Shown here: positions 1-64,000 of the stretch, piece by piece | Layout of the letters: each line of letters begins with the position of its first letter | How positions within the stretch are numbered: the stretch's first letter is position 1 | Source of the DNA: Propioniciclava sp. MC1595 | Lineage (GTDB): Bacteria; Actinomycetota; Actinomycetes; Propionibacteriales; Propionibacteriaceae | Direction: 5' to 3' | Length of the DNA stretch: 64,000 nucleotides | NCBI RefSeq assembly: GCF_017569205.1 | Contig: NZ_CP071870.1 | Span: forward strand, 558,001 to 622,000 | Notes under the pieces: model-generated | Seen by the model: only the letters and a program-made list of their open reading frames with translations | Databases searched by the model: none | Told to the model about the DNA's origin: nothing | Position numbers and translations under genes: made by a program

Positions 1-162
1 GACGCCGTCGATCGCGTGGCGCACCGGTGCGGTCGCGTGGGCCATCCCGGTGCCGTCGAACACGAGGTGGAAGGTGAGCTGGCGACGTCCGCCGGCCCAG
101 TGGGAGCGGCGCGCCCAGTGGTCCTCGGTGTGGGTGACGCTGTCGCCGGTGACCAGGAACAT
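1..162 (-). CDS. Unrecognised protein, N-terminal part only
   Basis: An open frame runs off the left edge of the window. It starts at the ATG whose complement is at 160-162, and 54 codons are present. Almost every third codon position is G or C, as in the neighbouring genes, so I take it as a real partial gene. The peptide begins MFLVTGDSVTHTEDHW and then has an Arg/Trp-rich stretch. I do not recognise the family. It diverges from the histidine phosphatase gene, and the 67-base gap between them must hold both promoters. Confidence 0.5.
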   Translation of the reverse strand, partial: MFLVTGDSVTHTEDHWARRSHWAGGRRQLTFHLVFDGTGMAHATAPVRHAIDGV

Positions 163-229
163 CGCCCCAGTCTGGCACCGCAACCTTGCGTCTGCCCTTA
201 TCGTCGGGGGAAAGACTCGAGGAGGAGCC

Positions 230-1009
230 GTGGAGAAGCCGTTGGCAGCAGAGGGTCAGAGCCGGGGGATCGTCGAGCTGGTGCTCGTCCGCCACGGCGA
301 GAGCGTGGGCAACGTCGCCGACCGCGAGGCCATCGCCGCGAAGGCGCACCGCCTCGACCTGGAGGCGCGCGACGCCGACGTCGAGCTGTCGGAGGAGGGC
401 CAGAAGCAGGCCGACGCCCTCGGCGAGCACCTGGCTTCACTGCCCAAGGACCAGCGCCCCACCATCGTGGTCAGCTCGCCCTACCAGCGGGCCCGGTCGA
501 CCGCCGAGCGCGCGCTGGCCGCGCTCGACCTCGAGGTCGTCATCGACGAGCGCATCCGCGAGCGCGAGCTGGGCATCTTCGACGGCGTCACTTGGTACGG
601 CATCGAGGCCACGCACCCCGAGGAGTCCGCGCGCCGGGCCCGGGTGGGCAAGTTCTACTACCGGCCCCCGGGCGGGGAGAGCTGGGCCGACGTGATCCTG
701 CGGGTGCGGTCGATCCTGGTCGAGCTGCAGGAGCGGTTCCACGGGGAGCGCGTGTGGCTGTTCAGCCACGAGGCGGTGATCCTGGCGTTCCGCTACGTGG
801 TCGAGGGGCTGGACGAGAAGCGCGTGGTGGCCCTGCAGAAGGAGGAACCGCTCGCGAACTGCTCGATGACCCGCTACCGGGCCGTCGACGGCGCGCTGCA
901 GCTGGTGCGCGCCGACGACACGCGCCCGGTCGAGGAGTCCGACGAGGCGCACGTCACCCACGAGACCGACGACGCGGCGGAGGACGCCGGGGCGGGGCAG
1001 GACATATGA
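230..1009 (+). CDS. Histidine phosphatase (phosphoglycerate mutase-like) family protein
   Basis: Predicted 259-residue cytoplasmic phosphatase of the histidine phosphatase superfamily. The catalytic RHG motif (LVRHGES) is close to the N-terminus, a second conserved Arg lies in SSPYQRAR, a REL-x-G motif lies mid-protein, and the second catalytic His is in FSHEAV. The last 30 residues are an acidic, low-complexity tail. I chose the GTG at 230 because GGAGGAG stands just upstream; longer in-frame extensions have no such site and run into the divergent gene. The stop overlaps the next start (ATGA), so it is probably co-transcribed with the NAD(P)HX dehydratase. The substrate cannot be told from sequence: members include cofactor-dependent mutases, sugar phosphatases and protein phosphatases. 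Confidence 0.85.
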   Translation: MEKPLAAEGQSRGIVELVLVRHGESVGNVADREAIAAKAHRLDLEARDADVELSEEGQKQADALGEHLASLPKDQRPTIVVSSPYQRARSTAERALAALDLEVVIDERIRERELGIFDGVTWYGIEATHPEESARRARVGKFYYRPPGGESWADVILRVRSILVELQERFHGERVWLFSHEAVILAFRYVVEGLDEKRVVALQKEEPLANCSMTRYRAVDGALQLVRADDTRPVEESDEAHVTHETDDAAEDAGAGQDI

Positions 1010-1890
1010 CCCGGCCCGGCGGCACCGTCATCACACCGGCGGTCCTGCGCGAGTGGCCGCTGCCGGGGGTCGAGGGCGGCAAGGAGTCCCACGGACGGGC
1101 CTTGGTCGTGGGCGGGTCGGTCCAGAACCCGGGTGCGCTCATCCTGGCGGCCGAGGCGTCCCTGCGGGCCGGGGCGGGCAAGTCGCAGGTCGTCGCGCCT
1201 GACCCCGTGGCCGTCCCGATCGGGGTCGCCGTGCCCGAGGCGTTGGTGCAGGGCGGGCCGGTGGCGGGGTCCGGCGACCTGGCGCCCGGGGCGTCCGGGT
1301 TCGTCGCGGAGCTGTGCCCCGAGGCCGAGGCCGTGCTCATCGGCCCCGGCCTGCTCGACCCGGCCGGGGCCGCCGACCTCGTCGCCGCGTGCGTGCCGCA
1401 CGTCAGCTCGGTGCTCGTGCTGGACGCCCTCGGCCTGGCCTGGGTGACCCCCGACCCCTCCCGGGTGCGGGACTTCGCCGGGCGGTGCGTGCTGTCCCCG
1501 AACCTCGCCGAACTCGCCCTCGTCCTGGGCGAGGACGCCGACGCCGTCGAGGCTGACCAGGCCGGCGCCACCCTGCGCCTGGCCGCGGCCACGGGCGCCG
1601 TGGTCACGTCGGGCGGCACGACGACCTGGATCGCCACCCCCGAGGGCGCCCTCTGGCGCGCCGAGGACGGCGGCCCCGGCCTGGGCGTGAGCGGATCGGG
1701 CGACGTGAAGGCCGGCATCGTCCTCGGGTTGTGCGCCCGCGGCGCCGACCCCGCGCAGGCGGCGGTGTGGGGCGCGTACCTGCATGGCGCCATCGGCGGA
1801 CGCCTCGCGTCGCGGTACGGCCCCTACGGCTACCTGTCGCGGGAGCTCCCCGCCGAGATCCCGCAGGCGCTGCTCGAGGTCGCGCGCTGA
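1006..1890 (+). CDS. nnrD: ADP-dependent NAD(P)H-hydrate dehydratase
   Basis: A 294-residue ribokinase-like enzyme that dehydrates damaged NADHX and NADPHX back to NAD(P)H, using ADP in most bacteria. Evidence is the N-terminal GGKESHGRALVVGGS motif, the central IGPGL motif, LSPNLAEL, and the GSGDVKAG motif holding the catalytic Asp (usually GSGDVLAG). Many bacterial proteins fuse this domain to the NAD(P)HX epimerase NnrE. Here the dehydratase stands alone and no epimerase is seen in the window. It overlaps the upstream phosphatase gene by four bases, so the two are likely translated as one operon. Confidence 0.88.
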   Translation: MTRPGGTVITPAVLREWPLPGVEGGKESHGRALVVGGSVQNPGALILAAEASLRAGAGKSQVVAPDPVAVPIGVAVPEALVQGGPVAGSGDLAPGASGFVAELCPEAEAVLIGPGLLDPAGAADLVAACVPHVSSVLVLDALGLAWVTPDPSRVRDFAGRCVLSPNLAELALVLGEDADAVEADQAGATLRLAAATGAVVTSGGTTTWIATPEGALWRAEDGGPGLGVSGSGDVKAGIVLGLCARGADPAQAAVWGAYLHGAIGGRLASRYGPYGYLSRELPAEIPQALLEVAR

Positions 1891-2002
1891 GGGCGCCCCG
1901 GGGGGGCGGTGGGTCCTCTCGCCTCCCGGCTCCGTGCCGCGACGGCCGGTGGCAGCGCATAGGGTGGACTCCCTCAGTACGCCGATCGGGGAGGAGCACG
2001 TC

Positions 2003-2500
2003 ATGGAGCAGGACCGCCGCCCCGATCAGGCGGAGCTGCAGCGCATGCGGGAGTCCGTCGCCGCCAAGGGCGGCCACACGATGCTGCGCTCGGAGGTGCT
2101 CCGCTGGAACCGGCGCTGGTCGGCCGGCGACCTCGCACTGCTGGAGCGCCACCTCGGCCGGGTGGGGGCGGTCCGCTTCCGCCGTGCCGCCGACGGCGAG
2201 TACGTGAGCTGCGTCGACCCCCAGAACCGCCTCGCGATGGTGATCGCGCCCGGCTACCTCGCCTTCCCGCGCCACTGGGTCAACGACGAGTGCGCGCCCG
2301 ACTGGCCCGGGGTGGCGCTGTCGACCTTCGGGGTGCGGTCCGACCCGGTGGTGTCGTCCGGTGCGGGCCGGGCGCCCGGTCGTGCGCCCAAGGCGCCGCG
2401 CGGGTCGACGACCCGACGCATCCCCGAGAAGGAGCCGGTGTTCTGCCCCCGATGCTTCCTGCAGCTGACCACCACCGGCACCTGCCCCAGCTGCGATTGA
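2003..2500 (+). CDS. Small protein with C-terminal zinc ribbon
   Basis: A 165-residue protein of unrecognised family. The N-terminal half is basic and hydrophilic with a conserved-looking segment around HTMLRSEVLRWNRRW. The C-terminus is CPRC-x12-CPSC followed by Asp, a likely zinc ribbon joined by an Arg/Pro/Ala-rich linker. I chose the ATG at 2003 because GGGGAGGAG stands 4-12 bases upstream; a longer in-frame extension runs back into nnrD. A TAGGGT at 1960-1965 could be its -10 box. The role is unknown; zinc ribbons of this kind often bind nucleic acids or partner proteins. Confidence 0.65.
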   Translation: MEQDRRPDQAELQRMRESVAAKGGHTMLRSEVLRWNRRWSAGDLALLERHLGRVGAVRFRRAADGEYVSCVDPQNRLAMVIAPGYLAFPRHWVNDECAPDWPGVALSTFGVRSDPVVSSGAGRAPGRAPKAPRGSTTRRIPEKEPVFCPRCFLQLTTTGTCPSCD

Positions 2501-2502
2501 GG

Positions 2503-2560
2503 CCGACTCAACAGGGGATCAGGGTCGGAGTACCGACCCCTATCTGCTGTTGAGTTCGGC
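2503..2560. terminator. Long two-part stem-loop after the zinc-ribbon gene
   Basis: Nested inverted repeats: ACTCAACAG (2506-2514) pairs perfectly with CTGTTGAGT (2547-2555), and inside it GGGTCGG (2522-2528) pairs with CCGACCC (2533-2539). The outer CCG/CGG bases extend the stem past a bulged T. It directly follows the stop of the upstream gene and lies 39 bases before the next start, so it could be a terminator or a structured 5' leader of the monooxygenase gene. There is no U-tract. Confidence 0.6.
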
Positions 2561-2598
2561 TCAATGGGCGCGGCGGCCGCGTCGGCCATGATGGGGAC

Positions 2599-2973
2599 AT
2601 GACGATTCTCAAGATCAACGCGATCACGGTGCCCGCCGACAGCGGCGACGAGCTGGCCCGCCGCTTCGCCCAGCGCGCCGGCGCCGTCGACGGCCAGGAC
2701 GGCTTCGAGGGCTTCGAGCTGCTCAAGCCCCTGGACGCCGACCGCCACGTCTGGCTGGTGATGACCCGCTGGCGGGACGAGGAGTCCTTCCAGGGCTGGC
2801 TCAGCTCGCGCGACTTCACCGCCTCGCACGGTGGGCGCGACACCGAGGTCGCCCGCGAGCACCGTCACGGCGAGGCTCCGCCGGTCGACGCGCCGGCCGA
2901 GGGCGAGCGCCCCCAGCGACCGGTCGGCATGAGCGCCGAACTCTGGAGCTACGAGGTCGTCGACCTCACCTGA
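2599..2973 (+). CDS. Antibiotic biosynthesis monooxygenase-fold (ABM) protein
   Basis: A 124-residue protein with a dimeric alpha-beta barrel (ABM) domain in its first 90 residues (ITVPADSGDELARRF, FEGFELLKP, WLVMTRWRDEESFQGWLSS). Actinobacterial proteins of this shape include heme-degrading monooxygenases of the IsdG/MhuD group. The pattern of an F-x-G-F-E-L-L strand followed by W-x-x-x-x-S-F helix residues fits that group, but a heme role is an inference. The last 35 residues are a hydrophilic, Pro/Glu-rich extension. It is preceded by a long stem-loop and seems to be transcribed alone. Confidence 0.7.
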   Translation: MTILKINAITVPADSGDELARRFAQRAGAVDGQDGFEGFELLKPLDADRHVWLVMTRWRDEESFQGWLSSRDFTASHGGRDTEVAREHRHGEAPPVDAPAEGERPQRPVGMSAELWSYEVVDLT

Positions 2974-3000
2974 GTTCGCCCCCTGTCGAGCCGGCCTGGA

Positions 3001-3645
3001 TCAGCCGACCCGGCGGGCCCGCAGCACGAGGTCCTCGAGGTGGTGCGCACCCGCCCCACCCTCGACGGACCGCTCGCGCACGGCGTCCGTCTCGACCGCC
3101 CAGCCGTCGCCGAGCACCGGCAGCACCGACGCCGGCGCGACCATCGCGGCGAAGTCGGGCCGGTGGCTCTCGCCGCTGTCGTCACCGTGGTGCCCGTGCC
3201 CCGGGCCGTGGTGGACCTCACCCTCCCGCGGCGGCGCGTGGTGCACGACCAGCAGGTGCCCGCCCGGGGCCACGAGGTCGGCGAGGGCGCGCTCGAAGGT
3301 GGCGTCCTCGGTGCGGGGGAGCGGCGGGTAGAGCACGGCGACGAGGTCGAACGAGCCCGGGGCCAGGTCGGCCTCAAGCAGCCCGCTCTTGACCCACGTG
3401 GCCTCGACGCCCTGCTCGGCAGCCCACGCCCGGGCGCGGTCCAGGGCCACGCCTGAGATGTCCAGGCCGGTCACCGTCCACCCGCGCTGGGCGAGCCACA
3501 CGGCGTCCGCGCCCTCGCCGCAGCCGACGTCCAGCACGGTGCCGGGTGCGAGGTCGGCGACCTCGGCCACCAAGGCCGGGTTGGGCCGGCCGCTCCACAT
3601 CCGCTCCGACGAGGCGTACCGCTCGTCCCACTCCTGCTCGCTCAC
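3001..3645 (-). CDS. Class I SAM-dependent methyltransferase
   Basis: A 214-residue Rossmann-fold methyltransferase. Motif I is VLDVGCGEGADAVWLA, followed by the acidic end of strand 2 (VTGLDIS). The N-terminal WDERY-x-x-SERMWSG-x-PN segment is typical of the group annotated as class I or thiopurine/tellurite-type methyltransferases in actinobacteria. A His-rich loop (HHAPP, then a GHGHH stretch) in the second half is unusual and might bind metal. I chose the GTG at 3645 because the family begins near S-E-Q-E-W-D-E; a longer frame exists but has no coding look. It diverges from the phosphoesterase gene. The substrate is unknown. Confidence 0.78.
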   Translation of the reverse strand: MSEQEWDERYASSERMWSGRPNPALVAEVADLAPGTVLDVGCGEGADAVWLAQRGWTVTGLDISGVALDRARAWAAEQGVEATWVKSGLLEADLAPGSFDLVAVLYPPLPRTEDATFERALADLVAPGGHLLVVHHAPPREGEVHHGPGHGHHGDDSGESHRPDFAAMVAPASVLPVLGDGWAVETDAVRERSVEGGAGAHHLEDLVLRARRVG

Positions 3646-3737
3646 GGCCGCCAGCCTGCCACGCGCGGGGTGGGCCGGGGGCGTCCGGGCCGTTAGCGTG
3701 GGCACGTGCCGACCAGAACCCACACCGAGGACCTGCC

Positions 3738-4229
3738 GTGAAGGTGGTCGTCGTCGCCGACTCGCACGCCCCGCGCCGGTGGAAGGGCGTCCCGCACATC
3801 TTGGCCTTGGAGCTGGCCGACGCCGATCTCGTCCTCCACGCCGGCGACGTCTGCGTGCCGGAGGTGCTCGACGAGCTGGCCGCGTTCGCGCCGGTCAGGG
3901 CGGTCATGGGCAACAACGACGGCGAGGACGTCCGGGAGTGGGGCGCCACCGACGACCTCGAGCTCGACCTCGCCGGCGTCCGCGTGGCGATGCTGCACAT
4001 CGCCGGGCCCAAGGACGGTCGGGGACGCCGCATGCGCAAGCGGTTCCCCGACGCCGACCTGGTCGTGTTCGGCCACTCCCACCAGCCGCTGGACGAGCTG
4101 CAGGACGGCGTCCACCTGCTCAACCCCGGGTCGGTCGCCGACCCGCGCCGCGAACCGTTGCCGAGTTTCGCCGTGCTGACGATCGAGGCCGGACGCCCCA
4201 GCACCCGGCTGGTCTGGCTGCCGCGGTAG
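3738..4229 (+). CDS. YfcE/MJ0936-type metallophosphoesterase
   Basis: A 163-residue calcineurin-like phosphoesterase with all the metal-binding motifs in order: D-x-H in VVADSH, GDV in LHAGDV, GNND (the usual GNHD with Asn for His), and GHSHQP near the C-terminus followed by NPGS. Small proteins of this family hydrolyse phosphodiesters in a two-metal site. The GTG at 3738 places the first beta strand (MKVVVVADSH) at the N-terminus, as in relatives. It diverges from the methyltransferase and converges on the esterase. The substrate is unknown. Confidence 0.85.
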   Translation: MKVVVVADSHAPRRWKGVPHILALELADADLVLHAGDVCVPEVLDELAAFAPVRAVMGNNDGEDVREWGATDDLELDLAGVRVAMLHIAGPKDGRGRRMRKRFPDADLVVFGHSHQPLDELQDGVHLLNPGSVADPRREPLPSFAVLTIEAGRPSTRLVWLPR

Positions 4230-4243
4230 CCCTCAGGGCGGGG

Positions 4244-5353
4244 TCAGGCGCCCATCCCCGCGGGGCCGCCCGCCACCCACGTGCGGAGACGCCACAGCGC
4301 GTACTCACCGTCGTCCTCGCCGAGGCGTGCGAACGGCGCGTGGGTCGCGGTGGGCAGCACCTCGTGCCAGACCGGGACGCCCGCCGCGGCCAGCTTGGCG
4401 GCGTACGGTTCGCTCGACCGGCGCAGTGAGTCGTGCCCGCACGTGAGCACGAACGTCGGTGGCAGCCCGGCCGGGTCGCCCAGGCCGGGGGAGACGTAGG
4501 GGTCGTCCCACGAGGCGTCCCCGGCCCAGTTGGCGAACATGCCCCCGATCAGGTCGTCGGTGAGCAGCTGCAGCGGCTCGAGCACAGCCGCGACCTCGGG
4601 GGACGCCGGCGGCAGCGTGCCCTCGAGCACCGGGTAGGCGAGCACCTGCGAGGCGGGCATCGGTCCACCGGAGTCGCGCAGCCGCAGGATCGCGCTCGCG
4701 GCGAGGCAGGCCCCCGCGCTGGCCCCACCCAGGTGCAGCCGGGACGCCTCGACGCCCATCTCGTCGGCGTGGTCGACCGCCCAGTGCCAAGCGGTGAGGA
4801 GGTCGTCGAGGGGGAGCGGGTAGTGGACCCCGTTCAGGCACCACCGGTAGTCGACCGACAGCACCGGGATGCCGGCGGCCGCGGTCTCGATCGCGACGCG
4901 GTGTGCCTCGGGCGCCTCGAGGTCACCCATGAGGAACGCGCCGCCGTGCGCCCAGACCAGCGCGGCCGTGGGCGGCGGGGCGTCCTGGGGCGGCAGGTAG
5001 AGCCGGGCCCGGAGGCGTCCGCCTTCGTCGCGGACGATCTCGCGCGTGCTGACCCCGCCGAGGTGCGGCCGGTCGAGCAGGAGCCGTCGTTGCCACAGGC
5101 GGCTGTCGGGCACGCCCTGGGCGGCCTCCATGAAGCGGAGGGCGTCCCCGAACTCGGGGAGCGCCGCGCCGACCCGCTGGCGCATGAGGTCGAACACCGG
5201 CTCGCGTACGGGGGCGGGCAGGGTCTTCAGGCCGCGCAGCGTGTAGCCCAGGGCCGGGAACCTCCAGCGCCCCCGGGTGACCAGCATCGAGCGGGCCGCC
5301 GTCAACGTCCGTGTGACGGGGCCTTCCAAGGTGGCGGTCGACGTAGGGGCCAT
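4244..5353 (-). CDS. Alpha/beta hydrolase fold-3 (HSL-family) esterase
   Basis: A 369-residue esterase of the hormone-sensitive lipase family. The oxyanion-hole motif HGGAF, the nucleophile elbow GGASAGA (G-x-S-x-G), the Asp in TCGHDSLR and the His in ATHAPF give a full catalytic triad. An N-terminal cap of about 100 residues precedes the core, as in the family. The start at 5353 has only a weak GAGGGTG upstream. The gene lies downstream of the MATE transporter in the same direction, with a 136-base gap filled by a 22-bp-period repeat, so joint transcription is uncertain. Confidence 0.83.
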   Translation of the reverse strand: MAPTSTATLEGPVTRTLTAARSMLVTRGRWRFPALGYTLRGLKTLPAPVREPVFDLMRQRVGAALPEFGDALRFMEAAQGVPDSRLWQRRLLLDRPHLGGVSTREIVRDEGGRLRARLYLPPQDAPPPTAALVWAHGGAFLMGDLEAPEAHRVAIETAAAGIPVLSVDYRWCLNGVHYPLPLDDLLTAWHWAVDHADEMGVEASRLHLGGASAGACLAASAILRLRDSGGPMPASQVLAYPVLEGTLPPASPEVAAVLEPLQLLTDDLIGGMFANWAGDASWDDPYVSPGLGDPAGLPPTFVLTCGHDSLRRSSEPYAAKLAAAGVPVWHEVLPTATHAPFARLGEDDGEYALWRLRTWVAGGPAGMGA

Positions 5354-5430
5354 GTGATCACCCTCTGCCCGGTGGTCTCGCCAGTATGCGCGCGGGATCC
5401 GGGCCGGTCAATGGGTTCGGCGGGGCATCC

Positions 5431-5486
5431 GCCGACAGCCTGCCTTCCCCGCGCCGACAGCCTGTGGTCCGGCCGCCGACAGCCTG
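5431..5486. repeat. 22-bp-period repeat array, locus 1 (three copies)
   Basis: The 12-bp core GCCGACAGCCTG occurs at 5431, 5453 and 5475, exactly 22 bp apart, with a variable 10-bp spacer. The same core and period recur at 25032-25131 and 59555-59588. It fills the gap between two minus-strand genes. Units are too short and too variable between cores to be CRISPR. Confidence 0.8.
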
Positions 5487-5489
5487 CGG

Positions 5490-6872
5490 TCAGCGGGTGA
5501 CCGGCACCAACTCGGACGCCTCGGCTCCGGCCAGCGCCCGCTCGGCCACCAGGAGCCGCCGCCGCTGGAGGAACCACGCGATCGTCAGCGGGATCAGCGC
5601 CCCGACCCAGGCCAGCGGCGCGGCGAGCGTGACGCCGAGGAAGCCGAGCTGGTCGACCAGCACCAGGCCGACGACGCCGCGGGCGATGAGCTCCATGACG
5701 CCGGCCAGCGTAGGCACCCAGGTGGCGCCCATGCCCTGCAGCGCCCCGCGCCACACGAACAACGCGGCCAGCACCCAGTAGAGCGAGCCGTTGATGATCA
5801 GGTACTCGTGCGCCATGGCGATCACCCGGTGTTCGCCGGGGCCGACGAACAGCTGGACGAGGTCGGTGCCGAACGCCACGATCGCGACGCTCATGGCCAG
5901 CGACAGCCCGATCGCCATGAGGGTGGCGCGCTGGACGCCGTGGCGGATCCGCCACCACTCCGCGGCCCCGCGGTTCTGGGCCACGTAGGTGCTGATGGCG
6001 ACGCCCACCGAGGCCAGCGGGATCACGGCCACCTGGTCAACCCGCAGCGCGGCGGTGAAGGCGGCCACGGCGTCCGTGCCGAGGTGGTTGATGCCCACCT
6101 GCAGCAGGGCGGCGCCGATCGCGATCACCGACATCTGGAAGCCCATCGTGAGGCCGAGACGTGAGGCCTCGCCGAGTTCGAGGCGACCGACGCGCCAGTC
6201 CGCGCGGCGCAGGCGCAGCTCCGGGATGCGCATCCCGATGAGCGCGAGGCACAGCACCACCGAGATCCCCTGGGCCACCACCGTCGCGAGCGCCGCGCCC
6301 CCCACGCCGAGCTTGAACACGGCGATGAACAGCACCACGAGCCCGACGTTCAGGACGCTGGCGATGATGAGGAAGACCAGCGGCGTCCGGCTGTCGCCCA
6401 GCGCGCGGATCATCGAGCTGAGGAAGTTGAACGCCACCGTCGCGACCGCACCGGCGAACAGGACGCCAAGGAAGGTCTGTGCGTCGTCCATGAGTTCGGC
6501 AGGGGTGCCGAGGAGGGTGAGTAAGGCCCCGGACCCGAAGATCCCGATCAGCGTGATCGCGGTGGCGATCGTGGCTGAGATGATCGCGCCGGCGGCGACG
6601 GCGCGGCGGGTGGCTCGCAGGTCGCCGCTGCCGAACGCGCGGGCGACGGGGATCCCCATGCCGGTTGAGGCGCCCATGGCGAACCCGAACAGAAGGAACT
6701 GGAGGCTGCCGGAGGCGCCGACGGCGGCGAGGGCGTCCACGCCGAGCATGCGGCCGACCACGAGGGTGTCGGCGACGGCGTAGAGCTGCTGGAAGAGGTT
6801 GCCGATGAGCAGCGGCAGGGTGAACAGGATGATGAGCTTGACCGGCGAGCCGGCGGTCAGGTTCTTGGTCAT
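5490..6872 (-). CDS. MATE-family multidrug/cation efflux transporter
   Basis: A 460-residue integral membrane protein with about 12 hydrophobic segments in two halves, opening with the MATE-typical pattern KLIILFTLPLLIGNLFQQLY-like first helix and the D-x-x-VVGR motif. Members export drugs and organic cations using Na+ or H+ gradients. Length agrees with the family (about 450). The stop is followed almost at once by the 22-bp repeat array. No local regulator is adjacent. The substrate is not predictable. Confidence 0.88.
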   Translation of the reverse strand: MTKNLTAGSPVKLIILFTLPLLIGNLFQQLYAVADTLVVGRMLGVDALAAVGASGSLQFLLFGFAMGASTGMGIPVARAFGSGDLRATRRAVAAGAIISATIATAITLIGIFGSGALLTLLGTPAELMDDAQTFLGVLFAGAVATVAFNFLSSMIRALGDSRTPLVFLIIASVLNVGLVVLFIAVFKLGVGGAALATVVAQGISVVLCLALIGMRIPELRLRRADWRVGRLELGEASRLGLTMGFQMSVIAIGAALLQVGINHLGTDAVAAFTAALRVDQVAVIPLASVGVAISTYVAQNRGAAEWWRIRHGVQRATLMAIGLSLAMSVAIVAFGTDLVQLFVGPGEHRVIAMAHEYLIINGSLYWVLAALFVWRGALQGMGATWVPTLAGVMELIARGVVGLVLVDQLGFLGVTLAAPLAWVGALIPLTIAWFLQRRRLLVAERALAGAEASELVPVTR

Positions 6873-7265
6873 GACGGCTTTCCGGGCAGCGATAGGCGCT
6901 GCCAGAGGAGAAATGGAGTGCGGGCGCGAACGGCGCCACGGAAGCCTACAACCGCCGGGGTGCTCCCGGGCAGCGGGGTTGCCAAGGGTTGTCGCGCGGG
7001 GACGTGTCGCGCCGGGACGGCCCCGAGCATGCCTTCAGGGCGCCCCTGCCCGGCGACCGGGTGTGAGAGCGGGCAGTCAGGCGTGGATCAGTTCGATCCG
7101 GCACCGAATCCCCGGAGCGGCGGCCAACCGCCGGTCAGCTGTGACGTCAGCGCCGCCCCTACCCAGAAGACTCCGCACCTGCGGGGTCGACCGATCAGGG
7201 TGGGCGGGCCAAGAGTTGTCCACAGATTGGGGGACGGGTGGGGTCAGGGCGTCCCGTTGCGCACC
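6873..7265. other. Intergenic region between the MATE gene and the next gene
   Basis: About 390 bases with no intact gene I can support. It holds the possible PIN-domain remnant (7077-7172) and a perfect actinobacterial-type DnaA box sequence TTGTCCACA at 7216-7224. A plus-strand frame stays open here but its codon choice looks non-coding. Confidence 0.5.
7077..7172 (-). pseudogene. Remnant of a PIN-domain (VapC-like) toxin gene
   Basis: Read on the minus strand, this stretch gives SLLGRGGADVTADRRLAAAP followed by GIRCRIELIHA and a stop. It resembles the last beta-alpha unit of PIN-domain toxins (a V-T-A-D-x-R-L-A segment then a short strand with I-E-L). No start or catalytic N-terminal half is present, so it looks like a 3' fragment. 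This is a family-pattern judgement on about 30 residues and could be chance. Confidence 0.4.
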
Positions 7266-7277
7266 ATGCTGGTCCGC

Positions 7278-8213
7278 ATGACCCTTGTGCTACCCACCCT
7301 TAGCCAGCGAGACGACGTCGAAGACGTCCTCTCGGAGATCCTTCGCCTCGGACGCCCTCGCCCCGGCACCACTCTCGTGGCGGTGATCGAACTCGCGACC
7401 GGGACCGTGCGGCACATCGACCACCTGCTGACCCCCGAACCCCTGCCCGACGACGCCTGTGACCTGGGCAGTGAGCTGGCGAGCCTGATGAGCCCCACCC
7501 TGTGCGGCTTGGCCCAAGCCGCAGTCCCGCCCCGCCCGTGGCAGGAGGGGTTCGGCTGGGCCGTCCCCGACCAGGAGCTGATCACGGTGGTGTGCCGTGA
7601 GGGCGAGCCCTTCCCGTCCCCCGTTGAGGAGCAGTTCTTCTGGGGCTGGCGCTACAGCAACCACCTGACGGCTGCATTCCACGGTGACGTGTACGTGGTG
7701 ACGCCGACGGGGTGGGCCGGGTTGTTGGGCGGTGAGGGTGAGTGGCCGGCGCTCCCGCCGTTGGTCGAGGGGCCTGACATCGACCTGGTCCAATTCCCCG
7801 AGTTGGCCGAGCGTCGTGCACTCCTCGTCGATCCGATCGTGCGCGAGGCGGCAGCCATCCTTGCCGAGACCACCTTGACCGAGGCTGTTCCTGAGCGTGG
7901 CGAATGCATCATCTGCTACGGGTGGCGCCTGATGACCATGCTGGGGTGCGATCGCACGTTGCGGATCGCTCAGCGATTCCGGGACGTGGCGGCGCCCCGC
8001 GCGAAGAAGCTCGAGGCCACCTGGGCGCGTCGCGGCGTGACGTGCGACTGCCAACTGCTCGAGGCGCACGGCATTCCGCGCCACATCGTCGAAGAGGAGT
8101 ACGCCGCCCGGGAGGCGGACCCCGACCGGCCCATCACCGCCTCGCCGCCCTGCCTCGGCGTGCGGAAGGGCTCGGCCCAACCGTGCGCCACATGGGTCGA
8201 GTTCCCTCGGTGA
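7278..8213 (+). CDS. Uncharacterised protein, DUF2695-like C-terminus
   Basis: A 311-residue soluble protein I do not recognise with certainty. The C-terminal third has the pattern GCD-x-T-L-R, then about 30 residues, then VTCDCQLLE, which resembles the DUF2695 pattern (a CD-x-TL motif followed by a CDCE-type motif). Four or more Cys residues there (CIICYG, CDCQ) could bind metal. Codon use is slightly less GC-biased than its neighbours. The start could also be the ATG at 7266, twelve bases upstream; neither has a good ribosome-binding site. Confidence 0.55.
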   Translation: MTLVLPTLSQRDDVEDVLSEILRLGRPRPGTTLVAVIELATGTVRHIDHLLTPEPLPDDACDLGSELASLMSPTLCGLAQAAVPPRPWQEGFGWAVPDQELITVVCREGEPFPSPVEEQFFWGWRYSNHLTAAFHGDVYVVTPTGWAGLLGGEGEWPALPPLVEGPDIDLVQFPELAERRALLVDPIVREAAAILAETTLTEAVPERGECIICYGWRLMTMLGCDRTLRIAQRFRDVAAPRAKKLEATWARRGVTCDCQLLEAHGIPRHIVEEEYAAREADPDRPITASPPCLGVRKGSAQPCATWVEFPR

Positions 8214-8278
8214 TGGCGTGAGCCCTGCGCCCCGAGCACCAGTTCTTCGGGGGAGCACTCTCTGGCAGGCTGAGCCGC

Positions 8279-10087
8279 ATGGCTGAGCGTGTGATGTCGT
8301 TGGACGAATTGAACAGCGCCCTGCGAGACCTGCACGCCGATCTGCTGCGCGCAGAGGTCGCGTCGGCGGGGCTGATCGACGCCGTCCAGACGCAGCACCG
8401 GGAGAGCGCGCGCAACCTCATTCACTACGTGGCCGCGCGCCAGCACGATCTGCGCCCGCTGCAGGCGTCCTTGGCCGCCTACGGCCTGTCGAGCCTGGGT
8501 CGCATGGAGTCGATCGTCCGGCCTTGGATCGAGACCGTCATCGAAACCGTGGACGCCCTCGCCACCGGGCGCCCTCGCCACGGCATCTGGGGCGACCTCG
8601 ACGGCGGCACCCGTTTGCTGCTGCGCAATCGCGACGACGTGCTGGGCGCCGTGCACGGCCACGACGACCGCATCACCCACATCATGGTCACCATGCCGTC
8701 GGAGGCCGCCGACGACCCCGGGCTCGTCCAGCGCATGGGGGCCGCCGGCATGGACGTCGCCCGCATCAACTGCGCCCACGACGGCCCCGCCGAATGGGCC
8801 CGCATGATCGCGGCGGTGCGCGCCCTGCCCGGTGGCGTCCGCGTGGCGATGGACCTGGGCGGCCCCAAGGTCCGCACCGGTCCGCTCGAGCAGGGGCCGA
8901 AAGTGGTCAAGGTGCGTCCGCAGCGCAACGACCGAGGTGAGGTCGAGCGCCCCGTGCGCGTCTTGCTGGCTGGGCTTGTCGATGCCCCGTTGGCTGAGCC
9001 TGTCGAAGCCGTCATCCCCGTGACCTGGGCCGAGCCTGCCGCAGCCCGGGGCGTCCGGGTGGGGGACGAGCTGCGCCTGACCGACGCCCGCGGGCGCGCA
9101 CGTGAGCTGCGCGTGCTGACCGTCTCCGACGCGGGGGTGGTGGTGGGGTTCGACCGCACCACCTACTTCGAGACCGGCCTACAGATCGAAGGCCCGGACG
9201 CCGCGGCCACCGTCGGCGACCTGCCCGAGGTGCGGCAGCACCTGTTCGTGCGCGCGGGGGACGAACTGCGCCTGCAGCGCAGCCTCGAACCGCAGCCGGC
9301 GACGCAGGTCGGTCCGCACCGCATCGGGTGCACGCTGGAGGAGGTGTTCACCGACGCGCGGCCCGGCGAGCGCATCCTGTTCGACGACGGCAAGATCGCC
9401 GGGACCATCCGGGAGGTCACGCCCGACGAGCTCGTCGTCGACGTGGAGCGCGCCGGCGCGGGCATCAAACTGCGCGCTGAGAAGGGCATCAACCTCCCCG
9501 ACACGACGCTGCGGATCCCGGCGCTCACGGCGTCCGACCGGGCGAACCTGCCGTTCGTGGCCGCCCACGCCGACCTGGTGAACCTGTCGTTCGTGCAGTC
9601 GCCGGCCGACGTGGCCGACCTGATCGCCGAGCTCGAGGCCCTCGACGCCACCGGCATCGGCATCACCCTGAAGATCGAGACCGGCCCGGCGTTCGAGGCG
9701 CTGCCGCAGATGCTGCTGGAGGCCATGCGCTGGGGCGACGTCGGCGTCATGATCGCTCGCGGCGACCTCGCTGTCGAGCTCGGGTTCGAGCGGCTGGCCG
9801 AGGTGCAGGAGGAGATCCTGTGGCTGTGCGAGGCCGCGCACGTGCCGGTGATCTGGGCGACGCAGGTGCTCGACACCTTGGCGCGCACGGGCCTGCCGTC
9901 GCGGTCCGAGGTCACCGACGCCGCGATGGGACGCCGTGCCGAGGCGGTCATGCTGAACAAGGGGCCTTTCATCGTGGAGGCCATCGAGGCGCTGGAATCG
10001 ATCCTCGACCGCATGGGTGGGCACGTCGAGAAGAAGCGCTCGCTGCTACGGCCCCTGGCGTCCTTCGACCTGAAGGCCGACCGCTGA
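8279..10087 (+). CDS. Divergent, N-terminally extended pyruvate-kinase-like protein
   Basis: A 602-residue relative of pyruvate kinase. After a helical N-terminal extension of about 125 residues come the barrel motifs DVARINCAHD (usual A-R-x-N-x-S-H-G), AMDLGGPKVRTG, LFDDGKIAG, the Mg-binding region MIARGDLAVELGFE, and IWATQVLDTLARTGLPSRSE in place of the usual T-Q-M-L-x-S-M segment. The part between GPKVRTG and DDGKIAG is about 100 residues longer than in canonical enzymes. A repeat encoding L-A-E-P-V-E-A (8990-9010) matches the intergenic TTCGACAGGCTCAG element, so part of the insertion comes from repeats. Whether it makes pyruvate is uncertain. It overlaps the convergent TetR gene by 42 bases. 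Confidence 0.75.
   Translation: MAERVMSLDELNSALRDLHADLLRAEVASAGLIDAVQTQHRESARNLIHYVAARQHDLRPLQASLAAYGLSSLGRMESIVRPWIETVIETVDALATGRPRHGIWGDLDGGTRLLLRNRDDVLGAVHGHDDRITHIMVTMPSEAADDPGLVQRMGAAGMDVARINCAHDGPAEWARMIAAVRALPGGVRVAMDLGGPKVRTGPLEQGPKVVKVRPQRNDRGEVERPVRVLLAGLVDAPLAEPVEAVIPVTWAEPAAARGVRVGDELRLTDARGRARELRVLTVSDAGVVVGFDRTTYFETGLQIEGPDAAATVGDLPEVRQHLFVRAGDELRLQRSLEPQPATQVGPHRIGCTLEEVFTDARPGERILFDDGKIAGTIREVTPDELVVDVERAGAGIKLRAEKGINLPDTTLRIPALTASDRANLPFVAAHADLVNLSFVQSPADVADLIAELEALDATGIGITLKIETGPAFEALPQMLLEAMRWGDVGVMIARGDLAVELGFERLAEVQEEILWLCEAAHVPVIWATQVLDTLARTGLPSRSEVTDAAMGRRAEAVMLNKGPFIVEAIEALESILDRMGGHVEKKRSLLRPLASFDLKADR
8968..9010. repeat. Intragenic copy of the CTGAGCCTGTCGAAG repeat
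   Basis: TGGCTGAGCCTGTCGAAGCC at 8991-9010 equals an arm of the hairpin at 18221-18277. A degenerate copy (GGCTGGGCTTGTCGATGCC) sits just upstream at 8968-8986. Both are translated in frame within the pyruvate-kinase-like gene. Confidence 0.75.
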
Positions 10088-10717
10088 GAGGCGCTGCTCC
10101 AAGGCGTCGAGGATGAGGTCGAGCCCGATCACGAACTCGTCGGAGTGTGCGTAGTCGGGCCCGACCTGGGCCGCGATGAACGTGGCCAGGTGAGGGTAGT
10201 CGTCGGTGGGCAGTGCGAGGGCCTCCACGAACTCCTCGGCCGACTCGCCGGGCTCGAACGGCAGCGTCTGCTCGGTGAGGACGAAGCCGAACACGTAGGC
10301 GTCCAGCGCCGAGAACGCCGTGGCGGCCAGCGGGACCGGGAATCCCGCACCCAGCAGGCACCCCAGCACGGCGTCGTGGTTGCGCAGCGTGGCCGGGCCG
10401 GGGGAGCGGCGCGACTCGATGAGGCCCAGCCCCCACGGGTGGGCGGACAGGGTGGCACGGGCGTCCACCCAGCGCCGGGTCAGCGCTTCGCGCCACGGCA
10501 GGGACGGGTCGGGCAGGGGGATGCGGTCGAACACCCAATCGGCGAGCGCGTCGAGCAACGCCTCCTTGTCGGCCACGTGGTGGTACAGCGACATGGCCTC
10601 GACGCCGAGCTCGCGGGCCACCGTGCGCATGCTGACGCCGGTCAGGCCTGAGGCGTCGGCAACACGGGCGGCGGCGTCCACGATGCGTTCAGGGGAAAGT
10701 CCGGGTCGGGCCTGCAT
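10046..10717 (-). CDS. TetR-family repressor (TetR_C-type)
   Basis: A 223-residue transcriptional regulator. The N-terminal helix-turn-helix reads IVDAAARVADASGLTGVSMR, TVARELGVEAMSLYHHVADK, the classical TetR pattern with YHH at the recognition-helix end. The C-terminal part fits the tetracycline-repressor-type C domain. It has a strong AAGGAGG ribosome site. It diverges from the oxidoreductase gene at 10793, and two CTTAC-N4-GTAAG inverted repeats lie between them, so autoregulation and control of the oxidoreductase is the obvious reading. The ligand is unknown. Its 3' end overlaps the convergent pyruvate-kinase-like gene. Confidence 0.88.
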   Translation of the reverse strand: MQARPGLSPERIVDAAARVADASGLTGVSMRTVARELGVEAMSLYHHVADKEALLDALADWVFDRIPLPDPSLPWREALTRRWVDARATLSAHPWGLGLIESRRSPGPATLRNHDAVLGCLLGAGFPVPLAATAFSALDAYVFGFVLTEQTLPFEPGESAEEFVEALALPTDDYPHLATFIAAQVGPDYAHSDEFVIGLDLILDALEQRLSAVGLQVEGRQGP

Positions 10718-10734
10718 GCGTCCTCCTTGCGTGA

Positions 10735-10783
10735 CTTACGGTCGTAAGGTTAGCATCGCACCATGACGACTTACACCCGTAAG
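10735..10783. promoter_or_regulatory. Pair of TetR operators in a divergent promoter
   Basis: CTTACGGTCGTAAG (10735-10748, a perfect palindrome around GT/GC) and CTTACACCCGTAAG (10770-10783, the same arms) are 35 bp apart. The second one overlaps a possible early ATG at 10763, which argues that translation of the oxidoreductase really starts at 10793. Confidence 0.85.
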
Positions 10784-10792
10784 GTAAGCGCG

Positions 10793-11740
10793 ATGCGGGC
10801 CGCGGTGCACGACACCTTCGGCGGCCCCGAGGTGCTGCGCATCGAGGACCGCCCGATCCCGACGCCCAGCCCCAGGGAGGTGCTCGTGCGCGTCGTCGCC
10901 GCCAGCGTGAACTCGGCCGACTCCCGCATCCGCGGGCGCCGGTTCCCCCGGGGGTTCGGCGGGGTGGCGCCGCTCATGTTCGGGGTGCGGCTGCCGCGCA
11001 TCCCAGTGTTGGGCGGGAGCTTCTCGGGGGTGGTCGAGGCCGTCGGCGCGGACGTCACCGGCGTCGCTCCCGGTAACGTCGTGGCCGGCACCACCGGCAT
11101 GGCGATGGGGGCGCACGCCGAGTTCGTGGCCGTGCGCGCCGACCGCGTCGTGTCGGTGCCCGAGGGTGTGAGCCACGACGACGCCGCGGGCGTCATCTTC
11201 GGTGGCCTGACCGCGCTGTGGTTTCTCCGCGACCGGGCGGAGGTGCAGCTGGGGCGCAGTGTCCTGGTCGTGGGGGCGTCCGGGGCGGTGGGCACGATGG
11301 CGGTGCAACTGGCGAGGCTGGCGGGGGCGTCCGTCACGGGGGTCTGCTCGGCGGCCAACGCCGACCTGGTGCGCTCGCTCGGCGCTGAGCGCGTCATCGA
11401 CCACCGGGCCGTCGACGTCACGACGCTGCCCGACCGGTTCGATGTGGTGCTGGACGCCGTGGGGGTCCTCGACCGTCATACCGGGCGCCGGCTGCTCACC
11501 CCCGACGGGGTGCTGCTGTTGGCGGTGGCCAGCTTGGCTGACACCGTGCTGGCCCGCGGCAATGTCAAGGCCGGCAGTGGCCCCGAGCGTGCCTCCGACC
11601 TCGCTCACCTGCTCGATCTCGTCGCGAAGGGGGAGGTGCGGGTCGTCCTCGACGATGTCCTGCCCCTCGACCGCATCGCCGAAGCCCACGCCCGCGTCGA
11701 CTCCGGCCGCAAGGTCGGCAGCCTGATCGTCAGGCCGTGA
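10793..11740 (+). CDS. Zinc-free medium-chain oxidoreductase (quinone oxidoreductase-like)
   Basis: A 315-residue MDR-family protein. The GroES-like domain comes first (AAVHDTFGGPEVLRIEDRPI, VAASVNSADSRIRGR), then the nucleotide-binding VVGASGAVGTMAVQLA motif (G-A-x-G-x-V-G, NADPH type). The zinc ligands of alcohol dehydrogenases are absent, as in QOR-type quinone or enone reductases. I prefer the ATG at 10793 because a TetR operator (10770-10783) covers the region after the upstream ATG at 10763 and because AAGGTAAG precedes 10793. It is probably induced when the divergent TetR protein binds its ligand. The membrane protein gene follows with one base between. Confidence 0.85.
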   Translation: MRAAVHDTFGGPEVLRIEDRPIPTPSPREVLVRVVAASVNSADSRIRGRRFPRGFGGVAPLMFGVRLPRIPVLGGSFSGVVEAVGADVTGVAPGNVVAGTTGMAMGAHAEFVAVRADRVVSVPEGVSHDDAAGVIFGGLTALWFLRDRAEVQLGRSVLVVGASGAVGTMAVQLARLAGASVTGVCSAANADLVRSLGAERVIDHRAVDVTTLPDRFDVVLDAVGVLDRHTGRRLLTPDGVLLLAVASLADTVLARGNVKAGSGPERASDLAHLLDLVAKGEVRVVLDDVLPLDRIAEAHARVDSGRKVGSLIVRP

Positions 11741-11741
11741 C

Positions 11742-12110
11742 GTGGACGCCCTACGCATCATCCTCGCGTTCGGCTGGGCCGCGCTGATGTTCGTCTACCT
11801 GCTCGGCGACGTGCTGCGGATCTTCGCCGGCCATTACCGGCCCGGCCGGATCGAGGGGCAGCCCACCCAGCCCTGGATGTGGCTGGTGGCGGCCGCCTTC
11901 ATGATCATCCCTATCGCGATGATGCTGCTGTCGCTGCTGCTGCCCGCGACCGTGCTGTTGTGGACGACGCTCCTGGCGTGCGTCGGACTCGTGGTGTTCA
12001 ACGCGATCGCGCTGCCGTACGAGGGCCTGTACGACAACGTGCTGATCGTGGTCGGGTGGGTGTTGAACGGTTTTCTCGCCTGGCAGGCCTGGGTGGGGCT
12101 GGCGCACTGA
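11742..12110 (+). CDS. Four-helix membrane protein (DUF6326-like)
   Basis: A 122-residue protein with four hydrophobic segments (about residues 4-24, 45-67, 70-90, 98-118) and short polar loops. A GTG start one base after the oxidoreductase stop suggests translational coupling in the same TetR-controlled unit. The pattern resembles small DUF6326-type membrane proteins, but I am not sure of the family. The role is unknown. Confidence 0.65.
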   Translation: MDALRIILAFGWAALMFVYLLGDVLRIFAGHYRPGRIEGQPTQPWMWLVAAAFMIIPIAMMLLSLLLPATVLLWTTLLACVGLVVFNAIALPYEGLYDNVLIVVGWVLNGFLAWQAWVGLAH

Positions 12111-12136
12111 CCCGGGCTTGCGCGATCGCGATGGGG

Positions 12137-12322
12137 TCAGGGCCCCACGGGGTAGTGGCTGGTGATCGCGACGCGGTTCCAAGCGTTCATGACGACCGCG
12201 AGCCACGCGACGGCCGAGGCCTGCTCGGCGGTGAGGGCATCGGCCGGAGCGCTGTGAGCGGCGGGGGAGTGGATCTGGGTGACCTGTTCGGCCAACGCCA
12301 GTGCGGCTCGCTGGCCGACCCC
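12137..12322 (-). pseudogene. 3' remnant of a carboxymuconolactone decarboxylase (AhpD-like) gene
   Basis: The minus strand encodes RAALALAEQVTQI near its upstream end and then LTAEQASAVAWLAVVMNAWN followed by RVAITSHYPVG and a stop. This is the typical C-terminus of the CMD/AhpD family (A-L-A-L-A-E-x-V-T, then I-N-A-W-N-R-x-A). The N-terminal part with the C-x-x-C-H redox site is missing. Upstream the frame loses similarity at once. It marks the left side of a decayed patch. Confidence 0.65.
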
Positions 12323-12415
12323 GCAAAGGGGACCGCCCGTTGGGGTGCCATGGCACGCATTCGGGCGGTCCCCATTTGGCCGGCTCAGCCTCGACTGCCG
12401 GGTTAGGCTCTCGAC

Positions 12416-13251
12416 ATGACCACCGGTAGCGGGGCCAGCGTCAAACGCATGCGCCTGCGGTACGACGGAGCTTGCGCCGGCTGCGGTGTCGCGCTCGCGG
12501 CGGGGGTGCAGGCCATCTGGGACCGGGATGCCAAGGTTGTGCGCTGCTTGGGCTGCCACAGCGCTCCGACGGCTGCCCCTGAGCGGGTGGAACTGGGCTA
12601 CGTGGAGGGTGAGGCAGGGGCGTCCGCGGCGCGCGAGTTCGAGCGTCGGCACCAGGCAAGACACGACCGCGTGACGTCGGCCCACCCCCGCCTGGGGAAA
12701 GTCTTGTTGGCGGTCTTCGATGACCCTCAGAGCACCAAGGCCTGGGCGCAGGGAGCGTCCGGCGAGCAGTCGGTGGGGGAGTCGTTGCGTCAGGTGGCGG
12801 GCGAGGATGTGCGGGTCCTCAACGACCGCCGTATCCCAAGGAGCCGGGCCAACATCGACCACATCGCCATCAGCCGGTTGGGCGTATTCGTCATCGATGC
12901 GAAGCGGTACCGCAACCAGCGGCCCACGTTGCGCGTCGAGGGTGGCCTCTTCAGTCCTCGGCGAGAGCTCCTCCTGGTTGGGGGACGTAATCGGTCGCCG
13001 CTGGTCGATGGGGTCCACAAGCAGGCCAGCTGGTCCGCGACGCACTGGCACCACACCCAGACGTCCAAGTCCGCGGGGTGTTGTGCTTCTTGGACGCCGA
13101 CTGGCCCCTCCTGGGCGGCACCTTTTCGGTGCAAGACGTTGACGTCGTCCATCCGCGAAAGTTGCGCGAAACCCTGAGGCAACCGGGTCCTCTCGCAGCC
13201 GAACGCATTGCCGGACTGCAGTGGGACCTGCACGAAGCGTTTCCCCGCTAG
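12416..13251 (+). pseudogene. NERD-domain protein, frameshifted
   Basis: The first 200 residues carry a Cys-rich N-terminus (CAGC, later CLGC; zinc-ribbon-like) and then a NERD (nuclease-related) domain: GASGEQSVGESL, VLNDRRIPRSRANIDHIAIS, VFVIDAKRY. After residue ~203 (codon at 13025-13030) the frame degenerates. The next forward frame resumes family sequence (LVRDALAPHPDVQVRGVLCF, then ADWPLL) and runs to the stop at 13249-13251. One missing base between 13028 and 13032 would repair it. The catalytic core lies before the break. TAGGCT at 12404-12409 suggests a leaderless transcript. It could be a real pseudogene or a sequencing error. Confidence 0.78.
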
Positions 13252-13291
13252 CCAGACAGGGGCGCTCGGGTGGCGCACTAGAGTTCCTCGC

Positions 13292-13453
13292 ATGGGGAGC
13301 GCCGCCAGCCGCCTGCGCACCGCCTTGGAGTTGTTCGAGGTGGGCGAGCAGATGATGCGCGCTCGGCTGGCGCGGGAAAACCCGGAGTGGGATGAATCCC
13401 AGATCGACGTCGCGATCCACCGCTGGCTTCGCGACCGTCCGGGCGCCCGGGCT
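13292..13453 (+). pseudogene. Rv0078B-like small antitoxin gene, cut by the IS remnant
   Basis: The peptide starts MGSAASRLRTALELFEVGEQ and runs to about RWLRDRPGAR. It resembles the N-terminal 50 or so residues of small actinobacterial proteins annotated as Rv0078B-related antitoxins. Family similarity ends near 13450, where the transposase remnant begins on the other strand. The frame stays open to 14044 only because it runs antisense through the transposase. TAGAGT at 13279-13284 could be a leaderless-type -10 box. Any toxin partner is lost. Confidence 0.55.
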
Positions 13454-14490
13454 GCTCGCTTGGCCGAGTATTGCCACACGGCTCGCCACGCCGTGGGATG
13501 CACCGCGGGGTCCCACACCGGCTCGGCGCGTGTCTTCACGCGGTTGGGGTCGGGGGCGGTGGAGCGCATCGTGATCGTGTCGATGACCTGGCCGTCGGTG
13601 AACGCAGTGCCGTGCCAGCGGAAGTGCTTGGCCAGGTCGTGCGGGGCCTTGACGACGCGGGACCCGACGATGAACCGCAACCCGGCCTCGTCGATCGCCT
13701 TCAGGTTTGCCGCCGACAACATGCCGGCGTCGGCGACGACCACCATGTCGGCCACACCGTGCCGCTGCTGGAACGCCTTGATGACCGGGATGATCGTGTG
13801 CGTTTCGGCCTTGTTGCCCTCGAAGCAGGCAATCTCCAACGGGTGGCCCGTGCGGTCCACCAGGAGACCGACCACAATCTGTGGGTCGACCCGACGTTCC
13901 TTGCTGAACCCGACCTTGCGGAGGTCGTCTTCGGTGTCGGTCTCGAAGTACAACGTCGTGACGTCGTATAACAGCAGGGACACATCCCCGCCCTGTTCGG
14001 ACCACACATGCTGGAAACACGCCTGCGCGATCTTGTCGCGATAGCCCTTGTCAGCACAGCGTTTCAGGCAGCGTTTCACCGTGGACAGGTGCACCGGCAC
14101 CAGCCCGAGCTCCGCGATGACCCGCAAGCTGTCCAGCTTCGACGTGGGCTCCACCAGACGCGCTAGCACCAGCTGGAAGAACGCCTCATCCTCGATGGCG
14201 TCGAACCCGAGTCGTCCCCACGAGTCACGGACCACGTCGACCAATAGTTGGGAGCGTTTCCCCTCGATGACCGCCACCCCCGGCCGCACCCCCCGCTCGC
14301 CGGGCAACTCCAGCGCCGGCTGGTTCGCGTGCAGCTTGTCGTGGCCGACCCGCATCAACGCCGCCAACTCGGCCTCATCATGGGCGGACCCGAGGTGCTC
14401 CAGGATCGTGCGGACCCCATGGCGCTTCTCGACGATTTGCACCGCAGTGGCCCCCGAAGCGGTCTTCACCTTCCGCAGGAACGGGCTCAC
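13454..14490 (-). pseudogene. IS1634-type transposase, C-terminally truncated
   Basis: About 345 residues of a DDE transposase of the IS1634 (IS4-like) family. It starts at a GTG (14490), with the first catalytic Asp region LLYDVTTLYFE, GFSKERRVDPQIVVGLLVD, and the second Asp in VVVADAGMLS. Similarity ends at about PTAWRAVWQYSAKRA; the C-terminal part with the catalytic Glu is gone. Full-length relatives are about 550 residues. The frame continues past the break into unrelated sequence antisense to the antitoxin-like and NERD genes. It cannot move by itself. I could not find inverted repeats. Confidence 0.85.
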
Positions 14491-14720
14491 CGGGCGATCC
14501 TACCGGGCCTTTAGTGCCCCGAACCCGACGCCCAAATGCGACTGACTAGCCGCGATACATGGCCGAAACCCGAAATCCGCTGCAGAGGTCCAACTCAGGT
14601 CCGACGAGACCGCACCGTTCACAGTTACGTGGTCCCTGCAACGATTGCGGATCCATAGGCCTGCTTCGGCCCCGTTCGCGACCGAAGCAGCTCGAATGTT
14701 GCGGCTGCTGTTGCGCCCAG
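14491..14720. terminator. Gap after dnaB with a stem-loop
   Basis: No gene is seen. CTGCTTCGG (14661-14669) and CCGAAGCAG (14682-14690) form a perfect 9-bp stem about 30 bases past the dnaB stop, a plausible terminator without a U-tract. The rest lies next to the IS remnant and may hold its lost end. Confidence 0.5.
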
Positions 14721-16820
14721 CTATCGCTGCATGTCCACGAAACGACTCAGGGCGCCCTGGAAGGCCACAGGCAGGGTGTCCGTTGCGCCGTTACGGTGCT
14801 TGGCGACGATGAAGTCGGCCTCACCCTGGCGGGGGGACTGCTTGTCGTAGGCATCCTCGCGGTGAAGCAGGATCACCATGTCGGCATCCTGCTCGAGGGA
14901 GTTGTGTACCGAGATGCCGTCGGCGACGAAGTTGTGGGTGTCGAGGACGGTGGCGTCGAACACCTCTTCTTCGCCCAAGTAGTCGATAGACGCGATGACA
15001 TGCCAGCGGATGTCCTTCGCTCCGTCTGCCGGTGCTCCGAACGGAGACGCATCCAAGACGAATCTCGATCCGTAGTCTCCGCCTTGAACGTCCGCCACGG
15101 CACCCAGACGCAGCCAGAGGCGCGCCAGGTCGTCGGCGAGCCTGCGGTGCCGGGTCTGGAACAAGGGGCCGGTTGTGCCTGCCGCGAGGAAGTTGAGGAA
15201 AAGCGCCAGTTGATCATTGGGAAGCGATGGCACCCAGTCTGGCAAGTCTGCTCCTCCTTCAACCGCCTTGGCGGCATCTCGGACGTCCGCATGGGGTCTG
15301 GGCTCGGGGTTCAAGGGCTCGGGCACGAAGCGGGGGACCGCCAACTCGGTACCCGCAGCCAGCTCGCCCAAAGGCATCCAGCCGTCCCGAGTCAGGAAGG
15401 GGTGGTTCGCGGACGCCTTGACCTCGCGTCCGGAGGTCAATCGCAGGCGGTAGACCTTCTTGACTCCTGAGCTGAACACGTGGGTCATGGGGCGGGCGAC
15501 CATGCGGCCGTCGGCGTCCAACGACCACACGGGGACGTTGCGCTCACCCGATGCCAACAGTTCGCCCATGGTGACCTCGGCACCGGTGTCGGCACGCAAC
15601 ACGCGGGTGTCGGCGGTGAGGCAGCCCGATTCACGCAGGTCCGACAGCATGGGCTTCTTGTCCTGACGCGCCTCGGGGCCACGGTTGAGCTGCGACAGCG
15701 CGACGACGGGAACCTCGAGCTCCTTGGCCAGCAGTTTGATCTGGCGCGAGAACTCTGACACCTCGAGTTGGCGGGACTCCACCTTCTTGCCCGAGGTCAT
15801 CAGCTGCATGTAGTCGATGATGATCAGCTTCAGGTCGTTGCGCTGCTTGAGGCGGCGCGACTTCGCGCGGATCTCCATCATCGTCAGGTTGGGGGAGTCG
15901 TCGATGAACAGTGGCGCCCGCGACACCTGGGCGGTCTTGTTCGAGATGCGCTGCCAGTACTCCTCGGTCATGTCGCCCTTGCGGATCGCGTTCAGCGGCA
16001 CGCCCGACTCGGCGGACATGAGGCGCATCACGATCTCGGACTTCGTCATCTCGAGGCTGTAGAAGACCGAGCACAGGCCGTGTCGGATGGCGGCCGAGCG
16101 GGCGAAGTCGAGCCCCAGCGTCGACTTACCCATACCGGGACGCGCCGCGATGATGATCATCTGGCCCGGGTGCAGGCCGTTGGTCAGGTGGTCCAGGTCG
16201 ATGAACCCGGTCGGGACGCCGGCCATCTGCCCGTGCTGGGTGAGGGCCTCGATCTCGTCGAGGGTGAGCTCCACCAGCTCCGACAGCGGCTGGTAGTCCT
16301 CCTTGGTGCGGTTCTCGGCGACCTCGTAGATCGTCTGCTGGGCCCGGTCGACGATGCTCGTGACGTCGCCCTCGGCCTGGTAGCCCATCTGCGAGATCTT
16401 CATCGACGCGTCGACGAGCCGGCGCAGCACGGCCTTGTCGCGCACGATCTCGGCGTAGTAGGTGGCGTTCGCGGTCACCGACACCGAGCTCAGTAGCTCG
16501 TGCAGGTAGATGTGGCCGCCCACCTGCTGGAGCTGGCCCTTCTTGCCGAGGTGGTCGGCCACGGTGATGGCGTCGATGGGCTCGCCCGAGCCGTACAGGT
16601 CCATGACCGCGTCGTAGATGTACTCGTGCGCGGGGCGGTAGAAGTCACGCCCCTTGAGCACCTCGGTGACCTCGCCGATCGCATCCTTGCTCAGCAGCAT
16701 CGCGCCCAGCACCGACTGCTCGGCGGCCAGGTCCTGCGGCGGCGTCCGGTCGGCATACCCGTTGCCGCGCTCGAACGGGACGACATTGTCTGACCAATCG
16801 CCTCGCTGGTCGGTCGTCAT
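14721..16820 (-). CDS. dnaB: Replicative DNA helicase DnaB with an in-frame intein
   Basis: The 699-residue precursor becomes a 458-residue helicase after splicing. The N-terminal domain (about residues 25-130) is followed by the RecA-like domain with Walker A RPGMGKST (227-234), the LIIIDYMQLM Walker B strand and LSDLRESG. There an intein starts at Cys400 and ends at Asn640; the extein resumes with Ser641 (SLEQDADMVILLHRE). I chose the ATG at 16820: GAAGGAG lies 8-9 bases upstream and the family starts near here; an upstream ATG at 16922 overlaps the promoter. A TTGAGA-N17-TAACGT promoter and TGTGGA boxes lie upstream. Its product unwinds DNA at the replication fork. Confidence 0.93.
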   Translation of the reverse strand: MTTDQRGDWSDNVVPFERGNGYADRTPPQDLAAEQSVLGAMLLSKDAIGEVTEVLKGRDFYRPAHEYIYDAVMDLYGSGEPIDAITVADHLGKKGQLQQVGGHIYLHELLSSVSVTANATYYAEIVRDKAVLRRLVDASMKISQMGYQAEGDVTSIVDRAQQTIYEVAENRTKEDYQPLSELVELTLDEIEALTQHGQMAGVPTGFIDLDHLTNGLHPGQMIIIAARPGMGKSTLGLDFARSAAIRHGLCSVFYSLEMTKSEIVMRLMSAESGVPLNAIRKGDMTEEYWQRISNKTAQVSRAPLFIDDSPNLTMMEIRAKSRRLKQRNDLKLIIIDYMQLMTSGKKVESRQLEVSEFSRQIKLLAKELEVPVVALSQLNRGPEARQDKKPMLSDLRESGCLTADTRVLRADTGAEVTMGELLASGERNVPVWSLDADGRMVARPMTHVFSSGVKKVYRLRLTSGREVKASANHPFLTRDGWMPLGELAAGTELAVPRFVPEPLNPEPRPHADVRDAAKAVEGGADLPDWVPSLPNDQLALFLNFLAAGTTGPLFQTRHRRLADDLARLWLRLGAVADVQGGDYGSRFVLDASPFGAPADGAKDIRWHVIASIDYLGEEEVFDATVLDTHNFVADGISVHNSLEQDADMVILLHREDAYDKQSPRQGEADFIVAKHRNGATDTLPVAFQGALSRFVDMQR
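14901..15623 (-). other. DnaB intein (241 residues, degenerate LAGLIDADG endonuclease)
   Basis: Protein-splicing element inserted in RESG/SLEQD, the same helicase site used by the Synechocystis DnaB intein. Splicing residues are all visible: Cys1 (CLTADTRVLRAD), block B ASANHPF with its His, block F VFDATVLDTHNFVADG, the penultimate His and terminal Asn, then Ser+1. The middle holds PNDQLALFLNFLAAGTT and RRLADDLARLWLRLGAV, which look like decayed LAGLIDADG endonuclease helices; the acidic catalytic residue is lost (AAGTT where ATDG is usual). Codon use is less GC-rich than in the flanking extein, a sign of separate ancestry. It is expected to splice but not to home. Confidence 0.92.
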
Positions 16821-16909
16821 CGCCTCGCGCTCCTTCTCTGCATGCCACCACCCCAGCAGCCGGGTCTGACAGTCTTCGATTCGCGCCGTCTCCGTAGGGG
16901 GTTCTCGTG

Positions 16910-16938
16910 ACGTTAGACCCAACCTGAGAGGTTCTCAA
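16910..16938 (-). promoter_or_regulatory. Predicted dnaB promoter
   Basis: On the minus strand TTGAGA (16933-16938) and TAACGT (16910-16915) are separated by 17 bp, a good sigma-70-type match about 90 bases before the dnaB start. Confidence 0.55.
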
Positions 16939-16957
16939 CCGAGCCGACCACAGGCCC

Positions 16958-16988
16958 TGTGGATGAAAATGTGGATAGCTGTGGACCT
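16958..16988. promoter_or_regulatory. Cluster of DnaA-box-like sites upstream of dnaB
   Basis: TGTGGATGA (16958), TGTGGATAG (16970) and TGTGGACCT (16980) lie in one orientation at 10-12 bp spacing, just upstream of the dnaB promoter. A perfect TTGTCCACA is at 17185-17193. The consensus DnaA box is TTATCCACA, or TTGTCCACA in GC-rich actinobacteria. Confidence 0.55.
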
Positions 16989-17004
16989 GAGGCGGACTCC
17001 CTGT

Positions 17005-17023
17005 GTACGACACGCCGTCGTAG
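17005..17023. promoter_or_regulatory. BlaI-type operator-like palindrome between dnaB and csoR
   Basis: GTACGAC-ACGCC-GTCGTAG has perfect TACGAC/GTCGTA arms and the same 5-bp centre as the sites at cydA (56026) and blaI (56159). It is 185 bases from dnaB and 252 from csoR, so its target gene is unclear. Confidence 0.5.
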
Positions 17024-17236
17024 GTGGGGACATCCTGGAGCCATCCTCGCCAAAGTGGCCGTGGCAAGGGGCGATGTAATTCACTCCCTGTGAGTTCGGG
17101 GCAATTTCCACGGGATGGGACAACTGGGCTGGGGGGTTGACTCCCCGGAGGTGTGTAGTGGTATGGCGTGGAGTCATCCACCGTTTGTCCACAGGCGCAG
17201 GCGAAAGTGAACAGGGCCGGCGAACTGGGGAAATAA

Positions 17237-17249
17237 ACCCCCAGGGGGT
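17237..17249. promoter_or_regulatory. CsoR operator
   Basis: ACCCCC-A-GGGGGT is a perfect G-tract/C-tract inverted repeat, the kind of sequence bound by CsoR repressors. It lies 26 bases before the csoR start and abuts a TATGGT that may be the -10 box. The AAGGAGG ribosome site follows at 17264-17270. Confidence 0.75.
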
Positions 17250-17274
17250 ATGGTTGACCGGGCAAGGAGGAAGC

Positions 17275-17682
17275 ATGAGCGAGCACAGCACGGCGGTCGG
17301 CGTCACCGAGGTCCCCGACGATGCGAGCGAACTGACGCCCGCGGCGTCCGGGTGTGGGTGTGGGGGTGGCGGGTGCCACGGCGACGACGCCGACGGCCAC
17401 CAGCACGGCTACATCACGGCCAAGGACAACTACCAGCGCCGCCTGCGCCGCATCGAGGGCCAGGCCCGCGGACTGCAGCGCATGGTCGATGAGGAGAAGT
17501 ACTGCATCGACATCCTCACCCAGATCTCGGCCATGACGAAGGCCCTGCAGTCGGTCGCCCTCGAACTGCTCGAGGACCACATGGCCCACTGCGTCGTCGC
17601 CGCAGCCCGCGAGGGTGGCGCGGCGGCCGAGGAGAAGATCCAGGAGGCGTCCGAGGCCATCGCGCGCCTCGTGCGCAGCTAG
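17275..17682 (+). CDS. csoR: Copper-sensing transcriptional repressor CsoR
   Basis: A 135-residue CsoR/RcnR-family repressor that releases DNA when it binds Cu(I). The Cu(I) ligands are present: Cys77 in KYCIDIL, then His102 and Cys106 in DHMAHCV (the C-H-C triad). The conserved Y-x-x-R-L-R-R-I-E-G-Q-x-R-G-L helix lies at 53-67. It has an extra N-terminal stretch of about 20 residues rich in Gly, Cys and His (residues 26-45), a possible second metal site not found in short CsoR proteins. It is the first gene of a copper set with the chaperone and copper ATPase genes and has a likely operator of its own just upstream. Confidence 0.9.
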   Translation: MSEHSTAVGVTEVPDDASELTPAASGCGCGGGGCHGDDADGHQHGYITAKDNYQRRLRRIEGQARGLQRMVDEEKYCIDILTQISAMTKALQSVALELLEDHMAHCVVAAAREGGAAAEEKIQEASEAIARLVRS

Positions 17683-17698
17683 CCTTGGGGCAAGCCCA

Positions 17699-17717
17699 GG
17701 CCTTCGACAGGCTCAGG
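17699..17717. repeat. Single arm of the TTCGACAGGCTCAG repeat
   Basis: GGCCTTCGACAGGCTCAGG follows the csoR stop. It is the same sequence, in the opposite orientation, as the arm at 18221-18240. Confidence 0.7.
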
Positions 17718-17779
17718 CACCCGAAACAAACTCAGGCGCCGAAGAACTCGAACCCCGAAACGACTCAAGGAGAACACTG

Positions 17780-18196
17780 ATGGTTGACCTCTCGATCAAG
17801 GACGCCACGGTCGTCGCCAACGGCGGCGGTGGCTGTGGGTGCGGCGGCTGCGGCTGTGGCGGTGGCGGCAACGAGGCGCAGGCGGCGCCCGTGGCCGTCG
17901 AGAAGACCTGCGACTGCGGCCCCGAGTGCACCTGTGGCTGCAACGAGGGCAAGCCCTGCACCTGCGGTTCGTCCAAGGAGGACGCCGGCGCCACCGTCGC
18001 CCAGTACACCGTGACCGGCATGACCTGCAGCCACTGCACCAACGCGGTGACCGAGGAGGTGTCGGCCATCCCCGGCGTGACGGCCGTCGACGTCGACCTC
18101 GACTCGGGTTCGCTCAAGGTGACCTCCGACGCGCCGGTCGACTTCGACCGCATCGTCGAGGCGGTCGCCGAGGCGGGCGACTACACCGTCTCCTGA
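17780..18196 (+). CDS. Cys-rich copper chaperone: metallothionein-like region fused to an HMA domain
   Basis: A 138-residue protein in two parts. Residues 19-62 hold eleven Cys, mostly C-x-C (C19, C21, C24, C26; C44, C46, C50, C52, C54, C60, C62), separated by Gly, much like a small bacterial metallothionein. Residues 72-138 form a heavy-metal-associated (CopZ/Atx1-type) domain with the ligand motif GMTCSHC (Cys83, Cys86). It probably binds several Cu(I) ions and passes copper to the ATPase encoded downstream. AAGGAGA precedes the ATG. Most CopZ proteins are only about 70 residues, so the N-terminal half is the odd part. It lies between csoR and the ATPase gene. Confidence 0.85.
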   Translation: MVDLSIKDATVVANGGGGCGCGGCGCGGGGNEAQAAPVAVEKTCDCGPECTCGCNEGKPCTCGSSKEDAGATVAQYTVTGMTCSHCTNAVTEEVSAIPGVTAVDVDLDSGSLKVTSDAPVDFDRIVEAVAEAGDYTVS

Positions 18197-18220
18197 CCCG
18201 GGCGGCTGAGCCGCCACGGG

Positions 18221-18277
18221 TGGCTGAGCCTGTCGAAGCCTGATCCGCTCCGGGCCGGGCTTCGACAAGCTCAGCCG
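18221..18277. terminator. Hairpin of two TTCGACAGGCTCAG-type arms
   Basis: GGCTGAGCCTGTCGAAGCC (18222-18240) and GGCTTCGACAAGCTCAGCC (18258-18276) pair over 19 bp with one mismatch. The loop is 17 bases. It sits between the chaperone and ATPase genes and may be a terminator, attenuator or REP-like element. Confidence 0.75.
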
Positions 18278-18378
18278 TCCGACAACTGAATACAGAGCAG
18301 CACCTTTCGCCAGGACCGGTCCGTCCTCGGGAATCCCCCGACCACACGCCGGTCCTCCGCACCGAGGAGTGATCCACC

Positions 18379-20589
<2,211 letters not shown>

Positions 20590-20601
20590 CGGCCAGGACG
20601 C

Positions 20602-21321
20602 ATGGTCTGGATCGGGACATCGGGGTGGTCGTACGACCACTGGGACGACGTGCTGTACCACGGGGCCCGGCCCGCCGACCGGCTGGGGATCTACACGTCG
20701 GAGTTCGCCACGGTCGAGCTCAACGCCAGCTTCTACCGCTGGCCCCGGGACGCGTCCTTCGCGTCGTGGCAGCGCCGCCTCCCCGAGGGCTTCCGCATGA
20801 CCGTGAAGGCGCCGCGCGCGCTCACGCACGCCCGCAAGCTGTACGCCCCCGAGTACTGGGTCGGGCGCATCCTGACCTCCTGGCACGCCCTGCACGACAA
20901 GCGGGGGCAACTCCTCGTGCAGCTGCCTCCGGGCCTGGCGCGCGACGACGCGCGGTTGGAGTACTTCCTGGCGCAGTTGCCCTGGTGGCTGCCCGTGGCG
21001 GTGGAGTTCCGCCACGACTCCTGGGTCCGCGACGACGTGTTCGACCTTCTCGAGCGGCACCGGGCGGCCTACGTGGTGATGTCCGGGGCGCACCTGCCGT
21101 GCGTGCTGCGCGCGACCGCCCCGGTGGTCTACCTCCGGCTCCACGGCCCGGACCGCGACTGGCTCTACGGCGGCTCGTACAGCGACGCCGACCTGGCGTG
21201 GTGGGCCGACCGTGTCCGCGAGTGGGAGGGCCAGGGCCGCGAGGTGTACGCCTACTTCAACAACGACGGCGGCGGGAACGCCGTCCGCAACGCCCGGACG
21301 CTCCGGGCGATGCTCGGTTGA
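20602..21321 (+). CDS. DUF72 family protein
   Basis: A 239-residue TIM-barrel-like protein of the DUF72 (YecE) family. It starts with WIGTSGWSYDHW, has the conserved VELNASFYRWP segment, FRMTVKAPR, LLVQLPPG, and VEFRHDSW, and ends with YAYFNNDGGGNAVRNARTL. The biochemical role of the family is not known. It begins 12 bases after the copper ATPase stop in the same direction, so it may be read through from it, though nothing links it to copper. Confidence 0.9.
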   Translation: MVWIGTSGWSYDHWDDVLYHGARPADRLGIYTSEFATVELNASFYRWPRDASFASWQRRLPEGFRMTVKAPRALTHARKLYAPEYWVGRILTSWHALHDKRGQLLVQLPPGLARDDARLEYFLAQLPWWLPVAVEFRHDSWVRDDVFDLLERHRAAYVVMSGAHLPCVLRATAPVVYLRLHGPDRDWLYGGSYSDADLAWWADRVREWEGQGREVYAYFNNDGGGNAVRNARTLRAMLG

Positions 21322-21348
21322 GTCCCCCCGGGGCTGCACAGAGGGGGA

Positions 21349-21960
21349 TCACACCAGCACCTGCCGCGCCGGATGGATCGCGTAGTCGGCCATGTGGTGG
21401 AACACCTCGCGCAGCGCGACGCGCTCGGGGTCGGCGTAGTAGCCGCGCTGGGCATCGGGGAACTCAGGCCACGTGCCGGCGAAGTCGAACGCCCACGTGA
21501 ACAGGTCGTGCGGGACGTCGCTCACCGCGAACAGGCACCGGAACCCGTACCGCTCCCGTACCGGGACGATGCGCTCCCAGATGCCCAGGAATGGTTCCCA
21601 GCCGCCCACGATCGCGTACCGGCGCATGATCGCGATCCGGCCCGCGACGGTCGCGGCGGACGCCGTGGTCAGCAGGTCGCACCGCACCGGTCGGGTCACG
21701 GCGTTGCGGAACACGTGCGGGGCCAGCGCCTCGGGCTGGGCCACGGGCAGCGTCTGCCGACTGGGGTGGGACGCCAACAGCGTCACCTTCGGCTCCGCAT
21801 CGGTCTCGACGAAGAGCCGGTGGAGGGTGAAGCCCGCCGTGCGCAGCGACTCCGCCTCGGCCGGCCAGAGCGCGAGCCAGTCGTCCAGGTGGCGCGGCCT
21901 CACCGTGAACCGGTGCAGCAGCATCCCGGCCGGCGGCCGGACGCGCGGTAGGGGGTCCAT
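21349..21960 (-). CDS. Two-domain NIPSNAP-like (dimeric alpha-beta barrel) protein
   Basis: A 203-residue protein that looks like two copies of a stress-responsive alpha-beta barrel unit: one around MLLHRFTVRPRHLDDWLALW, the other starting near IMRRYAIVGGWEPFLGIWERIV, with both containing the pattern of a strand followed by a long helix. The second ends with FPDAQRGYYADPERVALRE, typical of NIPSNAP-type domains. Translation may begin at the ATG 36 bases later (21924), which fits the first strand better. The function is unknown. Confidence 0.6.
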   Translation of the reverse strand: MDPLPRVRPPAGMLLHRFTVRPRHLDDWLALWPAEAESLRTAGFTLHRLFVETDAEPKVTLLASHPSRQTLPVAQPEALAPHVFRNAVTRPVRCDLLTTASAATVAGRIAIMRRYAIVGGWEPFLGIWERIVPVRERYGFRCLFAVSDVPHDLFTWAFDFAGTWPEFPDAQRGYYADPERVALREVFHHMADYAIHPARQVLV

Positions 21961-22043
21961 GCCTCGATCCTGCCACGGCGGTCGCCGCGCAGCAGGGCTG
22001 ACGCCGAGGGACCGATGCCCCGGCGGGGACTACCCTGACGCGC

Positions 22044-23264
22044 ATGTCCTCGACGCGGTCCCTCGGTGCACTCATCCTCAGCAACGTGCTCGGCGGGGTG
22101 GGCGTGGCCTCCGGGATCGCGGTCGGCGCCCTGCTCACCGCCAGCCTCGGCGGCACGGCCCTGGCCGGGGTGGGCCAGGCGCTCAGCGTCTTCGGCGCCG
22201 GCCTGATGGCCGTCCCGCTCGCGACCCTGGCCGCCCGGCGGGGCCGCGGCCGCGCGCTGGCCGTCGGGTACGCAGCCGCAGCGTCCGGGGCTGTCGTCGT
22301 CCTCGTGGCGAGCTGGCTGGGCATCCTGGGGATCCTGTTCGCCGGCCTGCTCCTGTTCGGCGCCGCGCAGGCGACCAACCTGCAGACCCGCTACGCGGCG
22401 TCCGAGCTTGTCGACCCGGCCCGGCGCGGACGCACGATGTCGGTCGTCGTGTGGGCCACCACGATCGGGTCGGTCATCGGCCCCAACCTGACCGCGGCCG
22501 GCGCCGAGGTCGGACGCCCCCTCGGCCTGCCCGACCTCGCCGGGCCCTACCTGTTCTCGGTCGCGGCGTTCACGCTGGCCGGCCTCAGCGCGGCCCTGCT
22601 CTACCGCCGCCCGGCGGGCTGGGCGGCCCCCACCGATACCGGACGCCGCCCCGCCGGCGCGCTGGCGGCCCTGGGCTGGGCGTTCCGCCACCCCGTCGCC
22701 CGCTTCGCGGTGGTGCTGCTCGTGACGGCGCACGCGGTCATGGTCGGCCTGATGTCGATGACGCCGGTGCACCTGGGCCACCACGACCACCAGCTCACGG
22801 TGATCGGGCTCGTGATCAGCCTGCACATCCTCGGCATGTACGCCCTCAGCCCCCTCTTCGGGTGGCTCGCCGACCGCGTCGGCCCCATGCGCACCGCCCT
22901 GCTGGGCATCATCACCCTCGGCGTCTCGGCGGCCATCGCGTTCGCCTGGAAGGACAACCTCACCTTGGTCACCGTCGCCCTGTTCCTGCTCGGGGTGGGC
23001 TGGTCGGCCAGCACCATCGCCGCCTCGGTGCTGCTCGCGGGCGTGGACGCCGGCGACGTGCGCGTGCCGCTCCAGGGCGCCACGGACGCCCTGATGAGCT
23101 ACGGCGGGGCCGCCGCCGCGGTGCTCAGCGGTCCGGTGCTGGTCCTGATCGGCTACAACGGGCTCGCGATCGCCTGCGCGGCGCTGCTGCTCCCGGCGGC
23201 CGCCGTGGGCTGGGTGGCGCGCCGCCACCGCCGCACGGCCGGGGACCCGGACCCGGCGCGTTGA
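22044..23264 (+). CDS. Major facilitator superfamily transporter
   Basis: A 406-residue MFS permease with about 12 hydrophobic segments, the motif-A-like loop LAARRGRGRALAVGY after helix 2 and a second one, FGWLADRVGPMRTALLG, after helix 8. A TACCCT box ends 7 bases before the ATG, which fits a leaderless transcript. No substrate clue is nearby. It converges on the YchJ-like gene. Confidence 0.85.
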   Translation: MSSTRSLGALILSNVLGGVGVASGIAVGALLTASLGGTALAGVGQALSVFGAGLMAVPLATLAARRGRGRALAVGYAAAASGAVVVLVASWLGILGILFAGLLLFGAAQATNLQTRYAASELVDPARRGRTMSVVVWATTIGSVIGPNLTAAGAEVGRPLGLPDLAGPYLFSVAAFTLAGLSAALLYRRPAGWAAPTDTGRRPAGALAALGWAFRHPVARFAVVLLVTAHAVMVGLMSMTPVHLGHHDHQLTVIGLVISLHILGMYALSPLFGWLADRVGPMRTALLGIITLGVSAAIAFAWKDNLTLVTVALFLLGVGWSASTIAASVLLAGVDAGDVRVPLQGATDALMSYGGAAAAVLSGPVLVLIGYNGLAIACAALLLPAAAVGWVARRHRRTAGDPDPAR

Positions 23265-23274
23265 GCCGCGGGGG

Positions 23275-23664
23275 TCAGTGGTGGATGGACCCGTCCACGT
23301 AGACCCACGCCCCGTCGAGGAACGCGAAGCGCGACGTCTCGCGCAGGGTGCCGCTGCGGCGTCCGGACGTCCAGGAGGCGGTGAACCGCAACGTGCCTGC
23401 GTCGTCCCACGGCTGGCCGCCGGTGCTGTCCTCGATGACCAGGCCCGTCCAGACGAGGTCGTCGTCGAGGTCGACCGTGGCCGGGCGGGTGGACGGGTGC
23501 CAGGTGCGCCACAGGTACTCCGACAGGCCGAGCGCGAACGCGGCGTAGCGCGAGCGCATCAGGGCCACGGCGGTGGCCGCGGGCCGGCGTCCGTCGTGGA
23601 TCGCCCCGCAGCAGGCGGCATACGGCTTGCCGGTGCCGCAGGGGCACGCCAACGGTTCGGCCAC
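23275..23664 (-). CDS. YchJ-family SEC-C motif protein
   Basis: A 129-residue protein. The N-terminal CPCGTGKPYAACCG is a SEC-C-type zinc motif (C-x-C-x8-C-C), followed by an NTF2-like domain with ALMRSRYAAFALG and YLWRTWHPSTRP, typical of the YchJ (UPF0225) family. The GTG at 23664 starts two bases after the glycosyltransferase stop, so the two are probably one transcript. The role of the family is not known. Confidence 0.87.
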   Translation of the reverse strand: MAEPLACPCGTGKPYAACCGAIHDGRRPAATAVALMRSRYAAFALGLSEYLWRTWHPSTRPATVDLDDDLVWTGLVIEDSTGGQPWDDAGTLRFTASWTSGRRSGTLRETSRFAFLDGAWVYVDGSIHH

Positions 23665-23666
23665 GC

Positions 23667-25016
23667 TCAGGCCCCGTCGGGCCGGACGGCCTTCATCGAC
23701 TCGACGATCGGACGCCCCGCGGCCAGGTCGCGGTACAGCTCGAGGATCGCGTTCGACTGGTGCTCGATGGTCCACCAGGACGCCATCTCGCGCGAGCGAG
23801 CGCGGGCGGTGGCCTTGAAGTCCGGGTCTTCGAGCTTGTGGATCAGCATCACCAGCTGGCGGGCGAGCGACTCGGGCGTCGGACGGGCGATGGCTCCGTT
23901 GACGCCGTCGTCCAGGACCAGCCGCAGCTCGTGGTCGACCGACACGATCGGCAGGCCCGCGTGCGCGGCCTCGTGCAGCACGAGCGCCTGGGTGTCGGTC
24001 AGCGACGGGAACGCGAACACGTCGCTGGAGGCGTAGTAGGGGCCGAGCTCCTCGCGCGGGATCTGTCCGGCCAGGATCACCCCGCCGCGCCGGCGTGCGA
24101 TCGCGAGCTTGGCCTCGAGCCAGCTGGAGGCGTTCCAGTCGCCGACGAACATCAGCTCGGCGTTGGGGATCTCCTCGCGCACCCACTCGAAGGCCTCCAG
24201 CAGCAGCTGGATGTTCTTCTCCGGCGCGATGCGCCCGACGTAGAGGATGCGGGGGCCGTCGCCGCGGGCCAGCGGGGGGCCGCCCTCGGGCAGGGCGTCG
24301 GCGCCGTTGGGCACCACCTTGATCCGGCTGTGCGGGGCGAGCTCGCGCACGCGGACGGCCGTCTTGTCGGACGGCGTCGTGACCAGGTCGGCCGACTCGA
24401 GCATGTCGCGTGCGGCGTTGAGCAGGTTGCGGCGGGACATGCCGCGCTTCCACCACTTCACGCGCACCCAGCGGCGCATGTCCTGCAGCGTGGGTCGCTT
24501 CATGCCGTGCGTCGAGGCCTTCAGCAGGCGGTAGTACGCCGAGATGAAGGGGGTCAGCATCGCGTAGTGGTCGGCATAGGCCTCGAAGTCGGTGTGCCAC
24601 GTGACCAGCAGCGGCACCTCGAGGCGGTCGGCGGCCCAGACGCCGAGCATGCCGACCGAGCCCAGCCCGTGCACGTGGATGACGTCGGGCGGGTCGGTGG
24701 CGAAGGCGTCCAGCGCGGCCTCGAAGCCGCGGCCGTCGGCCACCGCCATCGGCAGGCCCGGGATCCGCATCGACTTCAGGCGCCTCTCGGTGCGCAGGGG
24801 GTGCTCCCGGTAGGGGTTGGGGCCCGAGCACGCCGGCGCCACCACCTGCACCTCGCAGCCGGCCCGCAGCAACTCGCCCTCGAGGAACTGCACCGCGTAC
24901 AGCAGCCCGCTGTGGCCGGGCCCGTACATGTCGGTGAACAGGGCCACCCTGAGCGGTCGGTCCGCGACGGGGGACGCCGTGGCGTCCTGCAGCTGCTCGG
25001 GGGCTGTGGCATCCAT
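23667..25016 (-). CDS. GT4-family glycosyltransferase
   Basis: A 449-residue GT-B glycosyltransferase of group 1. The N-terminal Rossmann half starts VALFTDMYGPGHSGLLYAVQ and contains DVIHVHGLGSVG; the C-terminal half has ILYVGRIAPEKNIQLLLEAF and the donor-binding region FPSLTDTQALVLHEAAHAG. Actinobacterial relatives make mannosylated or glucosylated lipids (PimB/MgtA-like), so membrane glycolipid synthesis is likely, but the acceptor cannot be inferred. The start at 25016 is chosen because the long upstream extension is made from the 22-bp repeat array and is not coding-like. It faces away from the Ini cluster. Confidence 0.85.
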   Translation of the reverse strand: MDATAPEQLQDATASPVADRPLRVALFTDMYGPGHSGLLYAVQFLEGELLRAGCEVQVVAPACSGPNPYREHPLRTERRLKSMRIPGLPMAVADGRGFEAALDAFATDPPDVIHVHGLGSVGMLGVWAADRLEVPLLVTWHTDFEAYADHYAMLTPFISAYYRLLKASTHGMKRPTLQDMRRWVRVKWWKRGMSRRNLLNAARDMLESADLVTTPSDKTAVRVRELAPHSRIKVVPNGADALPEGGPPLARGDGPRILYVGRIAPEKNIQLLLEAFEWVREEIPNAELMFVGDWNASSWLEAKLAIARRRGGVILAGQIPREELGPYYASSDVFAFPSLTDTQALVLHEAAHAGLPIVSVDHELRLVLDDGVNGAIARPTPESLARQLVMLIHKLEDPDFKATARARSREMASWWTIEHQSNAILELYRDLAAGRPIVESMKAVRPDGA

Positions 25017-25031
25017 CGGGGGCAGTCTACC

Positions 25032-25131
25032 GCCGACAGCCTGCCAAGTTCGCGCCCACAGCCTGCAGAGTTCGCGCCGACAGCCTGCCAAGTTCGCGCC
25101 GACAGCCCGCCAAGTTCGGGTCCAGAGCCCG
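25032..25131. repeat. 22-bp-period repeat array, locus 2 (five copies)
   Basis: Cores at 25032, 25054, 25076, 25098 and 25120 (GCCGACAGCCTG with one to three changes in later copies), each exactly 22 bp apart. The spacer here is nearly constant (CCAAGTTCGC). It lies in the 314-base gap between the divergent glycosyltransferase and IniB-like genes; the rest of that gap holds CCCCATGG-type short inverted repeats but no gene. Confidence 0.85.
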
Positions 25132-25330
25132 CCCCATGGGGCTGAGACCCGCCATGCCCCGGCCAGCCCCATGGTTCCCCCTGCCAACCCCCATCCCCCC
25201 GTCGGGGGATGCGGGGATCTTCCCCGCTGCCCCGGTCGCCGAGGCCGGGAGAAGCTTGTGCTGCACGCCACAACCGGCGTTCCAGTCGCGGAAGCCAACC
25301 GGCTCCACCCCCAGAGAGAGGGAACACCCC

Positions 25331-26395
25331 ATGTCGAAGAAGAACTCCGACAACGTCGTGGTCGAAGACGTCCTGTCCCACAACGACAACTCGGTGAACA
25401 CCGACGTCGACGCCAAGCTCGAGGTCGAGGACTCGTTCCAGGACAACTCCGACAACTCCACCAACGTCGGTATCGAGGACTCGTTCCAGGACAACTCCGA
25501 CAACTCGACCAACGTGGACACCGATGTCGACCTCGAGGTCGAGGACTCGTTCAACGACAACTCCGACAACTCGGACAACTCGGACAACAGCGACAACTCC
25601 GACAACTCGATCGACATCGACGACGCGTTCAAGGACCAGTCCGACAACTCCACCAACGTGGACGTCGACATCAACGACTCGTTCAACACCGACAACTCCA
25701 CCGACGACGACATCACCGACTCGTTCAAGCAGAGCTGGGACAACTCGGTCCGCAACCAGGACTCCTTCAACGTCACGAGCTCGTTCAACACCCAGACGCT
25801 GAACGACCACTCGACCACGATCGGCGTCCGCCAGTACAACAGCGGCTTCGGCGACTTCAACATCGGCGGCCTGCTCGGTGGCGGCGGGGCTGTCCCCGCG
25901 GCGGCCGGCAAGCACGGTGCGGCCGGCGGCTTCGACCTCGACGTCGACATCGACAACCGCTCCCTGCAGCTCGACCAGTCGGTCAGCCAGGCCATCTCCA
26001 CCGGTGACGGCAGCGGCGTGAGCCAGGCCTTCTCGCAGAACGCGACCGTGGCGTTCGGTGACGACTCGATCGCCGCCGGCCGCGACGTGAGCATCGACAA
26101 CTCGGTGTTCGAGGTGAAGCTGGGTGACGTGAACGTGGGCAACACCGCGATCGACACCCGCATCAACGACTCGTTCAACGACTTCTCGAAGAACTTCGAC
26201 GTCGAGCTCGACGTCGAGGTCGACGACTCCTTCAATGACCAGTCCGACCACACCAACGTCGACGTGGACGTCGAGGACTCGTTCACCAGCGAGATCGACA
26301 GCACCTTCAGCAAGAGCCTGGAGTGGGAGAACAGCGGCAACTTCTTCAGCCCCGGCGCCGCGACCTCCGGTGGCGAGGCGGACGTCGACTTCTGA
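25331..26395 (+). CDS. IniB-like acidic repeat protein 1
   Basis: A 354-residue, extremely acidic Asp/Asn/Ser-rich protein made of irregular repeats of the form V-E-D-S-F-N/Q-D-N-S-D-N-S (from residue ~30 to ~140 and again at the C-terminus), with a run of five D-N-S units. The middle has a Gly/Ala-rich bridge (GGLLGGGGAVPAAAG). A later segment, FGDDSIAAGRDV...GDVNVGN...RINDSFND, matches IniB-like protein 2 (VGDNSVAAG...GDVAVGN...VTDSFND), so the two are paralogues. It has no signal peptide and lacks the helical IniB N-terminal domain. Alternating hydrophobic/polar spacing suggests a beta-solenoid, perhaps cation-binding. AGAGAGGGAA precedes the ATG. It leads the GTPase operon. Confidence 0.75.
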   Translation: MSKKNSDNVVVEDVLSHNDNSVNTDVDAKLEVEDSFQDNSDNSTNVGIEDSFQDNSDNSTNVDTDVDLEVEDSFNDNSDNSDNSDNSDNSDNSIDIDDAFKDQSDNSTNVDVDINDSFNTDNSTDDDITDSFKQSWDNSVRNQDSFNVTSSFNTQTLNDHSTTIGVRQYNSGFGDFNIGGLLGGGGAVPAAAGKHGAAGGFDLDVDIDNRSLQLDQSVSQAISTGDGSGVSQAFSQNATVAFGDDSIAAGRDVSIDNSVFEVKLGDVNVGNTAIDTRINDSFNDFSKNFDVELDVEVDDSFNDQSDHTNVDVDVEDSFTSEIDSTFSKSLEWENSGNFFSPGAATSGGEADVDF

Positions 26396-26413
26396 CCGGC
26401 AATCGCACCCAGC

Positions 26414-26442
26414 GCCCGGCCTGCCCTTGCGGCAGGCCGGGC
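26414..26442 (+). terminator. Strong hairpin between the IniB-like and IniA-like genes
   Basis: GCCCGGCCTGCC (26414-26425) and GGCAGGCCGGGC (26431-26442) form a perfect 12-bp GC stem with a 5-base loop, 18 bases after the IniB-like stop. There is no U-tract. It probably lowers transcription into the GTPase genes or protects the 3' end of the iniB message. Confidence 0.8.
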
Positions 26443-26510
26443 CTTGGCGTTGCATGGACCTTGCACCCGGGCGCCACCCCCGCGGCCCGGTGCCACCGAA
26501 AGGGAACCCC

Positions 26511-28421
26511 GTGTCTGACCCCGCACCCACCCCCGTCCCGTCGGCCGACCCGGTGCCCCGGCGCGTGATCGTGCCGGACGCCGTCCGCCCCAGCGTGCCC
26601 CCCACGATCGCCGGCCTCGTCGAAGAGGTCGGACGCCTCGCGACGACGGCCGGCCGCACCGACCTCGTCGAACGCCTCCTCGCGACCCGTCGCCGTCTGG
26701 CCGACCCAGAGGTCCGCGTCGTGGTGGTGGGCGAGTTCAAGCAGGGCAAGAGCAAGCTGATCAACGCGCTCGTGAACGCGCCCGCGTGCCCGATCGACGA
26801 CGACGTGGCCACCAGCGTGCCCACCTCGGTCGGCTACGGGGACGAGCCCTCGGCGTTCGTGTTCCGGAAGACCGACCCGGCCGGGCCCGGGGACGAGGGC
26901 GTCGTGCGGGAGGAGATCCCGCTGGAGAACCTCGCCGACTACGTCTCCGAGGCGGGCAACCCGGGCAACGAGAAGCGGCTGGTCGGCGCCGAGGTGCTCG
27001 TGCCGCGCGAGATCCTGCGGGGCGGGCTGCGGCTGGTCGACTCCCCGGGCGTGGGCAGCCTCGACTCGGCAAGCGCGCTGTCGACGTTGTCGGCCCTGTC
27101 GTCGGCCCACGCCGTGCTGCTGGTCTCCGACGCCTCGCAGGAGTACACCGAGCCCGAGGTCCAGCTGCTGAAGCGGGCCATGCGCATCTCGCCGAACGTG
27201 GCGGCGGTGCTGGCCAAGACCGACCTGTACCCCGAGTGGCGCAGCATCGAGGCCATCGACCGCGGCCACCTGGAGGGGATCGGGGAACTGCCCCTGTTCC
27301 CCGTGTCCAGCGACCTCCGGCTGCTGGCCGCCGCCGAGCAGGACCGCGAGCTCAACACCGAGTCGGGCTTCCCCGCCCTCGTGGCCCACCTGCGCGCCGG
27401 CGTCCTGCAGCGGGCCGAGGCGATCGTGGCGCGCAGCGCCCTGCACGACGTCTCGTTCGTGGTCGAGCAGATGACCCTGTCGGCGCGCACCGAGCTGAGC
27501 GCGCTGCAGAACCCCGAGGGCACGCCGAGGCTGATCGCCGAGCTCGAGGACGCCAAGGCGAAGGCCGACGACTTCCGCAGCCGCTCCTCGCGGTGGCAGG
27601 TGGCGCTGGCCGACGGCATCGCCGACCTCATCGCCGACATGGAGCACGACCTGCGTGACCGGCTGCGGCGGGTCCAGCGCGAGGCGGAGCAGGCCATCGA
27701 CGAGGGCGACCCCGGCCCGATCTGGGACCAGCTCGCCGAGTGGGTCGACCAGCGCGTCGCCAGCGGGGTGTCGGAGACGTTCGTGTGGACCGACGAGCGC
27801 TCCAAGTGGCTCACCGAGGAGATCGCCGACATCTTCGCCCGCGAGCAGTTCGAGCTGCCCACCATCGCCGTCGGCAGCACCGAGGGGCTGCTCGACCCCG
27901 TCGACCGCCTCCCCGACTTCGACCCCGGCCACCTGAGCGCCGGCGAGAAGATCTACATCGGCGTGCGCGGCTCGTACGGCGGCGTCCTCATGGTCGGCCT
28001 GGCGACCGGCCTGATCGGCATGACGCTGATCAACCCGCTCTCGCTGCTGGCCGGCGTTCTGGTCGGCCGGCGCGCCTACCGCGAGGACATGACCAACCGC
28101 CTGACCCGGCGCCGCTTCGAGGCCAAGAACATCGTGCGTCGCTACATCGACGAGGTGACGTTCCAGGTGGCCAAGCAGCTCAAGGACCGCCTGCGCATCG
28201 TGCAGCGCACCAACCGCGACCACTTCGGCGCCATCGCCGACCAGACCCACCGGTCGCTGTCGGACGCCGTGCTCGCGGCCAAGCAGTCCGCCGGCACGTT
28301 CGCCGCCGAGCGCGACGGCCGGGCCAGGGAGCTCACCGAGCAGCTGCGCACCCTCGAGCTCGTGGCCCGCAAGGTGCCGCAGCTGCCGCCAGCCCCCGTC
28401 CCGCAGGCGGTGGGCCGGTGA
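26511..28421 (+). CDS. iniA: Dynamin-like GTPase, IniA type
   Basis: A 636-residue bacterial dynamin-like protein. GTPase motifs: G1 GEFKQGKS (74-81), the G2 Thr in DVATSVPT (about 101), G3 DSPG (177-180) and G4 AKTD (235-238). A long helical stalk follows, then a hydrophobic hairpin at about 489-519 (GGVLMVGLATGLIGMTLINP, then LSLLAGVLVG) that likely enters the membrane. IniA of mycobacteria has this order and has been shown to remodel membranes. The GTG at 26511 follows GAAAGGGAA. Its stop overlaps the IniC-like start (GTGA), so the two GTPases are translationally coupled and probably work together. Confidence 0.87.
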   Translation: MSDPAPTPVPSADPVPRRVIVPDAVRPSVPPTIAGLVEEVGRLATTAGRTDLVERLLATRRRLADPEVRVVVVGEFKQGKSKLINALVNAPACPIDDDVATSVPTSVGYGDEPSAFVFRKTDPAGPGDEGVVREEIPLENLADYVSEAGNPGNEKRLVGAEVLVPREILRGGLRLVDSPGVGSLDSASALSTLSALSSAHAVLLVSDASQEYTEPEVQLLKRAMRISPNVAAVLAKTDLYPEWRSIEAIDRGHLEGIGELPLFPVSSDLRLLAAAEQDRELNTESGFPALVAHLRAGVLQRAEAIVARSALHDVSFVVEQMTLSARTELSALQNPEGTPRLIAELEDAKAKADDFRSRSSRWQVALADGIADLIADMEHDLRDRLRRVQREAEQAIDEGDPGPIWDQLAEWVDQRVASGVSETFVWTDERSKWLTEEIADIFAREQFELPTIAVGSTEGLLDPVDRLPDFDPGHLSAGEKIYIGVRGSYGGVLMVGLATGLIGMTLINPLSLLAGVLVGRRAYREDMTNRLTRRRFEAKNIVRRYIDEVTFQVAKQLKDRLRIVQRTNRDHFGAIADQTHRSLSDAVLAAKQSAGTFAAERDGRARELTEQLRTLELVARKVPQLPPAPVPQAVGR

Positions 28422-29944
28422 CCTCCACCGCGCTCCGCGAGGCCGCCGAGCTCGTCGAGGCCGCCCGCCCGCTGCTCCGTGACGATCCGGACGCCCTCGC
28501 CGCCCTCGACGACCTCGACCGCCGCCTGGCCGAGCCGCTGCGCCTCGCCGTCGCGGGGATCGTCAAGGCCGGCAAGTCGACCCTGCTCAACGCCCTGCTG
28601 GGGGAGCGGATCGCCCCCACCGACGCCGGCGAGTGCACGCGCATCGTCACGTGGTACCGGTGGGCGGACACGCCGTCGATCACCGCGCACCTGGCCTCCG
28701 GGCCGGCCCGGAAGCTGCCCGTTCGCCGTGCCAACGGGCAGCTCGTCATCGGGCTGGGCGACCTCCCCGCCGCCGACGTCGACCGCATCGAGGTGGGCTG
28801 GCCCTCGGCCGTGCTGCGCTCGGTCACGCTCATCGACACCCCGGGCATCGAGTCGCTGTCCCACGACGTCTCCGCGCGGTCGGCGGCGTTCCTCGTCCCC
28901 GACGACGCGCCCTCGTCGGCCGACGCCATCGTCTACCTGATGCGCCACCTGCACCCCTCCGACCTCGGCTTCCTCGAGGCGTTCCGCGACACGGCCGCCG
29001 GGGCGGCCCGCACGGTCAACGCCATCGGCGTCCTGTCCCGGGCCGACGAGGTAGGCTCGGGTCGCATCGACTCGCTGTTGTCGGCGTCCCGGGTCGCCGC
29101 CCGCTACGAGCGCGAGGGCGGCCTGGACTCGCTCGTGCTCGGCGTCCTGCCCGTCGCCGGGCTGCTCGCCGAGGGTGCGCGCACCCTGCGCCAGTCCGAG
29201 TACGACGCCTTCCGCACCCTCGCCGCGCTCGGACGCCACGAGCGCGAGCGGCTGCTCGTCTCCTCCGACCGGTTCACGCGCCCCGACGCGCCCGTCGACC
29301 TCGACCAGGCCACCCGCCGTCGGCTGCTGGCCCGCTTCGGGATCTACGGCATCCGGCTGGCCACCTCGCTGGTGCGCGTCGGGGTGACCGACTCCTCCGA
29401 GCTCGCCGCCGGGCTGGTCGAGCAGAGCGGCCTGGTCGAGCTCGAGGGCTTCGTCGAACGCCAGTTCCGGGGCCGGGCCGACACCCTCAAGGTGCGTGCC
29501 GTCACCGACACGGTCGAGCGCCTGCTGGCCCGCGTCGACCCCGACCGGGCCACCGACGCCCTGGCCCGCCTCGAGAAGCTGCAGGCGTCGGCGCACGGGC
29601 TGCAGGAGCTCGGGCTGCTCTCGCGGGTGCGGCTGGGCACGCCCCCGCTGACCGGTCCGGACGCCGCGGCCGCGGCCCGCCTCGTGGGTGGAACCGGGAC
29701 CGGGGTGACCGAACGGCTGGGACTCCCCGCCGACGCGGCACCGGCCGACGTGGCTGCGGCGGCCGGTGCCGAACTGGAGCGGTGGCGCGCGAAGGCGGCG
29801 TCGCCGCTGGCCGACCGCCCCGTCCGGGACGCGTGCGGCGTGGTGGTGCGGAGCCTGGAGGCGCTGGCCTCAGAGGTCGCCGCCCCCACCGCCGATGAGC
29901 CCGCGGCGGATGTCGTGGCGGCGGGCGGTCCAGGTCAGGGCTGA
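28418..29944 (+). CDS. iniC: Dynamin-like GTPase, IniC type
   Basis: A 508-residue partner GTPase. Motifs are G1 GIVKAGKS (47-54), G2 CTRIVT (Thr74), G3 DTPG (140-143) and G4-like SRAD (207-210, Arg-Ala in place of the usual Lys-x). It lacks the hydrophobic membrane hairpin seen in the IniA-like protein, which suggests a peripheral or regulatory subunit of a heteromeric complex. The C-terminal 60 residues are Ala/Pro-rich. It overlaps the IniA-like gene by four bases and its 3' end overlaps the convergent membrane-protein gene by 75 bases, an unusually large overlap for real genes on both strands. Confidence 0.83.
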   Translation: MTSTALREAAELVEAARPLLRDDPDALAALDDLDRRLAEPLRLAVAGIVKAGKSTLLNALLGERIAPTDAGECTRIVTWYRWADTPSITAHLASGPARKLPVRRANGQLVIGLGDLPAADVDRIEVGWPSAVLRSVTLIDTPGIESLSHDVSARSAAFLVPDDAPSSADAIVYLMRHLHPSDLGFLEAFRDTAAGAARTVNAIGVLSRADEVGSGRIDSLLSASRVAARYEREGGLDSLVLGVLPVAGLLAEGARTLRQSEYDAFRTLAALGRHERERLLVSSDRFTRPDAPVDLDQATRRRLLARFGIYGIRLATSLVRVGVTDSSELAAGLVEQSGLVELEGFVERQFRGRADTLKVRAVTDTVERLLARVDPDRATDALARLEKLQASAHGLQELGLLSRVRLGTPPLTGPDAAAAARLVGGTGTGVTERLGLPADAAPADVAAAAGAELERWRAKAASPLADRPVRDACGVVVRSLEALASEVAAPTADEPAADVVAAGGPGQG

Positions 29945-30472
29945 GCGGAAGCTGCCGGCCAGGAGGGCCAGCAGCACCAGCCCGCACTGCAACAGCATGA
30001 GCCGGCGGACCTGCTCGCCCTGCTCGCCGTCGCCCACGACCTCGAGGGCCAGGGCGTACAGGCCGGCCTGGGCGATGAGGGTGGCGAGCTGCCACCACCG
30101 CGTGCCGGGCTTGCGGCTCATGAAGGCGACCAGTTGGGTGATCTGGGCCAGGAGGAGGGCCACCATGGTGCCGAACACCGCCCAGAAGACGATGTCGCCG
30201 GCGCTGGTGTAGATCTCGTCGGTCCGCGAGCCGTCCACGGTCCGGATCGCCTCGGTGATGACGGGCAGGTGGTCCTCCCGCACGATGAACAGGTAGACGA
30301 CCCCGATGCCGCCCGCGACGAAGCTGAGCACCCACAGCAGCTGGCTCAGCCGCACCGTGAACGGGGGCGGCTCCTTGACCAGGACGGGGGGCTCGTTGTC
30401 GCTGCGCAGGGTCGGACGGGCCGGTTGCCCGGCCCGCCCCCCACGCGTCGGGTCGTCGGTCTGGTCAGCCGT
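29870..30472 (-). CDS. Tetraspan membrane protein of the Ini cluster
   Basis: A 200-residue protein with a polar, Pro/Arg-rich N-terminal tail of about 40 residues, then four hydrophobic segments (about residues 43-64, 94-117, 128-145, 155-176). The C-terminus, HDIRRGLIGGGGGDL, ends inside the 3' end of the IniC-like gene. I do not recognise a family. I took the ATG at 30472; a TTG at 30490 is an alternative. It stands eight or more bases downstream of IniB-like gene 2 in the same direction, so it is probably the last gene of the leftward operon (Hsp70-like, LuxR, IniB 2, this gene) and may be a membrane partner of the GTPases. Confidence 0.65.
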   Translation of the reverse strand, partial: TADQTDDPTRGGRAGQPARPTLRSDNEPPVLVKEPPPFTVRLSQLLWVLSFVAGGIGVVYLFIVREDHLPVITEAIRTVDGSRTDEIYTSAGDIVFWAVFGTMVALLLAQITQLVAFMSRKPGTRWWQLATLIAQAGLYALALEVVGDGEQGEQVRRLMLLQCGLVLLALLAGSFRSALTWTARRHDIRRGLIGGGGGDL

Positions 30473-30498
30473 CATCGGTCGCGTGGCCAAGGCCCGCC

Positions 30499-31251
30499 TC
30501 AGGAGTTCTCGTAGTCGGTCTCGGGCAGCGGCTCGGCCTCGGCCTGGGGCTCGACCTCGACGTAGCTGTCGACCTCCACCTCGACGTAGCTGTCGACCTC
30601 GACCGCGGTGCTCTCGTTGAACGAGTCGTCCACGTCGGTCTCGATGGTGGTGGTGGTCGACTCGTCGTTGAAGGAGTCCTCGACCTCGGTCTCCACCTCG
30701 GCGACCACGTCGGTGGACGCGTCGTTGAACGAGTCGGTCACCGTCACGTCGGTGTCCTCGTTGCCCACGGCCACGTCGCCGACGGTGATGTCGGTGGTGG
30801 AGTTGTCGAGCAGGGCGTTGTCGCCGGCGGCCACGGAGTTGTCGCCGACGCCGATCACGGCCTCCTGGTCGAAGACCTGGGTGACGTCTCCCTCGGCCCA
30901 GATGTTCTGGTTGACCGACTGGTCGACGATCGTGGAGCGGTTGTCGATGTGGTAGTTGTTCGCGACGTTCTGGATGTGCTTGACGACCTCCGGGTCCTTC
31001 GGCACGGGCTTGGGGACGGGGACCGGCTTGGGCACGAAGATCGGTACCGGCTTCTCCACGACCTCGGGGCGGTCGACGACGACGGGCAGCACCTGCCGGA
31101 CGTCGGCGGCGCAGATGTCGGACAGCCCGGCGCGCTCGAGCGCCCGGTCGGGGTCGGCCTCGAACTCCGCGGCGGCGCGCGGATCCCGCAGCAGGCTCAG
31201 GATGAACTCGATCAGGGCATCGGCGATGGTCGCCAGGGGGGTGGTCGTCAT
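30499..31251 (-). CDS. IniB-like protein 2 with IniB N-terminal domain
   Basis: A 250-residue acidic protein. Residues 8-56 match the helical IniB N-terminal domain (LIEFILSLLRDPRAAAEFEA, then DPDRALERAGL). Then comes a rigid-looking Lys/Pro/Val linker (59-88), a stretch of about 120 residues of Asn/Asp/Val-rich repeats (NNYHIDNRS, VGDNSVAAGDN, VTDSFNDAST, VEDSFNDES), and an acidic tail with two copies of VEVDSYVE. It shares the DSFND repeat and the GDNSVAAG...GDVAVGN segment with IniB-like protein 1. No signal peptide. AGGAGA precedes the ATG. It is the N-terminal domain here that ties the cluster most clearly to mycobacterial iniBAC. Confidence 0.82.
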   Translation of the reverse strand: MTTTPLATIADALIEFILSLLRDPRAAAEFEADPDRALERAGLSDICAADVRQVLPVVVDRPEVVEKPVPIFVPKPVPVPKPVPKDPEVVKHIQNVANNYHIDNRSTIVDQSVNQNIWAEGDVTQVFDQEAVIGVGDNSVAAGDNALLDNSTTDITVGDVAVGNEDTDVTVTDSFNDASTDVVAEVETEVEDSFNDESTTTTIETDVDDSFNESTAVEVDSYVEVEVDSYVEVEPQAEAEPLPETDYENS

Positions 31252-31350
31252 GTCAGGTCTCCTGGGTCGGGGTGGTGGACGCCTGCCGCCACGCTAGGCA
31301 GCAGGGGGCTGGAGGGCATCGGGGATCGGCCCGATGGCGTGGGGGGTGCA

Positions 31351-33693
31351 CTAGGGAGAAGCATCGCGATCCTCCTCGACGAGGACCCGCAGCTTGGCCA
31401 TCAGGTCCGACCGGGAGGTGGCGCCCAGCCGGCGCCGGATGTGGGCGACGTGGTGCTCGACGGTCTTGGGCGAGATGAAGATCGACGCGCCGATCTCGTT
31501 GTAGGTCTTGCCCTGCAGCACGAGGACGGCGACGTCCCACTCGCGCTGGCTGAGGACGCCGGTCGCCTCGGGCGCCCCCGTCCGGGTGGACTCCTCGGCC
31601 CGGGGGGCCGACTCGCGGTGCAGCTCGCGGGCCACCGCGAGCAGGCGGGCCACGACGCGACGGTCCTCGGTCCGACGGGACCCGTGGCCGGCCAGGCGGG
31701 CCCCGTCCCAGGCCAGGCCGGCGGCGGCCAGGCTGCGGGCGGCCTCCTCGACGGCGTCGGCGTCCACCTTGCCGCCCAGCACGGACATCCAGACCCCACC
31801 GGCGTGCGCCATGACCCGGGCCAGCGGGTGGGCGGGTGCCGCGGCGACGAGGGCCCGGGCGTGCGGGGCGAGCCGCTCGGGCTCGTTGAGCAGGATGCCC
31901 TGCTGGACGCCGGCCCACCAGACGTGGGTGGCCCAGGCCGGGGGCGACCCCAGCTCCCGGAGGATCTCCTCCAGCCGCGCGGCCTGCGGGGCCAGGGTGG
32001 TCGCGTCGCCGACACGGGCCGCCGCCGTCAGCAGGGTGGTCAGGGGGAGTGCGGTGTAGAGGTCGACGTCGAGGTGGCGGACGCGCTCGAGGGAGTCCCG
32101 CCAGGCCGTCTCCAGGGCGGCGACCGTGTCGTGGCGCCGGACCAGCCCGACGCGCACCGCCTCGAGCAGGAGCGTGTCGCGGGGGGACACGGTGCCGGGG
32201 AGGCGTTCGGCCGCGGCGAGCGAGGCGCGGGCGTCCGCGGGGCGCTCGTTCTGCAGGGCGAGCCAGGCCTGCCACAGCACCAGCCGGCGGCGCGACCAGG
32301 CGCCCGCGGGGGTGCGTGCGACGGCCGCGTCCACGACCTGCTGGGCCGTCGTGATGTGTCCCGTGCCCAGGGCGACCGACGCCGTCACCACCGCCGGCAG
32401 CTCGGGCAGCGGCCGGTCGGGGTCGGCGGAGCCGTGGAGGTCGGCGGCCCGGACCAGGTCGGTCAGGGCGCCGGCCGGCGGGTCGGCCTCCAGGGAGGCG
32501 CGCAGCCCGCGATCGAGCAGCTCCAGGGCGATCTGCACCGTGCTCGGGGCACCGTCGGGGGCGGGCTGCGGCGCTGAGGGCACGCGGTCGGCATGGCCGG
32601 CGCCGACGTGCGCCAGGAGGGCCACCGTCGCGTCCGCGGCGTCGAGGGGGCGGGCGGCGCGGAACACGTCGCTCGCGGTGGACATCATGCTACGCGCCGC
32701 CCACACGGAGGCGACCAGCCCGGTCACCGTGCCGGGGGACGTCGGCTCGGTGTCCGGCGGCAGCGACTCCACCACGGACGCCGCGGCGTCCAGGTCGCCG
32801 GCGGCCCAGGCGTCGAGGGCCTGTCGGACGCGGAGGTCGGCGCCGTCGAGCCGGGACTCCAGCTCGTGGCGGCGGTGGGCGGGCAGGGACGCCCGGGCGG
32901 CCGCGCGGACCACGGGGACCGCCTCCCCGTTGCGGAGCAGCAGGCCCTCGGCGTGGCCGTGCTCGAGGATGTCCCCGGCCGTGGTGGCCGTCAGGAGCGG
33001 GAGCCGGGCCTCGGGGTGGTCGACGCAGAGCTGCTCGACGGCTCGCCGCAGCGGCTCGGGCACGGTGTCGAGGCGGTGGGTGACCTGCGCCTCCACCGCG
33101 CGGCGGAGCGCCGTGTGGCCCGGGTCGTGGGCGCAGTCGCGCTCATCGTGGGCGGCGAGCGCGTGGGTCACCAGCCACGTGACGCCGCCGGTCGCGTCGA
33201 GGATGTGGGTCAGGCACCCCTCGGCCAGCGTCGCGCCCGCGTCGTCGAGGTGGGCCAGCACGTCGGAGCGCGCCACCTGGCCGAGCACGACCGGCGGCGC
33301 CTCACGGTCGAGGCAGCGCGCGATGTCCAGCGCGAGGTCGGGTCGGGGCCAGGGGCGCATGGCGACCAGGAGCGCGGCCTCGGGGTCGGACGCCCGGGCC
33401 AGGACCGCGGCGAGGCGGTCGGCCTCGAGGAGGTGCAGGTCATCGACCAGGAGAACCTCGGCCGCCGGCACCCGCGCGGGGTCGGTGCCGCCGTCGAGGA
33501 AGCGCACGCGACGGCCGGCGTCCTGCAACAGGTGGGAGCAGCGGGTGAGCAGCGTCGTCTTCCCCGACCCGGCCGGGCCCACCGCGAAGCAGCGGGGCCG
33601 CTTGAGGGTGGACACGGAGGCCAGCGCCACGCGGGCCTGCCGGTTGAGCACGACGCCGGGCTCGAGGGTGGGGTGGAGGACGGGAGCGGCCAC
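31351..33693 (-). CDS. Large ATPase-LuxR transcriptional regulator
   Basis: A 780-residue regulator of the LAL/MalT architecture. The N-terminal P-loop is GPAGSGKTT (39-47), Walker B is VLLVDDLHLL (about 80-89), the centre is a long Ala/Leu-rich helical repeat region (TPR-like), and the C-terminal 60 residues are a LuxR helix-turn-helix (LSQREWDVAVLVLQGKTYNE, IGASIFISPKTVEHHVAHIR). The GTG start lies three bases after the Hsp70-like stop and the gene is followed by IniB-like gene 2, so it is likely the cluster activator. In this family, ligand and ATP binding cause oligomerisation and activation; the signal here is unknown. Confidence 0.85.
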   Translation of the reverse strand: MAAPVLHPTLEPGVVLNRQARVALASVSTLKRPRCFAVGPAGSGKTTLLTRCSHLLQDAGRRVRFLDGGTDPARVPAAEVLLVDDLHLLEADRLAAVLARASDPEAALLVAMRPWPRPDLALDIARCLDREAPPVVLGQVARSDVLAHLDDAGATLAEGCLTHILDATGGVTWLVTHALAAHDERDCAHDPGHTALRRAVEAQVTHRLDTVPEPLRRAVEQLCVDHPEARLPLLTATTAGDILEHGHAEGLLLRNGEAVPVVRAAARASLPAHRRHELESRLDGADLRVRQALDAWAAGDLDAAASVVESLPPDTEPTSPGTVTGLVASVWAARSMMSTASDVFRAARPLDAADATVALLAHVGAGHADRVPSAPQPAPDGAPSTVQIALELLDRGLRASLEADPPAGALTDLVRAADLHGSADPDRPLPELPAVVTASVALGTGHITTAQQVVDAAVARTPAGAWSRRRLVLWQAWLALQNERPADARASLAAAERLPGTVSPRDTLLLEAVRVGLVRRHDTVAALETAWRDSLERVRHLDVDLYTALPLTTLLTAAARVGDATTLAPQAARLEEILRELGSPPAWATHVWWAGVQQGILLNEPERLAPHARALVAAAPAHPLARVMAHAGGVWMSVLGGKVDADAVEEAARSLAAAGLAWDGARLAGHGSRRTEDRRVVARLLAVARELHRESAPRAEESTRTGAPEATGVLSQREWDVAVLVLQGKTYNEIGASIFISPKTVEHHVAHIRRRLGATSRSDLMAKLRVLVEEDRDASP

Positions 33694-33696
33694 GGG

Positions 33697-35523
33697 TCAG
33701 GCCACCTGCCCCGGGGTGGGCGTCGGGTCCTGGCTCGGGCCCGGCGAGGCCGTGCCGCCCGTCCCGGGGTCGGGCGTCCCCGTGGGGACGGTCGTCGGCG
33801 TCGGGTCAGGCTCCTGCGTCGGCGGGTCCTCCACCGGGATCTGCGGGGGCGAGGTCGGTGCCGGCGGGGGCGGGTCGACCGACGGCGGCGTGCTGGGTGG
33901 CGCCGACTGGCTCGGCGGCGCGGGCAGGCTCGGCGGGGTCGACGGGACGGGGGCCGGGTTCGACGGGGGAGCGCTGGGTGCCGCCGGCGGCTGCACGGGG
34001 ACGGGGTGGCTGCTCGGCGCCGACGTGGGGGCCGCGGTCGGGGTAGGGGTCTCGCTCCCGCTCGGCTCGGGGGACGCGGTGGCCTCGGCGTCCTCGCTCG
34101 CGCGCTCTTCGGCGGTGTCGGCGCGGCGGAGGGAGGCCGGCTCCGAGGCGTCCTCGGTCGCCGTCGGCAGGATCGCAGCGGGGGCGCCGGTCGGCGGGAC
34201 CGGGAGCCCGTCGAGGCCCGACCACACGCTGCCGAAGGCGGCCACGGGCTGGCGGTAGGGCCCGGCCTTCGGGGTGATGCCGGCGGTCGTCCGTGGGGCC
34301 AGCCCGTTGGCGACGAGCACCAGCCCGATCAGCACGGCCGCGCTGGCCGAGGCGATGGCTGCCCAACGCGCCCACCCCGGCAGGCGGCGGCCGGTCGCCG
34401 CGGCCTCCGCCACGAACCCGGACGCCTCGACGACCGGGCCGGCCGCGGCCGAAGCCCCCAGCGACGCCAGTGCGTGCAGGGCCGCCCCGCGGGCGATGGC
34501 GGAGGTCGGGTGGGCGCCGGGGGCGACGTGGCGGTCGTGCGACTCGGACAGGCGCTGCATCGCGCGGGGCAGGCGCGAGGAGCCGCCGACCATGACGACC
34601 CGCTCGACGGGGAGGCCGGAGGCGTCGATCGCGGCGTCGAGGGCAGCCACCGTCCGGTCGAGCGCCGGCTCGACCATGTGCTCGAACTCGGCGCGGGTCA
34701 GCCGGACCGACGCGTCCGCCCCCGGCAGGCGCAGCGGGATCGTCGCCTGCGCGTCGAGCGACAGCTCCTCCTTGGCGCCCACGCAGCCGCGGCGGAGGTC
34801 GCCCCACGCCGCGGGCGCCTCGGGGGTCTCGGGGGCGGCGCCGGGGGAGGCGGTCAGGACGTGCCGCAGCACGGCGTCGTCGAAGTCGACGCCACCGACC
34901 TCGACCTCGACCAGGGAGCCCGGGACCAGCGCGAAGCCGGTCGGCTCGGAGCGGCGCACCACGGAGCAGCGGGTGGCGCTGCCGCCGAGGTCGTAGACGG
35001 CCACGGCCTGCCCGGCGCGCACCGGGGACTCCGCGTCGTGCTCGGTGGCGGCGGCCACGGGTTCGGGCAGCAGGGTCGCGTCGGGGAGGCCGGCCGAGTC
35101 CAGCGCCGAGCGGACCCTGCCGACCCGGTGGGGACCCCAGGCCGCCGGGTGGGTGACCACCAGCGCGTCGGGGGCCGCGCCGCGCTGCTCGCGGACCGAG
35201 GCGGCCGCGGCGGCGGCGAGGTGGGCGAGGACCCGCTCGGGGGGCAGCGCGCGCCCGCCGACGAGGTGGGGGATGCCGGCACCCACGGCGTCCAGTCGGA
35301 GCCGGACGAGCCGCTCGGGGCGGTCGGCGCCCGCCCGTGCCGCGTCCTCACCGGTCAGCAGGTCGCCCGCGTCGTCGACGTAGACGAGCGAGGGCATGGC
35401 CTCGGCGGTCCCGCCCAAGGGGACGGTGGAGAGGGTGGCGCGGTCGCCCTCCCCGGGGCGGGCGATGGCGGCGGACACGCTGGTGGACCCGACGTCGATG
35501 CCGAGTGCGTAGCGTCCAGTCAT
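33697..35523 (-). CDS. Membrane-anchored Hsp70-like ATPase with Pro-rich extracellular tail
   Basis: A 608-residue protein. Residues 1-352 are an Hsp70/actin-fold ATPase domain: phosphate-1 GIDVGSTSVSAAI (8-20), LLPEPVAAA (151-159), phosphate-2 VYDLGGSATRC (176-186) and adenosine motif VGGSSRLPR (312-320). The usual peptide-binding domain is absent. Instead a membrane helix (about 386-408) leads to about 200 residues of Pro/Ser/Thr-rich sequence with no Cys, predicted outside the cell. This is not a chaperone of normal design; it may couple a cell-wall signal to an ATPase switch. The ATG at 35523 has AGGAG upstream. It heads the leftward operon with the LuxR and IniB-like 2 genes. Confidence 0.82.
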   Translation of the reverse strand: MTGRYALGIDVGSTSVSAAIARPGEGDRATLSTVPLGGTAEAMPSLVYVDDAGDLLTGEDAARAGADRPERLVRLRLDAVGAGIPHLVGGRALPPERVLAHLAAAAAASVREQRGAAPDALVVTHPAAWGPHRVGRVRSALDSAGLPDATLLPEPVAAATEHDAESPVRAGQAVAVYDLGGSATRCSVVRRSEPTGFALVPGSLVEVEVGGVDFDDAVLRHVLTASPGAAPETPEAPAAWGDLRRGCVGAKEELSLDAQATIPLRLPGADASVRLTRAEFEHMVEPALDRTVAALDAAIDASGLPVERVVMVGGSSRLPRAMQRLSESHDRHVAPGAHPTSAIARGAALHALASLGASAAAGPVVEASGFVAEAAATGRRLPGWARWAAIASASAAVLIGLVLVANGLAPRTTAGITPKAGPYRQPVAAFGSVWSGLDGLPVPPTGAPAAILPTATEDASEPASLRRADTAEERASEDAEATASPEPSGSETPTPTAAPTSAPSSHPVPVQPPAAPSAPPSNPAPVPSTPPSLPAPPSQSAPPSTPPSVDPPPPAPTSPPQIPVEDPPTQEPDPTPTTVPTGTPDPGTGGTASPGPSQDPTPTPGQVA

Positions 35524-35600
35524 GGGGCGACTCCTGGGTGGTGCAGAGCCGTTCCGGTGGGCCTCGACTGGCTGGCCCGCCGGGGCGGGGGTGTCGGGGG

Positions 35601-35631
35601 TGACGAGTTCGCGAAGCGCGATCACTCGTCA
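35601..35631. promoter_or_regulatory. Inverted repeat upstream of the Hsp70-like operon
   Basis: TGACGAGT (35601-35608) and ACTCGTCA (35624-35631) are perfect inverted arms, 15 bases apart, about 80 bases before the Hsp70-like start. It could be the site of the cluster regulator. A second repeat, CCCGGGGT/ACCCCGGG (35691-35710), is also in this 274-base gap. No gene is seen there. Confidence 0.45.
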
Positions 35632-35797
35632 TCCTGCCACACATAACGATGTATTTCACCCCTGTGCCGGGCCCCGTTCCAGCCCGTGGACCCGGGGTGC
35701 CGACCCCGGGGAAGCGTCCCCCCGGCCGAACCACCCCCACGGGTGAAAACCGGGTTGGCAAGCGCTGATGCTCACGAAGGGCTGGTAGGAAGGGTGC

Positions 35798-36703
35798 ATG
35801 ACCGACCTGCATGCCATCGACCGGACCGCACGATCGCTGACCAACGAGAAGGGCGGCTTCCCCGCCCAGGAGCAGGAGCCCCCGGGCCTGACCTCGAAGA
35901 TGGATCCGCACCCTGACCACGGCGAGGAGACCTGGGTCGGCCGCGACCGCCTCGCCGGCCTCAAGGCCCTCATCACCGGCGGTGACTCCGGCATCGGCCG
36001 GGCCGTCGCCATCGCCTTCGCCCGCGAGGGCGCCGACGTCGCGATCAACTACCTGCCCGAGGAGCAGTCCGACGCCGAGGACACCGCGTCCTGGGTCGAG
36101 AAGGCCGGGCGCCGCTGCGTGCTCGTCGCCGCCGACCTGTCCGACGAGGCGGCCGCCCGCGCGATGGTCGACGAGGCCGTCGAGGGGCTCGGGGGGCTGG
36201 ACGTCCTGGTCAACAACGCGGCGTTCCAGTGGGCCCGCCGCGACCAGGGCCTCGCCTCGGTGAAGACCGAGGAGATGGACCTCGTGATGAAGGTCAACCT
36301 GTACGCGCTCATCTGGGTCACCCAGCAGGCCCTGCCGCACCTGGGCGAGGGCTCGAGCATCATCAACGTGAGCTCGATCCAGGCCTACGACCCCTCCGAG
36401 CGGCTCATCGACTACGCCTCCACCAAGGCGGCGATCAACAACATCACGGTGAACCTGGCCAACGAGCTCGGCCCGAAGGGCATCCGCGTGAACTCCGTCG
36501 CGCCGGGGCCGATCTGGACGCCGTTGCAGCCGGCCACCAAGGACGGCGACACCATGCCGGAGTTCGGCGTGGACACGCCGCTGGGGCGTCCGGGACAGCC
36601 GGCCGAGCTGGCTGGCGCGTTCGTCTACCTCGCCTCGCCGCTGGAGGCGTCCTACGTCACCGGCACCGTGCTCGGCGTCACCGGGGGCCGCGCGGTCTTC
36701 TGA
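35798..36703 (+). CDS. General-stress-type short-chain dehydrogenase
   Basis: A 301-residue SDR with an N-terminal extension of about 45 residues (rich in charged residues and Pro; KMDPHPDHGEETWVGRDRL) as in the YdaD/YghA-type stress oxidoreductases. Cofactor motif is ALITGGDSGIGRAVA (TG-x3-GIG), then VNNAAFQW, the catalytic Ser in NVSSIQAY, and Tyr-x3-Lys in DYASTKAAI. The acidic/neutral residues after strand 2 (INYLPEEQ) leave NAD versus NADP open. It diverges from the Hsp70-like operon and converges on the dihydroorotate-dehydrogenase-like gene with a shared hairpin between them. Confidence 0.85.
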   Translation: MTDLHAIDRTARSLTNEKGGFPAQEQEPPGLTSKMDPHPDHGEETWVGRDRLAGLKALITGGDSGIGRAVAIAFAREGADVAINYLPEEQSDAEDTASWVEKAGRRCVLVAADLSDEAAARAMVDEAVEGLGGLDVLVNNAAFQWARRDQGLASVKTEEMDLVMKVNLYALIWVTQQALPHLGEGSSIINVSSIQAYDPSERLIDYASTKAAINNITVNLANELGPKGIRVNSVAPGPIWTPLQPATKDGDTMPEFGVDTPLGRPGQPAELAGAFVYLASPLEASYVTGTVLGVTGGRAVF

Positions 36704-36709
36704 CCGACC

Positions 36710-36741
36710 CCCGCTGCGGCGTCACAGGGCGCCGTAGCGGG
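36710..36741. terminator. Bidirectional hairpin between convergent genes
   Basis: CCCGCTGCGGCG (36710-36721) and CGCCGTAGCGGG (36730-36741) pair over 12 bp with one mismatch, overlapping the last codons of the minus-strand gene. Confidence 0.65.
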
Positions 36742-37732
36742 CCTTCGCGGCCTGGATCGCGGAGACGTACCCGCCGCGACGGACGGCCTCGCCGTCCCAG
36801 ACGGTGGGTACCGCGAGCATGCCGCGCACCTGGTCGAGCGAGACGAAGCCCTTGCGGACCATCCAGCTCTGCAGGCCGCCGACGAGCTCGCGGGTGTAGC
36901 CGCGCCCGTGCCGGATCAGCGCCGCGGTGGTCATGACCACGTCGGCGCCGGCGAGCAGGTACTTCACGACGTCGTCGGAGGACTCCACGCCCGACGACCC
37001 GGCCAGCGAGGCCGTGGTGTGGTTGCGCAGCGAGGCGATCCACGTGCGGGGCAGGCGGCCCTCCTGCGGCGTCGACAGCTCGAACTCGGCGTCGGTGTTC
37101 AGCGTCTCGATGTCCACGTCCGGGTTGAGGAACCGGTTGAACAGGACGAGCCCGGCCGCCCCGGCGTCCACCAGCTGCAGCGCGACGTTGCCGACCGCGC
37201 TGAAGTAGGGCGACATCTTGACCGACACGGGGATGTTCACCGCGTCGGAGACCGCCGAGACGATCTCGAGGTGGCGCTTCACGACGAGGTCGCCCGAGGT
37301 CTTCACGTCGCCGGGGACCATGTAGATGTTCAGCTCGATCGCGGCGGCGCCGGCGTCGGCGACCTCGCGGGAGAACTCCACCCAGCCGCCCAGGTCGGCG
37401 CCGTTGAGCGAGGCGATGATCGGCACGTCCACCGACTTCGCGGCCCGCTCGACCAGCGACAGGTACGAGAACGCGGCCGACTTGGTCGTGATCGGCGCGG
37501 TCGGGAAGTAGTCCAGGGCCTCGGCGAACGCGTTGGACTGCACGTCGATGAGCTGCTCGTCGCGCGCCACCTCGGCGCGCAGCTGCTCCTCGAACAGCGA
37601 GTACAGCACGATGGCGGACGCCCCGCCCGCGGCCAGGGCCTCCACCCCCGCCAACGTCTGGGACAGCGGACCGGCCGAGGCCACCACGGGGTGCTCGAGC
37701 TCCAGGCCCAGGTACTGGGTCGTGAGGTCCAT
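36722..37732 (-). CDS. Dihydroorotate dehydrogenase-like flavoprotein
   Basis: A 336-residue TIM-barrel protein of the DHOD-like group that regularly neighbours PFOR genes. It opens DLTTQYLGLELEHPVVASAG, has IIASLNGADLGGWVEF and NIPVSVKMSPYFSAVGN, and DVVMTTAALIRHG near the end; these resemble FMN-binding parts of dihydroorotate dehydrogenases, but pyrimidine genes are not nearby and its real substrate is unknown. Two ATG codons stand in tandem at 37735 and 37732; the AAGGAG spacing favours 37732. The PFOR stop overlaps this start (TGATG), so it is the last gene of the three-gene operon. Confidence 0.75.
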   Translation of the reverse strand: MDLTTQYLGLELEHPVVASAGPLSQTLAGVEALAAGGASAIVLYSLFEEQLRAEVARDEQLIDVQSNAFAEALDYFPTAPITTKSAAFSYLSLVERAAKSVDVPIIASLNGADLGGWVEFSREVADAGAAAIELNIYMVPGDVKTSGDLVVKRHLEIVSAVSDAVNIPVSVKMSPYFSAVGNVALQLVDAGAAGLVLFNRFLNPDVDIETLNTDAEFELSTPQEGRLPRTWIASLRNHTTASLAGSSGVESSDDVVKYLLAGADVVMTTAALIRHGRGYTRELVGGLQSWMVRKGFVSLDQVRGMLAVPTVWDGEAVRRGGYVSAIQAAKARYGAL

Positions 37733-37734
37733 CA

Positions 37735-40700
37735 TCACTCCTTCGCGTCGGCGGCGAACTCGGCCGCTGTCCGGTTGGACATCTCTTCGTAGTCGTTCCA
37801 CCGGCGGTTGACCTGCATCTGGCCGAACTCGACCATGCGCTCGGCGGCCTCGGGGTCGGTGGCCTTCAGCATGCGGAACCGCAGCTCGTTGTCATGGTAG
37901 GTGCGCAGCGGGAACCGCGGGCGCGGCGAGTCGAGCAGGAACGGGTTGCGGCCCTGCTGGCGCAGCACCGGGTTGAACCGCATGAGCGGCCAGTGTCCGG
38001 AGTTCACCGCCATGTACTGCTGGTCGAGGCCCTTGGCCATGTCGATGCCGTGGGCGATGCAGTGGCTGTAGGCCAGGATCAGCGACGGGCCGTCGTAGGA
38101 CTCGGCCTCGCGGAACGCCTTGAGCGTCTGCTGCGGGTCGGCGCCCATCGCGATGCGGGCGACGTACACGTTGCCGTAGGCGATGGCCTGCATGGCCAGG
38201 TCCTTGCTGATGGTCTCCTTGCCGCCGGAGGCGAACTTCGCCACGGCGCCCATCGGGGTGGCCTTCGAGGCCTGGCCGCCGGTGTTGGAGTACACCTCGG
38301 TGTCGAGCACCAGCACGTTGACGTTGCGGCCCGAGGCGAGCACGTGGTCGAGGCCGCCGGAGCCGATGTCGTAGGCCCAGCCGTCACCGCCGACGATCCA
38401 CACCGAGCGGCGGAGCAGGTGGTCGGCCACCGAGCGCAGGTCGGCCGCGCGCGGGCCCTCGATCCGGTCGAGCAGGAATTTGAGCTCCTCCACGGCCCGG
38501 AACTGCGCCGAGATGTCCGACTCGTACAGCTGGTCGTTGTCGAGGATGCCGTCGACCAAGCCGTCGTCGCCGAGCTCGCCGCGCATCTGCTCCAGCCGCT
38601 CGCGGGCGAGCTTGGTGTGCAGGTCGGCGGCCAGCCGCAGCCCGAGGCCGAACTCGGCGTTGTCCTCGAACAGCGAGTTGGACCACGCCGGGCCGCGGCC
38701 GTAGTGGTTGCGCGACCACGGGGTGGTGGGCAGGTTGCCGCCGTAGATCGAGCTGCAGCCGGTGGCGTTGGCGATGGACGCCCGCCCGCCGAACAGCTGG
38801 GACAGCAGCTTCAGGTACGGGGTCTCGCCACAGCCGGAGCAGGCCCCCGAGAACTCGAACAGCGGCTCGAGGTACTGGACGCCGCGGACGGTCCCGAAGT
38901 CGACGCGCGACCGCATGTTGACGGCGATCGTCTCGTAGAACGCCACGTTCTGCCGGGCGGGGCCGCGGTCGAGGACGGGGGTCAGGTTGATGGCCTTGCG
39001 CCCGCCGCCGTCGGTGACCTGGACCGGGCACGCCTCGACGCACAGGCCGCAGCCGGTGCAGTCCTCGGCGTACACCTGCAGCGTGTACCGCGCGCCGGGC
39101 AGGCCGGCGGCGTTCAGCTCGGCGGTCTGGAAGGTGGCCGGGGCCCCCTCGAGGGCGGCCTCGTCGTAGTACTTCGCGCGCAGCACCGAGTGGGGGCACA
39201 CGAACGCGCAGTTGCCGCACTGGATGCAGGCCGCCTCATCCCAGACGGCGATGATGTCGGAGATGTTCCGCTTCTCGTACTGGGTCGTGCCCGAGGGGTA
39301 GGTGCCGTCGACGGGCAGCGCCGAGACCGGCAGGCTGTCGCCCTCGTCGAGCAGCATCGCCGAGGTCACGTCGCGCACGAAGGCCGGGGCGTGGTCGGGC
39401 ACCGGCGGGATCATCCCGACGTCGGAGGCCGGCTCGTCGGGAACCTCGACGCGGTGCAGATGGGCGACCGCGGCGTCCACCGCCGCCTCGTTCTTGGCCA
39501 CGACGTCGGCGCCACGGCGTCCGTACGTCTTGCGGATCGACTTCTTGACGTCCTCGATGGCCGCGTCGCGCGGCATGACCTTGCTGATCGCGAAGAAGCA
39601 CGTCTGGAGGACGGTGTTGGTGCGGTTGCCCATGCCGGCGGTGCGGGCCACGGAGTTGGCGTCCACGGTCCACAGCTCGCAGTTGAACTCGATCAGGCGC
39701 TCCTGCATGCGGCGGGGGAGGCGTCCGAACAGCTCCTCGGGCGGGTAGGGCGCGTTGACGAGCACGACCGTGCCCTGGCGGGCGTAGCGCAGCACGTCGA
39801 CCCGCTCGAGGATCGACCAGTGGTGCACCCCGATGAACCCGGCGGCGTTGATCAGGTAGGGCGCGGTGATCGGCTTGGGGCCGAAGCGCAGGTGGCTGAC
39901 CGTGCGCGAGCCGGACTTCTTCGAGTCGTAGACGAAGTAGCCCTGCGCGTAGGTGCCCTCGTTGCCGCCCAGGATCTTGATGGTGTTCTTGTTCGCGCCG
40001 ACCGTGCCGTCGGAGCCGATGCCGTAGAACACCGCGCGCAGCGTCTCGGGGGACTCGACGTCGAGCCAGCCCGGGTAGTCGATGCTGGTCAGCGACACGT
40101 CGTCGTTGATGCCGACGGTGAACCGCGGGCGGGGGGACGCCGTGGCGAGTTCATCGAACACGCCCACGACCATGCCGGGGGTGAACTCCTTGCTGGAGAG
40201 GCCGTAGCGGCCGCCGATGACCTTGGGCAGGCTGGCGCGGCGTCCGGACGCCACTGCCTCGGCCAGCGCGCTGGTCACGTCGAGGAACAGCGGCTCGCCG
40301 CCCGCGCCGGGCTCCTTGGTGCGGTCCATGACCGCGACCTTCGTGGCGGACGCCGGCAGCGCGGCCAGGACGTCCTCGACGGGGAAGGGGCGATAGAGCC
40401 GGATCTGGACCACGCCGACCTTCTCGCCGGTCGCGTTCAGGTGGTCGACGGCCTGGATGACGGTCTGGGCCGCGGAGCCCATGATCACGATGACGCGCTC
40501 GGCCTGGGGGTCGCCGTGGTACTCGACCAGGCCGTAGCGGCGGCCGGTCAGCGCGGCGAACTCCTCCATGGCCTGGCTGACGATGCCGGGCACCTTCTCG
40601 TAGAAGGGGTTCACCGTCTCGCGGGACTGGAAGTAGGTGTCGGGGTTCTGCGCCGTGCCGCGGATGTAGGGGTGCTCGGGGCTCAGGGCCCGGCGGCGGT

Positions 40701-41301
40701 GCTCGCGGATGAGGTCCTCGGGCACGTAGGCGCGCAGGTCGTCGTCGCTGAGCATGTCGAGCGTGTTCAGCTCGTGGCTGGTGCGGAAGCCGTCGAAGAA
40801 GTGCAGGAACGGCACGCGGGAGCGCAGCGTGGAGAGCTGGGCGATGGCGGCGAAGTCGTGGGCCTCCTGGACCGAGGCCGAACCCAGCAGGGCGAAGCCG
40901 GTCTGGCGCACGGCCATGACGTCCTGGTGGTCGCCGAAGATCGACAGGCCCTGGGCGGCCAGCGAGCGGGCGGCGACGTGGAACACCGTCGAGGTGAGCT
41001 CGCCGGCGATCTTGTACATGTTCGGGATCATGAGCAGCAGGCCCTGCGACGCCGTGAAGGTCGTCGACATGGCGCCGCCCTGCAGCGCGCCGTGGAGGGC
41101 GCCGGCCGCGCCGCCCTCGGACTGCATCTCGATCACGGTCGGGCGGACGCCGAACACGTTCGCCTGCCCCTGGGCGGCCCACTCGTCGGCCAGCTCGGCC
41201 ATCGTCGAGGACGGGGTGATCGGGTAGATCGAGCACAGCTCGTTGAGCCGGAAGGCAACGGATACAGCGGCCTCGTTGCCGTCGATGATCGCTCGGGTCA
41301 T
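37735..41301 (-). CDS. nifJ: Pyruvate:ferredoxin (flavodoxin) oxidoreductase
   Basis: A 1188-residue single-chain PFOR that oxidises pyruvate and CoA to acetyl-CoA and CO2 and reduces ferredoxin or flavodoxin. The N-terminal domain has SIYPITPSSTMAELADEW. Two 4Fe-4S motifs of the ferredoxin insert are CIQCGNCAFVCP and CTGCGLCVEACP; the cluster near the thiamine site starts with CSGCGETPY. Thiamine-diphosphate residues lie in IVGGDGWAYDIGSGG and EVYSNTGGQASKATP. The ATG at 41301 follows a GAAGGAA site; a longer frame overlaps the upstream gene. It is oxygen-sensitive in most species, which fits its likely regulation with cytochrome bd. Confidence 0.93.
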   Translation of the reverse strand: MTRAIIDGNEAAVSVAFRLNELCSIYPITPSSTMAELADEWAAQGQANVFGVRPTVIEMQSEGGAAGALHGALQGGAMSTTFTASQGLLLMIPNMYKIAGELTSTVFHVAARSLAAQGLSIFGDHQDVMAVRQTGFALLGSASVQEAHDFAAIAQLSTLRSRVPFLHFFDGFRTSHELNTLDMLSDDDLRAYVPEDLIREHRRRALSPEHPYIRGTAQNPDTYFQSRETVNPFYEKVPGIVSQAMEEFAALTGRRYGLVEYHGDPQAERVIVIMGSAAQTVIQAVDHLNATGEKVGVVQIRLYRPFPVEDVLAALPASATKVAVMDRTKEPGAGGEPLFLDVTSALAEAVASGRRASLPKVIGGRYGLSSKEFTPGMVVGVFDELATASPRPRFTVGINDDVSLTSIDYPGWLDVESPETLRAVFYGIGSDGTVGANKNTIKILGGNEGTYAQGYFVYDSKKSGSRTVSHLRFGPKPITAPYLINAAGFIGVHHWSILERVDVLRYARQGTVVLVNAPYPPEELFGRLPRRMQERLIEFNCELWTVDANSVARTAGMGNRTNTVLQTCFFAISKVMPRDAAIEDVKKSIRKTYGRRGADVVAKNEAAVDAAVAHLHRVEVPDEPASDVGMIPPVPDHAPAFVRDVTSAMLLDEGDSLPVSALPVDGTYPSGTTQYEKRNISDIIAVWDEAACIQCGNCAFVCPHSVLRAKYYDEAALEGAPATFQTAELNAAGLPGARYTLQVYAEDCTGCGLCVEACPVQVTDGGGRKAINLTPVLDRGPARQNVAFYETIAVNMRSRVDFGTVRGVQYLEPLFEFSGACSGCGETPYLKLLSQLFGGRASIANATGCSSIYGGNLPTTPWSRNHYGRGPAWSNSLFEDNAEFGLGLRLAADLHTKLARERLEQMRGELGDDGLVDGILDNDQLYESDISAQFRAVEELKFLLDRIEGPRAADLRSVADHLLRRSVWIVGGDGWAYDIGSGGLDHVLASGRNVNVLVLDTEVYSNTGGQASKATPMGAVAKFASGGKETISKDLAMQAIAYGNVYVARIAMGADPQQTLKAFREAESYDGPSLILAYSHCIAHGIDMAKGLDQQYMAVNSGHWPLMRFNPVLRQQGRNPFLLDSPRPRFPLRTYHDNELRFRMLKATDPEAAERMVEFGQMQVNRRWNDYEEMSNRTAAEFAADAKE

Positions 41302-41318
41302 GGTGGTGTCGTTCCTTC

Positions 41319-42950
41319 TCAGCGCTCGGGGATCATCTCGATGGCGTGCACGGGGCACTGCTCGTAGCAGGTGCCGCAGCCGGTGCACTTGGTGTAGTCG
41401 TACCGGTACCGCAGGCCCTTGCCGAGCTTGATCACGGCGTCCTCGGGGCAGGAGCCCAGGCAACCGTCGCACTCGATGCAGTTGCCGCAGCTCAGGCAGC
41501 GCCACGCCTCGGTGCGCGCCTGGTCGTCGGTCAGGCCGCCCACGATCTCGTCGAAGTTGAGCCGCTGGGCGACGTCGAGCTCGGGCTGGGTGGTGGCGCG
41601 GTCGTCGCCCCAGTACCAGAGGTTGAGCTTGTCGAACGTGGCGACCGGGTTCTTCGGGTGCTCGGTCACGGGGCGCTGGGCGAGCCAGCGGTCGATGACG
41701 CGGGCGGCCTTCTTGCCGTGGCCCACGCCGATGGTGACGGTGCGCTCCGAGGGGACTGCGTCGCCGCCGGCGAAGATGCCGGGCACGTCGGTCATGAGCG
41801 TGTTCGGGTCGACCTGGACGACGTCGCCGTCGAACCGCATGCCGGGGATCGTGCGGAGGAAGCCGGAGTCGGCCTCCTGGCCCAGCGCGAGGATGACGGT
41901 GTCGGCCTCGAGCGTCTCGTAGCGGCCGGTGCCGACGGCCTTGCCCTCGTCGTTGATCTCCATGATCTCGACCTGCATGTGGCCCTCGTCGAACTGGTTG
42001 ATGGTGCGCAGCCAGTTCATCTTCACGCCCTCGCGGACGGCCTCGTCGTGCTCCTCGGCGTGCGCGGGCATGTGCTCCTGCGTGCGGCGGTAGACGACGA
42101 TCGACTCCTCCGCGCCCAGGCGCCGGGCCACGCGGGCGGCGTCCATCGCGGTGTTGCCGCCGCCGTAGACGGCCACGCGGCGTCCGATGACCGGGCGCTC
42201 GCCGGAGGCGACGTCGCGCAGGAAGCCGACGGCGTCGACGATGCGGCCGGCGTCCATGGTCGGGATGTCGACGCGCTTGGACAGGTGGGCGCCGATCGCG
42301 ACGAACACGGCGTCGAAGTGGCCCTCGGCCTGCTCGGCGAGCAGGTCGGTGACCGTGTGGTTCTGCACGAACCGAACGCCCAGGGCGCGGATGCGGTCGA
42401 CCTCGGCGTCGAGGACGTCACGCGGCAGCCGGTACTCGGGGATGCCGTAGCGCATCATGCCGCCGGGCAGGTCGGAGGAGTCGTGCACCTCCACCTCGTG
42501 GCCCAGCATGGCCAGGTGGTAGGCGGCGCTCAGGCCCGAGGGGCCCGAGCCGATGACCAGCACCTTGCGGCCGCTCGTGCGCGCCGGCCCCTGGAACTGC
42601 CAGTTGTTGGCGATCGCGAGGTCGCCCAGGTAGCGCTCGACCGAGTGGATGCTGACGGCGCCGTCGAGCTCGACCCGGTTGCAGGAGGTCTCGCACGGGT
42701 GGTAGCAGACGCGCCCGTGGATCGCCGGGAACGGGTTGTTCCGCGTGAGCTCCAGCCAGGCCGCGTGATCCTCCTTGGCCTTGACCAGGCGCAGCCACTC
42801 CTGGATGTTCTCGCCGGCCGGGCAGGCCTGGTTGCAGGGGGGCAGGAGGTCGACGTAGATGGGCATCCTGACGCGGGTCGGGCCCACTCGGCCCTGGGAG
42901 GCGCCCAGGTCGGGCAGGGGCGTCAGGTTGCGCGGCGTCGGCTGTTGCAT
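41319..42950 (-). CDS. GltD-like NAD(P)-dependent flavin/Fe-S oxidoreductase
   Basis: A 543-residue protein related to the glutamate synthase small subunit. The N-terminal part has CNQACPAGENI and CYHPCETSCNR (Fe-S ligands), then an FAD site VLVIGSGPSGLSAAYHL, an NAD(P) site VAVYGGGNTAMDAARVA, and the FAD closing motif GIFAGGDAV. The C-terminus has two 4Fe-4S motifs (CGNCIECDGCLGSCP, CTGCGTCYEQCP). Lacking a large subunit next door, it probably moves electrons between NAD(P)H and ferredoxin reduced by the PFOR encoded 17 bases downstream. A BlaI-type site lies 36-50 bases before the start. Confidence 0.85.
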   Translation of the reverse strand: MQQPTPRNLTPLPDLGASQGRVGPTRVRMPIYVDLLPPCNQACPAGENIQEWLRLVKAKEDHAAWLELTRNNPFPAIHGRVCYHPCETSCNRVELDGAVSIHSVERYLGDLAIANNWQFQGPARTSGRKVLVIGSGPSGLSAAYHLAMLGHEVEVHDSSDLPGGMMRYGIPEYRLPRDVLDAEVDRIRALGVRFVQNHTVTDLLAEQAEGHFDAVFVAIGAHLSKRVDIPTMDAGRIVDAVGFLRDVASGERPVIGRRVAVYGGGNTAMDAARVARRLGAEESIVVYRRTQEHMPAHAEEHDEAVREGVKMNWLRTINQFDEGHMQVEIMEINDEGKAVGTGRYETLEADTVILALGQEADSGFLRTIPGMRFDGDVVQVDPNTLMTDVPGIFAGGDAVPSERTVTIGVGHGKKAARVIDRWLAQRPVTEHPKNPVATFDKLNLWYWGDDRATTQPELDVAQRLNFDEIVGGLTDDQARTEAWRCLSCGNCIECDGCLGSCPEDAVIKLGKGLRYRYDYTKCTGCGTCYEQCPVHAIEMIPER

Positions 42951-42983
42951 GGGAGACCTCCGGTGGTCACAGTTGTCCCCCAG

Positions 42984-43000
42984 ACACTACCGCGTGTAGT
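42984..43000 (-). promoter_or_regulatory. BlaI-type operator at the PFOR operon promoter
   Basis: ACTAC-CGCGT-GTAGT (42986-43000) is a perfect inverted repeat with a 5-bp centre, as at cydA and blaI. It overlaps TAGTGT on the minus strand (42984-42989), a likely -10 box about 34 bases before the GltD-like start. Confidence 0.6.
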
Positions 43001-43039
43001 AGAACTTCGCCTCCCCGCCGGAGCGGTCGACCTGCGTCG

Positions 43040-43609
43040 TCAGGCGGCGGGCTCGGGGCGGACCATGCGCAGCATGTCCATGTCGCCCCAACTGGGCCCC
43101 GAGCGGCCGGCGAACCCGTCGGGGTGGAACCCGTTGCGCTCGTAGAAGCGGATCGCGCCGACGTTGTCGCTGATCACCCACAGGTAGGCGGCCCGCCGGT
43201 GGGGGAGGGCGACGTCCATGAGGCGCAGGCCCAGCCCCGACCCCCGCACGCCGGGCATCACGTAGAGGGTGTCCAGGCACCAGGCCGGGCCGGGGTGCTC
43301 CCAGGTCTCCCCGAACAGCTCGCGCTCCCACTGGCCCACGCCGCGGAACGCGGCCGCGACGCCCACGACCGCCCCGCGCTCCCCGCGGGCGACGAGGTGC
43401 ACCACGTCAGGTTCCCCACCGGACGCCGTGGCGGCGGCCGCGGCGTCCACCTCGTCGTGCATCTGCGCGACCCGCCGGTCGAAGGAGGACCACAGGGCGC
43501 GTGCGTGCCCGCCGTCGGCGATGTGCGCGTAGGCGACGTGCTGTTGGGCGATGTGGGCGCGGACGACGTCGTCGACGTCGTCGTGGCCGACGGGCGTGAT
43601 GAGGCTCAC
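43040..43609 (-). CDS. GNAT-family acetyltransferase
   Basis: A 189-residue protein with a GNAT domain in the C-terminal half: LDTLYVMPGVRGSGLGLRLM (the acetyl-CoA pyrophosphate loop R-G-x-G-L-G) and VISDNVGAIRFYERNGFHPD (the usual N-x-x-A-x-x-F-Y-x-x-x-G-F end). The first 90 residues form a helical lead-in with DDVVRAHIAQQHVAYAHI. The GTG at 43609 is preferred, since the upstream frame lacks coding character; no good ribosome site is seen. The substrate is unknown. It lies upstream of the PFOR operon in the same direction but with its own gap containing the BlaI-type site. Confidence 0.78.
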   Translation of the reverse strand: MSLITPVGHDDVDDVVRAHIAQQHVAYAHIADGGHARALWSSFDRRVAQMHDEVDAAAAATASGGEPDVVHLVARGERGAVVGVAAAFRGVGQWERELFGETWEHPGPAWCLDTLYVMPGVRGSGLGLRLMDVALPHRRAAYLWVISDNVGAIRFYERNGFHPDGFAGRSGPSWGDMDMLRMVRPEPAA

Positions 43610-43891
43610 AGGTGGCGCTCCAGACGCTCGCCGGACGGCGCTACGGAGAAGGCAACAAGCATGATCCCCATCGTAGGTGGGCGCTGTTGCCCCGAATTGC
43701 ATCGCCAGCGATTCACCTGCATGTCAACCGATGGCAACTTCCCGGCTTCCCCACATCGCGGTGGAACAACGGGTGATACTGCTGTCAACCGAGCAGAACA
43801 GCAACGCCGATTGCGACCCCTGATCACCCCAGGAGACAGCAAGAAATTCGGCTCGGGTACCTGGTTCAAGGAAGAGAGAGGTCGAGCGCCA

Positions 43892-45361
43892 ATGCCTGAC
43901 AACAACTACCGCCCCGAGGGCGATCCACTGGGCGGGTCGACCCAGGTTCCCGGCACCGATGACATGGCCGCCGTGACCCCCGCCGGCGTCACGGTCGTCG
44001 ACGGCGACGAGACCGACGACGAGCGCGACTTCGTACCCCCGAAGGGACGCCTCGGCGCGACGATCGCCCTGGGCGTGTCGCAGTCCATCGACAACTCCGA
44101 GGGTGGCGTCTCCAAGACGTTCTTCCCGCAGATCATGAACGCGTTCGGCCTCTCAGACGCCGAACTCGGTCTGCTGAACGCCCTCGGCAACGCCGCTCGC
44201 ATGATCTTCGGCCCCGTCTGGGCCATGCTGGCCGACCGCTTCGGCCGCAAGCTGATCCTCTTCATCGTCACCGGCCTGTGGGGCGTGTGGACCCTTGGCG
44301 CCGCCTTTGCCCAGTCCTGGACGATGCTGCTCGTCCTGTACGGCATCTCGCTGGTCGGCACCGTGGCGTCCGAGCCCATCCTCAACGGCCTGCTCGGCTC
44401 GCTGTACAAGCGCTCCGAGCGCGGCAAGGCGTTCGGCACCGTCCGTGCGACGGCGTCCGGCCTCGGCTTCGTCCTGACCCCGGCGCTCGGCCAGTTCGGT
44501 GGCGACCCCAACGGTTGGCGCTACGCCTTCATCACCATGGGCGTCCTGTCGATCGTCTCCGGCATCCTGATCCTGATCTTCGTGAACGAGCCCAAGAAGG
44601 TGGAGAAGGAGAACGCCGACGAGCTCAAGGCCGAGGCCGGCATGTTCTCGCTCGCCGACGCCGTCAAGCTGTTCAAGATCCCGACCATCGCCCTGATCGC
44701 CCCGATGCTGCTGCTGGTCACCTCACTGGTGCTCTTCGGCTTCATGGGTCAGGTGTGGGCCCGCGACATGGGCTTCGGCGTGAAGAACGGCTCCTACCTC
44801 TACACGGCCTTCTCGATCGGTGCGACGCTTTCCGCGCTCCTTGGTGGCTTCCTCGCCGACGCCTTCGTGAAGAAGTTCGGCCACAAGGGCCGCATCATGC
44901 TGTTCCAGATCTACGCCGTACTCTTCGGCTCGATCATCGCGATCACCATGTACTTCTACAAGGTCTGGACGCCGGGCATCCAGTCCGGTGACGGCCAGCA
45001 GGTGCTGCAGGACCCGAGCATCGTCTACTACGTGCTCGTCTTCCTCATGGGCCTGGTCTTCTCCATCGGCTTCTCCGGCTGTGTCCTCCCGATGGTGTCA
45101 TCCGTCTGCCCCAAGCAGCTGTCCGCCACCTCGTTCGCCGTGCTGTTCTCCCTGATCCAGGGCGGCATCAACGTGGTCTACAGCCTCGTGCTCGGCAATG
45201 TGTCCAAGGCGATCGGCAGCCTGCCGCTCACCATCCTGCTGCTGGTCTCTATCCCGTACTTCATCAACGCGATCTACTTCTTCGTGTTCTACAAGACGTA
45301 CGAGAAGGATGTGCACCTGCAGGCCGAGCGCACCGCGCTCATCGAGCAGGGCAAGTTCTGA
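43892..45361 (+). CDS. Major facilitator superfamily transporter, anion/sugar symporter-like
   Basis: A 489-residue MFS protein with a hydrophilic N-terminal tail of about 50 residues and about 12 membrane segments. Motif A is WAMLADRFGRKLILF between helices 2 and 3, and the second half has GGFLADAFVKKFGHKGRIML. An extended polar loop (about 40 residues, KKVEKENADELKAEAGMF) joins the halves. Its codon use is less extreme than its neighbours. The 282-base gap upstream is AT-richer and holds no gene I can support. A strong terminator follows. The substrate is not predictable. Confidence 0.82.
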   Translation: MPDNNYRPEGDPLGGSTQVPGTDDMAAVTPAGVTVVDGDETDDERDFVPPKGRLGATIALGVSQSIDNSEGGVSKTFFPQIMNAFGLSDAELGLLNALGNAARMIFGPVWAMLADRFGRKLILFIVTGLWGVWTLGAAFAQSWTMLLVLYGISLVGTVASEPILNGLLGSLYKRSERGKAFGTVRATASGLGFVLTPALGQFGGDPNGWRYAFITMGVLSIVSGILILIFVNEPKKVEKENADELKAEAGMFSLADAVKLFKIPTIALIAPMLLLVTSLVLFGFMGQVWARDMGFGVKNGSYLYTAFSIGATLSALLGGFLADAFVKKFGHKGRIMLFQIYAVLFGSIIAITMYFYKVWTPGIQSGDGQQVLQDPSIVYYVLVFLMGLVFSIGFSGCVLPMVSSVCPKQLSATSFAVLFSLIQGGINVVYSLVLGNVSKAIGSLPLTILLLVSIPYFINAIYFFVFYKTYEKDVHLQAERTALIEQGKF

Positions 45362-45373
45362 TCCACGAGACCC

Positions 45374-45408
45374 AGCAGGGGCGGACGCCGACGGCGTCCG
45401 CCCCTGCT
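45374..45408 (+). terminator. Strong intrinsic terminator after the MFS gene
   Basis: AGCAGGGGCGGACGC (45374-45388) and GCGTCCGCCCCTGCT (45394-45408) form a perfect 15-bp stem with a 5-base loop, 12 bases after the stop. A short T-containing stretch (GTCTGTCCT) follows. It also separates the convergent DUF4112 gene. Confidence 0.9.
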
Positions 45409-45421
45409 GTCTGTCCTGGCC

Positions 45422-45937
45422 TCAGGTGACGATCGCCCCGATGCCGGAGACGATGCCCCAGATCAGCAGCCCGACCAGCACCAGCGACACGAGCACGAAG
45501 CCCACGACGGTGGCGACGGCGAGCCCGAGGTAGCCCTTGGCCGAGACGTCGACGTGGCGTCCCTCGGCCACGCACTTCTCGAGCAGGCGGTAGTTCTTGC
45601 GGTTGGCCCGGTGCATGACGTCGGCGGCGTCGCCCACGACCGGGACGAAACCCAACCCGGTGTCGACGAGCAGGTTCCAGCCCATGCGCGCCAGGACGGG
45701 GATCGGCACGCGCTGGCGCACGGCGTCCACCATGATCGCGCTGGACAGGCCCGTGCCGACGATGTCGCCGATGCCGGGGATGAGCCCGACGAGGGCGTCG
45801 GCGCCGATGCCGATGTCGGTGCCCGGGATCTTCCCCAGGTCGTCGGAGAACCGCGCCAGGGTGCGGCTCATCGCGATCTCGGGGTAGACGCGCTGGGTCT
45901 CGGTGGCGCGGCTCGGGCGTGTGCTCATGGGTTCCAT
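45422..45937 (-). CDS. DUF4112 family membrane protein
   Basis: A 171-residue protein of the DUF4112 family: PGTDIGIGADALVGLIPGIG, then DIVGTGLSSAIMVDAVRQ, the conserved Asn-x-x-x-D-T-G-x-G-F-V-P-x-x-G-D-x-x-D segment (MGWNLLVDTGLGFVPVVGDA), and NRKNYRLLEK. A single strong hydrophobic helix is near the C-terminus (about 140-165). Start may be either of two in-frame ATGs, 45937 or 45928. The function is unknown. Confidence 0.85.
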   Translation of the reverse strand: MEPMSTRPSRATETQRVYPEIAMSRTLARFSDDLGKIPGTDIGIGADALVGLIPGIGDIVGTGLSSAIMVDAVRQRVPIPVLARMGWNLLVDTGLGFVPVVGDAADVMHRANRKNYRLLEKCVAEGRHVDVSAKGYLGLAVATVVGFVLVSLVLVGLLIWGIVSGIGAIVT

Positions 45938-46020
45938 TGTGAACGCCCAAGTCAGGGCGGGGTATCGGGGCTTCCCCCGATCGGCGCCGGCGGTCCCGTC
46001 GCCGGGGCACGGGTTCAGGC

Positions 46021-46061
46021 CCGGACGCCGTCGGCGCGCCTCCCGGACCCACGGCGTCCGG
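46021..46061. terminator. Hairpin downstream of the siderophore operon
   Basis: CCGGACGCCGT (46021-46031) and ACGGCGTCCGG (46051-46061) form a perfect 11-bp stem about 60 bases past the ATPase stop. Likely the end of the siderophore-uptake transcript. Confidence 0.6.
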
Positions 46062-46122
46062 TGCCCTTGGATGGGTGTGACCGGGGCTCGTATGAGGCGC
46101 CCCGGTCGCTGCTTTCGCAGGC

Positions 46123-46884
46123 TCAGCGCGTGTAGAAGACCGCCTGGCGGCGACCCGCCACGTCGTGGACGGAGATCGGCAGCCCGAACACGCGCGACAG
46201 CAGGTCGTCGTTCATCAGCTCGTGGGTCTTGCCCGCCGCCACGACCTTGCCGTCGGCCATGGCGACCATGTGGTCGGAGTACACCGCCGCGGCGTTGAGG
46301 TCGTGCAGCACCACCACGAACGTGCGGTCGAGCTCGTCGGCGGCGCGGCGCAGCAGCTTCATCATCGCGACCGCGTGGGCCATGTCGAGGTTGTTGAGGG
46401 GCTCGTCGAGCAGGATGTAGTCGGTGTCCTGGGCGAGCACCATCGCGACGAACGCGCGCTGCCGCTGGCCGCCGGACAGCTCGTCGAGGAACCGGTCGCC
46501 CAGCCCCTCGAGGTCGAGCCAGCCCATGGCCTGCTCGACGTGGGCGCGGTCGGCGTCGGTCAGCCGGCCACGGGAGTGCGGGTAGCGCCCGAAGCCGACC
46601 AGGTCGCGGACGGTGAGGCGGATGCCGGGGTGGTTGTCCTGCTTGAGGATCGCCAGCCGCTTGGCCAGCACGTCGGACGGCGTGGTCGCGACGTCGAGCC
46701 CGTCCACCGACACGGTGCCGGCCTTGGCGCCCATGAGGCGGGCCATGACCGCGAGCAGGGTGGACTTGCCGGCGCCGTTGGGGCCGACGAGCGCGGTGAC
46801 GCCGCCCTTGGGCACCAGGATGCTGACGTCATCGACGACGACGGTCTCGCCGTACGCGGCGCTGACGTGGGTGCTGATGATCAA
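46123..46884 (-). CDS. Iron-siderophore ABC transporter ATPase
   Basis: A 253-residue FecE-type ATPase: Walker A GPNGAGKST, signature LSGGQRQRAFVAM, Walker B YILLDEPLNNLD and the H-loop VLHDLN. It powers import by the two permeases encoded just upstream. The end, RRQAVFYTR, is typical of actinobacterial catecholate or mixed-siderophore ATPases. Its start overlaps the stop of the first permease gene by four bases. It is the last gene of a four-gene operon with an iron box in front. Confidence 0.9.
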   Translation of the reverse strand: MIISTHVSAAYGETVVVDDVSILVPKGGVTALVGPNGAGKSTLLAVMARLMGAKAGTVSVDGLDVATTPSDVLAKRLAILKQDNHPGIRLTVRDLVGFGRYPHSRGRLTDADRAHVEQAMGWLDLEGLGDRFLDELSGGQRQRAFVAMVLAQDTDYILLDEPLNNLDMAHAVAMMKLLRRAADELDRTFVVVLHDLNAAAVYSDHMVAMADGKVVAAGKTHELMNDDLLSRVFGLPISVHDVAGRRQAVFYTR

Positions 46885-47972
46885 CGGCGGCGACCTCCGG
46901 CCAGGAGCAGGATGATGAACGTGATGCCGCCGACGAACTCGACGATCATCGAGAGGCTACCGGCCAGGCCGAGCACGCGCTCGAAGGCCCACTGCCCACC
47001 GACGAGGGCGATGGTGCCGGCGAGGATCGTGCCGGGGATCGTCCAGGCGTGGCGCTGGGTGCCGAGCGCCCGGTAGGCGAGGTGGCTGGCGAGGAGGCCG
47101 AAGAACATCGTGGGCCCGACCAGGGCGGTCGAGGTGCCGACGAGGAGGGCGACGCCGACGAGCACGATCATCGTGACCCGGCGGTGGTTGATCCCCAGGC
47201 AGATGGCCAAGTCGCGGCCCAGCCCGACCACGTCGAGCTCGTGGCGGAACCACCACGCCGCCGCGGTGAGCGTCACGACGATCGCCGAGCTCAGGCCGAG
47301 CAGGGCGGGGTCGGCGCCGGTGAAGTCGGCGAAGAAGCGGTCGGAGAGGACTTGGAAGTCCTCGGGGCTCATCAGGCGCTGCAGGAAGGAACTGAGCCCT
47401 CGGAACAGTCCCCCGATGAGGACGCCGACCAGCAGCATCATCGTCAGGCTGCTGCTGTAGCGCCCCATGACGACCGAGAACAGGATCAGCGAGAACAGCA
47501 CCATCGCGCCGAGCTCGACGCCGAACATGATCGGCGCGGGCAGGCTGGAGGCCCCGAACGCGCCGAGGGTGAACACGGCGACGGTCTGCAGGGCCATGTA
47601 GAGGGAGTCCAGACCCATGATCGAGGGCGTGAGGATCCGGTTGGCCGTGACCGTGTGGAACAGCACCGTCGAGACCCCGATGGCGGCCGCGACGACGACG
47701 AGGGTGGCCAGGGTGATCGCGCGGCGTCCGAGGATGTAGTTCAGGTTGCCGCTGAGGTCGCCGAGCAGGTAGACCGCGATGCAGGCCAGGGCCAGCCCGC
47801 CGAGGATCGCCAGACGGGTGCCGGGCCTGCCGAGGGCTTGGGTTTTCCGCGCCGAGGGCTTGCCCTTCGGACGCCCAGGGCTCGGGTTGTCTCCCGCCCC
47901 GGCCGGAAACTCAAGCCCTGGACGCCGAAAACCCAAGCCCTCGGCGGGGGCCGCCGCGCCCCGCTCAGACAC
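46881..47972 (-). CDS. Iron-siderophore ABC transporter permease (second)
   Basis: A 363-residue FecCD-type permease with about nine membrane helices; hallmarks are NRILTPSIMGLDSLYMALQT, the GLGRDLAICLGINHRRV loop that contacts the ATPase, and LVGPTMFFGLLASHLA. The first 45 residues are made of translated palindromic repeat DNA (47830-47944; AEGLGFRRPGLEF, SARKTQALG), so the real fold begins near residue 50. The GTG start overlaps the first permease's stop by eight bases. The extension probably forms a harmless cytoplasmic tail; an internal start is not obvious. Confidence 0.85.
   Translation of the reverse strand: MSERGAAAPAEGLGFRRPGLEFPAGAGDNPSPGRPKGKPSARKTQALGRPGTRLAILGGLALACIAVYLLGDLSGNLNYILGRRAITLATLVVVAAAIGVSTVLFHTVTANRILTPSIMGLDSLYMALQTVAVFTLGAFGASSLPAPIMFGVELGAMVLFSLILFSVVMGRYSSSLTMMLLVGVLIGGLFRGLSSFLQRLMSPEDFQVLSDRFFADFTGADPALLGLSSAIVVTLTAAAWWFRHELDVVGLGRDLAICLGINHRRVTMIVLVGVALLVGTSTALVGPTMFFGLLASHLAYRALGTQRHAWTIPGTILAGTIALVGGQWAFERVLGLAGSLSMIVEFVGGITFIILLLAGGRRR
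47830..47944. repeat. Palindromic element inserted in the permease 5' coding region
   Basis: CCGAGGGCTTGGGTTTT (47830-47846) and AAAACCCAAGCCCTCGG (47928-47944) are perfect terminal inverted repeats. Inside are further imperfect copies (GCCGAGGGCTTGCCCTTCGG; CCAGGGCTCGGG; TCAAGCCCTGGACGCCG). The element, about 115 bp, is fully translated in the permease N-terminus. Confidence 0.8.
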
Positions 47973-48984
47973 GTCGCCCCTTGGCGAGCAGGGCGAGGAA
48001 CGCCACCGCGCCGACGACGCCGAGCACGGTGGCGATCGGCATCTCGAAGGGGTGGATCACCAGGCGGGCGATCAGGTCGCACACCAGCACGAGGGCCGCG
48101 CCGAGCAGCGCGACCCACGGCACCGAGCGGCGGGCGTTGTCGCCGATCACCGCGCGCACCACGTTCGGCACCACCAGGCCCAGGAACGGCAGGGCCCCGA
48201 CGGTGATGACGACGGTGGCCGACGTGACGGCCACGACGGTCATGCCGACGGCCATCGTGCGGCGGTAGTCCAGCCCGAGGTTGGTGGTGAAGGCCTCGCC
48301 CAGGCCGGCGACGGTGAACCGGTCGGCGGTCACGGCGGCCACGACGACCAGCAGGCCGGCCACCCAGAGCAGCTCGAACCGCCCGGCGACGACGGCGGAG
48401 AAGTCGCCGGTCGTCCAGGCGTTCAGGCTCTGGACCAGGTCGGCGCGGTAGGCCACGAACGTCGCGAACGCGCCGATGACCCCGCCGAGCATGAGCCCGA
48501 CGAGCGGCACGATCAGCACGTCCTTGAGCGGCACGACCTTGAGGATGCGCAGGAACAGCGCGGTGCCGGCCAGGGCGAACGCCGTGGCGAGCACCATCTT
48601 CACGATGATCGGGGCGCCCGGCCACAGCAGCGCGCACGCGAGCAGGCCCAGGGTGGCGAAGTCGAGCGTGCCGGCCGTCGACGGCTCGACGAACACGTTG
48701 CGGGTGAGCAACTGCATGATCAGGCCCGACACCGCCAGGCCCGCCCCGGCCAGGATCAGCGCCACCGTGCGCGGGACGCGGCTGACCGCGATCAGCTCGT
48801 AGTCGGCCCGGCCCGTCAGGACGTCGGCCACCGACACCTCGGCCACGCCGACGAACAGCGAGACGCCCGCCAGGAGCAGCACCGCCACGACGCCCCCCGC
48901 CAGCGCACCCCAGGTGCGGGCGGGAGCGGCGGTGGCGACGGCCCCGTGACGGGCGTCGGCGCGCTCGGGCGTGGCGACGGACAT
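47965..48984 (-). CDS. Iron-siderophore ABC transporter permease (first)
   Basis: A 339-residue FecCD-type permease: VSRVPRTVALILAGAGLAVS, GLIMQLLTRNVFVEPSTAGT, the ATPase-contact region GLGEAFTTNLGLDYRRT, and GLVVPNVVRAVIGDNARRSV. About nine or ten membrane helices. It starts in a TGATG overlap with the binding-protein gene. Together with the second permease it should form a heterodimeric channel for a ferric siderophore. Confidence 0.88.
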   Translation of the reverse strand: MSVATPERADARHGAVATAAPARTWGALAGGVVAVLLLAGVSLFVGVAEVSVADVLTGRADYELIAVSRVPRTVALILAGAGLAVSGLIMQLLTRNVFVEPSTAGTLDFATLGLLACALLWPGAPIIVKMVLATAFALAGTALFLRILKVVPLKDVLIVPLVGLMLGGVIGAFATFVAYRADLVQSLNAWTTGDFSAVVAGRFELLWVAGLLVVVAAVTADRFTVAGLGEAFTTNLGLDYRRTMAVGMTVVAVTSATVVITVGALPFLGLVVPNVVRAVIGDNARRSVPWVALLGAALVLVCDLIARLVIHPFEMPIATVLGVVGAVAFLALLAKGRRV

Positions 48985-49940
48985 CAGCTGACGGCGTCCT
49001 TGACCGCCTCGACCATGCGCTCGGTGGAGTCGAGGCCGAACCCGATCAGGTACCAGTCGGCCCCGTCGAGGTAGGTGACCTTGTCGTTGGTCCAGGCCGG
49101 CGTGCGGGCGACGAGCGGGTTGTCGAGCACCTGCTCGGCCGCCTGGCCCTGCTGGCCGATCGCGGCGTCGCGGTCGACGACGAAGAGCGTCTCGGGGTTG
49201 GTCTCGGCGATGAACTCGAAGCTGACCGCCTGGCCGTGCTGGGACGCCTCGAGGTCGGTCGCCGCGGCGGGCACCCCGAGCACGTCGTGGATGAGGCCGC
49301 CGAAGCGCGCGCCGGGGCCGAAGGCCGAGACCTTGCCACCGGAGGTGAGCAGGATCAGCGCGTTGGTGTCGGCGGGGACGGACTTCTTGGCGTCCTCGAT
49401 CTTCGCGTTCAGCTCGGCGAGCTCCTCGTCAACCTTCGGGCGGACGTCGAACAGGTCGCCCAGCGTCTGCGCGCCCGTGGTGAGCGACTCGATCGGCTTG
49501 GCGTTGTCGGAGCTCAGGTCGATCGTCGGGGCGACCTGGTTCAGCTCGGCGAACTTGGCGGCCGAGCGGCCGGAGATGATGATCGCGTCGGGGGCGAGCC
49601 GCGCGATGGCCTCGAGGTCGGGCTCCTGGGCGGTGCCGACGCGCTCGACGTCGGCGTACTCGTCCAGCGAGGAGGGCAGAGTCGCCTCGGCGGTGCCGAT
49701 GACGCGGTCCTCGAGGTCGAGGGCGTCGAGGGTGTCGAGGCTGGCGAAGTCGAGCACGACGACCTTGGCCGGGTTCTTCGTGACCTCGGCGGTGCCCTGC
49801 TTGTGGGTGATCGTCACGGTGCCGGAGCCCGCGGGCGCGGCGTTCGCCGGGGCCGGGGTGCCTGCGGGGGCGGAGCAGCCGACGAGGGCGACGGATGCTG
49901 CGACGGCGGGCACGGCCACACGGGCGAGGAGGCGGTTCAT
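48984..49940 (-). CDS. Siderophore-binding lipoprotein
   Basis: A 318-residue class III substrate-binding protein. The signal peptide ends in a lipobox (VALVGC, Cys22), so it is anchored outside the membrane. The mature part has VVVLDFASLDTLDALDLEDR (hallmark of FatB/FpuA-type proteins), EPDLEAIARLAPDAIIISGR, and ends with a strand-helix hairpin typical of the fold. Relatives bind catecholate or petrobactin-like siderophores. GGAG precedes the ATG. It is the first gene of the uptake operon, behind a DtxR/IdeR-type box. No siderophore biosynthesis genes are in the window. Confidence 0.88.
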   Translation of the reverse strand: MNRLLARVAVPAVAASVALVGCSAPAGTPAPANAAPAGSGTVTITHKQGTAEVTKNPAKVVVLDFASLDTLDALDLEDRVIGTAEATLPSSLDEYADVERVGTAQEPDLEAIARLAPDAIIISGRSAAKFAELNQVAPTIDLSSDNAKPIESLTTGAQTLGDLFDVRPKVDEELAELNAKIEDAKKSVPADTNALILLTSGGKVSAFGPGARFGGLIHDVLGVPAAATDLEASQHGQAVSFEFIAETNPETLFVVDRDAAIGQQGQAAEQVLDNPLVARTPAWTNDKVTYLDGADWYLIGFGLDSTERMVEAVKDAVS

Positions 49941-49966
49941 GGGGCTCCAGACGAGGTCGGGTGAGG

Positions 49967-49997
49967 TTAGGTTTGCCTAACTAAGGCTTACCTAACC
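49967..49997. promoter_or_regulatory. DtxR/IdeR-type iron box, possibly doubled
   Basis: TTAGGTTTGCCTAACTAA begins at 49967, and an overlapping second half-palindrome TTAGGTAAGCCTTAG reads on the minus strand up to 49997. The consensus is TTAGGTTAGSCTAACCTAA; each copy matches 14-15 of 19. It lies 27 bases before the lipoprotein start, so iron-replete repression is expected. Confidence 0.85.
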
Positions 49998-50083
49998 ACG
50001 GCACGGGGGCGCGCCACAAATTCGCGACCGAATATTGAGACCTGTCCGTTGCGTAAATCAGGGACCCGGCGGGCCCGGGCCGC

Positions 50084-51649
50084 TCAGCCCAGGTGCACGA
50101 CCCGGTCGCAGCGCGCGACCACGGCTGGGTCGTGGGTGATCACCAGCAGGGGCAACCCGGACGCCGACGCCCAGACGTCGTCGAGCAGCGCGTCGGCGGT
50201 CTCGGGGTCGAGGTGCTCGCTCGGTTCGTCGAGCACGAGCACCTGGTACTCGCCGACCACGAGCCGCGCGAGGGCCAGGCGGCGCTGCTCGCCGCCCGAC
50301 AGCGCGGTGCCGAGTTCACCGACCAGCCGGTCGGGGGAGAGGTCGAGCCGCACGCGGTCCAGCGCGGCGGCCACGTCGTCACCCGTCGCGTCGCGGTTGC
50401 CGATCTTCACGTTCTCGGTCACCGAGGTGCTGAAGACGTGGGCGTCCTGGGCGAGGTAGCCCACCCGGCCCTCGACCTCGACGGTCCCCGCGACCGCGGG
50501 GATCAGCCCGAGCGCGGTGGCCGCGAGCGTGGTCTTGCCCACGCCCGACGGCCCCACGAGTGCCACGGACTCGCCCGGGCCCACCTCGAGGTCGATGCCC
50601 GAGGCCAGGGGGGCGGCCCCCGGCCAGCCGATCGCCAGGTCGTGGACGGCCAGGTGCGGGGCGTCCGAGCGCTCGGCCGTGGCCCGGTCGCCCGAGCCGA
50701 CGGGCGGGGCGTCCAGCACCTCGCGGACGCGGGCGAGCGCGACCCGTGCCCGGGCGGCCGTCTGGGCGGCCTTGGTGAAGTCGTTGAACACCTCGTGCAG
50801 GGCCAGCGGCACGAGCGTCAGCACCGCCAGCATCGTGTGGTCGAGGGTGCCGGCGCGGACCGCCTGGGTGCCGAACCACAGGCCGGTGACGACCGCGAGG
50901 CCGGCGGCGAGGGTCTGCACGGCCGTGGCGAGTCCGCGCGTCCAGGCCGCGCGGGCGTCGATGTCGCGCAGGCGGGCGTCGGCGGTGGTCAGGCGGTCGA
51001 GCGCGGCGGTGTCGGCGCCGTAGGCGACCAGGTCGGGCGCGGTGCGGGCCAGCTCGTGGACGACGTTGGCCAGCTCGCCGCGGGCGGGCAGGGACGCCGC
51101 GTCGGCCTGCGCGGACAGGCGTGCGGCCAGCCACGGGGCCAGGGCGCCGGCCACGAGCGCGGACAGCAGCAGCGCGACCGCCGCCGGCCACGCGAACACG
51201 CCGATGACCACCGTCGTGGCCAGGATCACGAACAGCCCCGAGAGGAAGGGGAGCAGCACCCGGACGACGAGGTCGAGCACGGCGTCCACGTCGGCGACGA
51301 CGCGGGTGAGCAGGTCGCCGCGGCGGCGGCCCAGGAGGGTGGTGCGGGCGAGTGTGGCGTAGGTGTCGAGGCGCAGGGCCGACTGCAGGCGCAGGCCGAC
51401 GTCGTGGCCGACCAGCCGTTCGAGGTAGCGGAAGACGCCGCGCGAGATGCCGAAGGCGCGCACCATGACGGCCGCCGCGGTGAGGTACATCACCGGCGGG
51501 TGCTCGGCGGCCCGCGACAGCAGCCATCCCGAGACGCCCATGAGCGCGACCGACGAGAACGACGCCAGGAAGGCGAGCAGCACGGCGAGCGCGATGCGGG
51601 GGCCGCCCGACGGGGTGGCGCGCAGCAGGCGGGTGAGGAGGTCGATCAC
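50084..51649 (-). CDS. cydC: Cytochrome bd assembly ABC transporter subunit CydC
   Basis: A 521-residue half-transporter. Six membrane helices with SSVALMGVSGWLLSRAAEHP and FRYLERLVGHDVGLRLQSAL (hallmarks of CydC), then an ATPase domain: Walker A GPSGVGKTT, Q-loop AQDAHVF, signature LSGGEQRRLALAR, Walker B VLVLDEPSEHLD. With CydD it forms the heterodimer that moves thiols or heme needed to assemble cytochrome bd oxidase. Its GTG start overlaps the cydD stop (GTGA). It is the last gene of cydABDC. Confidence 0.88.
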   Translation of the reverse strand: MIDLLTRLLRATPSGGPRIALAVLLAFLASFSSVALMGVSGWLLSRAAEHPPVMYLTAAAVMVRAFGISRGVFRYLERLVGHDVGLRLQSALRLDTYATLARTTLLGRRRGDLLTRVVADVDAVLDLVVRVLLPFLSGLFVILATTVVIGVFAWPAAVALLLSALVAGALAPWLAARLSAQADAASLPARGELANVVHELARTAPDLVAYGADTAALDRLTTADARLRDIDARAAWTRGLATAVQTLAAGLAVVTGLWFGTQAVRAGTLDHTMLAVLTLVPLALHEVFNDFTKAAQTAARARVALARVREVLDAPPVGSGDRATAERSDAPHLAVHDLAIGWPGAAPLASGIDLEVGPGESVALVGPSGVGKTTLAATALGLIPAVAGTVEVEGRVGYLAQDAHVFSTSVTENVKIGNRDATGDDVAAALDRVRLDLSPDRLVGELGTALSGGEQRRLALARLVVGEYQVLVLDEPSEHLDPETADALLDDVWASASGLPLLVITHDPAVVARCDRVVHLG

Positions 51650-53412
51650 GCCGGGCCCCCGATCGTGACCACGCGGTCGGCCTCGGCGAGCACGGCGGGG
51701 CGGTGCGAGACGACGACCGCGGCCACCCCGGTGCCGCGCAGGCTGCGCAGCAGGGACGCCTCGGCGTCGGCGTCGAGCCCTGCCGTGGGCTCGTCGAGCA
51801 GCAGGAGCGTCGCCCCGGCGTCGATGCGGACCAGGGCGCGGGCGGTGGCGATGCGGCGGCGCTCCCCGGCCGACAGGCCCTCGGCGTCGTCGCCGATCGT
51901 CCGGGTCGCGTCCATGCCGGGCGCGCCGGCGCGGGCGAGTGCGTCGGCGACCGCGGCGTCGGACGCCTCCGGGTCGCCGAGCCGCACGTTGTCGGCGATC
52001 GTGCCCGCGACCATGCCGGGGTCCTGGCCGACGAAGGCGAGGGCGTCCCGGGACGGCACGGTGACCGACCCGGCGGTGGGGGAGAGGAACCCGACCAGCG
52101 CGTTCAGCACGGTCGTCTTGCCCCCGCCCGACGGGCCGGTGAGCACGACGAATTCGCCGGGGGCCACATCGAAGGAGACCCCCTCGACAGCGGGGCCGGC
52201 CGCCCCCGGATAGGTGTGGGCGAGGTCGCGGACGGCGACCACGGGTGCGCCGACACTCACCGAGGTGACACCATCGCGCGTGATTTCGGTGCTCTGGTGT
52301 CCGGAAGGTGAGTGTCGCGCCTCGGTCCTGTCCGCCTGGTCGCCCTCGATCACCGCGAACGCCTGCTGCGCCGCGGCCATGCCGTCGGCGGCGTCGTGGT
52401 AGTGGACGCCCACCTGACGCACGGGCAGGTAGGCCTCTGGCGCGAGGATCAGCACGAACAGGGCGGTGGCGAGGTCGATCTCGAAGTGCACCACCCGGAA
52501 GCCGACGGTCACGGCGACCACCGCCACCGAGAGCGTCGCCAGCAGTTCCAGCACGAGGGCGGACAGGAACGAGATCCGCAGCGTGCCCATGGTCTCGGCG
52601 CGGTGGGCGTCCTCGGTCTTGCGCAGTCCGATCAGCTGCGCCTTGGCCCGGCCGAACACCTGCAGGGTCGGGAGGCCGGCGACGAGGTCGGCGAAGTGGC
52701 GGGCCAGCCGCTGCTGCGTGCGCCAGCGCTTGGCGGTGCGGGCCTCGGTCGTCCAGCCGACGAGGGCCATGAACACCGGGATGAGCGGGATCGTCAGCGC
52801 CACGATCACCGCCGAGGTGAGGTCGGCGGTCAGGATCGCGACGCCCACGACGACCGGCACCGTCACGGCGAGCAGCAGCTGGGGGAGGTACTTGGAGTAG
52901 AAGCCGTCCAGGGCGTCCAGCCCGACGGTGAGCAGGTTGACCAACCCGGCGGTCGACGTGCGGTCGTCCAACGGGGACGCCAACCGTGCGGCCATCACGT
53001 CCCGGCGCAGCTGTGACTTGACCGCCGCCGCCGCCCGGTGCGCCAGCAGGGTGTTGAGCCACGCCAGCAGCGCCTTGCCGCCGAAGATTGCGGCGAGCAC
53101 GGCGATGATCGCGCCCAGCGCCGGCCACTGGCCCGTGCCGGGCACGGGGGTGACGTACTCGACCCCGGGGGCGGCCTCGAACACGCCCGCGATCGCGCGG
53201 GACAGCACCCACGCCTGGGTCACCGTGAGCACCGCGGTGAGGGTCCCGATCAGGACGCCCCCGGCGATGTACCAGCGCGTCGCCCGGCCCCGCCTCAGCA
53301 GGCGCGGATCGATCGGTCCCTTCGGGGCCGGGGGAGCGGCCGGGGGCGCAACGGAAGGGACGGCGTCCGGTCGGACGCCGCCCCTCGCGTTGTCGTTGCT
53401 GGGCACCCCCAC
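51646..53412 (-). CDS. cydD: Cytochrome bd assembly ABC transporter subunit CydD
   Basis: A 588-residue half-transporter with six membrane helices and an ATPase domain: Walker A GPSGGGKTT, signature LSAGERRRIATAR, Walker B LLLLDEPTAGLD. The sequence RLASPLDDRTSTAGLVNLLT and YLPVRQVGVHYHDAADGMAA are typical of actinobacterial CydD. Between the membrane and ATPase domains is a stretch ARHSPSGHQSTEITRDGVTS encoded by a palindromic DNA element (52247-52320). The start is a GTG at 53412, or a second GTG six bases on; it lies three bases after cydB. Confidence 0.87.
   Translation of the reverse strand: MGVPSNDNARGGVRPDAVPSVAPPAAPPAPKGPIDPRLLRRGRATRWYIAGGVLIGTLTAVLTVTQAWVLSRAIAGVFEAAPGVEYVTPVPGTGQWPALGAIIAVLAAIFGGKALLAWLNTLLAHRAAAAVKSQLRRDVMAARLASPLDDRTSTAGLVNLLTVGLDALDGFYSKYLPQLLLAVTVPVVVGVAILTADLTSAVIVALTIPLIPVFMALVGWTTEARTAKRWRTQQRLARHFADLVAGLPTLQVFGRAKAQLIGLRKTEDAHRAETMGTLRISFLSALVLELLATLSVAVVAVTVGFRVVHFEIDLATALFVLILAPEAYLPVRQVGVHYHDAADGMAAAQQAFAVIEGDQADRTEARHSPSGHQSTEITRDGVTSVSVGAPVVAVRDLAHTYPGAAGPAVEGVSFDVAPGEFVVLTGPSGGGKTTVLNALVGFLSPTAGSVTVPSRDALAFVGQDPGMVAGTIADNVRLGDPEASDAAVADALARAGAPGMDATRTIGDDAEGLSAGERRRIATARALVRIDAGATLLLLDEPTAGLDADAEASLLRSLRGTGVAAVVVSHRPAVLAEADRVVTIGGPA
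52247..52320. repeat. Palindromic element in frame inside cydD
   Basis: GCGCCGACACTCACC (52247-52261) and GGTGAGTGTCGCGC (52307-52320) are near-perfect inverted ends of a 74-bp element with an inner GACACCA/TGGTGTC stem. It encodes the linker between the CydD membrane and ATPase domains. Confidence 0.8.
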
Positions 53413-53415
53413 AGA

Positions 53416-54477
53416 CTAGGCGGCGACCGCCACGTCGTCCGGGATGTTCTTGGTGCTGATCCGCTTGCGGAAGATCCAGATCGACCAGGCCTGGTAGGCC
53501 AGCACGATCGGGACGAACACCACCGCGGCACCCGTCATGATCGTCAGGGTGAGCTCGGTGGAGGCCGCGGTGACGCGGTCCAGCGGGACGGCGGCGGCGG
53601 AGTTGTCGAAGCCCAGGTTCGGCCACATGCGACCGAAGATCCAGACCGCGACCAGCAGGATCGCCACGGTGGTGGCGATGAACGCCCAGCCGTCACGGCC
53701 CTGGCGGATGGCCAGCCACGAGGCGATCAGGCCGACGGCGGCGAGCACGGTCAGCAGCCAGCCGACGATGCCCCAGCCGTAGGCCAGGTTCGCCCACACC
53801 AGGTAGATGGCGCCGCCGACGATGGCGACCAGGCCGACCTTGCCGGAGAACGCCTCGGCGCGGTCGTGGACGACACCCTTGGTCTTCAGGGCCAGGAAGT
53901 TCGCGCCGTGGAACAGGAACAGGACCACGAGCACCACGCCGCCCAGCAGGGCGAACGGGCTGAACAGGCTCCAGAAGCCACCGGTGAACACGTGCAGGTG
54001 CTGCGAACCCTCGGCGAGGGCGACCGGCATGCCGATGATGAAGTTGGCGAAGCCGACGCCGAACACGAGCGACACGACGAACGAGCCCGTGGCGGCCATC
54101 CAGTCGAAGGTGTTGCGCCAACGGGCGTCCGGGTGCTTGGCCCGGTACTCGAAGGCCACGCCCCGGATGATGAGGCCGACGAGGATGAGGAAGAACGGGA
54201 CGTAGAGGCCCGAGAACAGCGTCGCGTACCAGCCGGGGAAGGCCGCGAAGGTGGCGCCACCGGCGGTGAGCAGCCAGACCTCGTTGCCGTCCCAGAGCGG
54301 GCCGACGGTGTTCACGATGACGCGACGCTCCTTCTCGGTCTTGCCGAGGAAGGGGATGAGCATCCCGACGCCGTAGTCGAAGCCTTCGAGGACGAGGTAG
54401 CCGATCCACAGGACGGCGATGAGCACGTACCAGACCACCTGGAGGGTGCTGGGTTCAGTGGCGAGGGGCAACAGCAT
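53416..54477 (-). CDS. cydB: Cytochrome bd ubiquinol/menaquinol oxidase subunit II
   Basis: A 353-residue integral membrane protein with eight to nine helices; opening VVWYVLIAVLWIGYLVLEGF followed by DYGVGML is diagnostic, as are GNEVWLLTAGGATFAAFPGWYA and FLFHGANFL. It pairs with CydA to form the high-affinity terminal oxidase. It starts 16 bases downstream of cydA and is followed after three bases by cydD. Confidence 0.93.
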   Translation of the reverse strand: MLLPLATEPSTLQVVWYVLIAVLWIGYLVLEGFDYGVGMLIPFLGKTEKERRVIVNTVGPLWDGNEVWLLTAGGATFAAFPGWYATLFSGLYVPFFLILVGLIIRGVAFEYRAKHPDARWRNTFDWMAATGSFVVSLVFGVGFANFIIGMPVALAEGSQHLHVFTGGFWSLFSPFALLGGVVLVVLFLFHGANFLALKTKGVVHDRAEAFSGKVGLVAIVGGAIYLVWANLAYGWGIVGWLLTVLAAVGLIASWLAIRQGRDGWAFIATTVAILLVAVWIFGRMWPNLGFDNSAAAVPLDRVTAASTELTLTIMTGAAVVFVPIVLAYQAWSIWIFRKRISTKNIPDDVAVAA

Positions 54478-54493
54478 GGCAGCTCACTCCTTC

Positions 54494-56014
54494 TCAGTAC
54501 GCGAAGGAGAGGACGTCGTCCTCACCCTTGATCTCGACCGGGGGCACCTCGGCCGGCAGGCCGGCCTTGGCGTAGTGGACCATGAGCCCGACCTCGACGA
54601 CCGCGAGGGCGCCGTAGAGGAGCGTGAAGCCGATCATGGAGGCGAACACCGTGCCCGCGCCGACGCCCGGCGAGACCGCGGACGCGGTGGGCAGCACGCC
54701 CGCGACGATCCAGGGCTGGCGGCCCATCTCGGTGAAGATCCAGCCGGCCGAGTTGGCGAACAGCGGGCCGAGCACGACCGCGAGCAGCGCCAGGTTCAGC
54801 AGGGCGCCGGACTTGGGCAGCTTGTCCTTGCGCAGGGCCCACAGGGTCCAGGCGCCGACGGCCATCGCGATGAAGCCGAGCGTCATCATGATGCGGAACG
54901 TCCAGTAGCTGACCGGGATGTTCGGGACGAAGTTCGTCACGCCCACCGTGCGCAGCTTGTCGGCGTACGCCGCCTGCAGGCTGTTCTCGGCCGCGTCGAC
55001 CGGGAGGTTGAACTCCGCGTTCGCGAGGCGCTCGTTGTAGATCTCCTCCAGGTTCCGGATGCCGTGGATCTCGGCGTACGGGTCACCCTTGGCGAGCAGG
55101 CCCAGGACGCCGGGCACGTGCAGCTCGAAGACCGGACGCGAACCGTCCAGCGTGCCGATCGTCAGCAGCGAGAAGGGGGCCATCTCGCCGTTGCCGCCGG
55201 CGGTCTCGTACAGGGCCTCGGCCGCGGCCATCTTCATGGGCTGGACCTGGTACATGATCTTGCCCTGGAAGTCACCGGTGAGGATCGTGCCGAAGCCGGC
55301 CACGATGAGCACCCACGCGCTGAACTTGGCGGCCCAGCGGTAGGCGGAGACGTCGGTGTCCTCCAGCTCGGTGCGGTTGGCCTTGTTCAGGCGGGCCAGG
55401 TGCCACACCGCGATCGCCAGGATGAAGCCGCCCGCGGCCATGTAGGCCGCAGCCAGCGTGTGCGGGAAGGTGGCGAGGAACACCGGGTTGGTGAGCAGCG
55501 CCATGAAGTCGGTCATCTCGGCGCGGTCGGTGACGGGGTTGTACATGGCCCCGACCGGGTTCTGCATGAAGCTGTTGGCCGCGAGGATGAAGATCGCGCT
55601 CAGCATGGTGCCGATGGCGGCCAGCCAGATGGTCATCAGGTGGAGCTTCTTGGGCAGCTTGTCCCAACCGAAGATCCACAGGCCGAGGAAGGTGGACTCG
55701 AGGAAGAACGCCAGCAGCGCCTCCAGCGCCAGCGGCGCCCCGAAGATGTCGCCCACGAAGCGCGAGTACTCCGACCAGTTCATCCCGAACTGGAACTCCT
55801 GCACGATGCCGGTCACGACACCCATGGCGAAGTTGATGAGGAAGAGCTTGCCGTAGAACTTGGTCAGGCGGAGGAACTTCTCGTCGCCCGAGCGATACCA
55901 CATCGTCTGCATGACGGCGACCAACAGCGACAGTGCGATGGTCACGGGCACGAAGAAGTAGTGGTAGACCGTGGTGATGCCAAATTGCCAGCGGGCAATA
56001 GTTTCCGGACTCAT
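54494..56014 (-). CDS. cydA: Cytochrome bd ubiquinol/menaquinol oxidase subunit I
   Basis: A 506-residue heme-bearing subunit. The N-terminal ARWQFGITTVYHYFFVPVTI carries a heme ligand His at residue 18-19; GVVTGIVQEFQFGMNWSEYS and GRQPWIVAGVLPTASAVSP are family signatures. The quinol-binding loop is short, as in Gram-positive-type enzymes. It reduces oxygen to water at low oxygen tension without pumping protons. The promoter has TTGGCA-N18-TACATT ending 8 bases before the ATG, and a BlaI-type operator sits between the two boxes. Confidence 0.93.
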   Translation of the reverse strand: MSPETIARWQFGITTVYHYFFVPVTIALSLLVAVMQTMWYRSGDEKFLRLTKFYGKLFLINFAMGVVTGIVQEFQFGMNWSEYSRFVGDIFGAPLALEALLAFFLESTFLGLWIFGWDKLPKKLHLMTIWLAAIGTMLSAIFILAANSFMQNPVGAMYNPVTDRAEMTDFMALLTNPVFLATFPHTLAAAYMAAGGFILAIAVWHLARLNKANRTELEDTDVSAYRWAAKFSAWVLIVAGFGTILTGDFQGKIMYQVQPMKMAAAEALYETAGGNGEMAPFSLLTIGTLDGSRPVFELHVPGVLGLLAKGDPYAEIHGIRNLEEIYNERLANAEFNLPVDAAENSLQAAYADKLRTVGVTNFVPNIPVSYWTFRIMMTLGFIAMAVGAWTLWALRKDKLPKSGALLNLALLAVVLGPLFANSAGWIFTEMGRQPWIVAGVLPTASAVSPGVGAGTVFASMIGFTLLYGALAVVEVGLMVHYAKAGLPAEVPPVEIKGEDDVLSFAY

Positions 56015-56022
56015 GACCCGGG

Positions 56023-56052
56023 AATGTACTACCTACCGTCGTAGGGTGCCAA
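56023..56052 (-). promoter_or_regulatory. cydA promoter with BlaI-type operator
   Basis: On the minus strand TTGGCA (56047-56052) and TACATT (56023-56028) are 18 bp apart, with the ATG 8 bases on, so the transcript is almost leaderless. The operator GTACTAC-CTACC-GTCGTAG (56026-56044) fills the spacer and overlaps the -10 box, an ideal place for repression. Confidence 0.75.
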
Positions 56053-56158
56053 TTTCCAAACGGCGTTATGCGCGGTTGTCACCCGCGCTGGTGACACGCG
56101 GTGGACCGCGCCCCGCGTGCGGCCGCCTGACGGGACGCGTGTTTCGCGTGTCGAGAAA

Positions 56159-56200
56159 GTACTACCCATTGTCGTAGATGCTGGTCCGTGTGGTTAGGAT
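56159..56200 (+). promoter_or_regulatory. blaI promoter with autoregulatory operator
   Basis: GTACTAC-CCATT-GTCGTAG (56159-56177) has the same arms and 5-bp centre as the cydA site. TAGGAT (56195-56200) ends 7 bases before the ATG, so transcription likely begins at the start codon and the operator covers the -35 region. Confidence 0.75.
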
Positions 56201-56207
56201 GGGGCCC

Positions 56208-56528
56208 ATGCCGATCCTCGGAGACCTCGAACACGCGGTGATGGACGTGTTGTGGGCTCGGCCTGCACCCACCCCGGTGCGCGACGTTCACGAGGAGCTC
56301 GCGCAGGGCCGGGAGATCGCCTACACCACGGTGATGACGGTGTTGGACCGCCTCGCGAAGAAGGGCGTGGTCGCCCGCGAGCTGGACGGACGCGCCTGGC
56401 TGTACCGGCCGGCCCGGTCGCGCCTCGACCTGTACGTCGCCACGATCACCGATGCGCTCGAGGGGCTCACCGAGGAGGAGCGCGCCGAGGTGCTCGGTCG
56501 CGTGGCCGCTGCGTCCCCGGTGGTGTAG
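56208..56528 (+). CDS. BlaI/MecI/CopY-family repressor
   Basis: A 106-residue winged-helix repressor: LGDLEHAVMDVLWARPAPTP, REIAYTTVMTVLDRLAKKGV and ARELDGRAWLYRPARSR form the DNA-binding domain. The short C-terminal helix gives the dimer. BlaI proteins of staphylococci control beta-lactamase and are cleaved by BlaR; no BlaR-type protease or beta-lactamase is here. Mycobacterium tuberculosis BlaI also governs respiratory genes. The ATG at 56208 is preferred over one at 56178, which lies next to the operator. It diverges from cydABDC, and matching operators flank both starts. Confidence 0.87.
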   Translation: MPILGDLEHAVMDVLWARPAPTPVRDVHEELAQGREIAYTTVMTVLDRLAKKGVVARELDGRAWLYRPARSRLDLYVATITDALEGLTEEERAEVLGRVAAASPVV

Positions 56529-56579
56529 GGGAGCCTCTCCTAGCTTGAGGGCCTCCCGCCGACGGCGCAGGATGCTGTC

Positions 56580-57302
56580 ATGACCGACGTCCGTGCTCTG
56601 GTGCACCGGTTCGACCAAGACACCGGGACGCACGCCAGCATGCTGAACAAGCTCCGGGCCGCCGTGCTCGGGGCCAACGACGGCGTCATCTCCACCGCCG
56701 GCCTCGTCATGGGCGTGGCGGGCGCCACCACCAACACCGCCGCCCTCGCCACCGCGGGCATCGCCGGCCTGGTCGCCGGCGCGCTCTCCATGGCCGTCGG
56801 CGAGTACGTCTCGGTCTCGGCCCAGCGCGACTCGGAGCGCGCGCTCCTCGCCAAGGAGGAGCACGAGCTCCGGACCATGCCCGAGGAGGAGCTCGAGGAG
56901 CTCACCCGCCTGCTGCAGGAGAAGGGCATGTCAGACGCCGTCGCGCGCGAGGCCGCCCGCGAGCTCACCGCCCACGACGCGCTGGCCGCGCACGCCGACA
57001 TCGAACTGCGCCTCGACCCCGACGACCTGACCTCGCCGACGCACGCGGCGGTCTCCTCCCTGATCGCCTTCGCCCTCGGCGCGCTCATCCCGCTCCTGGC
57101 CATGCTCCTGAGCCCGCCGAGCACCCGCGTCGTGGTCACGGTGGTGGCCGTCCTGCTGGCGCTGTTCCTCACCGGCTTCCTCTCCGCCCGCGCCGGGGAC
57201 GCCCCCGTGGCGCGCGCGATCGTGCGGAACGTGATCGGCGGCGTCCTGGCCATGGGCATCACCTTCGCGATCGGCACCCTGGTGGGCACCCAGATCGGGT
57301 GA
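56580..57302 (+). CDS. VIT1/CCC1-family iron/manganese transporter
   Basis: A 240-residue membrane protein of the VIT1/CCC1 family: KLRAAVLGANDGVISTAGLV (first helix, conserved), AGALSMAVGEYVSVSAQRDS (the second conserved motif with the metal-binding Met/Glu), a cytoplasmic helical domain rich in Glu (about residues 85-145) and three more hydrophobic segments. Family members move Fe2+ or Mn2+ out of the cytosol. It lies 51 bases after the BlaI gene in the same direction; whether it belongs to the same unit is unclear. Confidence 0.88.
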   Translation: MTDVRALVHRFDQDTGTHASMLNKLRAAVLGANDGVISTAGLVMGVAGATTNTAALATAGIAGLVAGALSMAVGEYVSVSAQRDSERALLAKEEHELRTMPEEELEELTRLLQEKGMSDAVAREAARELTAHDALAAHADIELRLDPDDLTSPTHAAVSSLIAFALGALIPLLAMLLSPPSTRVVVTVVAVLLALFLTGFLSARAGDAPVARAIVRNVIGGVLAMGITFAIGTLVGTQIG

Positions 57303-57331
57303 GCATGCCCCCGGGCGTGGGACCATGAGGC

Positions 57332-59548
57332 ATGTCCTTCGACGTTGACGACATCCTCACCCAGGCCACCACCGACGAACTCGCGCGCCTGGTGTGCGGC
57401 GACGGCACCTGGCACACCAGCGGCATCGAGCGGCTGGGCGTCCGCCGGGTGCGGGTGGCTGACGGGCCCCACGGCCTGCGCGTCGAGCTCGGCGCGTCGC
57501 TGGGGGAGTCCCGGCCGGCGACCTGCTTCCCGCCCGCGGTGGGGCTGGCCTCCTCCTGGAACCCCGCCCTGCTCAAGAGGGTGGGGCAGGCGCTGGGCCG
57601 CGAGGCGTCCGAGCAGGGCGTCGACGTCGTGCTCGGCCCGGGCGTGAACATCAAGCGCTCCCCGCTGGGCGGGCGCAACTTCGAGTACTTCAGTGAGGAC
57701 CCGCTCCTGGCCGGGACGCTGGCGTCCGCGCTCGTGTACGGCCTGCAGGCCGAGGGCGTCGGCGCGTGCGTGAAGCACTTCGCGGCGAACAACCAGGAGA
57801 CCGACCGCATGCGCGTCGACGTGCGCGTCAGCGAGCGCGCCCTGCGCGAGATCTACCTGCCGGCGTTCGAGAAGGTCGTGCTGAGCGCGCACCCGTGGAT
57901 GGTCATGTGCTCCTACAACAAGCTCAACGGCACCCACGTGTCGCAGGACCCGTGGCTGCTCACCGACGTGCTGCGCGGCGACTGGGACTACGACGGCGCC
58001 GTCGTCAGCGACTGGGGTGCGGTGCTCGACCGGGTCGAGTCCCTGGCCGCCGGGCTCGACCTGGAGATGCCGCACGAGCTGGGCAACTCCGACGTCGAGG
58101 TGGCGGACGCCGTGGAGTCGGGCCAGATGTCCCGCGAGCTGCTCGAGCTGGGCGCGGCGCGCATCCTCGCGCTCACCCAGCGGGCCGTGGACGCCGTGCG
58201 CCCGGCTGGGCCGGTGGACGCCGCGGCGCACCACCAGCTCGCCCGCGAGGCCGCCCAGGAGTCGATGGTGCTGCTGGCCAACGACGGCGTCCTGCCGCTG
58301 GCGCCCCGTGCGAAGGTGGCGCTGGTGGGCGAGTTCGCCCGGTCCCCGCGCTTCCAGGGCGGCGGGTCGTCGAAGGTGAACGCCACGACGGTGGAGCGGC
58401 TCGTCGACACGCTCGCCGCCCGGCGCCGGGTGACGTTCGCGCCCGGGTTCCTGCTCTCGGGTGAGTTCGACGACGCGCTGGTGGACGAGGCGGTGGCCGC
58501 GGCCGAGGCGTCCGACGTCGTGGTCGCCTGCCTGGGCCTGCCCGACGCCGAGGAGACGGAGGGGCAGGACCGCACGCACCTGCGCCTGCCCGACGCCCAG
58601 CTCGCCCTGCTCGCCGCGGTCGCGGAGGTCGGCAAGCCCATCGTCGTCGTGCTGAGCAACGGATCGGCGGTCGAGGTGTCGCCGTGGCTCGAGCACGCGA
58701 ACGCCCTCGTCGAGGGCTGGCTCGGCGGACAGGCCGGCGCGCTCGCCCTCGCCGACGTCCTGGTCGGTGACGCCGAGCCGTCCGGACGCCTCGCCGAGAC
58801 GCTCGCCGTCCGCCTGGGCGACCACCCGTCGTCGCTGATGTTCCCGGGTGAGACCGGGTTCGTCGACTACGGCGAGGGCGTGTTCGTGGGCTACCGGGGC
58901 TTCGACGCCGCCGACCGCGAGGTGGCCTTCCCGTTCGGGTTCGGCCTCGGCTACACGACGTTCTCCTACGACCGGCTCGTGGTGAAGGTGACCGGGACGC
59001 CGGCGTCCCGCGACCTGCGCGTGGCCGTGCAGGTGACCGTGACGAACACCGGGGACCGCGCCGGCTGCGAGGTCGTGCAGGTCTACGTCGGCAATGCGCC
59101 GGCGTCAGTGCCGCGCCCGCCGCGCGAGCTGCGCGCGTTCACCAAGCTCCGCCTGGAGCCGGGGGAGTCGCGCACCGTCACCCTGCCGCTGGACGCCCGG
59201 GCGTTCTCGTTCTGGTCCCAGGTGCACGGCCGCTGGGTCGTGGAGTCGGGCCTGTTCACGATCGAGGCCGGCCCGAACTCGCGCGACCTGCCGCTGGTGC
59301 AGGAGCTCAGGCTCGACGTGCCCGCGCGCCGCGCCCGCCTGCACGCCGAGTCGACCATCGCGGAGTGGATGGCCGACGAGGAGGCGTGGGCCGCGCTGAT
59401 GGCGCGCGTCCCCGGCGGGGCCAGCATCGAGTTCACCCCCGAGGTGATGGCGGTGATGGCCGGGCAGCCGCTGCGCCGGTTCGCCAAGTACCCCGACGTC
59501 CCGCTGACCGCCGCCGACGTGGACGCCGTGCTGGCCAGCCACGGCTGA
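57332..59548 (+). CDS. Glycoside hydrolase family 3 beta-glucosidase-like enzyme
   Basis: A 738-residue GH3 enzyme, likely cytoplasmic as there is no signal peptide. The N-terminal barrel has RVADGPHGLR, GPGVNIKRSPLGGRNFEYFS, VGACVKHFAANNQETDR, and the nucleophile Asp227 in AVVSDWGAV. The second domain has VACLGLPDAEETEGQDRTHL, including the acid/base region, and the C-terminus is a fibronectin-III-like domain (VTVTNTGDRAGCEVVQVYVG). Likely substrates are beta-glucosides taken up by the cell. No sugar transporter is next to it. Confidence 0.88.
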   Translation: MSFDVDDILTQATTDELARLVCGDGTWHTSGIERLGVRRVRVADGPHGLRVELGASLGESRPATCFPPAVGLASSWNPALLKRVGQALGREASEQGVDVVLGPGVNIKRSPLGGRNFEYFSEDPLLAGTLASALVYGLQAEGVGACVKHFAANNQETDRMRVDVRVSERALREIYLPAFEKVVLSAHPWMVMCSYNKLNGTHVSQDPWLLTDVLRGDWDYDGAVVSDWGAVLDRVESLAAGLDLEMPHELGNSDVEVADAVESGQMSRELLELGAARILALTQRAVDAVRPAGPVDAAAHHQLAREAAQESMVLLANDGVLPLAPRAKVALVGEFARSPRFQGGGSSKVNATTVERLVDTLAARRRVTFAPGFLLSGEFDDALVDEAVAAAEASDVVVACLGLPDAEETEGQDRTHLRLPDAQLALLAAVAEVGKPIVVVLSNGSAVEVSPWLEHANALVEGWLGGQAGALALADVLVGDAEPSGRLAETLAVRLGDHPSSLMFPGETGFVDYGEGVFVGYRGFDAADREVAFPFGFGLGYTTFSYDRLVVKVTGTPASRDLRVAVQVTVTNTGDRAGCEVVQVYVGNAPASVPRPPRELRAFTKLRLEPGESRTVTLPLDARAFSFWSQVHGRWVVESGLFTIEAGPNSRDLPLVQELRLDVPARRARLHAESTIAEWMADEEAWAALMARVPGGASIEFTPEVMAVMAGQPLRRFAKYPDVPLTAADVDAVLASHG

Positions 59549-59554
59549 CCCTGC

Positions 59555-59588
59555 GCCGACAGCCTGCCTTCCGCGCGCCGAGAGCCTG
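59555..59588. repeat. 22-bp-period repeat array, locus 3 (two copies)
   Basis: GCCGACAGCCTG at 59555 and GCCGAGAGCCTG at 59577, exactly 22 bp apart, between convergent genes. The spacer after the first core (CCTTCCGCGC) resembles that at 5443 (CCTTCCCCGC). Confidence 0.75.
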
Positions 59589-59610
59589 CCTCCCGCTCCG
59601 CCGCGGTGGG

Positions 59611-61611
59611 TCAGGCGGCGTCCGGGTCCTCCGCGGCGCCGGAGAACTGCGACTGGTAGAGCCGGAAGTACGCGCCCCGGGCGGCGACCAGCTCCTCATG
59701 GTTGCCCTGCTCGACGATGCGGCCCTCCTCCATGACGAGGATCACGTTCGCGTCGCGGATCGTCGAGAGCCGATGGGCGATGACGAACGACGTGCGGTCG
59801 GAGCGCAGCGCGGCCATGGCCCGCTGGAGCAGCAGCTCGGTCCGGGTGTCGACCGAGGACGTGGCCTCGTCCAGGATCAGCAGCGACGGGTCGGCCAGGA
59901 ACGCCCGGGCGATCGTGATCAGCTGCTTCTCGCCGGCCGAGACGTTCGAGCCCTCCTCGTCGATCACCGTGTCGTAGCCGTCTGGCAGGGTGTGCACGAA
60001 CCGGTCGACGTAGGTGGCCGTCGCCGCGGCGACGATCTCCTCCTCGGTGGCGTCGGGGCGGCCGTAGGCGATGTTCTCCCGGATCGTCCCGCCGAACAGC
60101 CACGTGTCCTGCAGCACCATGCCGGTCTTCGAACGCAGCTCGGAGCGCGGCACCGAGGCGATGTCGACGCCGTCGAGGGTGATGCGGCCGGCGTCCAGCT
60201 CGTAGAACCGCATGAGCAGGTTGACCAGCGTGGTCTTGCCGGCCCCGGTCGGGCCGACGATCGCGACGGTCGAGCCCGGATAGGCCTCGAACGACAGCCC
60301 CTCGATGAGCGGCTTGTCGGGGGTGTAGGAGAACGCGACGTCCTCGAACCGCACCCGCCCCTCGAGCGGGGTGGGCAGCGACCCGGACGCCTCGGGCGAC
60401 TGCTCGTCGGCGTCCAGCACCTGGAAGACGCGCTCGGCCGACGCCACGCCCGACTGCAGCAGGTTCGCCATCGACGCGACCTGGGTGATCGGCTGGGTGA
60501 ACATGCGCGAGTACTGGATGAACGCCTGCACGTCGCCAAGGCTCATCTGGCCGGTCGCCACGCGCAGGCCGCCGACGACGGCGACGGCCACGTAGGAGAG
60601 GTTCCCGATGAAGAACATCACCGGCATCATCAGGCCCGAGATGAACTGTGCCCCGAAGGCCGCGGTGTAGAGCTTCTCGTTGTCGTGCGCGAACGCCTGC
60701 TCGACCTCGGCGGAGCGGTTGAACACCTTGACCAGCGCGTGGCCGGTGTAGGCCTCCTCGATCTGGGCGTTCAGGTCACCCGTCGACTTCCACATGGCCG
60801 CGAACCGTCCCTGGGCGCGCTTGCCGATGACCATGGCGGCCACCATCGAGATGGGCACCGCGACGATCGCGATCAGCGCGAGCACCGGCGAGACCCAGAA
60901 CATCATCACGAGCACGCCGATGAGCGTCAGCAGGTTGGTCAGCAGCTGCGACAGCGTCTGCTGCAGCGACTGGGCGATGTTGTCGATGTCGTTGGTGACC
61001 CGGGAGAGCAGCTCGCCGCGCGGCTGGCGGTCGAAGTAGCTCAGCGGCAGCCGGTCGAGCTTGGCCTGCACCTGCTCGCGCATGCGGTAGACCGACTTGT
61101 TCACCACGTCGTTGAGCAGCCAGCCGGACGCCCACATCAGCAGTCCGCCGGCCACGGCCAGCGCGAGGGCCAGGAGGCCGACGCGGCCGACGGCGTCCCA
61201 GTCGACGCCGACGCCCGGCACGACCGACATGCCCTGCAGCATGTCGGCGAAGGTGTCCTGCCCCCGGGCGCGCAGCCCGGCGACGACGGCCTCGAGCGAC
61301 GTGCCAGCCGGGACGCCCCGCCCGATCATCGCGCCGAGCAGGCCGGTGAACAGCAGGTCGGTCATCGAGCCGAGGATCTTCGGCTGCACCACGTTGGCGA
61401 CCACCGCGATCGAGGTGAGCACCATGACGGCGATGATCCGGGGCCGCTCGGGGCGCAGTGTGCCGAGCAGGCGGCGCAGGGAGGGGCCGAAGTTGATCGC
61501 CTTCTCCTGGACGCCCATGCCGCCCATGGGCCCGTGGCCGCGGACCTGCGGGCCGTGCTTGGGGCGCTCGGGCGCGTCGGTCACCTTGGGGGGCTGCTTC
61601 GCGTCGCTCAT
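59611..61611 (-). CDS. ABC exporter half-transporter, catalytically complete subunit
   Basis: A 666-residue exporter with an N-terminal polar stretch of about 60 residues, six membrane helices and an ATPase domain: Walker [10 protein letters not shown], signature [13 protein letters not shown] and Walker [13 protein letters not shown] with the catalytic Glu. It overlaps the upstream exporter gene by four bases. As the partner has Asp in place of the catalytic Glu, the two should form a heterodimer with one consensus site, like BmrCD or TM287/288. Substrates of such pumps are drugs or lipids. Confidence 0.88.
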
Positions 61612-63341
61612 GCCGCCTCCTCCGCCTTGAACTGGGACTCGACGATCTCGGCGTAGGTGGGCGAGGTCACGAGCAACTGGTCGTGGGTGCCGACGGCCTC
61701 GATCCGGCCCTCGTCGAGCACGATGATCTGGTCGGCGCCGGCGATGGTCGCGACCCGCTGGCCGACGATCACCACCGCGGCGTCGCGGGTCTCGTCCACG
61801 AGCGCGGCGCGCAGGCGGGCGTCCGTCGCGACGTCGAGGGCCGAGAACGAGTCGTCGAACACGTACACGTCGGGCTTGGCCACCAGGGCGCGGGCGATCG
61901 AGAGCCGCTGGCGCTGGCCGCCGGAGACGTTGGTGCCGCCCTGGGCGATCCGGGCGTCCAGCTGGCCGTCCATCCGCTCGACGAAGTCGCGGGCCTGGGC
62001 CACCTCCAGCGCGTGCCAGAGATCCTCGTCCGTGGCGTCGGGCTTGCCGTAGCGCAGGTTCGAGGCGACGGTCCCGCTGAACAGGTATGGCTTCTGGGGC
62101 ACGAGACCGATCGAGCCCCAGAGCACCTCGGGGTCGAGGTCGCGCACGTCCACCCCGTCGACCAGCACGCGGCCGGCCGTGGCGTCGAACAGCCGCGGGA
62201 TCAGGTTGACCAGCGTCGACTTGCCCGAGCCCGTCGCGCCGATGAACGCCAGCGTCTGGCCGGGGGTGACGGCGAACGAGACGTCGCTCAGCACCGGCTC
62301 CTCGGCGCCGGGGTAGGAGAAGGAGACGTCCTCGAACCGGACCTCGCCGTGCCCGGCGACCTCACGCACCGGCGAGGCGGGCGGCACGACCGACGAGTCG
62401 GTGCGCAGCACCTCCTGGATGCGCACCGCGCACACCTGGGCGCGCGGCGCGATCATCAGCATCATCGTCGACATCATCACGCTCATCAGGATCTGGATGA
62501 GGTACTGCAGGAACGCCGTCAGCTGGCCGATCTGCATCTCGCCGGCCTCGACGCGCAGGCCGCCGAACCACATCACGCCGACCGAGGACGCCGCCATCAC
62601 CATCTGCACCACGGGGAAGAAGGTGAGCATGCGGCGTCCGACCCGCAGCGAGGTGGTGGTCAGCTCGCTGTTGGCGCGGTTGAAGCGGGTGGCCTCCCAC
62701 GGCTCGCGCACGAACGCGCGGATGACGCGCAGGCCGGCGATCTGCTCGCGCAGCACCCGGTTGAGCGTGTCGATCCGCACCTGCATCTGCCGGAACAGCG
62801 GCAGCGCCTGCAGCAGGATCGCCACGATGATCGTGCCCATCACGATGACCGCGACGGCGATCAGCCACGACAGGCCGATGTCCTCGCGCAGGGCCATGAA
62901 GATGCCGCCGACCATCATGATCGGGGCCTGCACGATCATGAACGCCGTCATCATCACCAGCGTCTGCACCTGCTGGACGTCGTTGGTCGTGCGCGTGATC
63001 AGGCTCGGGGCGCCGAAGTGGTTGACCTCGCGGGTGCTGAACGACAGCGCCTTGTGGAAGATCGCGGCCCGCAGGTCGCGCCCGAACCCCATCGCGGTGC
63101 GCGCGCCGAAGTAGATCGCCGACATCTGGCCGACTATCTGCACGGCGGTGACGCCGAGCATGATGAGCCCGAGGTCCCAGATCTTCGCGGTGTCACCCTG
63201 GGCGACGCCCTCGTCGATGATCCGCGCGTTCAGTGTGGGCAGGTAGAGCGCCGCCGCGGTGGCGAGCAGCTGGAAGAGGATGACGAGCGCGATGTTGCGC
63301 GCGTACGGCTTGAGGTAGGTCCTCAGCGTGGCCAGGAGCAT
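61608..63341 (-). CDS. ABC exporter half-transporter, degenerate-site subunit
   Basis: A 577-residue exporter: six membrane helices ([40 protein letters not shown]), the coupling region [20 protein letters not shown], then Walker [11 protein letters not shown]-loop [10 protein letters not shown], signature [13 protein letters not shown] and Walker [13 protein letters not shown], where Asp replaces the catalytic Glu. This is the hallmark of the degenerate half of heterodimeric exporters. The ATG overlaps the stop of the TetR gene (TGATG), so repressor and exporter are one unit. Confidence 0.9.
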
Positions 63342-63925
63342 CAGGCGTCCTTCGAGATTCCGTGGAGCAGGAGGTCGGCGAGCGCGTCCGGGTCGGCCAG
63401 GTCGCCGCCGCCGAAGAAGCTGTGGGTGGTGCCGAACGTGACGGCCAGCAGCGCGGACGCCGCGGCCTCGGGCGTGCCGCGCAGCCGGTCGGCGTGCCGG
63501 GCCAGCACGCCGGCGACGGCGTCGACCGCGCGTGCCCGCAGGGCGACCGGGTCGGGGCGGGCGCAGTCCTCGGACGCCGCGGGCTGCGGCCGCTGGTGCA
63601 CCAGGCCGAGCAGGATGCGGATCCCCGCGATGCGCTCGGCGAGGATCGCCGCGGTGCGGGCCACGGTGTCCGGCAGGTCGAGGTCGCGGGGGAGGGCGTC
63701 CAGCTGCTCGGCCAGGGTGTCGTTGGTGAGCGCGTCGTGGAGGCAGGCGTGGACGAGGTCGTCCTTCGACTCGAACACCCGGAAGATCGTGCCCTCGGCC
63801 ACGCCGGCGGCCTCGGCTATCTGGCGGGTGGAGACGGTGGCGCCGTGCTCCAGCAACAGGGGGAGGGTGGCCTCGACGAGCGCCGCGCGCCGCTCCTCCG
63901 GAGGCATGGGTCGTGCTCTGCTCAC
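63341..63925 (-). CDS. TetR-family repressor of the ABC exporter operon
   Basis: A 194-residue regulator with an N-terminal helix-turn-helix: LVEATLPLLLEHGATVSTRQ, IAEAAGVAEGTIFRVFESKD (G-T-I-F-R-x-F-x-S-K pattern). The C-terminal ligand domain is divergent. The start is a GTG at 63925 or an ATG at 63907. A palindrome with arms GTGAGTGA/TCACTCAC lies 16 bases upstream and overlaps the likely promoter (TATGCT on the minus strand, 63935-63940). It is the first gene of its own operon, so it should repress itself and the exporter. Confidence 0.88.
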   Translation of the reverse strand: MSRARPMPPEERRAALVEATLPLLLEHGATVSTRQIAEAAGVAEGTIFRVFESKDDLVHACLHDALTNDTLAEQLDALPRDLDLPDTVARTAAILAERIAGIRILLGLVHQRPQPAASEDCARPDPVALRARAVDAVAGVLARHADRLRGTPEAAASALLAVTFGTTHSFFGGGDLADPDALADLLLHGISKDA

Positions 63926-63940
63926 GTCGGCCCAGCATAA

Positions 63941-63960
63941 GTGAGTGAGTGCTCACTCAC
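63941..63960. promoter_or_regulatory. Operator of the TetR/exporter operon
   Basis: GTGAGTGA-GTGC-TCACTCAC is a near-perfect 20-bp palindrome with a 4-bp centre directly upstream of the TetR gene. This type of site is common for TetR regulators of exporters. The last 40 bases of the window show nothing else. Confidence 0.85.
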
Positions 63961-64000
63961 AACTCGTCCTGACGCCGCCTGCCCAGCCCGTGGGGCGTCC

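What the first reader, a model, noticed from the sequence alone, without database searches (positions are those of the whole stretch)
25331..35523. Ini-type dynamin cluster with two IniB paralogues, a LuxR-ATPase and a membrane Hsp70-like ATPase
The sequence shows two dynamin-like GTPases in a coupled pair (26511-28421, 28418-29944), two paralogous acidic DSFND-repeat proteins on either side, a tetraspan protein, a 780-residue LuxR regulator and an Hsp70-like ATPase whose substrate-binding domain is replaced by a membrane helix and an exported Pro-rich tail. Known biology: mycobacterial iniBAC is induced by cell-wall drugs, and IniA is a membrane-remodelling dynamin. Inference: the Hsp70-like protein senses the envelope, the LuxR protein activates the genes, the IniB proteins form an acidic scaffold, and the GTPases repair or reshape membrane. 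The combination with an Hsp70-like sensor and a duplicated scaffold goes beyond iniBAC.
Basis: partly seen in the sequence, partly recalled or inferred. Interest (0 to 1): 0.85.

Follow-up and report, generated by a model that had tools for sequence, protein, structure and literature searches.

The report
IniBAC-type dynamin cluster with membrane Hsp70
An unnamed actinobacterium carries a non-mycobacterial form of the envelope-stress gene set iniBAC, and in most relatives examined that have it a membrane-anchored Hsp70-like protein is encoded beside it, a partner that the open papers searched mention only in passing.

Summary
The seven genes are real and at the stated places. Much of the combination is known: the "LuxR-ATPase" is a homologue of the iniBAC regulator IniR, the second IniB corresponds to iniB*, and a dnaK-like gene beside iniR was noted for M. 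smegmatis (PMC5760070). Added here: breadth and order. At 45 IniA-type loci from two overlapping genome samples, an Hsp70-like gene without DnaK linker lies within 6 kb in 38, IniR within 10 kb in 33, IniR never without it, it in five without IniR on that stretch. The protein is an Hsp70 nucleotide-binding domain, one membrane helix and a Pro/Ser/Thr tail (82 of 83); catalytic residues changed at least four times by parsimony and are degenerate in the window. CCCCTA box arrays precede iniB in mycobacteria-like, Arthrobacter-group and other-class loci; window-type loci show a single CCCCGATG variant. In one genus 14 of 15 three-box matches lie between hsp70-like and iniB frames. Best reading: hsp70-iniR senses; IniR switches on iniB-iniA-iniC and iniB2-tetraspan. 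New variant of a known kind; no expression or binding data.

The parts
25186..25231 (+). C-run block upstream of iniB1; contains TTCCCCGCTGCC at 25220-25231 (two mismatches to ATCCCCGATGCC), about 110 bp before the start codon
   Evidence: weak: the weight matrix prefers another site (25145)
25331..26395 (+). iniB1: acidic DSFND/DNS-repeat protein, 354 aa, without the IniB N-terminal domain
26511..28421 (+). iniA: dynamin-like GTPase, 636 aa
   Evidence: Pfam Dynamin_N; 6j72 IniA E 1.1e-125
28418..29944 (+). iniC-like second dynamin-like GTPase, 508 aa, overlapping iniA by 4 bases
29870..30490 (-). tetraspan membrane protein without Pfam or NCBIfam match up to E 1; a homologue is present in 52 of 58 named loci with full flanks
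30499..31251 (-). iniB2: IniB N-terminal domain (about 31072-31218) plus core and DSFND repeats, 250 aa; counterpart of mycobacterial iniB*
   Evidence: NF038175 78.6 bits over its cut-off; Rv0340_fam 53.6 bits, under its cut-off of 100; alignment
31315..31326 (-). candidate IniR box ATCCCCGATGCC between iniR and iniB2; the only exact copy in the 3.43-Mb genome
   Evidence: CCCCGATGCC before iniB2 in 7 of 9 window-type loci
31351..33693 (-). IniR homologue: N-terminal ATPase with Walker A GPAGSGKT, C-terminal LuxR/GerE HTH, 780 aa
33697..35523 (-). Hsp70-like membrane protein, 608 aa: Hsp70 nucleotide-binding domain without substrate-binding domain, catalytic residues degenerate; three bases between its stop and the iniR start
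34309..34365 (-). membrane helix of the Hsp70-like protein (about residues 387-405)
33700..34308 (-). Pro/Ser/Thr-rich, presumably extracytoplasmic tail (203 aa, 51% P+S+T)

Best explanation
The locus is a non-mycobacterial IniR-iniBAC envelope-stress module built from two parts. Part one, hsp70-iniR (probably one operon: three bases between stop and start), makes the sensing and switching proteins: a membrane protein with a cytoplasmic Hsp70 nucleotide-binding domain and an outward tail, and IniR. Part two is the output: iniB1-iniA-iniC and iniB2-tetraspan. When the envelope is damaged, the tail (cell wall) and/or the sugar-binding part of IniR (trehalose in mycobacteria) change state; the Hsp70-like domain, in its nucleotide-bound shape, stops holding IniR, much as MalK holds MalT (analogy, recalled); IniR then assembles on CCCCTA/CCCCGATG boxes before the iniB genes, and the two dynamins, recruited by the acidic IniB proteins, remodel or seal the plasma membrane. 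Shown here: genes, homology, conserved linkage, predicted membrane anatomy, conserved boxes. From literature on mycobacterial homologues: IniR activates iniBAC; IniA cuts membranes. Inferred: that the boxes are IniR sites (about 0.7), that the Hsp70-like protein controls IniR (about 0.4), that IniB recruits the dynamins (about 0.35).
For: IniA match to the solved structure; IniR and IniB domain matches; co-occurrence in 57-58 of 58 named loci with full flanks and 38 of 45 census loci; hsp70 frame directly upstream of the iniR frame in 65 of 69 named loci that hold both; membrane helix in 82 of 83 and more Lys+Arg before than after it in 81 of 83; confident domain plus single helix in the model; two CCCCTA boxes within 40 bp before iniB in 7 of 7 mycobacteria-like, 22 of 38 Arthrobacter-group and 4 of 5 other-class loci, shuffles 0.0-0.1; three-box pattern once per genome in 15 of 78 genomes of one genus against 4 matches of the reversed pattern, 14 of the 15 flanked by divergent hsp70-like and IniB2-profile frames; no box pair before hsp70 in 0 of 24, 0 of 34 and 0 of 6 loci where hsp70-iniR is a separate unit. 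Literature, passages only: IniR ChIP peak before iniBAC and trehalose induction (PMC5760070); GTP-dependent membrane fission by IniA (PMC6715688).
Against: Five census loci have the Hsp70-like gene and no IniR on the stretch, so it is not only an IniR partner. In the passages seen, the 2017 paper names the dnaK-like gene for M. smegmatis only, while M. tuberculosis and M. marinum respond through IniR, which suggests that IniR can do without it. The window's own box evidence is thin: one exact box before iniB2, a two-mismatch box before iniB1 that is not even the matrix's best site there. CCCCTA pairs are absent from 10 of 10 window-type and 29 of 30 Microbacterium-group iniB-operon loci. A matrix trained on 18 iniB2 boxes, scanned before the iniB operon, gives hits against shuffle expectation and coding control of: window-type 6 of 10 (1.8; 1), Microbacterium group 17 of 30 (4.8; 8), Phycicoccus 0 of 1 (0.2; 0), Arthrobacter group 22 of 38 (8.0; 14), mycobacteria-like 6 of 7 (1.8; 1), other class 2 of 5 (0.6; 1), so the coding control weakens the Arthrobacter and Microbacterium figures. 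The box words were chosen after looking at the sequences. IniR is below the curated cut-off. No expression, binding or interaction data.
Confidence: 0.55

Rival explanations
1. The Hsp70-like protein works directly on the membrane machine, not on the regulator: its nucleotide-bound head binds IniB or the dynamins and recruits or dismantles their assembly at damaged cell wall, as Hsc70 dismantles coats (analogy, recalled). IniR is an add-on regulator.
For: Hsp70-like gene within 6 kb of IniA in 38 of 45 loci, IniR within 10 kb in 33, IniR without it in none; Hsp70-like without IniR on the stretch in L105, L107, L111, L227, L228 (L105 has an IniR on another contig) and, outside the 45, next to a weaker dynamin pair and with a WD40-like tail in L112; in the other-class loci L092, L093, L095 and L097 hsp70 is not beside iniR but divergent from iniB.
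Against: In 65 of 69 named loci with both, hsp70 directly precedes iniR, not the dynamins; no substrate-binding domain; at least four changes between intact and degenerate catalytic residues on the IniA tree, which an ATP-driven disassembly engine should not tolerate.
Confidence: 0.3
2. The Hsp70-like protein is an actin-like (MreB/FtsA-type) membrane scaffold that marks wall-synthesis sites and only positions the dynamins.
For: MreB_Mbl is the second Pfam match (24.4 bits here, under its cut-off of 27; 49.6 bits in L155); membrane anchor and presumably outward tail.
Against: HSP70 matches are far stronger (109.7 and 163.2 bits) and the best solved relatives listed are DnaK chains; polymerisation not testable here.
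Confidence: 0.1
3. The neighbourhood is conserved by shared ancestry or joint transfer without functional coupling of the Hsp70-like gene.
For: The system is patchy: 34 of 296 genomes of the class, and neither of the two other members of the family in the sample, as expected for a block that is gained or lost whole.
Against: Gene order is reshuffled among groups while the linkage persists, also at loci without IniR.
Confidence: 0.05

Closest known systems
Mycobacterial iniR-iniB*-iniBAC locus (PMC5760070, passages seen)
   Same: IniA and IniC dynamins, IniB-type proteins including a short one, IniR with ATPase and LuxR HTH beside the operon; in M. smegmatis also a dnaK-like gene beside iniR
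   Different: Here IniB1 lacks the IniB N-terminal domain, iniB2 lies on the other strand with a tetraspan gene, hsp70-iniR is a separate unit without box pairs of its own, and the regulator scores 299.5 bits against a cut-off of 750
Loci in Microbacterium, Arthrobacter/Pseudarthrobacter, Phycicoccus and MAGs (public genomes; no paper on them seen in the listings of searches)
   Same: Window-type order in Microbacterium and in MAGs labelled Propionibacterium or Actinomycetales; homologues of the same components
   Different: Arthrobacter group: mostly one IniB, all genes but the tetraspan colinear; in 30 of 35 loci no Walker A was found in IniR
DnaK/HscA Hsp70 chaperones
   Same: Nucleotide-binding domain by sequence
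   Different: No substrate-binding domain; membrane helix and P/S/T tail instead; degenerate catalytic residues in this copy
MalT (comparison drawn in PMC5760070)
   Same: ATPase, ligand-binding part, LuxR-type HTH; arrays of short boxes before the target (for MalT recalled)
   Different: Ligand, box sequence and partner protein; likeness of the boxes to MalT boxes is recalled, not tested

Membership tests
IniR-iniBAC system | IniA-type dynamin | tested here: met
   6j72 E 1.1e-125 over residues 33-621
IniR-iniBAC system | second dynamin (IniC) coupled to IniA | tested here: met
   4-base overlap; the window protein alone finds the second dynamin of seven mycobacteria-like loci (L099-L103, L105, L108) at 346-387 bits
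IniR-iniBAC system | IniB with N-terminal domain NF038175 | tested here: met
   met by IniB2 (78.6 bits), not met by IniB1
IniR-iniBAC system | IniR regulator at the curated equivalog cut-off (NF038181, 750 bits) | tested here: not met
   299.5 bits; 6 of 396 genomes exceed the cut-off. Filed as an IniR homologue, not as the equivalog
IniR-iniBAC system | regulator, short IniB and dynamins next to each other | tested here: met
   present, rearranged
IniR-iniBAC system | induction by cell-wall inhibitors; IniR binding to the iniB promoter | not testable with these tools
   only candidate boxes
Hsp70 chaperone | nucleotide-binding domain | tested here: met
   PF00012 109.7 bits; confident model to about residue 360
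Hsp70 chaperone | substrate-binding domain | tested here: not met
   match ends at residue 352; the rest is one helix and a disordered tail
Hsp70 chaperone | catalytic Lys70, Glu171, Thr199, Asp201 (E. coli numbering, recalled) | tested here: not met
   Leu, Glu, Ala, Arg in the window; intact in 62 of 88 labelled loci
Dynamin superfamily | Dynamin_N GTPase domain | tested here: met
   both proteins over the Pfam cut-off

The most novel reading that the evidence does not exclude
A membrane-anchored Hsp70 nucleotide-binding domain is a core, ancestral nucleotide switch of a bacterial dynamin machine across the phylum, older and more constant than the IniR regulator, and it has been turned into a non-catalytic pseudo-Hsp70 several times (mycobacteria-like genomes, the window lineage, Microbacterium lines); the drug-induced iniBAC response is a trimmed offshoot of that machine.
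Probability: 0.3. Interest if true: 0.75.

Novelty: new variant of a known kind. Interest (0 to 1): 0.55.

Why it matters
The iniBAC promoter is used as a reporter of cell-wall damage in many drug papers (titles and abstracts in the listing), yet how damage reaches IniR, what IniB does and which sequence IniR binds are open in the passages I saw. The wide set of loci puts forward a component that most of them share, a membrane Hsp70-like protein with a presumably outward tail, gives a concrete box sequence to test, and shows the system in genera such as Arthrobacter and Microbacterium that make no mycolic acids (recalled), so it need not be mycolate-specific. Such genera become models for it.

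Tried and rejected
Rejected: (1) A reciprocal rule 'either IniR or the Hsp70-like protein keeps its ATPase'. The raw table over 85 loci (Walker A absent and catalytic set intact / both / Walker A present and set degenerate / neither) was 33 / 26 / 24 / 2. On inspection L119 and L095 do have a Walker A, L104 has Arg for its Lys, L097 is masked, and L091 seems to have lost both; what remains is mainly the Arthrobacter group, so no rule is claimed. (2) A hsp70-iniR fusion in L179: the joint reads like a frame slip in the tail. (3) The 22-bp repeat at 25031-25133 as the IniR site: not seen in the stretches of relatives printed; the scan reports one repeat per locus, mostly coding, and is weak evidence of absence. 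(4) The IniB N-terminal domain as a LigA-like leader: E 0.7 only.

One search compared with a wrong frame of the DnaK stretch and was redone. Four of the 15 matched genomes (G038, G361, G074, G392) had served to read the spacing; 11 had not. Box counts rest on guessed start codons. A fold comparison of the model and a second structure (IniB2) could not be queued.

Filters and dropped rows: canonical DnaK genes were left out by hand (L090, L105) and by a linker pattern; searches had no such filter. One search dropped 9 of 92 Hsp70-like frames (truncated, masked or without the motif; L112 among them). One search's main counts use 58 of 80 named loci; one search kept 80 of 139 relatives, so the named set leans to near kin of the window's IniA. 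Gene calls use profiles built from the same loci, on stop-to-stop frames. In one search the Walker A test used the best-scoring frame; L174 is a split gene.
Full report
What is there. The window lies at G000:C1:558001-622000 of a single-contig 3.43-Mb genome. On the plus strand iniB1 (25331-26395), iniA (26511-28421) and an iniC-like gene (28418-29944) follow each other; on the minus strand hsp70-like (35523-33697), iniR (33693-31351), iniB2 (31251-30499) and a tetraspan gene (30490-29870) follow each other, with 3 bases between hsp70 stop and iniR start and 99 between iniR and iniB2. The nearest named relatives by IniA are MAGs labelled Propionibacterium, Propionibacteriaceae, Actinomycetales and the like (70-86% identity) and Microbacterium (about 64-70%); the organism itself is unnamed.

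What the proteins are. IniA: Pfam Dynamin_N and solved IniA 6j72 at E 1.1e-125. The second GTPase: Dynamin_N; best solved match the bacterial dynamin 2j68. IniB2: NCBIfam IniB N-terminal domain, 78.6 bits; IniB1 has no such match but is its paralogue by sequence. The 780-aa regulator: GerE HTH, Walker A, and 299.5 bits to the IniR model, under the curated 750. The Hsp70-like protein: HSP70 match over the nucleotide-binding domain only; AlphaFold2 with 30 aligned sequences gives a confident domain up to about residue 360, one helix 383-407 and a disordered tail, mean pLDDT 73.8, pTM 0.63. Among 83 full-length frames (9 of 92 dropped) 82 have a hydrophobic peak of at least 1.6 after the domain, 81 have more Lys+Arg before than after it (2 equal), and the tail has a median of 217 residues with 46% Pro+Ser+Thr. 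So the head is most likely cytoplasmic and the tail outside (inference from the positive-inside rule).

Co-occurrence. Named set: 80 best of 139 relatives found with IniA. Of the 58 with at least 7.5 kb on both sides of iniA: iniC 58, an IniB 58, iniR 57, Hsp70-like 57, tetraspan 52; over all 80, cut contigs included: 80, 79, 76, 69, 73. The single full-flank locus without iniR and hsp70 is L150. Of 69 named loci holding both, the hsp70 frame lies directly upstream of the iniR frame in 65; three have a split gene (L119, L128, L174) and one is the L179 read-through. Unnamed samples: in 396 genomes of the phylum IniA is matched at E <= 1e-20 in 42 genomes and at E <= 1e-90 in 22 places of 19 genomes; in 296 genomes of the class at E <= 1e-60 in 34 genomes, which adds 23 places. 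Of these 45 places iniC lies within 2 kb in 43, an Hsp70-like gene without DnaK linker within 6 kb in 38, IniR within 10 kb in 33; IniR without Hsp70-like: none; Hsp70-like without IniR on the stretch: five (L105, whose genome has IniR on another contig; L107, L111, L227, L228). The seven places without it: L090 (contig break; Hsp70-like and IniR of that genome are on L091), L109 and L110 (no iniC within 2 kb either), L229, L231, L232, L233 (weaker IniA). The 20 genomes checked hold three to ten HSP70 matches each, canonical DnaK and pieces of one gene counted, so chance neighbourhood would be a few per cent at most (my estimate).

Gene order differs between groups while the linkage stays: Microbacterium and MAGs as in the window; Arthrobacter/Pseudarthrobacter hsp70-iniR-iniB-iniA-iniC in line with the tetraspan gene facing them; mycobacteria-like genomes mostly with hsp70-iniR divergent from iniB*-iniB-iniA-iniC; several other-class genomes with hsp70 divergent from iniB-iniA-iniC and iniR at the far end.

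Catalytic residues. Aligned to the genome's own canonical DnaK, the positions of Lys70, Glu171, Thr199 and Asp201 (E. coli numbering, recalled) read K, E, T, D in all 10 other-class copies, all 34 Arthrobacter copies and 16 of 25 Microbacterium copies; in none of 11 f5 copies (some with gaps at the first positions) and none of 6 window-type MAG copies, two of which differ only by Arg at Lys70; and in the window they read L, E, A, R. On an IniA tree (quick method, several long branches; 88 labelled rows: 62 intact, 24 degenerate, 2 with only Lys to Arg) the fewest changes are 4 with the strict label and 6 with the other two labels. Gly10 (88 of 90, 2 gaps) and Asp194 (90 of 90) are kept. Loss of the catalytic set with retention of the fold and anchor suggests that in these lines nucleotide binding or shape matters more than turnover (inference). 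Positions in the most divergent copies may be misaligned.

IniR. In 30 of 35 Arthrobacter-group loci with both genes no Walker A was found in IniR, and a Pseudarthrobacter IniR (L164) matches the IniR model only from position 186 on (381.9 bits), so there the regulator lacks its ATPase domain. This bears on the published suggestion that IniR senses ATP through that domain (PMC6104191, passages).

Boxes. Upstream of iniB1 in several of the window's relatives a C-run block recurs. Counted against shuffles: CCCCTA within 230 bp upstream of the iniB operon in 7 of 7 mycobacteria-like (0.7 expected), 35 of 38 Arthrobacter-group (5.8), 4 of 5 other-class (0.5), 11 of 30 Microbacterium-group (2.5), 3 of 10 window-type (0.8), 0 of 1 Phycicoccus. 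Two CCCCTA within 40 bp on one strand: 7 of 7, 22 of 38, 4 of 5, 1 of 30, 0 of 10, 0 of 1. CCCCGATGCC: iniB2 upstream 7 of 9 window-type (0.0), 11 of 30 Microbacterium-group (0.1), 0 of 1 Phycicoccus; iniB-operon upstream 1 of 10, 10 of 30, 6 of 38 Arthrobacter-group, 0 of 7 and 0 of 5. Of the seven mycobacteria-like loci four have three boxes 18 and 15 bp apart, one 17 and 15, two have two boxes. A search with the 18/15 pattern alone (one mismatch allowed) in 78 genomes of that genus gave 15 matches in 15 genomes, 13 of them exact, against 4 for the reversed pattern; 14 are flanked by divergent Hsp70-like and IniB2-profile frames and the fifteenth (L199) lies by two Hsp70-like frames with no IniB match; 4 of the 15 genomes had served to read the spacing. 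Before hsp70, box pairs are absent in 0 of 6 window-type, 0 of 24 Microbacterium-group, 0 of 34 Arthrobacter-group and 0 of 1 Phycicoccus loci, but present in 7 of 8 mycobacteria-like and 5 of 10 other-class loci, where the stretch is shared with or near iniB. So the boxes go with iniB promoters. A weight matrix trained on iniB2 boxes gives a moderate excess before the iniB operon that the coding control partly matches (figures under evidence against). In the window the exact ATCCCCGATGCC occurs once in the whole genome, 24 bases beyond the iniR stop and before iniB2; in the window itself matches with up to two mismatches number 22 against 9.87 expected, most of them elsewhere. That these are IniR sites is inference; a ChIP peak of IniR before iniBAC is published, without a motif in the passages I saw. 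A repressor, HpoR, binds a different palindrome there (PMC13413693, passages).

Mechanism. See the best explanation. The strongest rival, that the Hsp70-like protein works on the dynamin machine itself, draws on its presence without IniR; the sensor reading draws on the hsp70-iniR adjacency. Both may hold.

Comparison with what is known. PMC5760070 (passages) already reports the iniR - iniB* - iniBAC synteny in mycobacteria and the dnaK-like gene beside iniR in M. smegmatis. Searches for this combination elsewhere, judged by their listings: 'iniB, Hsp70, dynamin' (four papers on other subjects), 'Hsp70, IniB, Arthrobacter' (none), 'dnaK-like gene, iniR, iniB' (only the 2017 paper holds the phrase), 'Hsp70-like ... 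dynamin ... actinobacteria' (two papers on other subjects), 'IniR, iniBAC, Microbacterium' (no listed paper holds Microbacterium). The library is limited to open licences. So: homologous to and working like the iniBAC-IniR system, a new variant by the conserved membrane Hsp70-like protein, the tetraspan protein, the split IniB pair and the predicted boxes.

Noticed in passing
window 25031-25133: 4.7 direct copies of a 22-bp unit between a glycosyltransferase-like frame and iniB1; two more copies with one mismatch lie at G000:C1:849786-849825. Function unknown.
   Followed up: partly
L112 11798-13864 (G204): A weaker IniA/IniC pair has next to it an Hsp70 head followed by WD40-like repeats (my reading of the printed sequence) instead of a membrane helix.
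   Followed up: no
L164 6535-8628 and other Arthrobacter-group loci: IniR homologues without Walker A or N-terminal ATPase domain (30 of 35 by motif; one by profile); a natural test of the idea that IniR senses ATP.
   Followed up: partly
L101, L102, L103, L221, L222, L224, L225: Mycobacteria-like loci with a second Hsp70-like gene beside iniC or iniR.
   Followed up: no
L199: A three-box array (one mismatch) by two Hsp70-like frames with no IniB match in the 3 kb.
   Followed up: no
L109 and L110 (G235, G050): IniA paralogue without iniC within 2 kb; in G235 two weakly matching Hsp70-like genes lie 8.7 kb and more away.
   Followed up: partly
G000 and its order: Patchy distribution: no IniA match at E <= 1e-60 in either of two other family members and in 18 of the 19 same-order genomes listed (capped list).
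   Followed up: no
L195 5571-7304 (-) (G000:C1 about 1689570-1691303): Another Hsp70-like gene in the same genome, with intact DLGGGTFD, of a different type.
   Followed up: no
IniB N-terminal domain, profile positions 30-60 of alignment A2: Weak likeness to LigA-like RiPP precursor domains (E 0.7); not significant.
   Followed up: no
L179 3844-7986: Hsp70-like and IniR in one open frame in an Arthrobacter draft; the joint looks like a frame slip.
   Followed up: partly
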